IMG/VR virus record: IMGVR_UViG_3300028394_000180
Span: 1-36,085 of that record
DNA: 36,085 bases
DNA from: a virus
Direction: 5' to 3' (one strand)
The number at the start of each line of letters is the position of its first letter. The stretch's first letter is position 1. Below the pieces are notes generated by a model, which made no database searches, was not told the origin of the DNA, and saw only the letters and a program-made list of their open reading frames with translations. Shown here piece after piece: positions 1 to 36,085 of the stretch. The translations under genes were made by a program, and so were the position numbers.

Positions 1-7
1 CGGCCAT
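1..7 (-). CDS. Start of the next head gene, cut by the window edge
   Basis: An ATG on the minus strand at position 7 follows an AAAGGAG ribosome-binding site with a 7-nt spacer, just after the stop of the preceding gene. Only the codons for Met-Ala and one further base are inside the window, so the product cannot be read. By position (after scaffold-like and structural genes of the head module) the major capsid protein, which is not seen elsewhere here, is the natural candidate. That identity is inference only. Confidence 0.6.
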
Positions 8-19
8 GATGGGACTCCT

Positions 20-589
20 TTAAATGGCGACGATGTTAGCTGTGTACTGGTGGCGGCTGATTTGCACGCGCACTATCACATACGGATCTCCCCATGCATT
101 TCCTGCATAGGGGGCGAGGTCGATGATTCGGAAATCACCTTGGCTTGATGCACCCACCACGGTTCCGAGCATAGCCGCTGACAAGCCAGTAGTTGTACTA
201 CCTGCTGTAGCCGAAGCCATATTTGCTTGGTCACCAATAGATGTTTGAGCCAAAGTTGCATTAGATTGCACTTCATACACTATCGTTTGTTCTTGATAGT
301 AGTAGGCAATGCATGAACCAGTTTGATAGGCTGTGTTAGCAGGCCACTGGTTGTTAATTTGTCTACGACCAGAAGTATCAGTCCATTCGCAACCAGCAAA
401 TACGCCAATAAAGGCGCTACCTGCGGTGGCAATGATGATGTTTCCGTTCGTATCCAAAGCTACGGGTTGGTTCTTGAGAATACCAGTGGAATAACCACTA
501 GCAATACCGCCAGCCAGCGCAACTGCTCGATCCAACCCAGTGGGATGGTAAACAGGGCGAAAGCCAAACGGAGCAGATGTTGCAGACAT
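20..589 (-). CDS. Phage head structural protein, 189 aa
   Basis: The start is set by an AAGGAG site just upstream of ATG 589. The protein opens with MSATSAPFGFRP and has a compact, all-beta-looking composition rich in Thr, Ala and Gly, with motifs such as FAGCEWTDTSGRRQINNQWP in its first half. Proteins of this type sit next to the major capsid gene in many uncultured tailed phages and are annotated only as structural proteins. A capsid-surface or head-completion role fits, but no catalytic or named domain can be seen. It lies between a 182-aa hypothetical gene upstream and the gene starting at position 7 downstream, all on one transcript. Confidence 0.6.
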   Translation of the reverse strand: MSATSAPFGFRPVYHPTGLDRAVALAGGIASGYSTGILKNQPVALDTNGNIIIATAGSAFIGVFAGCEWTDTSGRRQINNQWPANTAYQTGSCIAYYYQEQTIVYEVQSNATLAQTSIGDQANMASATAGSTTTGLSAAMLGTVVGASSQGDFRIIDLAPYAGNAWGDPYVIVRVQISRHQYTANIVAI

Positions 590-607
590 AGTCTTACTCC
601 TTAGAAG

Positions 608-1156
608 TTAGCCCTCAAAAATGGGGGCACGATTAGATTGAGATTGGTCAAGCCTGCCCATACCTTCTTCCAGCCGTACCAGCGATTTTCCGCTACTGTC
701 ACGCTGACCTTGAAGGTTCTCAAGCTGAATACGAACTTTGTCCGCTTCTTCTTGGGGAGCTTCAAAATGCAGTTGCGCCATAACGTCTTGGTAGACATCC
801 ATGGGCAATTTGAACAGCAACATCTCGTTGCATGATATGTACCCAACGTGTTCGCCAGCCTTGACTTTGTAGTTGTCGAACCCAGCCATTTCGTCCGCTT
901 TCACGGGAATGTAGCCAAGTCGCACCCTTTTATCAATGGTGTCGTATGCGTTGGTGGTTGAAAGCCAAATTAGGTGCCAACCGGGTAAGGGCGGGACTTT
1001 TGGCAGTGCTGATTGGTTCCATTCATCACTCCACATCTTTCGACGTTCCTGTGAGCTTACGAACTTTGTTTCTGGAGCGGCACGACTTGCGTCCTCGCTT
1101 GCGCGATCATTGCGTCCACCTGCATTCAGAGATTTTTTCAAACGTGATTCGGTCAT
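608..1156 (-). CDS. Head-module hypothetical protein, 182 aa
   Basis: An upstream in-frame start exists at 1198, but it overlaps the preceding gene. ATG 1156 is preferred because AAGGAAA lies 5 nt before it and it follows that gene's stop (1167). The N-terminus is basic (MTESRLKKSLNAGGRNDRAS), and the middle contains LPPLPGWHLIWLSTTNAYDTIDKRVRLGYIPVKADEM. The 'W-ST-N-yDt---R--lGY-pv' pattern is seen in small proteins that accompany phage capsid genes, but I do not recognise a named family. The C-terminal third is predicted helical, with a coiled-coil-like stretch (EAPQEEADKVRIQLENLQ). A capsid-assembly or minor structural role is inferred from position. Confidence 0.6.
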   Translation of the reverse strand: MTESRLKKSLNAGGRNDRASEDASRAAPETKFVSSQERRKMWSDEWNQSALPKVPPLPGWHLIWLSTTNAYDTIDKRVRLGYIPVKADEMAGFDNYKVKAGEHVGYISCNEMLLFKLPMDVYQDVMAQLHFEAPQEEADKVRIQLENLQGQRDSSGKSLVRLEEGMGRLDQSQSNRAPIFEG

Positions 1157-1166
1157 ACTTGTTTCC

Positions 1167-2114
1167 TTAGTAAGAGTTGTTTCGAGCTTCTTGCGCATAT
1201 CGCTTAATCATCTTGGAACGCTTATCGGGATCATCCCAAAAGCCTGCATCCTTCATGGCACGCACCTGCTCTGGTTTCAGAACAAATGTATTCCTGTTGG
1301 TGCTTCCGTTGACGCTTTCGCGACCAGAACTTGTTACAACACTCCTTGGTCTCTTAGTAGACGAACGTACGTCCGTAGTGTCATTGTACTTGTGAGGCAA
1401 GTACTTATGCAAGCGATTATCGAGTTCATTCCAATAATCAGGTGAGGTTGGATCCCAACCCTCTGAAACCAGAGTCTCGTCAATCTGCTTTGCAATCTTG
1501 GAATCGGTGTCCCGAGCGTTCGGGTCGTACCAATCATTCTTCTCCATCCAATTGGACGCCAGACGCTGTAAGCGTGGATCTGGGACGTTTCCTTGGTTTT
1601 GGCGTGGCTCTACAGCCGCCTTTTTAAAGTTGGTCAAAGCCTCCATCTGACGACGTGACTCGTACATCATCTCTTGGGCTTCCGCCATGGCGTGACCGTC
1701 AGAAGCGCTTGCCGCCTCGGAAATCTTCATCTTGGCGTATTGCAGGCGCAACTCTTGGTCTTCAATAGCCTTGTCGATACGAGCAAGGTCAGCAGAGTGG
1801 GTTTTGCGCTCAACAACGGACAAACGCTCCATCAGTTCTTGGTTCTTGCGTTCCAAGAGCTGAAGCTTCATGTCCTTCTCTACGCCAGTCTTCTTGGCTA
1901 GATCACGCTTAGCGCGCCTTTTCTCGCGACGGGCACGTTGGTACTCCGTCTCGTCTTCAGGGGCTACATCGTCGTCTGTAGCGCCTCCAGACGCCATCTC
2001 GCGGTCGTCCTCCAGATCATCAGGGGACTCAATGCTGTCAGGTAGGTCAATTACGGCTGAGCCGTCCGCCTCTTCCGTGACAACAATCTTGTTTAGTTCG
2101 TTTTCTGTGGTCAT
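1167..2114 (-). CDS. Scaffold-like capsid assembly protein, 315 aa
   Basis: The first 75 residues are strongly acidic (repeated E/D). A basic patch (RARREKRRAKRDLAKK) and a long charged helix with coiled-coil character (about residues 80-165, rich in E, K, M, R and Q) follow. The C-terminal region is basic and contains a WDDPDKRSKMIKRYAQEARN segment. This acidic-plus-helical layout with a basic C-terminus is typical of internal scaffolding proteins. The gene lies between portal/co-chaperonin and capsid-type genes, the usual scaffold position. Its ATG overlaps the stop of the GroES-like gene by 4 nt (ATGA), implying translational coupling. No protease motif is visible. The scaffold call rests on composition and position rather than sequence homology. 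Confidence 0.55.
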   Translation of the reverse strand: MTTENELNKIVVTEEADGSAVIDLPDSIESPDDLEDDREMASGGATDDDVAPEDETEYQRARREKRRAKRDLAKKTGVEKDMKLQLLERKNQELMERLSVVERKTHSADLARIDKAIEDQELRLQYAKMKISEAASASDGHAMAEAQEMMYESRRQMEALTNFKKAAVEPRQNQGNVPDPRLQRLASNWMEKNDWYDPNARDTDSKIAKQIDETLVSEGWDPTSPDYWNELDNRLHKYLPHKYNDTTDVRSSTKRPRSVVTSSGRESVNGSTNRNTFVLKPEQVRAMKDAGFWDDPDKRSKMIKRYAQEARNNSY

Positions 2115-2554
2115 AAGAATGCTTTCATAGCTAAGGGATCACCAATGACTTTGGCAATGATTTCGTGATCATTCAAGATCATGAACAGGGCTGGATCTTC
2201 GTGATCGTCCCCGCCTGTGACCTTAACTTCCCACCTGTCTCCGCCCCATTTAGGGACTCGGATGTAATCACCGACCTCGCACCACGAGCCTTCAGGCCAG
2301 CCTTGCATAGTGTCTCGGTTTTTAAATGCAAGAGGGCCAACTTCGATGACTTTTGCCACCATGTTGTTCCACTTCTCGCTCTCTTTGGTCTCTTCTACCA
2401 AAATGATCCCTGCGCTTGTCGTTTTCTGCTTTGTGCGACGTAGTTGCACCAAAATTCGACCACCTAATGGCTTAGCACCCGGGCTAACAGCGGGAAATGC
2501 CCACTTCACTTCAGCGTTTTCCAACACTTCGGGGTTATCGCTCATCTTCTTCAT
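2111..2554 (-). CDS. GroES-like co-chaperonin (Cpn10 fold), 147 aa
   Basis: Residues about 29-73 match the Cpn10 pattern: PLGGRILVQL, then a mobile loop with TTSAGIILVEE, then NNMVAKVIEVGP. In GroES the mobile loop carries SAG followed by a hydrophobic IVL tripeptide that docks on GroEL. Here it is SAG followed by IIL (residues 50-52). The later part has G-D-Y-I-R-V-P-K-W-G-G, like the GroES core strand that ends the barrel. The protein is longer than bacterial GroES (about 97 aa), with N- and C-terminal extensions, as in phage co-chaperonins such as T4 gp31. It probably replaces host GroES to fold the capsid protein, which fits its place among head genes. ATG 2545 is an alternative start nine bases further in. 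Confidence 0.75.
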   Translation of the reverse strand: MKKMSDNPEVLENAEVKWAFPAVSPGAKPLGGRILVQLRRTKQKTTSAGIILVEETKESEKWNNMVAKVIEVGPLAFKNRDTMQGWPEGSWCEVGDYIRVPKWGGDRWEVKVTGGDDHEDPALFMILNDHEIIAKVIGDPLAMKAFL

Positions 2555-2726
2555 TGTCCTTTAACATTTTGTTAATGAGATCGAGGGTTTCCTGCAATCC
2601 CAAGTTTGTGCCGACCGTGCGTTGGTACGCCTCCCATGACGCGACATTTCCAGCCGCTAAGGAAGTAGCTATTACAGCTTGACGCGCCTTAATTGCGCCG
2701 ATCAGATCACCCAAATTGAATATCAT
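2535..2726 (-). CDS. Small helical protein, 63 aa, unknown function
   Basis: The short protein begins MIFNLGDLIGAIKARQAVI and is predicted to be mostly helical, with an acidic C-terminus (LKDNEEDER). Its ATG overlaps the stop of the 51-aa gene by one base, and its end overlaps the co-chaperonin start by about 20 nt, so it is embedded in a coupled chain. No domain is recognised. Short genes at this site, between portal and scaffold, are common in podovirus-like head modules, but their function is generally unknown. Confidence 0.55.
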   Translation of the reverse strand: MIFNLGDLIGAIKARQAVIATSLAAGNVASWEAYQRTVGTNLGLQETLDLINKMLKDNEEDER

Positions 2727-2881
2727 TATTTCTTCTTAGCTTGCGATAGGGCGCCTCCTTGTTTTTTAGCTGGCGCTGTGTTGCCAGAAGACTTCAAAGA
2801 CGTGCCATCAAGCTTCTCGCCTGCGGCAATACGCTTGTGCATGGGCACTGCTTCGTTGTGGTAAGGGTTAGATGTAGCCAT
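2726..2881 (-). CDS. Very small basic protein, 51 aa
   Basis: A complete reading frame starts MATSNPYHNEAVPMHKR and ends with a lysine-rich tail (KKQGGALSQAKKK). It fills the space between portal and the 63-aa gene exactly: ATG one base before the portal stop region, stop overlapping the next ATG by one base (TAATG). That tiling is the main reason to call it real. The protein is positively charged, polar and low in hydrophobics, so it could be nucleic-acid-binding or a virion minor protein, but nothing specific can be claimed. Confidence 0.6.
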   Translation of the reverse strand: MATSNPYHNEAVPMHKRIAAGEKLDGTSLKSSGNTAPAKKQGGALSQAKKK

Positions 2882-2882
2882 T

Positions 2883-5432
2883 TCAGCCTCCTAGGTAGGT
2901 TTGTGCTTCACGTTGAAGCTCGGTTGCAGTTTTTACCTGCTCTTGTTGCAGTTTTGCCGCGTCTCGCGTCAATCTTGCAGACTCTATACGCTCTTGGGTG
3001 AGATTTTTCTCTGTTTGCATCGCAACCTCGAGCTGTTGATCGGACTCGAATTGCTGTTTGCTCTGTGTAAGCTTGGCAACATCGAGTTGTTGTTGGTTTT
3101 GGAGCTTCTGAACAGCCAATTGGTTGTCCGCTTGGTCTTTTGCAGTCAAGCGCTGGGTCTCTGCCATGCTTGTCTGGAGCAAAACCTGTGCTTCTGGTGT
3201 CATTGGAGGTGTCTGACCCTGCTTGAGCTGTTGCATTGTCTGCATCATCTTCTGCAATTCAGGGACAACCTGCGCAAATACCTTCTGCGTGTCCATGGTG
3301 ACGTGCTGTGAGGCGATAGCCATGAGCTTGTCTGCCTCTGGCGTGACCTTTGGATCGTCGTAGTCCGTAGCTTGGCGACCCAAAGTCTTCACAATGTAGC
3401 CATTCATGCGGTTCAAGTACCACATGGAGATGTGTTGCTTCAAGTGCTCGACCATCTGGGGCAGGATGATGGGCTGAACCAAGGGGTTTGAGCCAAACAC
3501 TGGGTCTTTGTAGAAGTCCATGTGGCTCTGAATGTGGGACAGGTGGTCTTGCTCCATGTAAGCAAAGGCGGCTTGCCCAAGCATCATGGCGACGTTCTCA
3601 TTGGCAGAGTCGCGCTTCTCAGGAGCTGGGACGTCTTTCATGATCTCGTTGATGCCCGGCACCTTGATCTGCTTCAAGAACCGCTCTACCACCACCTTGC
3701 GGTTGAATAGGTCAGGGTTCTTCTCCATCAACGCCATCACCGCTTGGCTTTGCGCCATACGTTGGGTCTCAGAAAAGATGTGCGGGTCAGAAACAGGGAT
3801 TACGTCCGTGTTAGAGGCGAAATCTTCCTTGCGGATGTCGAGGTCTTGAACCACTTCACCCTTACGTTGCTCGTCCAAGTACCAACGATTCAGGCGTCCA
3901 AGGATCTTGAGGACTCGACCTTGTGACTCGTGTAGGCGTGAGTGAATGGCAGAGAACACCGCGGCGCCCTGCTCAATCAAAGCCTGAGTAGTACCTACAG
4001 GGGTGTTAGAGGTCACGTCAGCGATCTTTTCCTCTGCGGTGGTCACTACCCCCTTAGCCGCCTTATCAAGCCATCCTAGAAGCTCAAATAGAACCGCGGA
4101 AGGTGGGTTGAACGGCATGGGCATGGCGATCTTGCGGATGTCATCAACGCCGGGAGCGCCTTCGATCTCACAAACCTGCGTCACGTCAACCTGTTGGGAC
4201 TGACCCGAGATCTTCGCTCCCTTGAGCTTGAGCATGGTCGCCGCATTGTTGATATGTGCGGAGTCCAACAAAGCGCGCAGAGAGCCTGTAAGGGCGGCTG
4301 ACAAGCCACCGATGAGCTGTGGCAGACCGATAGCGTAGGCGCCACGCCACGGGATGAACTTGAACTCAACCAGCCAATCCAGCTTGGTCATGGTCTCGTC
4401 GCCTTCTTCCCAGTTGCGGTATAGACCTATGCACTCGTTCTCGTGCTCGTCAATCATCAAGATGTAGGGGGCTGACTCACCGTCTGTCAGTGGGTCATCT
4501 TCTAGCTCGAGCCATGTGTAGATGTGGTAGACCTTGCGCAGACCGTCTTCGTTGTCTTCAAACTTGCGACCTTCAATCTTGTTGTTGGCTTTTTCAGAGT
4601 GGGTTTCCTCTGGCTCAGCGCTTACGCGGATTAGGTCGATGTCACGGTACAGACCCGAGCGAATGCGGTTCTTAAACTCCCACTCAGTCAAGGTCTGCAT
4701 CTCAGTGACGCGCTGGGCTGTGTAGAAGTTAGCCGCGGCAAACGGGAGCAAGATGTTGTCGATGGGCATGAACTCAGCGCAGGGTCGCTTCTTCTTCTCG
4801 TCGTACCACAGTTTGATGTACTGTGAGCCGCCCAAGGGAAGCTGAGTCAGCATCTGCTCCTGCTCGTCGCGGAACTCTTCAATCTGCTCTGTCAACTGCC
4901 AATTCATGTAGTCGCGCTTGCGCTCTGCCTTCTGAACCTTGGACTCATCCACGTCGCCAAGGATCTTGGTGCGGGTAGGGCCGTCAGGTGGGAACATCTC
5001 CTTGATGGCGCGAGAGGCAAAGTCCACGCAGGCTTCAGCCATGACAGGGTGAACGACCTTGCTGGCTCCCATGAAGGTAGCTCCGCCGGGGGCATCACTG
5101 CCCATGCCCGTACGGCGCAAACCCTCTTCGTACTTCTTATCGCGATCCTCACGAGACTTCTGGTCGTTCTCGACCAAGTCCATGTAGCGAAGGGCGATCT
5201 TGTTCAGGTCATAGGGGTCAATCTCTTCTGCCAAGTTGGCGTAGAAGTCTTCGTCCTCCATGGGCCCCTTGCTCTCCATGCGAACAATGGCAGAGCCGTC
5301 TGGCAACTCCTCAACCTCAGCATCTTCTGGGGGCATCTCATACTCAATGCCTTCGTCCTCATCGACCTGTTCGTTCTTTAACCCGTCGATAAAACGACCA
5401 GCGTTAGGATCTTGTGGGAATTGTGTCGCCAT
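2883..5432 (-). CDS. Portal (head-tail connector) protein, 849 aa
   Basis: This large protein is of the length expected for podovirus-type portals. Its N-terminus is acidic. A body region contains conserved-looking segments such as YMNWQLTEQIEEFRDEQEQML and LPLGGSQYIKLWYDEKKKRP, followed by SAALTGSLRALLDSAHINNAATM and VTSNTPVGTTQALIEQG, which match the stem/crown region of P22-like portals. About the last 110 residues are a Gln/Lys/Glu-rich continuous helix, like the C-terminal barrel of P22 portal. It forms the dodecameric DNA channel at one capsid vertex. An AAGGAAA site precedes ATG 5432. Its position between terminase-linked genes and scaffold supports the call. Confidence 0.85.
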   Translation of the reverse strand: MATQFPQDPNAGRFIDGLKNEQVDEDEGIEYEMPPEDAEVEELPDGSAIVRMESKGPMEDEDFYANLAEEIDPYDLNKIALRYMDLVENDQKSREDRDKKYEEGLRRTGMGSDAPGGATFMGASKVVHPVMAEACVDFASRAIKEMFPPDGPTRTKILGDVDESKVQKAERKRDYMNWQLTEQIEEFRDEQEQMLTQLPLGGSQYIKLWYDEKKKRPCAEFMPIDNILLPFAAANFYTAQRVTEMQTLTEWEFKNRIRSGLYRDIDLIRVSAEPEETHSEKANNKIEGRKFEDNEDGLRKVYHIYTWLELEDDPLTDGESAPYILMIDEHENECIGLYRNWEEGDETMTKLDWLVEFKFIPWRGAYAIGLPQLIGGLSAALTGSLRALLDSAHINNAATMLKLKGAKISGQSQQVDVTQVCEIEGAPGVDDIRKIAMPMPFNPPSAVLFELLGWLDKAAKGVVTTAEEKIADVTSNTPVGTTQALIEQGAAVFSAIHSRLHESQGRVLKILGRLNRWYLDEQRKGEVVQDLDIRKEDFASNTDVIPVSDPHIFSETQRMAQSQAVMALMEKNPDLFNRKVVVERFLKQIKVPGINEIMKDVPAPEKRDSANENVAMMLGQAAFAYMEQDHLSHIQSHMDFYKDPVFGSNPLVQPIILPQMVEHLKQHISMWYLNRMNGYIVKTLGRQATDYDDPKVTPEADKLMAIASQHVTMDTQKVFAQVVPELQKMMQTMQQLKQGQTPPMTPEAQVLLQTSMAETQRLTAKDQADNQLAVQKLQNQQQLDVAKLTQSKQQFESDQQLEVAMQTEKNLTQERIESARLTRDAAKLQQEQVKTATELQREAQTYLGG

Positions 5433-5435
5433 AGC

Positions 5436-8240
5436 TTATTTCCTTTTGAGCTTCTTATTGCTCAGTTCCATGAACATAGTATCGCGGTTCTTGGTCATTC
5501 TAACCCCGCCGCTTTTCGCGTCTTTAACTTTAGGTTTTACTGTTCCGCCTTTAGCGTAGATGTCAGGCAAAATAATTGGTGATCTTTTGACATCTTTCTG
5601 TTTGAAATTATCAAAGTATTCTTCAGGAGTAACCTTGTTTCCTGTCATCTCCAGCTCTTCTTTTAAAGCCTCAATGTACTCTTGTTGGGAGCGGCGGGGA
5701 AATGGCTCACGCAACTCAGCTCTTGGCATCAACTGCACAAGCCCAGATTTTTCTCCTTTGTCCACCATAACGCGATTGCGGTGGCGACCCTCGTGCCCAG
5801 ATATAAAAGGCATCAAAGGCAAGCCCTGTTCTTTTTTGTTGATTAAAAGAAAGGGTACATCATTGAAAGCGCCAACATTTGGCAAGTAGTCTTTCATGTA
5901 ATCTGGATAAGCCAATCGCTCACCGCTGGTGGTGTAACGTGTTGAGTTCTCATCCATAAAGCGAGCATCAAGAGGTACTGCATACTTCTCAAAGTCGGCT
6001 GGGTTCATGCTCATCAAGGCTCTAGCGTTGTCGCCAGTAAACGCTTCTTTAAGCGCTTTTTCCTTGTACAGCCTCTCAAGGTTAGGGATCTCATCAGCGG
6101 CACGTTCTAGGCGCCTTGAGCCGTAGTCACCCTTTTCCTGCTGGACAATCTTCCTAAGCTCAGTTAGTGCGCTAGGTTTCATGATCATTGGGGCTTTAGC
6201 CGCCATGCGCTTCATCTCTGCTTGGATCTCAGCATTGGTCAGGGAGTTAGGGGCAACGTCGGCAAGGTACCTGTTCTGATCCCTAGCAATCAAGGCTTTG
6301 ACAGCCTCAGCACGAGGAGCCATCTCTTCACGCATCTTAGCCAGCTTAGCAAGCTGTGCCTGCTTGATGGCTGACTTAACAACGCCACCAGTAGCTAAGC
6401 CTTGTTCTTCTTCAGGCTCGAGCATCTGTGAAGCCGCACCAGCGCCAGCCGTTGGGATGCCAACCTGTTGGTACAGGGGTAAGCCCTTCTGCTTGATGGA
6501 CTCACGCATTGGCTGAGTGATAGGGAAGTAATGAGCGTCTGTCAGTTGTGTGTTGCCAAAGCCTTGTAGGATCTTGCCGTAGTCACTAGCCTGTTCTGCG
6601 TTCATGTCAGGCAAAGTATTAGGATTGAGATTGAACTTCTTCTCCATAGCTTCAGGCGTAGCCGCAACCTGACGCATTTGAACCTGAGCGCCGTAGTCTT
6701 TACCGTAGCTGTTCAGATAATCGGTCAACATCTTGTCGTAGAAGCCTTCCATGCCTTCCTTGCGGGGTAAGGACGTACCTTCTGCTTCTGTCTGCATACG
6801 ATCCCAAATGCGGTTCGTTAGCTTGTTGACTTGATCTGGGTTGTTCTCACGGTTCAATACTGTGTTGACAATTCGGTGCAGGTCTTCCTTAGACTTGACT
6901 TGGTCACCGCTTCGCTCAAGCAGGATGCCGCGGTCACGGGCAATCTCTTCAAGGTCTCGACCTTCATGGCGTCCGCCAGTCTGCTCTTTGGCTCCAACAA
7001 TCCAACCGTCATCGCTCTTCTTCCAATCAATGCGTTCACTGCCATAGCGCTTAAAGTGCTCAGAACCGGGCGTGATCGCTATGCCGTCATAGCCCTTATC
7101 AGCCGCATAATTAAGCAAACGCTTCATTGCCAGCTCGTGCCAGTTCTTTTTGAATGGCGCGTCAGGAACAACGCCAGTCAACTTGCCTTCTTGGGCAATT
7201 GTTTCAGCATGATGTTTTCCGTAACCAAGCGTATCTACAGAGCCATCCTGCCACCTAACTCCATAGGTTTTGTCGCCAAGAGGTATAGCCTCGCCAGTCA
7301 TACGCTTTGGGTTTTCCTCAGATGCGTAACCTTTCTTGCGACCAGCTTGATGCCAATCAGATTGAATCTCTTCGACTTGCAAGACCTTCCTCGGCGGAAC
7401 CTTGCGTTCACCCTGAGCCATAGTCACGTTGTTGCGAATGCTTTCAGGCAAAGTCTCAACATACGCCTGCAACTGCTCAGGGGTGTCAAACATATCTGAT
7501 TGCCTGCCAGACGTCTTGTTGACAACGTAGAAGCCCTTCTGTGGGGGCTGAGCGATCATTCTATCCTGCACACGCATGTGAGCTAACACGTTGGGATCAT
7601 CCCAATGACCAGATGAGTAGTTGGATGCGGCTGTCTGTTTCTTTGCCTGCAAATCTGCCATCTCTTTAATTTGCGCAGGGGTCAAGTCACCACGTCGTTG
7701 TTCTGCCTCTAGCATCAACAAACGATGAAAGTCTTTTTCGGTATAAGACTGTGGCAACTTCAGTAGCATCTCACGATAGTTGCTACCACCCCGAGTTCTG
7801 TAATCGTCGTCGGCATACTTTGCGGCTTCAGCATCAATCTCTGCATTCCATTCACGCAACTGTCGATGAGGCACGTCACGATAGTTGTCGTAGCCATAAA
7901 TCTCCATCTTGTCATCAAGAAGCCTTCTACGCTCATCGCCATCAATGTCTTCCAAAATACGCTCTTGAACCTTGGGTGGTGGGTTGTCAGCTAATACTTG
8001 CTGAGCCTCTTCCTTGGTCATCTTGCCCTTGGCTTTAAATGCCTGCTCAAGCTTACGGTCGGCGATCTCCGCCTTCTTGACGCCGGGCTGTTTCATTACC
8101 TCGGTCAAGAACTCTATGCCCGTGCCCTTGGGGCGCTTTAGGTTGGACATCGCCTCATCCACAGCGGAGTAGAAGGGTGCGGCTTTCTTGACTGTCTCAC
8201 CAGCCTTGCCAGCTTTAGTCAGTGCTCCTATGAGGCTCAT
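5436..8240 (-). CDS. Giant polyvalent-type protein with a ParB-like C-terminal motif, 934 aa
   Basis: This multidomain protein is not a classical structural protein. Around residues 290-305 it has VEEIQSDWHQAGRKKGY, and around 360-390 PFKKNWHELAMKRLLNYAA continuing into KGYDGIAITPG. Both segments resemble modules I know from phage 'polyvalent' proteins, large multi-enzyme proteins encoded next to packaging genes. Around residue 815 FISGHEGRHRNRVM resembles the GRHR motif of ParB/sulfiredoxin-like nuclease domains. A Gly-Gly-rich tail follows, with KNRDTMFMELSNKKLK shared with the neighbouring giant gene. ATG 8240 overlaps that gene's stop by 4 nt. Such proteins are thought to be packaged and injected to act early in infection; I infer this here. 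Domain assignments are by eye. Confidence 0.6.
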   Translation of the reverse strand: MSLIGALTKAGKAGETVKKAAPFYSAVDEAMSNLKRPKGTGIEFLTEVMKQPGVKKAEIADRKLEQAFKAKGKMTKEEAQQVLADNPPPKVQERILEDIDGDERRRLLDDKMEIYGYDNYRDVPHRQLREWNAEIDAEAAKYADDDYRTRGGSNYREMLLKLPQSYTEKDFHRLLMLEAEQRRGDLTPAQIKEMADLQAKKQTAASNYSSGHWDDPNVLAHMRVQDRMIAQPPQKGFYVVNKTSGRQSDMFDTPEQLQAYVETLPESIRNNVTMAQGERKVPPRKVLQVEEIQSDWHQAGRKKGYASEENPKRMTGEAIPLGDKTYGVRWQDGSVDTLGYGKHHAETIAQEGKLTGVVPDAPFKKNWHELAMKRLLNYAADKGYDGIAITPGSEHFKRYGSERIDWKKSDDGWIVGAKEQTGGRHEGRDLEEIARDRGILLERSGDQVKSKEDLHRIVNTVLNRENNPDQVNKLTNRIWDRMQTEAEGTSLPRKEGMEGFYDKMLTDYLNSYGKDYGAQVQMRQVAATPEAMEKKFNLNPNTLPDMNAEQASDYGKILQGFGNTQLTDAHYFPITQPMRESIKQKGLPLYQQVGIPTAGAGAASQMLEPEEEQGLATGGVVKSAIKQAQLAKLAKMREEMAPRAEAVKALIARDQNRYLADVAPNSLTNAEIQAEMKRMAAKAPMIMKPSALTELRKIVQQEKGDYGSRRLERAADEIPNLERLYKEKALKEAFTGDNARALMSMNPADFEKYAVPLDARFMDENSTRYTTSGERLAYPDYMKDYLPNVGAFNDVPFLLINKKEQGLPLMPFISGHEGRHRNRVMVDKGEKSGLVQLMPRAELREPFPRRSQQEYIEALKEELEMTGNKVTPEEYFDNFKQKDVKRSPIILPDIYAKGGTVKPKVKDAKSGGVRMTKNRDTMFMELSNKKLKRK

Positions 8241-11200
8241 AGTGGTCTCTCTTCAAGGATTAGGTCGTCGCCAGATACTTCACCGCCTTCGGCTTTGTGG
8301 ACAGCTCCGCCCTTCTTTAAACCAAGCTTCTGCAACTCGGTCAGGATGTCTTCGGTGATCAACTGTGTGGGTGGGTTGCCGCGGGTGTAGTCCATGTAGC
8401 CCGGCATCCGCTTCTTCTCGCGCATGGTCTTATCAACAAAGTCCTTCATGACAAGGTTGCGCTCGACTGGGCTAAACGTCAGACCTAAGTCCTCGCCTTG
8501 CAGAATAGTCGGGAACGCTGGGTGCAAGTCAGGGCGATCAATGATTCCACCGCTCAATGTGAACAGGCGATTACCCAATGCACCAGTAGGTTGATCTATC
8601 AATGCTGGGTCGGTTGTGTTACGGATGATCTTGTCGTAGTCAATGATCTGACCCTTCTTACCGCCCACCTGTACACCGCCCATTAAGTTACCAGCAACGG
8701 AGCGACGACTAAACGTGTTAGCTATGTCTCTGAACTTTTTGTCCATGATGTCAACATCAGCGGGAAACACAGGATTACCCTTGTTGTCAATGGACGCGGC
8801 TAGGCGTGTATTGATTAAGTCGCGCAGTTCAGGCGGTAAATCACCACGCTTGGCGGCTTTCCTGAAGTCACCGTATAGCTTGTCAAACACCATCTGGTTG
8901 GACTGGTGCTGAGTAGGTGTACCGATCATAGCCGCATAGACAGCGTCGTCACCCTTCTTACCACCACCAAGGATAGTCTTAGCTGTGCCTGCGTTTTGAA
9001 CGCCCCATGCCGCCTCAGCCGCACGGTACTCGGGTTCGGTGAGTTGTAGGCTCGAGAAACCGGGGCCCCCTAAGTACCCACCACCAACCTTTGTGCGGTC
9101 AGACTGCGTGATCTTTAGTGGACGACCTTCAATCTTGCCTAGCGCCTCAGACGCTTTCATAGGCGTGACGTTCTTGATGCTTGCACCAACAGGCAGACCT
9201 TTGGTCAAGGGGCCAATTAGTGGGTAGGCTTGTGCGGCTATGCCTAATCCAAAAGCAGGCTCAGCAACGTCTTTGATTGCTTGGTAGTCAGGATGCAGGA
9301 CACTAAAGCCCATTTCATCTGGGCGTTCACCCATTAAGCCAGCCATAACGGCATAGGTCTTGGGATCTCTTAGCGTGTTCACGTCAGCTTGCTCAGCGCG
9401 CTTCTTAGCGGCGGCGTACTTCTTAGTGCCAGCTCCACCAAAGAACGGCTTGATGTCGTCCTCTGAGCCACCTTCTTTCATGCGCTTGTTGCCCAGCTCA
9501 AGCATCATGGTGTCAGGGTTGTTGGAGATGGAGACCTTGCCGCCACGCTTCATGCCTTCGGGTGCAGGAGGTAAGGATGGCGGAGTATTTACCGATTTGT
9601 TATATTGATCAATTAAATCGTAATACTCTTTATCCGTCACATATTTTGGAGCTTTAAACCCTGATTTTTCAATCTCCTGAGTTGCAAAGTTTGAAAAAGG
9701 TCTAAGACCAGTGTTTCGTAAGTCACCAACATCAGACCAATTACCGCTACGCACAAAGTCTTGCACGAATGGCAGATACTGTTCTTTTGGCTTGGCGTTC
9801 TGTTTGCCTTTAATTTGATTGATATAAAAGGGAATGTCACTCAATGCCATTCGAATCTGAATTTCCTTGACATCGGCGTCTGTGTAGCCGTTAGGCAACA
9901 ACTTTGCCTCTTTTAAAGCCGCATCCTTGTACGGAATTAAATCTTTCTCGTATATAGGTTTAAATACTTGTCCAGTTTCAATGGTGACATGTGGCTCGCC
10001 TTTAGAGTCAATCAATGAGTAGACTTTAGCTTTACCGCTCTTTATTTTTTCCCAACCGCCAAGACCGTAGCCAGAGTAACCACTGTCACCTGAGCCTTTA
10101 GTCCAATCAGGATGACCTTCTGGTGGCTCGTAGCCGCGGACTGAGTGACCCATGGCGTCTGACTCAGCGGCAAAGTCGCCGGGGCGGTTCAGCTCCACCC
10201 ACTTTAACCCTTCTGGGTATTCTTTGTAAACAGGCAACTCAGAGCGAGCGGTCAACCGCGCCTCGTCCATCTTCTTGGCAAGCTCTTGGTCATACTCAAA
10301 GGTGCGGCGTACTGCCTGCTCCATGCTGACCTTGTTGAGTTGCTCAGGGCGAATGCGACCAGCGGCTACGTCTTCACGCAAGACATCAATGATGTGGTCA
10401 AATCCCAAGTCGTACGTTGAGCCTGAGTACAGCCTTGTCTCTGGGTCAAGCTTACTGACAAACGGATTGGCTTCACCAGCTCGCTTTTCAAACCCTTGCT
10501 CTCTTGCCATCAATCCATACAGATTATCTTTTAGCTCAGCAAACTTTGTATCACCTAAAATTTCAGCCTTCTGAATAGGAGGCATCTTCATAAGCATTTC
10601 AACTTCTTTTGGGTTGAAATCTTTGTTGCCTACGTGTTCACCCATGCGAACCAGAAAGTCTTGATCAAGCTTTTTCAGGTGATCGTTCATCTCAGTTCTA
10701 GCCTGATCAAGCTTAGCGGAAAGGCCCGACATCTCCTGTATCTTGCCAGCCTTAGTAACCCTGATCGCATCATCGGATATGTTCTCCCACTGCTTAGCAA
10801 GCTCAGACTTGCCCATGCCCTCAGCAGGGTAGCCTTCTGCCTTACGTATGGCTTGCAGGTATTCCATGCGATCTGGGTCGTTATTCAGCGGGGTGTGAAC
10901 TATGCCCTCTTCAGCCAGCTTGCGAACTGGGTCATCGCGTGTACCCATTTCCTTTTTGACGTAGTTAGTCAAGTTGCTGTCAATCCACTTATCAACCGCG
11001 GCTTCACCCTTAGTTACGTCAAGCATACGTTGAACACGGTCTCGCTGGTCTTGGTTCAGTGTTGGATCGTTCAGCAACTCTTCGTGCTTAGGTATGCGTT
11101 CGGCTGGTGTCTCACCAACAAATGTGCTTGTCTTAAGCCTCTGTAGATTGTCTTCAGGAGTTACGATCTGACCTTTACCACCACCTAGCCAATTACCGCC

Positions 11201-11866
11201 GTAGGGCTTGATCACGTTGGACTGCGTGTTAGCGCCCATCGCCATGACCATCTCACGAGGCAGACCACCACGCTCTAAGGCGCCCTTGACGACGGGCTCC
11301 ATGGCGCTCTCAAGCTTCCTGCCTACCTGCTCTGCACCCTTACCAGCCACTCGCATAGCTTGGGACGTGGCTGGGCCCGTCAGGTACTGCAAAGCCACAG
11401 CCTCTGGCATCAACGGTGGAATCTTGTAGTCTGTCTCAAGGCTACCAAGTAAGTCGCCAATGTCCTGTGCATACTCATACGCCAAAGGTTGCTCAGGCTT
11501 GTACAGGCGCTCCTGCATGAACTTGTCAGCCGCCTCGTCGCCCTTGAAAATGCGAGTAGGGATTGAGTTGATGCCCTGCGTCAAAGCTGAGCCAAGGAAC
11601 CTGCCAGCCTGTACGCCTCCAGCCAGCTTCTCAAGCGGGGATCTGTCAGCCTGTTGCTGGCGCCTAAGTTGGGCATCACGCTCAGCCATGCGTCTGCTTA
11701 GCTCAAGGTTTTCCTTAGTGGGAACGCTTAAATCAACGTCGCCGTACTGGGGCAGATCCATCGCTCTGGGATCTTCAACGAAGGCTGGTGGCTGAGCCGA
11801 TCTGAAGTTCTTAGCTATGTTTCGCCCAACTCGTGGGTAGAACGCTGGTGTGTTTTCGTCAGCCAT
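8237..11866 (-). CDS. Giant polyvalent-type protein, 1209 aa
   Basis: This is the second multidomain giant between large terminase and portal. Residues about 560-700 carry FAAESDAMGHSVRGY, then KVYSLIDSKGEPHVTIETG and QIKGKQNAKPKEQYLPFVQDF. This is a module of phage polyvalent/PcfJ-like proteins in which 'PH-TiE' and 'QiKGKqN-kP' are conserved. Residues about 915-1000 contain DRTKVGGGYLGGPG and IGTPTQHQSNQMVFDKLY, another module common in these proteins. Near residue 780 it has GGKVSISNNPDTMMLELGNK, very similar to the tail of the 934-aa neighbour. The C-terminus ends in GGAVHKAEGGEV. The exact domain families need a profile search. Delivery with the DNA and activity on host targets is inferred. 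The ribosome site before ATG 11866 is weak (GGGAT). Confidence 0.6.
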   Translation of the reverse strand: MADENTPAFYPRVGRNIAKNFRSAQPPAFVEDPRAMDLPQYGDVDLSVPTKENLELSRRMAERDAQLRRQQQADRSPLEKLAGGVQAGRFLGSALTQGINSIPTRIFKGDEAADKFMQERLYKPEQPLAYEYAQDIGDLLGSLETDYKIPPLMPEAVALQYLTGPATSQAMRVAGKGAEQVGRKLESAMEPVVKGALERGGLPREMVMAMGANTQSNVIKPYGGNWLGGGKGQIVTPEDNLQRLKTSTFVGETPAERIPKHEELLNDPTLNQDQRDRVQRMLDVTKGEAAVDKWIDSNLTNYVKKEMGTRDDPVRKLAEEGIVHTPLNNDPDRMEYLQAIRKAEGYPAEGMGKSELAKQWENISDDAIRVTKAGKIQEMSGLSAKLDQARTEMNDHLKKLDQDFLVRMGEHVGNKDFNPKEVEMLMKMPPIQKAEILGDTKFAELKDNLYGLMAREQGFEKRAGEANPFVSKLDPETRLYSGSTYDLGFDHIIDVLREDVAAGRIRPEQLNKVSMEQAVRRTFEYDQELAKKMDEARLTARSELPVYKEYPEGLKWVELNRPGDFAAESDAMGHSVRGYEPPEGHPDWTKGSGDSGYSGYGLGGWEKIKSGKAKVYSLIDSKGEPHVTIETGQVFKPIYEKDLIPYKDAALKEAKLLPNGYTDADVKEIQIRMALSDIPFYINQIKGKQNAKPKEQYLPFVQDFVRSGNWSDVGDLRNTGLRPFSNFATQEIEKSGFKAPKYVTDKEYYDLIDQYNKSVNTPPSLPPAPEGMKRGGKVSISNNPDTMMLELGNKRMKEGGSEDDIKPFFGGAGTKKYAAAKKRAEQADVNTLRDPKTYAVMAGLMGERPDEMGFSVLHPDYQAIKDVAEPAFGLGIAAQAYPLIGPLTKGLPVGASIKNVTPMKASEALGKIEGRPLKITQSDRTKVGGGYLGGPGFSSLQLTEPEYRAAEAAWGVQNAGTAKTILGGGKKGDDAVYAAMIGTPTQHQSNQMVFDKLYGDFRKAAKRGDLPPELRDLINTRLAASIDNKGNPVFPADVDIMDKKFRDIANTFSRRSVAGNLMGGVQVGGKKGQIIDYDKIIRNTTDPALIDQPTGALGNRLFTLSGGIIDRPDLHPAFPTILQGEDLGLTFSPVERNLVMKDFVDKTMREKKRMPGYMDYTRGNPPTQLITEDILTELQKLGLKKGGAVHKAEGGEVSGDDLILEERPL

Positions 11867-11869
11867 GGC

Positions 11870-11929
11870 TTATCCCGCTGAGTTGCTGTTGCCCCAATGA
11901 TACCTTGGGTGTAGCCGTTCGTCCATCAT
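11870..11929 (-). CDS. Possible 19-residue peptide between terL and the giant gene
   Basis: An ATG overlaps the large-terminase stop (ATGATG over TGA) and opens a 19-codon frame, MMDERLHPRYHWGNSNSAG, closing with TAA three bases before the next gene's ATG. It tiles the only gap in this part of the operon with coupling geometry at both ends. Its length makes chance a real alternative. No function can be assigned. Confidence 0.3.
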   Translation of the reverse strand: MMDERLHPRYHWGNSNSAG

Positions 11930-13362
11930 GCTGAATACGGGTTCTCACGCTTCTTAGCCATTCCGCTATCCGCATAGTCGTCGTCGTCATAGTCGTCCCG
12001 TGGGGCGCCATCGATGTCCAGCCACCCAGCATCACGTAGGAACCGTAGACCTTGGGTGCAGGCGTCCACGAAGTCGTCGTGCGTTGAGTCAGGGAAGCTA
12101 CATATCTGGCTGACCATGCCCTCAGCCCAGTCCTTGACGTAGCCCTTCCTGACACTGCTCTCAGGGATCCATACACGCCCAGCGGCAATGATATTGGACA
12201 CGATGTTAAGGCGTTGGAGCTTGTCCGCACGACCGGGGTTGTACGCTCTTACAGGCAAGTGCCCACGTTGCAAGTCTTGGATCAAGGATATGCCGGCGGA
12301 CTTGTCCTCTACGAGGATCAGGTCAACACGCTTCTTGTCCTTGCCCTCACCGTACACCACGTCGTACTCCTCGATCACCTTGGGGCGCAGGTCTGGGTAC
12401 TGAAGCCTGTCCTGCCAGCAGTCGATCACCATGGCGGACATGGGGCCGTCCAGTGGCTTGAACACACCGAACGTGATAGCCGCTGTCGGATCGTTGGCGG
12501 TCTTCTCTGACGTTGCGCAGTCGTATGACTGGATGATGTACTCGAACTTCGGGAACGGCATGTTTGGCGCCCACAGCTTGAACATGTCGCGCTTGACAAT
12601 CCCTGACTCTTCTGGGTCTATCAGCTCTGCGTGGATCTCCTGCCTTCCTATGGTGGTTCCTTCATAGCTAAGGATCTGCTTCTGAAAGCTTGGGGCGAGG
12701 TTAGCTAGGTTGACGTAGGTAGATGCCGTCGTAAGGGCTACGTCGTCTCCTTCACGCCCTACAAGCTCTACGATCAGGTCTTTGGGTCGTGGGGTGGTCG
12801 TGGCAAGGATCTGTGTCCTGCCATCAGCCTTCTTGAGTCGGACGGCAAACTGTATGTTGTACCAAGCCTCGTCAAGAAAGTCCCAAGCGGCAAGCTCGTC
12901 TAACCAAGCACCGTGATACTGACCACCGCGGAAACGATCAGGCTCATTGGCTGAGATGCCTTTGATCAGGCTCCCGTTGACCAGCACGATCTCATGCAGG
13001 GCTTTGTTGTAGTCCCTAATCAGGATTGGAGGGATGACGGCGATCAGACCTGACTCACCCTCAAAACAGGTTGCTCTAACGTCCATCGATGTAGGAGCTG
13101 AGACCAGCCATCGAGTGTTGGCGTTCCGCCATGCCCACCACCAAAGCTGTTCAGCCGCGGTACGGGTCTTGCCAGCTCCACGACCAGCCAGCATGAGCCA
13201 GATAGACCACCATGTACCTTGGGGTAGCTTTTGGTGATCAAACGCGCCTGAGAGCCATTTAGAGCGCTTGGCATAGGCTATGTTGTGGTAGACGTTCATC
13301 CGCTTGCGCAGTTCCTCGTCACCAAGGACGTCCAACACCTCCTGATCTATGACATCACTCAT
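11926..13362 (-). CDS. terL: Terminase large subunit (packaging ATPase-nuclease), 478 aa
   Basis: The protein cuts concatemeric DNA and pumps it into the prohead through the portal. The ATPase domain shows a Walker A motif GRGAGKT (residues 60-66), a Walker B WLDE with catalytic Glu156, and a coupling motif ILATTTPRP (about 186-193). The RNase H-like nuclease domain has acidic residues in SYDCATS (Asp281), LVEDKSAG (Glu352/Asp353) and STHDDFVDA (Asp429/430). Size and motif order are normal for a complete enzyme. A run of Asp residues near the C-terminus (DDYDDDDYAD) is unusual and may be a linker. Its ATG overlaps the small subunit stop by 4 nt. Confidence 0.93.
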   Translation of the reverse strand: MSDVIDQEVLDVLGDEELRKRMNVYHNIAYAKRSKWLSGAFDHQKLPQGTWWSIWLMLAGRGAGKTRTAAEQLWWWAWRNANTRWLVSAPTSMDVRATCFEGESGLIAVIPPILIRDYNKALHEIVLVNGSLIKGISANEPDRFRGGQYHGAWLDELAAWDFLDEAWYNIQFAVRLKKADGRTQILATTTPRPKDLIVELVGREGDDVALTTASTYVNLANLAPSFQKQILSYEGTTIGRQEIHAELIDPEESGIVKRDMFKLWAPNMPFPKFEYIIQSYDCATSEKTANDPTAAITFGVFKPLDGPMSAMVIDCWQDRLQYPDLRPKVIEEYDVVYGEGKDKKRVDLILVEDKSAGISLIQDLQRGHLPVRAYNPGRADKLQRLNIVSNIIAAGRVWIPESSVRKGYVKDWAEGMVSQICSFPDSTHDDFVDACTQGLRFLRDAGWLDIDGAPRDDYDDDDYADSGMAKKRENPYSA

Positions 13363-13916
13363 GAACCAATTCGCATCAGTTCAAGGCGCTGAATAGCGGC
13401 GTCCATCATGTCCTTTACGTCCACATCGATCACCATGGGATCAAACGTCTGCTCAGGTTGCTTCTGCTCACCGTACTTCTTAGGCGCCATACGAGCGGCT
13501 GTCCACTTGCGGGTGTCAACCCTAAGCTTCATCCACGCCACGTAGGAGGAGTCGAACTTGACCTCGACCAGCTCTCCCTTGTTGTTTGTGATATGGCTCA
13601 GCTCAGGCGGCTGGTCAACAATGTCGATCAGCTCATCAAACTGAGTTTCTGCTTGAATTTCACGTGCGCGTGTGTATTGCTCCAGAAAAGCAGGCTTGGT
13701 GGTCAACCACGACATCACGCTTGAGAGGCTCGGCATATTCTCACTCAAGCAGATCTTGCGTAAGCTCTCACCTAATCCTAGTCTTGTACATATATCGTTA
13801 GCTAGCTCTTCTGTGTAAATGGACGGTCTGCCTATCTTTGGCTCTTCTTTTGTTTGCGGCTCAACTGTCACATCGGCGACTGGGTCGCTGGGAAGACTCT
13901 TTTGTTTCTTTGCCAT
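13359..13916 (-). CDS. terS: Terminase small subunit, 185 aa
   Basis: After a basic/low-complexity N-terminus, the sequence GRPSIYTEELANDICTRLGL continues into GESLRKICLSENMPSLSSVM. This is the N-terminal DNA-binding helix-turn-helix of Sf6/phage-type small terminases. A helical segment (ARE-QAETQFDELIDIVDQPPE) follows, as in the oligomerisation region of that family. It recognises the packaging site and loads the large subunit. A GTG lies directly in front of the ATG (13919), but ATG 13916 is at the better 7-nt distance from AAAGGAG. It is directly upstream of and overlapping terL. Confidence 0.85.
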   Translation of the reverse strand: MAKKQKSLPSDPVADVTVEPQTKEEPKIGRPSIYTEELANDICTRLGLGESLRKICLSENMPSLSSVMSWLTTKPAFLEQYTRAREIQAETQFDELIDIVDQPPELSHITNNKGELVEVKFDSSYVAWMKLRVDTRKWTAARMAPKKYGEQKQPEQTFDPMVIDVDVKDMMDAAIQRLELMRIGS

Positions 13917-13919
13917 CAC

Positions 13920-13967
13920 TGAACTCCTTTAACGCAAAGTTTAACGGATCTTTGTGATTGTATGCAA
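13920..13967 (-). promoter_or_regulatory. Possible promoter/operator in front of terS
   Basis: This short A+T-rich gap is the only intergenic space at the border of the packaging module. On the minus strand a TACAAT -10-like box (13957-13962) is followed by CTTTGCGTTAAAG (13927-13939). That sequence matches the palindrome at the repressor promoter (CTTTAATTTAAAG, 19396-19408) at 10 of 13 positions. No good -35 box is visible. A late or internal promoter under repressor control is possible but weakly supported. Confidence 0.3.
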
Positions 13968-14135
13968 TCAGTCTCCCAATCCCCTCATGATCCTTCTATC
14001 CATGTCTTTGATGGTTAGCTTGAATTCTTTGTTTTGTTTCTCTAGGTTTGCGGCTTTTGTTTGGGCGTACTTCAGCTTTGACTCCAGCTCTTGCACCTTA
14101 ACCTGTAGCTCTGCAATCGTTTCCTGCTCAGTCAT
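13968..14135 (-). CDS. Small coiled-coil protein, 55 aa
   Basis: A complete frame, MTEQETIAELQVKVQELESK and onward, is overlapped at its start by the stop of the preceding gene (ATGA). Residues 3-48 form an uninterrupted charged helix with heptad-like Leu/Val/Ile spacing (IAEL-VKV-EL-SKLKYA), so a short coiled coil is expected. The C-terminus is basic (DRRIMRGLGD). It resembles the tiny leader-like coiled-coil proteins found before terminase genes in some phages, but I cannot name a family. Confidence 0.65.
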   Translation of the reverse strand: MTEQETIAELQVKVQELESKLKYAQTKAANLEKQNKEFKLTIKDMDRRIMRGLGD

Positions 14136-14368
14136 TCTTCATCCCAAAAGTCTTGAGACCAAGCCAGTACAGGGGTCTCTAATCCCAAGTAGCCGCCCTC
14201 GATGTTGAACTCGATGAACTCTCTGGCTTCGTCAGAGCTTATGCCATCCTTCATAAGGATTTCCCTTATCTTTTCGGCGTCGTACACCAGCACCTGAACC
14301 TGTTGGCTGTCTCTCCATATCATCGCAGGGCCAATGATCGCTTCATCGTAGCCTTCGTACTTGATCAT
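14132..14368 (-). CDS. Hypothetical protein, 78 aa
   Basis: The protein begins MIKYEGYDEAIIGPAMIWRD and reads as a compact alpha/beta domain: strands around IIGPAMIW and VQVLVYDAEKI, then helices DEAREFIEFNIEG. 'GPA-iW--g-----lVYd--kiie-L---dgms-eEA-Efi-fNie-ayvG--tPi' is a pattern I associate with short conserved phage proteins of unknown function. It is coupled at both ends by ATGA overlaps. Confidence 0.65.
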   Translation of the reverse strand: MIKYEGYDEAIIGPAMIWRDSQQVQVLVYDAEKIREILMKDGISSDEAREFIEFNIEGGYLGLETPVLAWSQDFWDEE

Positions 14369-14565
14369 CGCTTGAGTCCTCGTACGTATGCCGCAAAGCT
14401 TTGTGTTGTATCCCCACCGTTGCGCATCTTGTCGAACTCGAGCGCTACCTCTTCCAAGGTATCGTTCCTGATCTTGTTTGTGATGGGGTCGAGCTGGCGT
14501 TCAATCATCTGCCTTTTGCGCCAGCCTAGCGCCCTCTCCCAGATGTTTAGTTCTGTTTCGCTCAT
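14365..14565 (-). CDS. Hypothetical protein, 66 aa
   Basis: This small, charged, helical protein begins MSETELNIWERALGWRKRQM. It contains DTLEEVALEFDKMRNGGDTTQSFAAYVRGLK, a layout seen in small phage proteins of unknown role. Stop and start overlap the neighbours by 4 nt, so it is translated as part of the chain. No catalytic or metal-binding residues stand out. Confidence 0.65.
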   Translation of the reverse strand: MSETELNIWERALGWRKRQMIERQLDPITNKIRNDTLEEVALEFDKMRNGGDTTQSFAAYVRGLKR

Positions 14566-14819
14566 GAGTTTTTCTCCAGTATTGCGGCTTCAATCTTCCT
14601 TGCCCACTCGAGAACCATGATCATGTTCCAATTGGCGCTTTCAGGCGTAACACCTAAGGCTTTTTGGATCTCTTTGTCCGTCAGGCTTTTCCAAGAGCGA
14701 ACGTACTCCTGAATGTCGTCGTCCTCATCCCTTCGTTTCGTGAAGTGATAGGGTTGCCCCTTCATGGCGTTCTCACGCTCTATGCGCGTAAACTCGTCGT
14801 CTTCATCAGTATGAATCAT
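14562..14819 (-). CDS. Hypothetical protein, 85 aa
   Basis: The N-terminal half is very acidic (DEDDEFTRIERENA, RRDEDDDIQEYV). The C-terminal half is helical (KSLTDKEIQKALGV, WNMIMVLEWARKIEAAILEKN), ending in a motif '-a-eLArkIEaaiLEKN' seen in small phage proteins near replication genes. The start is ATG 14819 behind GGGAAAAG. It overlaps the upstream wHTH-like gene by 14 nt. Function unknown. Confidence 0.6.
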   Translation of the reverse strand: MIHTDEDDEFTRIERENAMKGQPYHFTKRRDEDDDIQEYVRSWKSLTDKEIQKALGVTPESANWNMIMVLEWARKIEAAILEKNS

Positions 14820-15054
14820 TGCTTTTCCCGTCTGGTCTTGGACAATCTGTTGGTGGGATGCAGATACACCAAACGGCTTTATATTGCCCCCTTGGCGCCA
14901 CTTCCCATCGATCTATGTACACGTCAGGCATATTCTTAAGACTCTTCCTGACGTTGTACTTTGATCTGTCCAACAGTTCTGATAAATCTTCTAAAGTTGC
15001 TCCATCAGGTATTCCGCGAAGCGTAACCCGTATGCTCTTGATCAAAGACAGCAT
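14806..15054 (-). CDS. Small winged-helix-like DNA-binding candidate, 82 aa
   Basis: Residues about 15-45 (IPDGATLEDLSELLDRSKYN, then VRKSLKNMP) read as helix-turn-helix: a helix beginning with TLEDLSELL, a turn, and a recognition-type helix SKYNVRKSLKNM. The following strand pair (VYIDRWEVAPRGQYKAVWCI) could be the wing. This small wHTH layout is frequent in phage regulators and host-takeover proteins. The ATG shares one base with the stop of the 59-aa gene upstream. A DNA-binding role is an inference from pattern only. Confidence 0.5.
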   Translation of the reverse strand: MLSLIKSIRVTLRGIPDGATLEDLSELLDRSKYNVRKSLKNMPDVYIDRWEVAPRGQYKAVWCICIPPTDCPRPDGKSNDSY

Positions 15055-15233
15055 CAGGAAGCCCCTTTATCGGGCGTTTGAGCCGTTTTCTGGTCGAGTT
15101 GAGGGTCAAGGTGCTTGAGGAGCTGTTGAAGGTTTATAGGGGCTATTTTCTCGAGGCGCCTGATTTCGGTCAAAACGCAGTCCACACCTGCGTTGAAACC
15201 TTTGATGTATGGGCTCATGTTGGTCTCGCTCAT
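15054..15233 (-). CDS. Small protein, 59 aa
   Basis: A complete frame, MSETNMSPYIKGFNAGVDCV and onward, tiles the gap between the 64-aa and 82-aa genes. Its start overlaps the upstream stop by 4 nt, and its stop shares one base with the next ATG (TGATG). 'Y--GFNaG-d-vL-ei-rl' recalls short helical proteins with a 'GFNaG' motif found in phage gene strings. The C-terminal part is polar. Function unknown. Coupling geometry is the main evidence. Confidence 0.6.
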   Translation of the reverse strand: MSETNMSPYIKGFNAGVDCVLTEIRRLEKIAPINLQQLLKHLDPQLDQKTAQTPDKGAS

Positions 15234-15424
15234 GCTGGCACCTCTTGAGCCAAGATAGCCTGCAAGCCTGCAAGAATTTGCTCAGCTTCTGTACGAGTCA
15301 GGGTGGTGTGGGCTGTACACCCACGCAGTTGCAAGTGGAGCCAAACCCCTCCCTCGTCCCACTGACAGACTGTTACGCGATGACCACATTCGGTGGTGAC
15401 GGTTGTTTCTTGTTCAAGTTTCAT
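15230..15424 (-). CDS. Hypothetical protein with a Cys/His pair, 64 aa
   Basis: A longer in-frame start exists at 15457, but ATG 15424 overlaps the upstream stop as ATGA and gives the natural protein MKLEQETTVTTECGHRVTVC. Residues 'T-ECGH-VtVcqWdeGGVWLHLQLRG' form short beta strands. The C-terminal helix (LTRTEAEQILAGLQAILAQ) is a common 'E-a-qlLagLqail' ending in small phage proteins. CGH and the following Cys could bind metal, but there are too few ligands for a clear zinc site. Confidence 0.6.
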   Translation of the reverse strand: MKLEQETTVTTECGHRVTVCQWDEGGVWLHLQLRGCTAHTTLTRTEAEQILAGLQAILAQEVPA

Positions 15425-15690
15425 GTTGTCACCATTTTGGCTTGCATTTCTTCCCACTCTTTTACGGTCAGCATCTTTACTTCTGTTTCATCCCAACGAC
15501 TAAAGTGATGAAATGCTTCGCAAGCTTGCTTGATGGTCAATGGCAGGGTAGGTCTCCACATTTTTAATGCGCCCACATAAGTGTCCCTACGGATCACGAT
15601 CCACTCTTTGCGACCGTTAGGGTTTGAGCCAACACCACGGTTTCTGCGTGATGTGCGGACTATGGTCCCACATGCTGATGAATATGTCAT
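15421..15690 (-). CDS. Hypothetical protein, 89 aa, first gene after a hairpin promoter
   Basis: A TTG five codons upstream is open, but ATG 15690 is chosen because GAAGGAAA lies 6-7 nt before it. The protein MTYSSACGTIVRTSRRNRGV has a basic N-terminal half, then strand-helix elements (WIVIRRDTYVGALKMW), and LTVKEWEEMQAKMVTT at the end. I do not recognise the family. It is the first gene of a transcription unit starting at the promoter/hairpin element at 15706-15740. Confidence 0.6.
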   Translation of the reverse strand: MTYSSACGTIVRTSRRNRGVGSNPNGRKEWIVIRRDTYVGALKMWRPTLPLTIKQACEAFHHFSRWDETEVKMLTVKEWEEMQAKMVTT

Positions 15691-15705
15691 TTTGATTTCC
15701 TTCAA

Positions 15706-15740
15706 GTAACCGCCTTATTGGCGTAAATGAATTGTAACAC
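15706..15740 (-). promoter_or_regulatory. Promoter with 5'-terminal hairpin, copy 1
   Basis: Read on the minus strand: an extended -10 box GTGTTACAAT (15731-15740), 7 nt (15724-15730), a perfect 4-bp stem CGCC/GGCG with loop AATAA (15711-15723), then GTTAC. The transcript should start at or next to the first stem base, so the hairpin would cap the mRNA. Copies at 16.53 kb and 19.47 kb have the same geometry with different stem sequence. The -35 region is poor, as expected for an extended -10 promoter. Confidence 0.65.
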
Positions 15741-15759
15741 TAAATTAAAACGGGTTGGA

Positions 15760-15776
15760 GTAGGGACTTTCCCTAC
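15760..15776 (-). terminator. Stem-loop after the papain-like gene, possible terminator
   Basis: GTAGGGA and TCCCTAC form a 7-bp perfect stem with a 3-nt loop, 8 bases beyond the stop of the gene at 15785. A T-run (TTTT) on the minus strand starts only about 9 nt after the stem, so an intrinsic terminator would be weak. It sits directly upstream of the copy-1 promoter, where separation of two transcription units would make sense. Confidence 0.4.
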
Positions 15777-15784
15777 CCCTTGTT

Positions 15785-16177
15785 TTATACCTTTGCCCAG
15801 TATCCGTAGACCATCTTGTGTGATGGGTTACCGATGTCGTTTGGTACACCGTCAATGACAGCCACCAAGTGATGCGCCTGCCTTGCAATCACTACGCCCT
15901 TTGGCATATCTGCGCAACGTGCCTTGCGTCCCTCAAACTTTGGGGCTGACATCCAAACCCAACCATGCTGTTGTAAGAAGGGGATGTAAACCTTTTTGCT
16001 AAGACCATTACGAGCAGATTTTTCGTTGCCGTAATCTTTGTTGGCTTGAGCCAATAGTTTGTAAGTGGCTTTGTAGTCAAGGTTCATTGCAATGCAGATT
16101 GATCGAACTACGCAGTCTCCCGCTTTACCTTTAAAGCCAGCGGCTGAGCGGCCTCCGTCGTTGTATTGATAGGTCAT
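15785..16177 (-). CDS. Papain-like-fold candidate (cysteine peptidase-like), 130 aa
   Basis: The pattern GKAGDCVVRSICIAMNLDY (Cys22 at the start of a helix) and, 80 residues later, RQAHHLVAVIDGVPNDI (His102/103, Asp109, Asp114) matches the Cys...His...Asp order of small papain/C39-like proteins. In that family 'GDC--RaiaiA---dY--vy--l' and 'Hl-Av-dG---D' are typical. Such proteins are common in phages, but their substrate is generally unknown. An AAGGAG site precedes ATG 16177. A host-directed or processing protease is possible; so is a catalytically silent relative. It follows the 104-aa gene and shares its transcript. Confidence 0.5.
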   Translation of the reverse strand: MTYQYNDGGRSAAGFKGKAGDCVVRSICIAMNLDYKATYKLLAQANKDYGNEKSARNGLSKKVYIPFLQQHGWVWMSAPKFEGRKARCADMPKGVVIARQAHHLVAVIDGVPNDIGNPSHKMVYGYWAKV

Positions 16178-16188
16178 TGTCGTTCTCC

Positions 16189-16503
16189 TTACTTAGCTGG
16201 AGAAACGCGAATGTCAGCACGACCTTCTTTGCGGAAGGTAGCTAAGACGTCGTCAGTGATGCCGTAGGAGACGCAAAGCTTTTTGTAGTCAACGGTGCCA
16301 GAGACTTCGATGAGCTTCACAGACACGCTGTGCAGTTCGCCCTTGTGCTCGCCTTCGCCGTATTTGTTGGCGATAGCTTCTTTCATTGCCTTGACTTGCT
16401 CAGCCAATGCTTTGGCTTGTTGGTCGAGCACGTAGAGTGCGTCGATGTCAGAAGTGATTGTGGAGATCAGAGCTTCTGTCTGGATCAATGTTGCTGTAGT
16501 CAT
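16189..16503 (-). CDS. Helical hypothetical protein, 104 aa, behind hairpin promoter copy 2
   Basis: An N-terminal helical region (residues 18-48: DIDALYVLDQQAKALAEQVK, then MKEAIANKYG) is predicted to form a coiled coil. A beta-rich part follows (HSVSVKLIEVSGTVDYKKLC) and then a small helical end (ITDDVLATFRKEGRADIRV). 'Lae-vkalKe-i---yGeG-h-G----v-v------vDykkLc-dlgi' is a layout I associate with small phage proteins near recombination or replication genes; the function is unknown. As the first gene behind a dedicated promoter it is probably made in quantity. Confidence 0.65.
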   Translation of the reverse strand: MTTATLIQTEALISTITSDIDALYVLDQQAKALAEQVKAMKEAIANKYGEGEHKGELHSVSVKLIEVSGTVDYKKLCVSYGITDDVLATFRKEGRADIRVSPAK

Positions 16504-16519
16504 GATGTTTGTCTTTCAG

Positions 16520-16574
16520 GTAACCTGCTTATTGCAGTGATTGCATCTTAACACGAAGTTAAAGCGCTTGTGTA
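16520..16574 (-). promoter_or_regulatory. Promoter with 5'-terminal hairpin, copy 2
   Basis: On the minus strand: -35 TACACA (16569-16574), 18-nt spacer, extended -10 GTGTTAAGAT (16545-16554), 7 nt, a perfect 4-bp stem CTGC/GCAG with loop AATAA (16525-16537), then GTTAC. The start codon of the downstream gene is at 16503. An A/T-rich stretch (16575-16600) lies upstream like an UP element. The loop and GTTAC are identical to copy 1 while the stem pairs differ in a compensating way. Confidence 0.7.
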
Positions 16575-16607
16575 GATTTATTTAAATTATTTTTGTAGGT
16601 GCTTACC

Positions 16608-16880
16608 CTAACCCCTCAATAAAAGTTCCATGACCCGTTTCACGGTGACGTTCAGGGCATCGATCTCCTCCATCTTGGCTATGGCCCATGCCCTACGCTC
16701 GCCGTGCCAACCCATCTTGCTCCCTTGGTGGCAGGACTTGCACAAAGCCACGACGGTGTACTGCCTGTGCTGTTTGACATGGTGCGCGTCGCTTGGCCCT
16801 TCTTGGTCGCACACAGAGCAGGGGAGCTCCTTGACCAGCCCAACGTACGCTTTCTCTTTGGCAGTGAGGCTGTTGTTCAC
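16608..16880 (-). CDS. HNH/Ref-type nuclease, 90 aa
   Basis: The sequence has a Cys-X2-Cys (PCSVCDQEGP, Cys21/Cys24), a His-His pair (SDAHHVKQHRQ, His33/34), and a second Cys-X2-Cys-His (CKSCHQG, Cys47/50, His51). An additional GWHGERRAW follows. This is the layout of the phage Ref/RecA-dependent nuclease and related HNH-like families, in which the HH is catalytic and the Cys pairs bind zinc. It is probably a small endonuclease in recombination or DNA processing, consistent with RusA nearby. It could equally be another HNH subfamily. Coupled to the upstream gene (start overlaps its stop). Confidence 0.7.
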   Translation of the reverse strand: MNNSLTAKEKAYVGLVKELPCSVCDQEGPSDAHHVKQHRQYTVVALCKSCHQGSKMGWHGERRAWAIAKMEEIDALNVTVKRVMELLLRG

Positions 16881-17227
16881 AGGGTAGCCTTCTCGACGTG
16901 GCGGTTAGAAGCCTCCATAGAGCGCCATACGGCGATTCTTTCCTGACAGGCTATGAGGAGCCACCGAAGGCGTTCGCGCTCCTGTACGGCTTGTCTGAGG
17001 GCTTGTAGGTGCTCTTTGTAGCGTGGGGAGGCGTAGGCTTCGCGTTCCTGCATGACGGCGGTCTTGTACTCGCCATTCCCATTGGCTTCAGCGTTCTTCA
17101 TCTCCTCTGCCTTGATGGTCTTCCTCAGCTCCTCCATAAACACCTTATTGGCCTCTGCCTCTGCATATTTGGCTGAGTTGGCAATCATGAAATCAACTGC
17201 TTCGTTCGGGTCAATAAGCTTGCTCAT
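16877..17227 (-). CDS. Conserved helical phage protein, 116 aa
   Basis: Almost entirely helical. 'DPNEAVDFMIANSAKYAEAE', then 'VFMEELRKTIKAE', then 'EREAYASPRYKEHLQALRQA' and 'RERLRWLLIACQERIAVWRS' form a run of charged helices with a conserved-looking end 'RLRWLLiaaq-ri-vwRs-eAsnR'. This type occurs in many phages between RusA-like and nuclease genes. Its biochemical role is not known. ATGA overlaps link it to RusA upstream and the nuclease downstream, suggesting joint expression in recombination/replication. Confidence 0.7.
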   Translation of the reverse strand: MSKLIDPNEAVDFMIANSAKYAEAEANKVFMEELRKTIKAEEMKNAEANGNGEYKTAVMQEREAYASPRYKEHLQALRQAVQERERLRWLLIACQERIAVWRSMEASNRHVEKATL

Positions 17228-17652
17228 GTCATCTCCTCAAGTTCTACGATAAGTCGCCCCGGCTTCTTGCCCTCAACCCTAAAAATCAGGATCGGTTGAA
17301 AGAGCTGGTCATTCACGAACAGCGCATCAGCCAGCCCGTCTAGGGCGCCCTTAGCCGCGGCAAGGCAGTTGTCTGCGTCACGCTTACGCTTGTCAGGCAT
17401 GTCAAAGGTAATGGTCAACTTAATCAGTCCACCATGGTGTTTCCACCCCTTGATCTGGTGCTTTGCCAACCACGTGCTTGCCTCTCGGTAGTCGGATCGA
17501 ATCTTGTACAGCTTCCCCCAATGGGTGCCCTTGGCTCGGTTCGGGAACAGCTCCGCTGGCGGGAAGTCTAGCTCGACGCGCAGTACGCTCGTTTTGCATT
17601 CTTTGGACGAGGTCGTCACAAGAGGCTTGTCCTCTGCGTTTAGCAATTTCAT
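17224..17652 (-). CDS. RusA-type Holliday junction resolvase, 142 aa
   Basis: The family's landmarks are present: an N-terminal strand and loop LDFPPAELFPNRAKGTHWGK, the acidic motif KRDADNCLAAAKGALDGLAD (Asp92, Asp94, Asn95, Lys101, Asp105) and the later ALFVNDQ (Asp115). In RusA the aspartates coordinate the metal that cleaves four-way DNA junctions. Length is near the usual 120-140. The first 22 residues lie outside the conserved domain and overlap another frame that also looks coding. It probably resolves branched DNA before packaging. Its ATG overlaps the stop of the 72-aa gene. Confidence 0.85.
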   Translation of the reverse strand: MKLLNAEDKPLVTTSSKECKTSVLRVELDFPPAELFPNRAKGTHWGKLYKIRSDYREASTWLAKHQIKGWKHHGGLIKLTITFDMPDKRKRDADNCLAAAKGALDGLADALFVNDQLFQPILIFRVEGKKPGRLIVELEEMT

Positions 17653-17752
17653 TCTTTACTCCTTGCCACCATGATTGCGCGCTGGCGGAGCCTCGCTCGA
17701 TAGCCTTCATCTCGTACCTGCTCATCCACTCCCGAGCTTCGCACTGTCTCAT
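17420..17752 (-). CDS. Overlapping-frame gene, about 110 aa; conserved-looking N-terminal half
   Basis: In the frame between the 72-aa gene and RusA, codons from ATG 17752 give MRQCEAREWMSRYEMKAIER, then ASAQSWWQGVKNEIAKRRGQ and ASCDDLVQRMQNER. 'cEaR-wl------------W---V---I-k-RG--a---L-------R' is a motif I know from short phage proteins, so this segment looks like real coding sequence. After about residue 60 the frame runs over the conserved RusA start and loses plausibility, so the true protein may end functionally there. A CAGGAG site lies 12 nt before the ATG. Alternatives: a frameshift joining it to the 72-aa gene, or a sequencing indel. Confidence 0.45.
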   Translation of the reverse strand: MRQCEAREWMSRYEMKAIERGSASAQSWWQGVKNEIAKRRGQASCDDLVQRMQNERTARRARLPASGAVPEPSQGHPLGEAVQDSIRLPRGKHVVGKAPDQGVETPWWTD

Positions 17753-17867
17753 GTGTTCTAAGGTCTCCTGTGAGATACAGACATTCGATGGCACAAGCCT
17801 CGGTGTAGGCGTTGCCGTGCCCCTCGCGGATTTCGTCAAGGATTTTTTGGGCGTCACTTTTTGTCAT
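17649..17867 (-). CDS. Small protein, 72 aa, possibly frame-linked to the gene it overlaps
   Basis: ATGA overlaps at both ends (with the 138-aa gene and with RusA) argue for the frame. The first half (MTKSDAQKILDEIREGHGNA, then EACAIECLYLTGDL) reads as a normal helical protein. The last half (THETVRSSGVDEQVRDEGYR and on) looks less natural and is exactly where the other frame becomes convincing. The gene may therefore encode only a short protein, or its N-terminus may belong to a longer product reached by frameshift. No domain is recognised. Confidence 0.5.
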   Translation of the reverse strand: MTKSDAQKILDEIREGHGNAYTEACAIECLYLTGDLRTHETVRSSGVDEQVRDEGYRARLRQRAIMVARSKE

Positions 17868-18280
17868 GCCTTCCTCTTTGCTAAGCCTGCACGGATAGCC
17901 AGCTCGTTGCGCAGGCGGTACTCGTACTTTGTTTTTCGGATCTTCTCATGCTCGTTTGGTTGTAGCTCAGGGTAGTTGTCGAACAGGGCGGCAAACTCTT
18001 GCCACTTGGGTGGGTATCCTCCTGTGTTGGCGCCCCAAGAGATCATGTCAATCTTCATGACCTCGGTGATCGCAAGACGAATCGCTTCTGCGTCTCGCAG
18101 GGCTTCTGTGACGCGAGGCCACTCCTCCGAGGGGGCTTGATGGTGGTAGGCACAGACCCACCGTCCTCCAGTAGAGATCCCACCAGCCATGGGGCAACCA
18201 TTGGCGTAGCATTCAAGGGTGTTGGGGCTGTCATCGACAGCTTCGGTTTTGTTGAATTTTGTAAAGTTGTTCAGTGCCAT
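17864..18280 (-). CDS. Cys/His-containing hypothetical protein, 138 aa
   Basis: Residues 24-47 contain LECYANGCPMAGG...RWVCAYHH, i.e. Cys24-X4-Cys29 and Cys43-X2-His46-His47, a spacing suited to a zinc knuckle. It is followed by a helical region ending in EYRLRNELAIRAGLAKRKA. 'C-a-GCp-pg-i----g----CryH----p--W--vT--l' is a pattern found in phage proteins next to DUF1376 initiators, where a helper or loader role is suspected; function unproven. It follows the initiator by 2 nt with AGGGA as ribosome site. Downstream genes overlap by 4 nt. Confidence 0.6.
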   Translation of the reverse strand: MALNNFTKFNKTEAVDDSPNTLECYANGCPMAGGISTGGRWVCAYHHQAPSEEWPRVTEALRDAEAIRLAITEVMKIDMISWGANTGGYPPKWQEFAALFDNYPELQPNEHEKIRKTKYEYRLRNELAIRAGLAKRKA

Positions 18281-18282
18281 GA

Positions 18283-19056
18283 TTAGTCCCTGTGGTATTT
18301 GCCTTCAATGATTTTTGCGAAGTTCGTTGGCTTGATGATCCATTCAAGATCAGCCAAGAACGGTGGTTTGTCTTTTGATTGGGTTTTGCCAGTCAAGAAC
18401 TTTGAACTTCTAATGTGTTCAAAGAACTGCTTCCACCACGCCAACATGGCGGCATGGGTGACAGTTCCGTCCTTGGACAGATCAATCGCAACCTCCCTCC
18501 ACCTTTGTCTTAGGTAGCCAGCACGAGTGTCGTTCCAGATCTCGATGTGGGGTAGGTTTGGCAAGGTGGTGTGGTACAGAGACAGAACACCTTTGTGATC
18601 ACAACCTAGTATTTTTAAATTCTGTTTTTCGTCAGGTTCGCCTGCTGGCGGACGAACAGTATCTTTAGATACTGTAAATTGGTTCTTGTTTATTGTTTCT
18701 TGTTTATTGTTTGGTTGAACGTCCGTTGAACGGGCGCTACTCCGACGTTCAGCGGATGCTTTACCAGCGCGTGATGCTTGCTGAATTTTGGAGTGAAAAT
18801 GCTTAATTTCTTTGTCCGCACGGTCATTGACCCAACCCTCTTCGCCAAGCTGAAAGAACTCATTAAGCACGTCTTGGACAACCTGAACCTTCTCTCGCAT
18901 ACCAATCTGCTTGGCAACGACCGCTGAATCGACGTTCAACGGGCGTTCGTGAAGATAGTACATGTCGAGCAAGCGACGATAAGCCAAGTCCTCATCTAAA
19001 TCGAGGTGGCGGGTGTGACTGGCGTAGTCACCAATGTTGAATTGATAGTAGTGCAT
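18283..19056 (-). CDS. DUF1376 phage replication initiator-type protein, 257 aa
   Basis: The N-terminus MHYYQFNIGDYASHTRHLDL continues DEDLAYRRLLDMYYLHERPL, the typical DUF1376 (YdaU-like) opening: 'yy-f-iGDy---T-hLs--Ed-aYrrLlD-Yy--e-Pl'. A basic, poorly conserved linker (RRSSARSTDVQPNN) follows. The C-terminal region LPNLPHIEIWNDTRAGYLRQ and RWREVAIDL...WWKQFFEHIRSSKFLTGK is shared with phage replication proteins that deliver the host helicase. ATG 19056 is preferred over an in-frame TTG 24 nt upstream, because the family starts at MHYY/MNYY. The gene itself contains repeats that look like an origin. Confidence 0.8.
   Translation of the reverse strand: MHYYQFNIGDYASHTRHLDLDEDLAYRRLLDMYYLHERPLNVDSAVVAKQIGMREKVQVVQDVLNEFFQLGEEGWVNDRADKEIKHFHSKIQQASRAGKASAERRSSARSTDVQPNNKQETINKNQFTVSKDTVRPPAGEPDEKQNLKILGCDHKGVLSLYHTTLPNLPHIEIWNDTRAGYLRQRWREVAIDLSKDGTVTHAAMLAWWKQFFEHIRSSKFLTGKTQSKDKPPFLADLEWIIKPTNFAKIIEGKYHRD
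18656..18753. other. Origin-like repeat cluster inside the replication gene
   Basis: Within 100 bp of the linker-coding part of the initiator gene there are three elements. The first is a perfect inverted repeat with 9-bp arms (ACAGTATCT / AGATACTGT, 2-bp centre, 18656-18675). The second is two perfect tandem copies of the A/T-rich 14-mer TTCTTGTTTATTGT (18683-18710). The third is iteron-like copies of GTTGAACGTC: 18714-18723 exact, 18725-18734 as GTTGAACGGG, 18744-18753 inverted with one change. A further exact inverted copy is at 18931-18940. The 14-mer period is not a multiple of three, so protein repetition does not explain it. This resembles a lambda-type origin in an initiator gene. Confidence 0.5.
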
Positions 19057-19158
19057 ACCGATCCCATTAACACATCCCAAAAAGAAACTGCGGCAGGCGG
19101 GGATGGATCGCTTTTCGGTACGCTCATGACTTCGTACCTAGCCGTGTTTCAAACCATC

Positions 19159-19362
19159 TTACACGAAGAATAAATCTGGACGCAAGTCTTTTCTTGTGAC
19201 CAGTCCTTGTGTAGCTTTTTCAATCTTAACCGCTAACGCGGCAGACGCAGTTCTACGCTCGTGAATCAACAGAGACATCCATGTCAAGCTGATGCCAAGA
19301 TAGTCCGCCATCTCACCTCGTGCGCCCAACGGCTCCGTCGAAAAATACTCTTGCAATTTCAT
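19159..19362 (-). CDS. YdaS/Cro-like repressor, 67 aa
   Basis: The sequence MKLQEYFSTEPLGARGEMAD continues YLGISLTWMSLLIHERRTAS. It is a helix-turn-helix protein with 'lA--lgis---vs--i-g-R----' spacing. It ends VKIEKATQGLVTRKDLRPDL, the 'IE-ATgG-VtR-dLRPD' signature of YdaS/Cro-like regulators. A longer in-frame start is rejected: ATG 19362 has AAGGA in front and the domain begins there. It is transcribed divergently from the plus-strand operon. A near-perfect palindrome overlaps its own promoter, so autorepression and control of the early operon are likely. Confidence 0.85.
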   Translation of the reverse strand: MKLQEYFSTEPLGARGEMADYLGISLTWMSLLIHERRTASAALAVKIEKATQGLVTRKDLRPDLFFV

Positions 19363-19383
19363 TATTGTTTTTCCTTGGCGGCA

Positions 19384-19412
19384 AGTATACATTAACTTTA
19401 AATTAAAGATAA
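19384..19412 (-). promoter_or_regulatory. Repressor promoter and palindromic operator
   Basis: On the minus strand a TATACT -10 box (19384-19389) lies 20-27 nt before the repressor start. Directly upstream, 19396-19408 is a perfect 13-bp palindrome (CTTTAA-A-TTAAAG on the plus strand). With one mismatch pair it extends to 21 bp (19392-19412). It occupies the -10/-35 spacer, the right place for self-repression. An imperfect copy is found near terS. Confidence 0.6.
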
Positions 19413-19436
19413 CCCCACGTTTCACTCGGGAATGTA

Positions 19437-19495
19437 TTGCCATCATTTTTAACTGCGTGTTAGAATGCTTGCACGTCGATACGACGGTTAAGGAG
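19437..19495 (+). promoter_or_regulatory. Early promoter with 5'-terminal hairpin, copy 3
   Basis: On the plus strand: -35 TTGCCA (one mismatch to consensus, 19437-19442), 18-nt spacer, extended -10 GTGTTAGAAT (19457-19466), 7 nt. Then a hairpin CGTC-GATAC-GACG (19474-19486; a fifth pair can form) and GTTA, running into the AAGGAG ribosome site of the first early gene. Same architecture as the copies at 15.7 and 16.5 kb, but on the other strand. It is the best promoter in the window. Confidence 0.8.
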
Positions 19496-19501
19496 AATCT
19501 A

Positions 19502-19723
19502 ATGGACAAACCACTTCCCTACACGACCAAGTCTGGTCTTCAAATTGGGTGCAATTACACCCCTACCCAACGCAACTACATGAGTGCTGATGCAGAGCTT
19601 CTGCAAATGGCTTTGCTTGGCATTGAGCCTGAGTTTTCTCAGCGCCGCGTTGCAAGCTTTGTTGCGTATGCAGTCTTTTTGATTGTTGTCTTCACAACGC
19701 TGTTTGCATTGGACATCAAATGA
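19502..19723 (+). CDS. Small membrane protein, 73 aa, first gene of the early operon
   Basis: ATG 19502 follows AAGGAG. An in-frame ATG at 19457 lies inside the promoter and is discarded. The N-terminal two thirds are soluble (MDKPLPYTTKSGLQIGCNYT, then EPEFSQRRVASF). The C-terminus is one strong membrane helix, VAYAVFLIVVFTTLFALDI, with the soluble part on the N side. As the first early product it is well placed for an envelope function such as superinfection exclusion or host membrane modulation; that is a guess. Its stop overlaps the next ATG. Confidence 0.7.
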   Translation: MDKPLPYTTKSGLQIGCNYTPTQRNYMSADAELLQMALLGIEPEFSQRRVASFVAYAVFLIVVFTTLFALDIK

Positions 19724-19818
19724 ACAACAAAGAATTCCGCACCATGCAAATCAACGTGATCCTGTTTGCCATTGGCGCCGTGATCTTAGCCCTTGACCTT
19801 TTTATTTGGAGACCATGA
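19720..19818 (+). CDS. Micro membrane protein, 32 aa
   Basis: Complete frame from the ATGA overlap with the 73-aa gene: MNNKEFRTMQINVILFAIGA, then VILALDLFIWRP. After nine soluble residues nearly the whole chain is one hydrophobic helix, ending in a positive/aromatic cap (WRP). Stop shares bases with the next start (TGATG). Two adjacent single-span mini proteins suggest a pair acting together in the inner membrane. No family can be named. Confidence 0.55.
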   Translation: MNNKEFRTMQINVILFAIGAVILALDLFIWRP

Positions 19819-20003
19819 TGACCCACAAAACTATGGCTGAACTTGAAGCCGAAAGCCCTGAAGGCTTTATCAATCCAAAGCGTACGCCCCAAGAGTGGGC
19901 GGAGCTGGAGGAGCGTAACAAGGCTATGCGTGAGCATGACCGCCTGCACACAGCCTTTGCGCCAGAAGAGCCAGAAGAGCCAGAAGAAGAGGACGAAGAA
20001 TGA
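19818..20003 (+). CDS. Acidic small protein, 61 aa
   Basis: Two ATG codons in a row (19815, 19818) are possible starts; 19818 is 6 nt from GGAG and so is preferred. The protein MTHKTMAELEAESPEGFINP is helical and polar. It ends in a run of Glu/Pro and Asp (EEPEEPEEEDEE) with no hydrophobic core. Such acidic tails mimic DNA or bind basic proteins, but no target can be named. Overlaps the next gene by 4 nt. Confidence 0.6.
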   Translation: MTHKTMAELEAESPEGFINPKRTPQEWAELEERNKAMREHDRLHTAFAPEEPEEPEEEDEE

Positions 20004-20209
20004 ACTTACAAGACGAACTATGGTTTGACACCAGCAAGGGGCGTATTGGCATCTTGATGGTGCTTGATTGGCACACAGAACAGCTTCACTACATCATGGG
20101 CATAGCCAGTGGCATGAACGAAAACGTAGACATCAACCACATCTACAGCGGTGGAGCAAGGCTTCCTGACTACGTAGGAGCGCCTTTGTTCTTTGGAGAC
20201 TGGGAGTGA
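20000..20209 (+). CDS. Hypothetical protein, 69 aa
   Basis: Reads MNLQDELWFDTSKGRIGILM and VLDWHTEQLHYIMGIASGMN, a small alpha/beta protein ending in aromatic residues (APLFFGDWE). ATGA coupling to the acidic gene; no catalytic motif is visible. Genes like this fill early operons of many phages, with unknown function. Confidence 0.6.
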   Translation: MNLQDELWFDTSKGRIGILMVLDWHTEQLHYIMGIASGMNENVDINHIYSGGARLPDYVGAPLFFGDWE

Positions 20210-20214
20210 TTACC

Positions 20215-20379
20215 ATGGCTACGCACAAAGAATACGAGGAGTGGAAAGCAGACCCTTTGGCTCAGCAGGAGTACAACAAATATTTACTTGAGGAAGCATA
20301 CAAAACCAGTCCAAAACTAGACGAATTTATTGAACATTTTACAAACCAATTTGACCAAATTTTTAAGGAAAAAACATGA
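20215..20379 (+). CDS. Small helical protein, 54 aa
   Basis: ATG 20215 follows GGGAGTGA, and the stop overlaps the SSB start by 4 nt. The protein begins MATHKEYEEWKADPLAQQEY. It is highly charged, aromatic and almost entirely helical (EEAYKTSPKLDEFIEHFTNQ). No domain recognised. Coupling to SSB suggests expression with the replication proteins. Confidence 0.6.
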   Translation: MATHKEYEEWKADPLAQQEYNKYLLEEAYKTSPKLDEFIEHFTNQFDQIFKEKT

Positions 20380-21032
20380 GCTTTTTTGTAGAAAACACAG
20401 CGCCATCAGGCGACTTTAAACAAGTACCCGCAGGTTTACATCTTGCGCGGTGCTACCGCATCATTGACTTAGGAACCCAGCGTACTGAGTACGACGGTCA
20501 GGAGAAGCACCAACGCAAGATTATGCTTGGTTGGGAACTCCACGGCAAAGACGACGAGGGCGAAGAGCTTGTCACAGAGCGTGGTGATCCCCTTGCCATC
20601 TTCAAGAACTACACGCTGAGCTGGTCAGAAAAGGCTAACCTTCGTATCGACTTACAGAACTGGCGTAACAAGCCCTTCACAGACACGGAGATGAGGCGCT
20701 TTGACATCCAAAGCATTCTTGGAGCTTGGTGTATGTTGACGGTGATCCCACGCCCCGGCAAGAACGGCAAGATGTACTCCAACGTCAAGGGCGTAGCCCC
20801 TGTTCCTTCGGTCATCAAGTCCGCTGGTCTACCCCCTGCCATCAACCCTAACCAAGTGTTCCGCATAGCTGAGCCTGACTACGAGTTGTTTGAAACCTTT
20901 GGTAAGGGGCTCAAGGCGATGATTGAGGAGTCACCTGAGTGGCAGGCTCTCCAAGGCAGAAAAACCGCTCCAAAGCCCGATAAGACCCCTCCTAGTGGCT
21001 TTGACGACATGGAAGATGATCTTCCCTTCTGA
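20376..21032 (+). CDS. Single-stranded DNA-binding protein, phage type, 218 aa
   Basis: The body (about residues 20-150) has an OB-fold-like alternation of strands with aromatic residues (MLGWELHG, FKNYTLSW, WCMLTVIPRPGKNGKMYSNV). A flexible Pro-rich linker leads to a C-terminus FDDMEDDLPF. The acidic tail ending in D-D-x-P-F is the signature by which bacterial and phage SSBs recruit partner proteins. It protects single-stranded DNA and organises recombination and repair with the nuclease downstream. The OB-fold statement is from pattern only; the tail is clearly visible. Confidence 0.75.
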   Translation: MSFFVENTAPSGDFKQVPAGLHLARCYRIIDLGTQRTEYDGQEKHQRKIMLGWELHGKDDEGEELVTERGDPLAIFKNYTLSWSEKANLRIDLQNWRNKPFTDTEMRRFDIQSILGAWCMLTVIPRPGKNGKMYSNVKGVAPVPSVIKSAGLPPAINPNQVFRIAEPDYELFETFGKGLKAMIEESPEWQALQGRKTAPKPDKTPPSGFDDMEDDLPF

Positions 21033-21034
21033 TC

Positions 21035-21346
21035 ATGGACAACCAAACGCTTGATTTGCTGGCGGGTGTACGCCTTCGGGATGTTGGAGTCCAGAAGGTG
21101 TACGACCATAACAAAACGTGGGTTGACAAAGCTCGCAGTACAGCGAAGGCGCTCGCCGCCTTGCACGGTTCGGTATCAATCGATGAGGTTCTGTCAATGT
21201 GCGGTCGCCCAGAGTCGGTTCATCCAAACGCAACAGGTTCGATCTTTCGTGAGAATGTTTGGGAAAAGATTGGCTACAAGCAGTCTGCTAACCCATCCGC
21301 TCACGCAAGGGTTGTTGGAATTTATAAACTAAAGGGGACTCAATGA
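21035..21346 (+). CDS. Conserved hypothetical protein between SSB and nuclease, 103 aa
   Basis: The C-terminal half has GSVSIDEVLSMCGRPESVHP followed by NATGSIFRENVWEKIGYKQS and a PSAHARVVGIY end. 'vs-d-v------P---hpnA-GsvF----f---G--kS--p-aHaR-i--y' is a conserved phage pattern whose role I cannot name. Location between SSB and an exonuclease suggests DNA metabolism. Starts 2 nt after SSB and overlaps the nuclease by 4 nt. Confidence 0.65.
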   Translation: MDNQTLDLLAGVRLRDVGVQKVYDHNKTWVDKARSTAKALAALHGSVSIDEVLSMCGRPESVHPNATGSIFRENVWEKIGYKQSANPSAHARVVGIYKLKGTQ

Positions 21347-22104
21347 GCATTACCGTAAGAGCAAGCGAAAGCTCGCACTGGTACACCAGAGAAGGTGCGC
21401 CAAAGTACACCGTGGAAGCCAAGAACGGGCAACCACGCAACACCACACTGGCGGATGCGCGCAAGCTAAACCTTGTACCGTCAGTCACAACGATCATAGG
21501 TTGTGCCGCCAAGCCGGGTCTCGAGGCTTGGAAGCTTAATCAAATGATGCTTGCATCTATGACCCTCCCAAGGGCGCCAGACGAGGCAGAAGAGCTGTAC
21601 GTCCAACGAGTCATCAAAGACTCAAGGGAACACGCCCGTGCCGCCGCTCAGCGTGGTACAGAGGTTCACACAGCACTTGAGAGCTGGTACGAAGGTGTCA
21701 TGGTCGCTGACATGATGGAATATCAGATGGGCGTTGGTGAAGAGGTCAAGAAGGTCTTTGGTGAGCCTACGTGGATCTCTGAGAAGTCCTTTGCCTGCGA
21801 GCTTGGGTTTGGTGGGAAGCTAGACCTGTGCTCAGAGGATGGCGATGGAATAGTGATTGACTTCAAGACGAAGGAATTCACAGACCCAGCCAAGGTAGAT
21901 ACGTACGACGAGCACCTGATGCAACTAGCCGCCTACAGGCTGGGATTAAACCTGCCCCAAGCAAGGTGCGCCAATGTCTTTGTATCGGTCACGGAGCCGG
22001 GTCTTGTGGTCACCAAAGAATGGTCAGAAGACGACCTCGAACGCGGAGAGGAGATGTTCTATCACCTCCTTAAATACTGGCAATCTAAAAACAAACACAA
22101 GTGA
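21343..22104 (+). CDS. PD-(D/E)XK exonuclease, Cas4/RecB-like, 253 aa
   Basis: The nuclease core is visible in order: RGTEVHTALE (conserved His109), GFGGKLDL (Asp161), IVIDFKTKEF (Asp173, Lys175), and HLMQLAAYRLGL (Gln194/Tyr198), the QxxxY element of the RecB/Cas4 clan. N-terminal VPSVTTIIG is also typical of this phage group. It probably makes single strands for recombination, working with the SSB two genes upstream. All catalytic residues expected by the pattern are present. No Cys cluster for an iron-sulfur centre is seen. Confidence 0.85.
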   Translation: MSITVRASESSHWYTREGAPKYTVEAKNGQPRNTTLADARKLNLVPSVTTIIGCAAKPGLEAWKLNQMMLASMTLPRAPDEAEELYVQRVIKDSREHARAAAQRGTEVHTALESWYEGVMVADMMEYQMGVGEEVKKVFGEPTWISEKSFACELGFGGKLDLCSEDGDGIVIDFKTKEFTDPAKVDTYDEHLMQLAAYRLGLNLPQARCANVFVSVTEPGLVVTKEWSEDDLERGEEMFYHLLKYWQSKNKHK

Positions 22105-22111
22105 GGACATC

Positions 22112-22459
22112 ATGGAACACATGCAATCAGTAGCTTTTAAACGTGCAATTAACGTGCTTAACGCACTCAAGTGCCAATTTGCCATCATCACACCTGAAGG
22201 TGAGAAGTTTGGCGAGTTAGAGGTTAGCAAGCCAACAAACACAAGAAAACACAAAATGGGTGAGCTAAAAACCTATGTTGAACAATTTGTGGCGTCTGTT
22301 GAAGTTGGTCAAAACTTTACCGTTCCATGTGGTGAATACAATATGGAAACAATAGCAACAAGCGTTGGCAATTGGTTTTACAAAAAGTATGGTGCTGGAT
22401 CTTTGAACTACCAAAGCGACAAACAAGCTCATGCAATTCACGGATTTCGAAGTATATAA
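22112..22459 (+). CDS. Hypothetical protein, 115 aa
   Basis: Start set by GTGAGGA in front of ATG 22112; a longer open frame upstream lies inside the nuclease gene and is rejected. N-terminal helix (KRAINVLNALKCQFAIITPE), a beta hairpin with EFGELEVSK-like strands, a middle helix, then conserved-looking ATSVGNWFYKKYGAGSLNYQ and AIHGFRSI. The 'ia---n--y-kyG-gs---------e---iR-l/FRSI' ending recalls small DNA-binding ribbon/helix domains, but this is weak. Function unknown. Confidence 0.65.
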   Translation: MEHMQSVAFKRAINVLNALKCQFAIITPEGEKFGELEVSKPTNTRKHKMGELKTYVEQFVASVEVGQNFTVPCGEYNMETIATSVGNWFYKKYGAGSLNYQSDKQAHAIHGFRSI

Positions 22460-22461
22460 AC

Positions 22462-22689
22462 ATGAACCCCTACCTAAATCCAGACGACATCAAACAAGCC
22501 TTCTTTAAGATCCAACTTGAGGATAACTACAACTTTCTTGAGGAAGATCTTCAGAAGCTAGCTGACGCCTTCATCATGGCGGCTATGCCTGCTATTGTTA
22601 AAACCGAGCGCGACATGTGCATCAAGTTTGTTAACACGCTAAACACCAACGTAGCTCGCGCTCTTGGTGAATACCGCGAAAACCTATGA
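22462..22689 (+). CDS. Hypothetical helical protein, 75 aa
   Basis: ATG 22462 lies just after the preceding stop, with no strong ribosome site, so coupling is probable. MNPYLNPDDIKQAFFKIQLE and AFIMAAMPAIVKTERDMCIK are amphipathic helices, ending VARALGEYRENL. The protein is all-helical and moderately acidic. Overlaps the next gene by 4 nt. No family recognised. Confidence 0.6.
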   Translation: MNPYLNPDDIKQAFFKIQLEDNYNFLEEDLQKLADAFIMAAMPAIVKTERDMCIKFVNTLNTNVARALGEYRENL

Positions 22690-22922
22690 CACCCAAAGAC
22701 TTTGTCACGGAGTTGTTTGGAGAGGGGTGGAAGCCGTCACAGCTCCCATCCTTCCTCGACGCCATCAAGGGCTGGTCTGAGGACTCCCAAAGGTACTACG
22801 CTGTACGAGACTTTGCTAAAAAGTTAGAATGGGCAATCGACCCTAGAGATCGCACGGAATGCCACGAGTTTGACGACCTTGTGGACTCCAAGCGTTTTGA
22901 ACATGATCTTGATGAAAATTGA
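22686..22922 (+). CDS. Hypothetical protein, 78 aa
   Basis: MTPKDFVTELFGEGWKPSQL continues with a helical, acidic chain (FDDLVDSKRFEHDLDEN). Start in an ATGA overlap. Rich in aromatic and acidic residues with no metal or nucleotide motif. Another small early product of unknown role. Confidence 0.6.
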   Translation: MTPKDFVTELFGEGWKPSQLPSFLDAIKGWSEDSQRYYAVRDFAKKLEWAIDPRDRTECHEFDDLVDSKRFEHDLDEN

Positions 22923-23127
22923 CACAAAAGGCGAGTTAGAAGCAGATTGGGAAGCCATAGAGCGCTTCACAAAGTGCTTTGACAAAGGCTGTAAGTCAGA
23001 GCAGGCTTACAAAGCAAAGCTGTTCTCGTTGGTTTTAGAGCATGGGTATGACGTTGCCATGGATGACGTAGAGCAGGATCGCAAACAGGTGCTGTTTATG
23101 CTCTGTACACCTGCTGGCAACGCATAA
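22912..23127 (+). CDS. Hypothetical protein, 71 aa, last gene of the early operon
   Basis: Two starts are possible (22903 and 22912); neither has a clear ribosome site, and both overlap the previous gene's end. MKIDTKGELEADWEAIERFT and CFDKGCKSEQAYKAKLFSLV form helices, with Cys residues at 17 and 22. The stop (TAA) touches the A-run of the convergent terminator. Confidence 0.55.
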   Translation: MKIDTKGELEADWEAIERFTKCFDKGCKSEQAYKAKLFSLVLEHGYDVAMDDVEQDRKQVLFMLCTPAGNA

Positions 23128-23152
23128 AAAAATGCCCCCGTCTTAGGGGGGC
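23126..23152 (-). terminator. Intrinsic terminator of the minus-strand tail operon
   Basis: GCCCCC (23134-23139) and GGGGGC (23147-23152) form a 6-bp G:C stem with a 7-nt loop. On the minus strand it is followed by seven T (A7 at 23126-23132 on the plus strand). This is a classical Rho-independent terminator placed about 40 bp after the transglycosylase gene stop. For the plus strand only the stem, without a T-run, is available. A second inverted repeat CAAGTG/CACTTG lies at 23157-23185. Confidence 0.85.
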
Positions 23153-23194
23153 TAAACAAGTGGCAACTGCACTAAAAGTCACTTGTGAGGAGAA

Positions 23195-24895
23195 TCAATT
23201 ACCAATAATCTCTGAAGGCGGGACTGTCCCTAATGGTGGAAGTCTTGGTTGAAACGGCTTTTGTCCTGTTTGTCTAGGATAACCGATGTACGGTCTGCTT
23301 GCCACGGCTAATTCTTCTTCTGTTGGCTCCATCCTGTTACGCTTCTGTAGCTCAGGATCTGACTCTTGAGCAAGCACGTTCCTACGAATGTTGCGATAGG
23401 TTGGAATACCAACGCTCAAAGGAGCGGCAACAGGGAATGCTGGGGTCAACGTAGCGCCAGTAGCCAACGCACTAGCAAGGCTCAAACCCATGTCCGTGTA
23501 GTCACGGTTTATAGGCGCTCTTTCGTATTGGCTTTCAATGTCAGCAACGTCACGTCCCATGCTATACAAAGCAAGGGGTGGCGCAACGTACCGAAGAGCC
23601 TTGCCGCTGTATCTCATCATGTCAGTAAACATGTTCTTGACTTGATCCAATCCTGAAGGTGGGGGCGGAACAGTAGAAACGATTGGCGCTCTTGGCAACG
23701 GAGCAAGCTGTGCAGGTTGTCCGCTAGGTAGGTCTGGGTTTGCAGGAACCTCTGGGCGCATTACGAATGACTCGCGAGGGCCTCCTCCCACGCTAGGCGC
23801 TTGCGTCATGATCCCACCAAATCGTGGGTTCTCAACAAAGTTACTACCACCCATGTTTCTGACTTTATTCAAAGCTTCGCGGCGTTTTTCCGCAAGATCC
23901 CAAGCGCCACCCTCTTGCTTGGTGTTGGTCAGAGCTTGACCTGCTTCAATGTCTGTCAAACCAAGAGCTTTGGCAGTGTTGTAAGGAATGACGCCTGTTT
24001 GACCTTGAGCCATTCGACCTGCATCTGCAACCCCCATCACAGGCTGACCTTGAACATTTGGTAAACCACCCGCAGGAGAGCCCATAGGAGCGCCTGTAGG
24101 CGTTTGTGGGGGAGTGGGTGCACCACCAGTCGGTAAACCGCCCATAGGGGCTGTAGGAGGTTGTTTAGCCTCATTAAAAGCTCTAGCCAACTTACCCATC
24201 GTACCAGCGGCAGTTCTGCCAGCATAAGGAGCCAAGGCAAACGCGGTTCCAGTGCCAGCTCCAACTAAACCATATTGCTGACGCTTTAGGTCAGCCAGTG
24301 AGTTCTCACGAATGAAATCCTGCTCAGGCGTTACCTCTCTTGCATTACCCAAGCTTGGAGGAGAGGGTGGCGGAGCGTCTGCTGTAGGGGTCTCAGGCGG
24401 AGTCTCGGCTGGTTGTTGAGCATCTTGTTCAGCAGGGGCTTTAAAGTCTGGGTTAAACGCCGCAAACGTACCAAACTCTGTAAGTTTTTTTACATAATTT
24501 AGGGCGTTATCGCCAAGCGGTTTGCCTTCGGCTTGAGCCTTAATTTCGTCAGGGCCGCTGTGGTAGTAGATAGCCGCAAGCATGGGCTTATTTTTGGCAT
24601 AAGCCAAAGACTCCTTGAGGTTCTGGAGTCCAGCCTGAAGGTTTTTGTCAGCATCACGCAAGTCTGCTTCAGAGTAGCCATAAGCCTTACCAGTCGATGG
24701 CTTGACTTGCATCATCCCAATTGCACCTTTAGGGCTGTCAATTGTTTTGGGGTCAAGGCTACCTTCTTTAAAAGCAATAGAGACAGCAAGCGAGGGATCA
24801 ATCCCCATGGCTATGGCGGCTCTAGCCACCTTCTCAGCCATTTGAAGCTGTTCTTTATTCAGCTCGCGGATGAAACTAAGTTTGAGATCAGCCAT
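23195..24895 (-). CDS. Virion-associated lytic transglycosylase protein, 566 aa
   Basis: Residues 15-140 form an SLT (goose-lysozyme-like) domain: DPSLAVSIAFKEGSLDPK with catalytic Glu44, then GAIGMMQVKPSTGKAYG, and LAAIYYHSGPDE. A long Pro/Ala/Gly-rich disordered stretch (about 150-400) leads to a hydrophobic-helical C-terminal region (YVAPPLALYSMGRDVADI and ALATGATLTPAFPV). The enzyme locally opens peptidoglycan so that the DNA channel can form, as in P22 gp4 or T7 gp16. It follows two internal-type proteins in the same transcript and ends the operon. ATG overlaps the upstream stop by one base. Confidence 0.8.
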   Translation of the reverse strand: MADLKLSFIRELNKEQLQMAEKVARAAIAMGIDPSLAVSIAFKEGSLDPKTIDSPKGAIGMMQVKPSTGKAYGYSEADLRDADKNLQAGLQNLKESLAYAKNKPMLAAIYYHSGPDEIKAQAEGKPLGDNALNYVKKLTEFGTFAAFNPDFKAPAEQDAQQPAETPPETPTADAPPPSPPSLGNAREVTPEQDFIRENSLADLKRQQYGLVGAGTGTAFALAPYAGRTAAGTMGKLARAFNEAKQPPTAPMGGLPTGGAPTPPQTPTGAPMGSPAGGLPNVQGQPVMGVADAGRMAQGQTGVIPYNTAKALGLTDIEAGQALTNTKQEGGAWDLAEKRREALNKVRNMGGSNFVENPRFGGIMTQAPSVGGGPRESFVMRPEVPANPDLPSGQPAQLAPLPRAPIVSTVPPPPSGLDQVKNMFTDMMRYSGKALRYVAPPLALYSMGRDVADIESQYERAPINRDYTDMGLSLASALATGATLTPAFPVAAPLSVGIPTYRNIRRNVLAQESDPELQKRNRMEPTEEELAVASRPYIGYPRQTGQKPFQPRLPPLGTVPPSEIIGN

Positions 24896-26610
24896 TATCT
24901 AAGTTGCCTCTCTACGTTTGCTTGCGCCGCGTCTATGTCTGGTCTATTTCCACCAGAAGGGGCGCGTGTGTTACCAGACCAAATAGACTGCAACTTCGCC
25001 TCGTACGCCTTGAGCATATTTTTGTACTCAGGTGTGCGACGGAATTTATCGTAAGACATGTTTGAATCAAGAATCTTATCACCAACGCTCTCAGCAAAGT
25101 TAGCACGAGCAATCAGCATGTCAGCAGTCTTGTTCATTGAGCTGACCGACATCTTGGTGTTGATCGTTGTGTCAGCAAACATTTTGCGCTCACCGTCAGA
25201 GAAAGCACCCTGACCTTTAGCCAACGTACTCGCCTCAAACTTAGCACGCGCCACTTGAGTTCCCATTTGGTAGTAACGATCTAAAATTGCCTGCTTACGA
25301 TCTGTGTACTGCTGTGAAGTTTCGTCAGGTTTTTGGTCAACGCTGAACGCAACATTAGCGGCAACCATGGCATCACGGAAGCCAACAGGCGTGAACTTGC
25401 CCTCGTCAACCATTTTGCCCATTATTGAACTAATTTTAGGTTTCTCAAAAATACCAACAACAAGGTTTCCGCCTTCTTGATTGACCAAGGTCTTGGCAGA
25501 TTGAGCAACCGCTCTAACTTCAATAGCAGGCTCAAGCTTATCAATTGCCAAGCTTGTTCGTTTAGCTCGATTCTCGGCATTTTGTTTAGCTTCAGCTTTA
25601 AGCTCTTCAGCATTTGCTTCTGCTTGTGCCGTTGTTGGTCTTTGAACCTGAGCAGGCGCGTTAGCTGGCGCCGCTCCAGTAGGAGTTGCGTTAGGTGTAG
25701 ATGGTGTCGCCGCCTTTTGTTGTTGACCAAACACAATCATTTTTGCAATCTTGGCGTAATCTTCCGCATTCTGCGCTTCGCCAAGCATCCTAGCTTGCGA
25801 CGCAGGAATTTCATAGCTTCCATAGCCATGAATATAAGTTTTGGTTGGCGTTGGATCAAAGCCAAACTGTTGACCAGTCTGTAGGTTTACCGCCGACGTG
25901 CCTGCTTGGTTTACTGAGATGTTCTTACGACGATTCTCCATGATGTCCTTGCGGATCTCATAAGGATCTTTGTTAGCGGCTATACCTCGCTTGTACTCTA
26001 ACTTTTCTTGTGGCGTAAAGCCTTCTGGCTGTGCAGGGAACAACTGTGTTCCAGCAGGCGATGGCTGAGCCATAGGCGCAGGAGCTTGGGGCACAGGAGG
26101 CGCAGGTTGTGCCGCGGACAAAGGTGCTTGAATAGGAGGCGCGGCAGGCGCTTGACCAATAGGAGCAGATGGCAGAGCGCCAGCAGGTGCGGCGGGAGGG
26201 GCAGGCTGTGGGGCAGGCTGTGTAGCTACAGGTAGCTTCGCATAAGGTGAATCTTCGCCTAGATCTTCATTGATGAGGCGTTGCTTCATCTCAGCTTGTT
26301 TTGTCTGAATGTCAGTCTGTACGCCCTGCTGAGCCATCTCCAAACGCATCTTTGCCATTTCCATGATGCGCTTTTCTTCAGCGGATTGGGCAGGGCCAAC
26401 CGCGGCGGCTACGTTACCTAACGACTCACCAAATCCACCTGTCTTTGTAGGCGCCAGAAAACCTTGCGCCATGGCAAGCATGGTAGGATCAAACAAGCGA
26501 TTGTTGTTTCGCTCTTCAAACTTCTCTCGAGCATTTCTTTGGGCGTCTAAATACTCTTGCATGGCATCACTGCCAATGACATTTGTAAAATCTGGTGCTT
26601 TATTAGCCAT
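24895..26610 (-). CDS. Internal virion/ejection-type protein, 571 aa
   Basis: N-terminal segment with GFLAPTKTGGFGESLGNVAA, then a charged helix (EEKRIMEMAKMRLEMAQQGV), and a Pro/Ala/Gln-rich linker of about 80 residues (APQPAPPAAPAG and similar). The C-terminal half is helical (FEASTLAKGQGAFSDGERKM, then LKAYEAKLQSIW). 'kGqGavSd-Er-l' is a pattern seen in phage internal or ejection proteins. Size, low complexity and location beside a transglycosylase fit a protein packed in the head and injected, but no homology is claimed. Confidence 0.6.
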   Translation of the reverse strand: MANKAPDFTNVIGSDAMQEYLDAQRNAREKFEERNNNRLFDPTMLAMAQGFLAPTKTGGFGESLGNVAAAVGPAQSAEEKRIMEMAKMRLEMAQQGVQTDIQTKQAEMKQRLINEDLGEDSPYAKLPVATQPAPQPAPPAAPAGALPSAPIGQAPAAPPIQAPLSAAQPAPPVPQAPAPMAQPSPAGTQLFPAQPEGFTPQEKLEYKRGIAANKDPYEIRKDIMENRRKNISVNQAGTSAVNLQTGQQFGFDPTPTKTYIHGYGSYEIPASQARMLGEAQNAEDYAKIAKMIVFGQQQKAATPSTPNATPTGAAPANAPAQVQRPTTAQAEANAEELKAEAKQNAENRAKRTSLAIDKLEPAIEVRAVAQSAKTLVNQEGGNLVVGIFEKPKISSIMGKMVDEGKFTPVGFRDAMVAANVAFSVDQKPDETSQQYTDRKQAILDRYYQMGTQVARAKFEASTLAKGQGAFSDGERKMFADTTINTKMSVSSMNKTADMLIARANFAESVGDKILDSNMSYDKFRRTPEYKNMLKAYEAKLQSIWSGNTRAPSGGNRPDIDAAQANVERQLR

Positions 26611-26612
26611 TA

Positions 26613-27629
26613 TTAAGTGCTCCCAACTCCGCCGCCCAAAACAGACCCTTCGGTGTTGTATTCAGGATTGCCTGCTGTAATGTCGCCAACACCACCAGAC
26701 AGCGCCCAACTAACTTTGTTGCCAAGCTTGTCAAGCCAACCAGTGTCTTTTGAGTTTGTACCGCTTGCAACCAATGAACCTAAGCCACCAATTTGCGAGA
26801 GGATGGAGGGGCCGTAGGAGCTTGCTGGGCCTTCGTACTTCTCGGTCGTAACCGTTGGGTACGTATAACCACGTAGGATCTGAGCCACATTACCAGCCAT
26901 CGTGGTTGGTGCGTTAATCAGAGCTTGGTTTTGAGCCTGCTCAATAGCGCCAATGTCTGCACCAGTCTTTAGACCACTCGTAGCGGCTTGCTGTTCCTGA
27001 GCACCCAAAGTACCCAACATTTGACCCGCTTGTGTCTGACCGCTCATCTCACGCAAGGCGGCATCAAGGGCTGACTGATACCCAGCCGCACGTCCCTTGT
27101 TCTGCTCTTGCAATAAGGCGGTGTTCACGTCGCCCATAGTTTGGCCCAAGGCGTTTGCATAGCGTTGGCTACCCAAGGCGCCAGAACCTACAAAGCCACC
27201 CTTGAGCTGGGGCATAAGGTTACGTTGGACGTTTGTTGCACTCCTACTGGCCATGTCGCCAAGAACGGCGTTTTCGTATGGGTTGTAGAACTTGGAGATG
27301 TCAGCCTGATCAATACCTGCACCAGCTTGGCCAGCGGCCAAAGCCTCGTCCATTGGCGTTTGATAACGTTTTAATGCTTCTGGCGCGTAAGTAGCTACGT
27401 CCTTCTGGAGCTGGCTTAAAGGCGCCACATAGGGCGTACCAGCCGTTTTAAGCTGTTCTTGAGTGGGGGCTGTGTAAGCGCCAGTTACTGGATCTTTGAC
27501 ACCCAAAGCCTGTTGACCTTGCTGTGCAAGTTGGGTCAGGTAGTCCGTTAGGTATTGAGGAGCAACAGCCGCCGTTTCTCTGGTCGTCTGTACATTTGGT
27601 GGTGCGTCACCTTGAAATAAGCTTGCCAT
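26613..27629 (-). CDS. Ala/Gln-rich internal virion protein, 338 aa
   Basis: The protein contains YNPYENAVLGDMASRSATNV followed by LKGGFVGSGALGSQRYANAL and ALLQEQNKGRAAGYQSALDA, a motif group found in many podovirus-like tail/injection proteins ('yqnPY---v------l------------a---G---GSR--------r----'). Very rich in Ala, Gln and Gly, mainly helical, with a Gly-rich C-terminus. Next to the 1856-aa protein and before two ejection-type genes, so probably part of the same injected complex. No enzyme motif. Confidence 0.65.
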   Translation of the reverse strand: MASLFQGDAPPNVQTTRETAAVAPQYLTDYLTQLAQQGQQALGVKDPVTGAYTAPTQEQLKTAGTPYVAPLSQLQKDVATYAPEALKRYQTPMDEALAAGQAGAGIDQADISKFYNPYENAVLGDMASRSATNVQRNLMPQLKGGFVGSGALGSQRYANALGQTMGDVNTALLQEQNKGRAAGYQSALDAALREMSGQTQAGQMLGTLGAQEQQAATSGLKTGADIGAIEQAQNQALINAPTTMAGNVAQILRGYTYPTVTTEKYEGPASSYGPSILSQIGGLGSLVASGTNSKDTGWLDKLGNKVSWALSGGVGDITAGNPEYNTEGSVLGGGVGST

Positions 27630-30600
27630 TTATTTGCTCCTTACCTTCTTTAGGTAGTCAAGTGGTGATTTCAATGCTGGCGGAGGTAGGTCTTTTGGCT
27701 TCTTAGACCGTGCTCTCTCACGAATAGAGTGCATCATTTCGTATAGTTTATCTGAACCTGCCTTGGTTGAGCCATTTCCCAACGCAGAAACTACGTCCGC
27801 AGGGAACACAAACTCACCGTCAGCCAACATGGCTTTGATGTCGTCAGACTGTCCGTCTCCGTCACCAGCTACGTGCGCGCCGTGGCGGAAGTCCAAACGA
27901 CCGTCTCCGCGTGGAAGAGCTCCCAAGGCGCCACCAGACTTGACCAACAGGGGTAGAGGCATAGCGCCACCAGAAGCCATCTGCAAGGGGGCAACGAAGC
28001 CACCAGCTTTAAAGCCGAGGGATCCTTCTTCCTCTTTTTCACCAAACAACGAGTCTAGGTCGTCAGGGGCTGTGCCGTATTTCCAATTGCCTTGATCTGG
28101 CATAGCTGGTTCCTGTGTATTAACTTGAGGTAATGCTGGCATTTTCTCAGTATTCATGCCTTCTTGCAAAGCCTGAAGCTTGGCAAGCGGATCCACGAAC
28201 TTATCCTGAGTCATGTACGCCTTAAGCATCTGAGGGGGAAGGCGATCCATTTCACCAGCCATAACTGCTCCACCTAGCAAACCAGCAGTTAAGGCCGCCT
28301 TTTTCTTGGTTGTAGGTTTGGTAGGAGGCGTAGTAATTGGCGTAACTGGAGTGGCTGTCACCGTGCCAGAGATCAAGTCATTGACCGACTTAACAAGGTC
28401 AACCTTTTCAAGCGCAGTCGTAGCGGTGCTTGTTGCCAGCTTTGTAAGGTCGGCTACGTTGACGTTGACGTTTGCATTGATGGCGGCATTCACCGCGGTA
28501 TTAACGGCAGTATTGACGTCCACACCAGCATTGACAGCCGCGTTCACTGCCGCGTTTACAGCAGTATTGACCGCTGTGTTCACATTTGTGTTTACGTTCG
28601 TATTTACGTTTGTGTTCGCATTAGTATTTGTGTTTACGTTTGTATTTGCATTCGCGTTGGTATTTGTATTTGTATTTGTATTTGTATTCGCGTTGGCGTT
28701 TGTATTGGTATTCGTGTTTGTGTTTGTATTAGAGTTAGCGTTAGCGTTTACTGCCGCATTGATGGCAGATGTAACCGACGTCGTAATGGCTGTGTTTACA
28801 TTGACGTTGTTACTGATCGCAGTCGTCACGGAAGAGTTAACAGCAGTGCTAATTGCTGTGGTGCTGTTGACGTTGTTGCTAACCGCAGTTGTGATGGCAG
28901 AGGTTACGGCTGTATTGATTGACGTAGATGTATCAGCACCGCTAGTCACAGCGGCTGAAATAGCAGAGCTAACAGAAGCATCAATTGCCGTTGTCGTGTT
29001 GGTACTGGTTGTAACCGCGTTTGTAATCGCTGAGGAAACAGCAGAATTAACAGTAGTTGCTACGTCAGCACCACTCTTGATGCTTGAAGTAACTGCGCTC
29101 GTAACCGTATTACTGATTGCAGTGCTGTTACTTACGCCAGCAGTGGTCGCCGCAGTAATCGAGCTAGAAACCGTCTGAGATACACTTGCACCGCTTGAGA
29201 TCGCAGAAGAAACGGTCGAGTTGATTGCTGTCGTTGTGTCTGCACCAGCGTTAATTGCTGAGTCAATTGATGATGTAACCGTTTGCGTTACGTCTGCACC
29301 ATTTGTAACAGCAGAAGATACAGCAGAAGTAATTGATGCGGTAGTATCAGCGCCGTTTGTAATGGCAGAGGTTATAGAAGTTCCAACGGCAACATCTACA
29401 GTTGTTCCGCTTGCCAAAGAAGTTTTGACAGAGTTTGTGATTGCAGTGTTCACGCTGGCAGTATCGCCAGAAGTTGCGGCAGAAGTTACGGCAGTTGAGA
29501 TAGTGTCAGTGATGTTGGTTGCAGTTACAGCGTTTGCTGTTGAACTTGCACCTTTACCCACACCCATCTCAATCACGCCCTGTGTCAAGATCTTGTTTAC
29601 ATCAAAGTCCTGACCAAGTGCAAACTGTGCTCCAGCGGCTTGTGCAGAACCCTCAACAAGCTCACCCGCAGAGTGCTTGCCAATCATCTTGCTAAGAACT
29701 TTACCCTCAACAAGTCCGCCAGTAGCGCCTGTGGCAACCATGGCAATAAGAGAAGAGTTACGAGCCGCAGTCCTAGCTTCAGCCTCAGACATGCCTTGAG
29801 CAATGGCTGACTTGTACGTGTCGTTGTATGCGGCGCCACCAGACTCGACCATGTCGTTGGCTACAGCGATGCCGTAGCGAGCAATCTTACTTCCAGCCTT
29901 TAGCGCCATACCGACCCCCGGCACCTCCTCAAACGCCTCGGTAAATACCCAATTAGCGGCTCCCAGTGGGTTGTCATAAGCGGCGGTTAGCATCGCGCCA
30001 GTCTTTGCCAACAAGCCCTCTGCTTTTTCAATCTGTTGACCAATCTCAGCTTGTTGCTTCTTGATGTTTGGGTCAGAGATAGAGTCTGAGAATTTGTCTA
30101 CTTGACTTGCAAGATCACGAAGCTTATTGCCAGCATCCGTGGATTTTCCAGCCACCAAGTCAATGATGCCGCCTACGTTACCCAACAAGTTTCCACCAGC
30201 TTGAACCGCGGCAACGGGCGTATTGGCAACAACACCAAAGAAGGTGTTCATGGCATTAGCAACACCGTTGGCTACACGACCGCTGGTGGTATTTAAGTCG
30301 GCAGAGGCGTCAATTGTCTGACCGCCTATTGGGTTGCCTAACGCATCATATCCTCCAGTTGTTTGAGTGTTCTGGGTGGTAATGTATTTTAAAAGTTCAT
30401 CAGCTTTTGCTGTTGATATTTTTGCTTTGTTTGCCGCATCTTGTACGGAGTCATACCCAGCGTAAGACCCACGACCAGCACCTGCTGTAGTTGAGTTGGC
30501 AAGGCTATTTAGGTTGACAAGGTTAGAGGCGACAGCAAGCGCTGGGTTCTCTTCCTTAGTGTCAGTCGAATATTGCTTACCATTCCATGTGAATGTCTTG

Positions 30601-33200
30601 CCAGCACCCAAACCATCTCTTGCGGCTTTGTAAGCTTCGTTGAAGTTGGTTGCGCTATCAATTTTGTTTTGCGTAAGAGCGGAATTGACTTGTGCGTTTG
30701 ATGTCCCCATGGTGTACGTATTGCCACCGTAGGTAAACGTCGTGCCTGTTGGGTTGCGAGACTTAGCCAAAGCCGCCGCTTCTTCTAGCGAGTCAGCTTC
30801 AGTGTTTCCAATGACTGTGTTATTTGCCTTGGCTTGAGCCGCTACTGCCGCATCTACGCCTGCAAACTCACCACCAGCTAGGTTAGCGGCGGTGTTTGTT
30901 TTGAGTGCATCAGCCTCAAGTTCTTTAATCGTGTTTACGGCGTTGTTGTTGTCAATCGTGTAAGTCTTGCCACCAAACGTGAACTTACCGTAACCAGCCG
31001 CATCAGCCGCTTTCATTGCCGCATTGACATCTGTTGATCCAGTTGCATCAAATGTCAAAGCCTTATCAAGCTCGGCATTAACGGCGTTGTTGATGGTTGA
31101 ATCAGCTTTAATAGCTGTGGCAATTGTTCCTGTTAGAGCGGCTTTTGTAGCGGCAGTTCCAGCCGTAAACGCGGCATCAACTAAGTTGCCCAAAGATAAG
31201 TCGCCACCGTTTTTGATGGTGGTTGCAACAACTGTTTTTGTAAAGTCTTGAGCGCCTTGGGATAGGCTTGAAAAGTCTGGAATTAGGCTGGTAATTTGAT
31301 TGACACCAGCATCTACTGCACCACCAACTAATGATTGGAGAATGTCAGCTTTACCGCCGCTAGATACAAACTGCCCAGCACCTTTAGCAAGGACATTTGT
31401 TGCATCTGCACCAATAGAGCTAACAAGATCAGTAGATCCAGAGATACCACCAGCAACTTGTCCGCCAACGTATGTAAGCAAAGCGCCCTTGGCAATGTCT
31501 TCTACGCTCTTACCCATAGCGGCTTGGAGAGCGGCTACGCCTGCGGGGCCTCCAAAGTAGCCAGCGGCAAGAGTTGCCACTTTTCCAAGGATTGGGTCAT
31601 CGCCAATCATGGTGACTATGTCGTTGGATGACGCCCCAGTTGTGTAGAAGATTGGTTTACCGCTGGCATCAAAGCTTGTTCTGAAAGCTGTATTGCCTTC
31701 GCCCGTAAACGTGCCAGACCAAGCACTACCGCCTGATCGATCATAGTCACTGATCAGCTCTTTACCAGTTACCTTGTTTCCAATAACTTTTTCAGTGCCA
31801 ACTTTGGCGGTGTAAACAGTTTCAGAATTGCCTGAATCGCCACCACTATAAACAGTTTCTGCTTTGACTAAGTTAGGGTCAATCTTGTTGCCTTTTGCAT
31901 CTGTGTAGCCAACAATCTTGCTGTCACCAATCGGGTTTCCTTCGTTGTCATAGCCAACGATAGTTTGTTCATATTGAGGAATAACCTGAGCGTCAACTTT
32001 CTTGTCAATCAGTGCAACTTGATTGATGTCCGTTACGCCAGATGCAACCAAGTTCTTAGCCATGGCATCAGCGTTAGCCTCCGCAGATCCAAAGCCTTCA
32101 CCAGTCCACTTGGATGTGGTGCCTTGAGCCAAGATTTGATCTTTGACTTTGTTTACATCTGCGGCGCTTACGTTGTATGTTTGACCTTGCAGTTGAACAG
32201 CTACAGTTGCAGGTGTTGTGGCTTGCGCGGCTGTAGCGGCTACGTTAGTGCCAGCAACCTCGTCAATTGCTTGCGCAAGATCAGCAGGGTTGGAAGTGTT
32301 AGTTGCGTTTACTTTGTTTGTAACGGCAATCTTTTGATTTGGGTTGAGACGTTCGTACGCCTCCATGACTGATTTGTTGTAGATCTCTTCACCAGCCGCA
32401 TTGACGTGCAGAGCATCTCTAAGAAGAGACTTGTCTTGCAAGATCTGACCCATGGTGTCAACAGTTACTACATTGCTATTGTTTGCGGCAATGTCGCTGT
32501 AGAAGGAGGCAGGGCCAGTCTGAAAATTGTTGTTGACCACATCTGTAAGAGACCCAGCTCTGGGTGATGAGGTTAAGACAACATTGACACCCTGCGCTCC
32601 AAGTGTGGAAACAATTTGATTGATGTTGCTGGTGATGGTTGCGTCATCAACGCCTTGAAGCATGTCAACGCCACCAGTTTGTAGGAACACCGTAGAGCCG
32701 GGGGCAAACGACCCGCCAGCCGCAGTAAAGTCATTAAGCTGTTGAAGCGTATCGGCGCTAGTTGCACCACCCACAGCAGTGTTGATTGTTTGTAGACCAG
32801 TCAGCGCGGTCAGATCATTAACAAGAGAATTGTTTGTGCTGTTCCAACTGGCACCAGCCAAAATGTTTCCTGATAAAACATTACCTGTGTTGTTGGTGGC
32901 AGGTAGTCCACCAGTAACTGCCGTGTTGTCTACAACATTTGTGGCTTGAGTTAAAGCACCAGTGCTTGGAGGGGCGGTGACGGTAACAGCCGCGCCAGCA
33001 TCGTTTGCTAAGTTAAGCCCACTCGTCGCGGGTTGTGACCAATTGTATTGATTGAGCGCATTGTTCTGCTCATCACGCAACGCCGCCGCGGCTTCCCAAC
33101 TTCCAGTCAGTTGGTAAAGCTCTTCATCACTCATTACTGTTGGAGCAGAGTCCTCATACTCATCTTCTCCAAATTGTTGCCGAAAGTAATCAATTGCCAT
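27630..33200 (-). CDS. Giant repeat-rich virion protein with SGNH-like domain, 1856 aa
   Basis: Domains in order. Residues about 108-285 look like an SGNH/GDSL hydrolase: NILAGASWN (Ser118), AVGGATSAD, LQTGGVDML, and LLRDALHVNAAG (Asp262, His265). The usual Asn of block III is Val178. About 740-880: at least three copies of a 'TFTYGGNTYTM / TFTWNGKQYST' beta-hairpin repeat. About 1070-1240: helical EAFEEVPGVGMALKAGSKIA region seen in phage tail proteins. About 1260-1490: 18- and 22-residue repeats (NTAVTSAITTAVSNN). About 1490-1585: Asn-Thr/Ala/Val dipeptides. The end carries the widespread DGEFVFPADVVSALGNG motif. The role is probably a tail or injection fibre with esterase activity; it is not proven. 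Confidence 0.65.
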   Translation of the reverse strand: MAIDYFRQQFGEDEYEDSAPTVMSDEELYQLTGSWEAAAALRDEQNNALNQYNWSQPATSGLNLANDAGAAVTVTAPPSTGALTQATNVVDNTAVTGGLPATNNTGNVLSGNILAGASWNSTNNSLVNDLTALTGLQTINTAVGGATSADTLQQLNDFTAAGGSFAPGSTVFLQTGGVDMLQGVDDATITSNINQIVSTLGAQGVNVVLTSSPRAGSLTDVVNNNFQTGPASFYSDIAANNSNVVTVDTMGQILQDKSLLRDALHVNAAGEEIYNKSVMEAYERLNPNQKIAVTNKVNATNTSNPADLAQAIDEVAGTNVAATAAQATTPATVAVQLQGQTYNVSAADVNKVKDQILAQGTTSKWTGEGFGSAEANADAMAKNLVASGVTDINQVALIDKKVDAQVIPQYEQTIVGYDNEGNPIGDSKIVGYTDAKGNKIDPNLVKAETVYSGGDSGNSETVYTAKVGTEKVIGNKVTGKELISDYDRSGGSAWSGTFTGEGNTAFRTSFDASGKPIFYTTGASSNDIVTMIGDDPILGKVATLAAGYFGGPAGVAALQAAMGKSVEDIAKGALLTYVGGQVAGGISGSTDLVSSIGADATNVLAKGAGQFVSSGGKADILQSLVGGAVDAGVNQITSLIPDFSSLSQGAQDFTKTVVATTIKNGGDLSLGNLVDAAFTAGTAATKAALTGTIATAIKADSTINNAVNAELDKALTFDATGSTDVNAAMKAADAAGYGKFTFGGKTYTIDNNNAVNTIKELEADALKTNTAANLAGGEFAGVDAAVAAQAKANNTVIGNTEADSLEEAAALAKSRNPTGTTFTYGGNTYTMGTSNAQVNSALTQNKIDSATNFNEAYKAARDGLGAGKTFTWNGKQYSTDTKEENPALAVASNLVNLNSLANSTTAGAGRGSYAGYDSVQDAANKAKISTAKADELLKYITTQNTQTTGGYDALGNPIGGQTIDASADLNTTSGRVANGVANAMNTFFGVVANTPVAAVQAGGNLLGNVGGIIDLVAGKSTDAGNKLRDLASQVDKFSDSISDPNIKKQQAEIGQQIEKAEGLLAKTGAMLTAAYDNPLGAANWVFTEAFEEVPGVGMALKAGSKIARYGIAVANDMVESGGAAYNDTYKSAIAQGMSEAEARTAARNSSLIAMVATGATGGLVEGKVLSKMIGKHSAGELVEGSAQAAGAQFALGQDFDVNKILTQGVIEMGVGKGASSTANAVTATNITDTISTAVTSAATSGDTASVNTAITNSVKTSLASGTTVDVAVGTSITSAITNGADTTASITSAVSSAVTNGADVTQTVTSSIDSAINAGADTTTAINSTVSSAISSGASVSQTVSSSITAATTAGVSNSTAISNTVTSAVTSSIKSGADVATTVNSAVSSAITNAVTTSTNTTTAIDASVSSAISAAVTSGADTSTSINTAVTSAITTAVSNNVNSTTAISTAVNSSVTTAISNNVNVNTAITTSVTSAINAAVNANANSNTNTNTNTNTNANANTNTNTNTNTNANANTNVNTNTNANTNVNTNVNTNVNTAVNTAVNAAVNAAVNAGVDVNTAVNTAVNAAINANVNVNVADLTKLATSTATTALEKVDLVKSVNDLISGTVTATPVTPITTPPTKPTTKKKAALTAGLLGGAVMAGEMDRLPPQMLKAYMTQDKFVDPLAKLQALQEGMNTEKMPALPQVNTQEPAMPDQGNWKYGTAPDDLDSLFGEKEEEGSLGFKAGGFVAPLQMASGGAMPLPLLVKSGGALGALPRGDGRLDFRHGAHVAGDGDGQSDDIKAMLADGEFVFPADVVSALGNGSTKAGSDKLYEMMHSIRERARSKKPKDLPPPALKSPLDYLKKVRSK
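28447..28755 (-). repeat. Asn-X dipeptide low-complexity tract
   Basis: The coding strand here consists of alternating Asn with Thr, Ala or Val (NTNTNANANTNTN and similar), later NTAVNAAVNAAVN. At DNA level it is a degenerate 6-bp repeat, G/T-rich on the plus strand. TATTTG occurs four times perfectly in tandem, plus one copy with a mismatch, at 28661-28690. A change by one unit keeps the reading frame. Confidence 0.85.
28756..29425 (-). repeat. 18/22-residue helical repeats of the giant protein
   Basis: About ten consecutive units of the type (A/S)I-(S/N)-AVSSAIT. Upstream units are 18 residues (for example AINSTVSSAISSGASVSQ); later ones are 22 (for example SINTAVTSAITTAVSNNVNS plus two). 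Hydrophobic residues recur every 3-4 positions; 22 equals two hendecads and 18 equals hendecad plus heptad, which fits coiled-coil helices. DNA identity between units is low, so the repeats are old or selected at protein level. Confidence 0.75.
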
Positions 33201-33201
33201 A

Positions 33202-33462
33202 TCAATTCACCGATGGGTTAACAGAGTTGACAAGAGCTTCAGCCCACTCGTGCCAGTCATCGTAAATGTAAGGGCCCGGTATCCCCTCGTTCGTAAACAC
33301 ATCAATTGCTTTGAGTCCAGACGCCCACTCTTTCCAGTCCGTGTTTGCGTCTGGTATAGCTAAGTTTTGTACAGAGTAAAGCTCGCACATAAGCGAAGCC
33401 CACGACACGAAGGTGTGAAAACGAGGGTCGTAGACCTGTGAGACGCTGAGGATGGTTGCCAT
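33202..33462 (-). CDS. Small conserved tail-module protein, 86 aa
   Basis: The protein has a pattern I associate with a compact phage protein of unknown role: FVSWASLMCELYSVQNLAIP, then DANTDWKEWASGLKAIDVFT and DDWHEWAEALVNSVN. The two Trp-containing helices (DWKEWA, DWHEWAEAL) look like an internal duplication. The gene sits between the beta-propeller nozzle protein and the giant 1856-aa protein, sharing one base of start/stop with the former, so it may be an adaptor or a minor tail component. No enzyme motif. Confidence 0.7.
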   Translation of the reverse strand: MATILSVSQVYDPRFHTFVSWASLMCELYSVQNLAIPDANTDWKEWASGLKAIDVFTNEGIPGPYIYDDWHEWAEALVNSVNPSVN

Positions 33463-35702
33463 TACGGTCTCACATCACCTAAATCGGCGTCTAAGAGGAT
33501 CTTACCAACTTGATAGTCACCACCTGCTACGTTAGAGACAAACTTCAAGCGAAGCTCACGGCGCTGTTCACGCATGTCGACCTTACCCGTTGAAGGCGTG
33601 AATGTGTACGCGGCAGATGTTACATCATCAGACTGAGCAAACGATCTACCAGTCACGTAGACATCCATATCACCAGACTGAATAAAGTCAGGCTCAACAC
33701 GCTCTAAGCGCAACCACTTGTTATCGCCTACAGGGGACGGCTGGGACGGCCCCCCTGAGACCAGACCCAAGTCATTTGTCTCAAAGTAAGACTCAATTGC
33801 AAGAACTGACGTATTCTGAACCACGTCAGTACCAATCTCGTGTTGCCACAAAGACACAAAGTCAACCACCTGAGTGACGGTAATGATCAACCCAGAACCT
33901 ACGGGAAGGGATGCAGATAGGGTGTTGCCAACAACGTAGTTCTTACCCTTGGTGAAGATCGTCACAGAGGTAACGATACCGCCAGCCACCACAATGTTAG
34001 CTGTGGCACCTGATCCGCTTCCGCCTGTCAAAGCTTTGTTCGTGTAGGTTCCATTAGTGTAGGTCGTTCCACCAGCGGTTAACGTGATTGCGTTCACACC
34101 ACCCACTTCATTGGTTTCCCATGACGCCCAAGTTGGGTAGTGAAAGACTTGAGAAAAGTAACCAGCAGATCGACGAGCTCCAAGAGCCTCACCTGCGTCG
34201 TACCAAATGTTCTCACGTACGTTATAAACAACTGCATCAGTGCACTCTGTTTCAGTTCCACGAGGGTAAAACCACCAGACTTCACCAAAACGCGGAACCT
34301 TAGATACCCAAACCTTTTCGCGCTGTGCGTAGTTCAGGTTATCAAAGAAGTAGTTTTGGTTCATGGTGTTAGGAATTTCTTTAACCACACCGTTGTAGAG
34401 TAAGAACCTATCAACACCGCACCAATAATAGATACCGTCGTACTCAATCACAGACTGAGAAGAAAGGATAGACGACTGAGACGAGATCAAGTCATAGCGC
34501 CAGTATTGAGCAGGGGTTCCTGTACCGCCAATAAATGACACGCGGATAACGCTGTCAAGGCTCCAAAACAACCCAGAAGGCGCGTTAGAGCCACCCCTGA
34601 CGGGTAGCCCTTGGACAATCTTTCCAGTGGCTACAGAGACCTCATTGGCGTCCGCAGAGACCCAGTCGTTTGTATTGCCTGCTGAGCAGTTTCTAATTAA
34701 CCCGTTGTTGCCGTAGACGAAGACATAAGGGTGAAGGGAAACCACGCCACCAGAGACGGATACGTTGTTGTCAAAGGTAATAGTAGATGCACCAGACGTT
34801 GTTGCGGCGGCAGAAATTACCACGTTCTGGATTTGACTTAAGGTAAATACTAAACCAGTTGTTGTTCCAGCAGTCGTAGTGAGCGCAGGGCCGCCCGATG
34901 AAGCAGACAAGGTAAACGTCGTTGCGTAGTTAGTTGCAATAATAAAGTACGTCACACCAGAGGTAATACCTGTTGCTGTACCAGTGTTAGTACCAGAAAC
35001 GGCAACTGTCTGACCAACGTAGAGTCCTGTCGTAGACGTACAAGAACATTGACCAGCAACACCAGTCACGGCTAAAGCGTTCAAAACGGTAACGGAAAGG
35101 GCGGTTGAGACAACCGTAGTAGCAGAAGGAATTCCTGTGCCTGAGATGGATTGACCAGCACCGATCTGAAGGTTAGGCGTTGACAAGTACATGGTCGTGG
35201 TGCTGTTCAAGTACACAGAGGCGGTGAATATGCCAATAGCAGATAGACTGGTACCAGTGATGTTGCCACCTAGAACGGGAGTGTTCACGTTGTTGTCAAT
35301 GATGGTGAGGGACTGCCCCGGGTGCGCTAACAACAAGTTATTCCCAGACCCACTCACGTCATAGAACGTATCAAACTGCCACAAGTTATTGTCAGACGCC
35401 GTAAAGTTTGACAACGTCATATCCGTTACGCCAGCACCTACACCGTTGTTGTCAATGGGAATAACCTGCAAACCTTTAGAGTGCCCATTAAATACGTTGT
35501 TAAAGCTCTGCTGTGGATTAACGTAAATCCCTCGGGAGGGGCCTGAGATCCCAGCAGTGATCTGCCTATACCCACCTATCTTGCGCGGGCGACCACGCTG
35601 AAACCTTACCCACCGACCGTCTTGATAACTGTCCGCGTCAAAGGTTGTACCGTCGCGCTGGATGCCCGGCTTGGTGTCAAGAGCAAAGACCTTTTTGGTC
35701 AT
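33462..35702 (-). CDS. Tail nozzle / gp10-like stabilisation protein, 746 aa
   Basis: The N-terminal segment PGIQRDGTTFDADSYQDGRW continues with VRFQRGRPRKIGGY, the common opening of podovirus tail-hub proteins. The following core (YWRYDLISSQSSILSSQSVI, IYYWCGVDRFLLYNG, VWWFYPRG, DAVVYNVRENIWYD) has the repeated aromatic strand pattern of beta-propeller proteins such as P22 gp10 / T7 nozzle, which close the portal channel and carry fibres. Two Gly/Thr-rich segments look inserted: about 145-305 (ATGITSGVTYFIIATNYATT) and about 545-615 (GSGATANIVVAGGIVTSV), Ig-like or small beta domains common in phage virion proteins. Start and stop are coupled to neighbours. Confidence 0.7.
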   Translation of the reverse strand: MTKKVFALDTKPGIQRDGTTFDADSYQDGRWVRFQRGRPRKIGGYRQITAGISGPSRGIYVNPQQSFNNVFNGHSKGLQVIPIDNNGVGAGVTDMTLSNFTASDNNLWQFDTFYDVSGSGNNLLLAHPGQSLTIIDNNVNTPVLGGNITGTSLSAIGIFTASVYLNSTTTMYLSTPNLQIGAGQSISGTGIPSATTVVSTALSVTVLNALAVTGVAGQCSCTSTTGLYVGQTVAVSGTNTGTATGITSGVTYFIIATNYATTFTLSASSGGPALTTTAGTTTGLVFTLSQIQNVVISAAATTSGASTITFDNNVSVSGGVVSLHPYVFVYGNNGLIRNCSAGNTNDWVSADANEVSVATGKIVQGLPVRGGSNAPSGLFWSLDSVIRVSFIGGTGTPAQYWRYDLISSQSSILSSQSVIEYDGIYYWCGVDRFLLYNGVVKEIPNTMNQNYFFDNLNYAQREKVWVSKVPRFGEVWWFYPRGTETECTDAVVYNVRENIWYDAGEALGARRSAGYFSQVFHYPTWASWETNEVGGVNAITLTAGGTTYTNGTYTNKALTGGSGSGATANIVVAGGIVTSVTIFTKGKNYVVGNTLSASLPVGSGLIITVTQVVDFVSLWQHEIGTDVVQNTSVLAIESYFETNDLGLVSGGPSQPSPVGDNKWLRLERVEPDFIQSGDMDVYVTGRSFAQSDDVTSAAYTFTPSTGKVDMREQRRELRLKFVSNVAGGDYQVGKILLDADLGDVRP

Positions 35703-36085
35703 TAGAACGTGCCCCCAGCAATACCACCAGTAACGCCACTTCCAAATGTTCCAGTGGTACTACCAACAACCGCACCTGAAAATGTTCCAGTTGTCCCAGC
35801 AACGCCACCAACAATTGTCAATCCCGTCGCTGAAAGCGTAGACCTTAAAACACCCAAAATAGCCGTATTAAACTGCCCTGCTCCAGCACGATATAAACCT
35901 GTAGTTGCCTCAGAGGCGTAACTCAGCGCAGGAACCCCAACTGAACCGTCACTTAAGGAGACAGTAGTAATAGTTCCAGCTTGAGATGTGTTGGCATTAA
36001 AAAAGTTGGTTCCGTCGCAAGCCAAAGTTACCTGCTGACCAGAGGGAATGGTTACAGACGTGCCCGCTCCAGTTCCTACAGTGAG
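35702..36085 (-). CDS. Tail-fibre/structural protein, 3' part only (127 codons seen)
   Basis: The frame is open to the window edge: before the internal TTG at 36025 it reads TVGTGAGTSVTIPSGQQVTL, so the gene begins outside. The visible part has CDGTNFFNAN, then PALSYASEATTGLYRAGAGQ and STLSATGLTIVGG, followed by Gly/Thr/Ala-rich repeats to the end. 'vvp-G-----CDGTN----n--------tl-dGs---P-l-f--d--tGlyr-g' is typical of phage fibre or baseplate-like proteins with repeated beta segments. Receptor binding is plausible but the C-terminus here has no clear catalytic motif. The stop shares one base with the nozzle-gene start. Confidence 0.75.
   Translation of the reverse strand, partial: LTVGTGAGTSVTIPSGQQVTLACDGTNFFNANTSQAGTITTVSLSDGSVGVPALSYASEATTGLYRAGAGQFNTAILGVLRSTLSATGLTIVGGVAGTTGTFSGAVVGSTTGTFGSGVTGGIAGGTF

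Follow-up and report, generated by a model that had tools for sequence, protein, structure and literature searches.

A covarying hairpin placed at the predicted transcription start of operator-bearing phage promoters, with a possible role in mRNA protection

A short hairpin whose stem sequence changes while its pairing is kept was found at the predicted 5′ end of messages from a family of phage promoters, three of which lie in the 36,085-nucleotide viral sequence analysed here (the whole of which is referred to as the window). The hairpin is almost certainly a real structure, and the function to which we give about an even chance, judging from sequence, is protection of the mRNA by a 5′-terminal hairpin that forms part of repressor-controlled promoters. 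The promoter cassette is in use across a group of uncultured phages of freshwater type, in which the hairpin occurs at most of the presumed repressor-controlled promoters. The cassette has a composite layout: a palindrome (TAAY-N5-GTTA) and an extended −10 element are followed by approximately 7 nt whose last two bases are pyrimidine-A, then by the 4-bp hairpin with GTTA behind it, and finally by a start codon.

The three copies proposed in the initial annotation were located with identical spacing, and its description of three different, fully paired stems and their loops proved correct. Site 1 (15707–15740, minus strand) consists of the operator-like palindrome TTAAT-TTAGT-GTTAC (15734–15748), the extended −10 TGTTACAAT (15731–15739), an inferred +1 A at 15724, which is the seventh base past the −10 hexamer and is preceded by a pyrimidine, and the hairpin CGCC-AATAA-GGCG (15711–15723), followed by GTTA (15707–15710). 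At site 2 (16521–16554, minus strand), the palindrome TTAAC-TTCGT-GTTAA (16548–16562) and the extended −10 TGTTAAGAT (16545–16553) precede an inferred +1 A at 16538, the hairpin CTGC-AATAA-GCAG (16525–16537) and GTTA (16521–16524). Site 3 (19457–19490, plus strand) similarly combines TTAAC-TGCGT-GTTAG (19449–19463), TGTTAGAAT (19458–19466), an inferred +1 A at 19473, CGTC-GATAC-GACG (19474–19486) and GTTA (19487–19490). Within the first 60 nt of the inferred mRNAs, pair probabilities were 0.97–1.0 for the site 1 hairpin and 0.94–0.95 for that of site 2. Taken by itself, GTGTTANNAT occurs three times in the window against 0.97 expected, which is not significant, and the 4-bp/5-nt hairpin with GTTA occurs four times against 0.93 expected, which is weak; the full composite was found three times in the window and not once in 500 dinucleotide-preserving shuffles. 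A search with the 4227 covariance models of Rfam gave no match at the three window sites.

Downstream of site 1 lies an 89-aa gene (15421–15690, minus strand), for which Pfam and PHROG searches returned no match. Site 2 is followed by a 104-aa gene (P0001; 16189–16503, minus strand; 160 relatives among viral contigs) and, second in the same operon, by a 130-aa gene (15785–16177, minus strand) assigned to phrog_3754, a family of unknown function. The gene behind site 3 encodes 73 aa (P0002; 19502–19723, plus strand) and has 24 relatives among viral contigs.

The element was sought in 2.9 million viral contigs with the stem left free and the loop fixed as NATAN, which gave 121 matches, 41 of them with Watson–Crick pairs at all four positions and none with three of four. 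A second scan fixed nothing but operator, −10, GTTA and the A ahead of the stem, leaving the 13 hairpin bases free, and yielded 62 distinct viral elements; 56 paired at all four positions, and the remaining six, located in unrelated sequence, at one of four. Because selection by the element itself was to be avoided, homologues of the 104-aa and 73-aa proteins were also retrieved by protein and their upstream regions inspected. In this gene-anchored set, the site 2 hairpin covaries among homologues: a 4-bp stem with all pairs formed was present in 43 of 46 distinct regions upstream of the 104-aa family, with stem types including CTGC/GCAG, CCGC/GCGG, CGCC/GGCG, CGGC/GCCG, CTGA/TCAG, TTGC/GCAA and CGGT/ATCG. 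Among the three exceptions, L230 shows the longer stem CTGAC/GTCAG, and the other two read CGGTC/GATCG, in which one pair is G-U. Orthologues of site 3 showed the stems CGCC/GGCG, CGTC/GACG and CGCT/AGCG. In MW202545 (Manatee Spring), the one deposited complete relative found, the element likewise precedes the homologue.

Covariation was assessed on an alignment of 48 distinct rows, mostly gene-anchored and supplemented with the three window sites and three site 1-type copies from the scans; its 3′ ends were cut with knowledge of the stem (four letters past the arm), and internal gaps were placed by MAFFT. The initial annotation had argued that compensating changes favour structure over sequence, and had named unpaired variation among relatives as an observation that would speak against this. 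Stem bases do vary, and pairing is kept irrespective of sequence, with all 192 of 192 pair cells forming standard pairs. Both sides had changed at all four pairs, with 42 cells departing in both bases from the most frequent pair, and the covariation score was 0.658, compared to 0.147 for shuffled alignments; sliding the partners gave no more than 0.07. RNAalifold recovered the same helix from this alignment, together with the upstream palindrome. The tree of the 104-aa family implies at least 12 changes of stem type, some of which may reflect exchange of the whole cassette instead of point changes. G-U pairs recur in several families, and RNA therefore fits better than a DNA dyad. The predicted probability of hairpin formation in the first 60 nt had a median of 0.92.

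The loops and flanks were more varied than the window had suggested. The 5-nt loop and the GTTA directly after the stem hold for the three window sites but do not generalise: among relatives, 38 different loop sequences of 4–8 nt were found, and many relatives have GTTTA instead. Such variation of loops in both sequence and length fits a structural element. The element is a single hairpin of 13–16 nt, and its flank (GTTTA/GTTAM) and loop start (RA in most loops) are conserved across unrelated downstream genes. A pseudoknot between a loop AAC and the flank GTT, considered by eye, was rejected, the loops GATAC, ACTTGC and GCTGAA being incapable of forming it.

The covariance search that had been proposed as a check gave two to eight matches per record in all 27 of 27 phage records, some of the weak matches being operator only, and the matches precede many different genes. 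Across six gene families, the hairpin was present at 92 of 92 promoters (45/45, 25/25, 10/10, 5/5, 4/4 and 3/3), and at a 2OG-oxygenase-like gene it was mostly absent. The site 1 stem type was encountered once at the site 2 position (L172). The cassettes are clearly paralogous and have probably been exchanged. When 84,980 species genomes were scanned for prophage hosts with the window-type pattern, 15 matches were returned; these are pattern matches only, and a pattern of this length was expected to give about as many by chance. Phages of cultured hosts with relatives of the downstream MSFxVED or RGxxIEHP proteins (Pelagibacter phage Baldr, Pseudomonas phage PA11 and Roseobacter phage CRP-901) held no convincing copies.

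The placement of the hairpin was examined in 185 distinct operator-promoters, all of them ahead of a ribosome-binding site with its start codon. Stems of 4 bp began at offset 7 past the −10 in 121 of these and at offset 8 in 36, while every other offset accounted for 0–15; counting one offset per promoter, a stem was present in 147 of 185. The base before the stem was A in 143 of these 147, and the preceding dinucleotide was CA or TA in 141, which is, as read from the DNA, the signature of a transcription start. With the stem 7–8 nt past the −10 and preceded by A, it begins at the inferred +2, and at nearly all 147 hairpin sites it lies within about one base of the inferred start. The distance from stem end to start codon is variable, mostly 12–25 nt. 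The register is thus fixed to the −10 and not to the start codon, indicating that the hairpin is a feature of the 5′ end of the message and not of the ribosome-binding site. The earlier proposal that the hairpin forms the extreme 5′ end of each mRNA is thereby supported for the inferred 5′ ends, the stem being pinned to the −10 and preceded by pyrimidine-A.

Upstream of the hairpin, the TTTAAy shared by the three promoters had been noted correctly, but it is actually one half of a palindrome, TTAAY-N5-GTTA, that overlaps the −10. A role for TTTAAy as −35 box was ruled out, as it is located in the spacer as half of this dyad; −35-like TTG elements lie approximately 16–19 bp 5′ of the −10, as judged by eye. 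TAAY-N5-GTTA is near-invariant in the covariation alignment. Since promoters and alignment rows were partly collected via the palindrome, its invariance is by construction in the 185-promoter set, though not in the gene-anchored rows. The window also encodes a 67-aa Cro/YdaS-like DNA-binding protein (19159–19362, minus strand; Pfam YdaS_toxin, 6e-12; PHROG transcriptional repressor, 2.6e-8). The dyad that overlaps the three promoters recurs at this regulator gene's own promoter (19384–19406, minus strand), as TTAAT-TTAAA-GTTAA (19392–19406) ahead of TGTATACT (19384–19391). TAAY-N5-GTTA is thus probably the operator of this candidate repressor, which would bind it at each promoter. No hairpin follows TGTATACT in the window, and in the window and the listed relatives the Cro/YdaS-like promoter carries the operator (TTAATTTAAAGTTAATGTATACT) without the hairpin. 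A count over the Cro family gave 29 promoters without the hairpin and four with it, a count contaminated by the palindrome of the opposite-facing promoter.

A possible explanation for this arrangement, and the one that we put at roughly even odds, is that the hairpin protects the message from its 5′ end. A single-stranded 5′ end is required by both RppH and RNase E, and this accounts for the stabilising effect of 5′ structures on mRNA (PMC3997798); for the B. subtilis RppH, a minimum of two unpaired 5′ nucleotides is necessary (PMC3997798, PMC4227774). In the proposed mechanism, the dyad operator overlapping the extended −10 would be bound, probably, by the phage's own Cro/YdaS-like repressor, and transcription would begin at the A seven or eight bases past the −10. 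From its second base on, the nascent RNA would fold immediately into a hairpin of 4–5 bp, with G-U-U-(U)-A and the ribosome-binding site coming next, and the triphosphate end would keep at most one unpaired base. Such a hairpin could block 5′-end-dependent decay, in which the RppH pyrophosphohydrolase acts first and 5′-tethered RNase E follows, both assumed to be present in the host. The lifetime of the phage early messages would be extended, while the repressor's own message, lacking the hairpin, would stay short-lived. Blocking by an end with no more than one unpaired base would explain why the hairpin keeps its place, is free in sequence and tolerates different loops. If so, the promoters would provide natural evidence on the minimal 5′ protective structure (4 bp, starting at the second base) and point to 5′-end-dependent decay as a pressure on phages, and they would supply a compact promoter part in which repression and message life may be set together.

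Two observations count against a stabiliser: the stem is short, with a median of −4.2 kcal/mol, and dependence on RppH is limited to about 10% of E. coli mRNAs (PMC3997798). Moreover, the GTTA/GTTTA flank and the purine-A loop start are conserved beyond the needs of a pure stabiliser and are left unexplained by protection, which gives room for a binding protein or an effect on initiation or translation. Among the three functions initially listed, protection is accordingly favoured over protein binding or antitermination, though not decisively, and a DNA operator at the hairpin is disfavoured.

The conserved flank and loop start, kept before unrelated genes, would be expected if the hairpin and GUU(U)A were recognised by an RNA-binding protein of the phage or its host, for instance a translational regulator or an antiterminator resembling N, and made up a phage-wide RNA regulon. 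The two to eight copies per genome preceding different genes agree with this, as does the resemblance of a promoter with a short 5-nt-loop hairpin to the boxB layout. Lambda boxB, however, which shares with the present element a short hairpin, a 5-nt loop and a location near early promoters, is paired with boxA, and its loop is invariant, a purine-rich pentaloop bound by an N-like peptide. In the phage family, the loops run to 38 sequences of different lengths, the stems change freely, and no conserved boxA adjoins the hairpin, the flank GTTA/GTTTA being followed by varied sequence. Furthermore, the genes scanned included no recognisable N-like protein, and the placement is tied to the +1 and not to downstream terminators. 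We regard recognition by such a protein as possible but unlikely, at perhaps half the weight of protection. Of the same modest likelihood is that the hairpin with GUU(U)A is a 5′ tag marking phage messages, which either is read by a phage factor or lets tagged messages be spared in a phage-directed decay of host RNA; if true, this would amount to a phage-wide RNA regulon coupled to a DNA operator at each promoter.

The register fixed to the −10 and the start codon close downstream could also mean that the hairpin acts in initiation or translation, through faster promoter escape, avoidance of early pausing, or a leader kept off the ribosome-binding site. This appears doubtful, as the spacing between stem and start codon is not constant, a strong promoter does not normally need a hairpin of this kind to escape, and the Cro/YdaS promoter of the same phage has none. 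It is far less probable that the inverted repeat, although it lies immediately 3′ of the promoter, is the DNA operator of a second dimeric regulator, because one genome holds three different half-sites and the recurring G-U pairs, seen in several families, break a DNA dyad; the stems also vary freely with pairing kept. Finally, shared ancestry alone, with a functionless hairpin copied within phages as part of the paralogous cassettes, can practically be dismissed, since unconstrained copying would break pairs, while none is broken despite the 42 double-changed cells.

Returning to protection as the preferred reading, stabilising 5′ hairpins are already known from a few single genes, and the hairpin described here is repeated promoter after promoter, in fixed register to the inferred start and mended by compensating mutation. 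A close likeness is to the 5′-terminal stabilising stem-loops of E. coli ompA and papA, which hinder RppH and RNase E and which share the location right at the 5′ end, the limit of one unpaired base, and the precedence of structure over sequence. Those are single host leaders, however, whereas the phage element is a short covarying hairpin repeated at many operator promoters, has the conserved GUU(U)A flank, and is a putative stabiliser. The PeSL (promoter early stem-loop) of T4-like phages is similarly a repeated cassette of early promoter and stem-loop ahead of varied genes. The stem-loop described here differs in starting at +2, in covarying and in having no U-run terminator, PeSL being called promoter-terminator motifs in the title of a 2014 paper (reference list of PMC4503421), which is the source for its terminator role. 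The T4 gene 32 mRNA, cited in PMC8948821 as stabilised by a 5′ hairpin, is a phage message too, but it concerns one gene and a special CUUCGG loop, in contrast to variable loops at many promoters.

A literature search found these related kinds, as well as SAS/ESAS and put, and not the present element, many subscription papers lying beyond its reach. The SAS/ESAS repeats of cluster K mycobacteriophages, about half of them with inverted repeats, also precede various phage genes, namely a subset of the non-structural ones; SAS is a conserved 13-bp start-associated sequence at the ribosome-binding site, and the ESAS repeats are of 17 bp (PMC3203893). Neither a tie to a promoter −10 nor a covarying hairpin is described for them, and in the phage cassette GGGATAGGAGCCC lies outside the element, the conserved parts being the operator, the −10 and GTTTA. 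The HK022 putL RNA is likewise a phage-encoded structure closely 3′ of an early promoter, but it comprises approximately 70 nt and two stem-loops and acts on RNA polymerase (PMC9378689), whereas the present element is a single hairpin of about 13 nt with the start codon mostly within 25 nt.

Immediately 3' of the Cro/YdaS-like gene, whose product is the candidate repressor of the palindrome, the minus strand at window positions 19073-19148 matches the int-alpA RNA family (RF02996) over the family's full length, scoring 31.6 bits, which is below the cut-off of 35.8. A terminator-like hairpin with a T-run closes this stretch, and the int-alpA match recurs in two relatives, on the minus strand in both (L258, 3573-3647; L264, 3576-3652). 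An exact TTAAC-N5-GTTAA palindrome (TTAACATTTTGTTAA) lies far from the early promoters, at window 2561-2575, a short way upstream of a gene that starts at 2554 on the minus strand; it could be either a further operator or a chance occurrence.

In the related viral sequence L172 (1343-1394), a CGCC/GGCG stem of the site-1 type precedes a site-2-type gene, which suggests that promoter-hairpin cassettes have been swapped between sites. Upstream of two of the window's hairpin promoters, and in many relatives, there is a second hairpin of the TAGGG-N5-CCCTA type (minus strand, about 15757-15780 and about 16596-16620), possibly a terminator or the 3' end of the preceding gene; a clear U-run is lacking.

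A strong match to the Betaproteobacteria-1 RNA family (RF02932; 92.6 bits) adjoins three tRNAs in L310 (6672-6788, minus strand; relative phage record G008), and this suggests a betaproteobacterial host for the phage group. Among the genes around 52000-57457 of the relative MW202545.1, short phage ORFs carry product names in the deposited record that look spurious, 'tick anticoagulant protein' for example.
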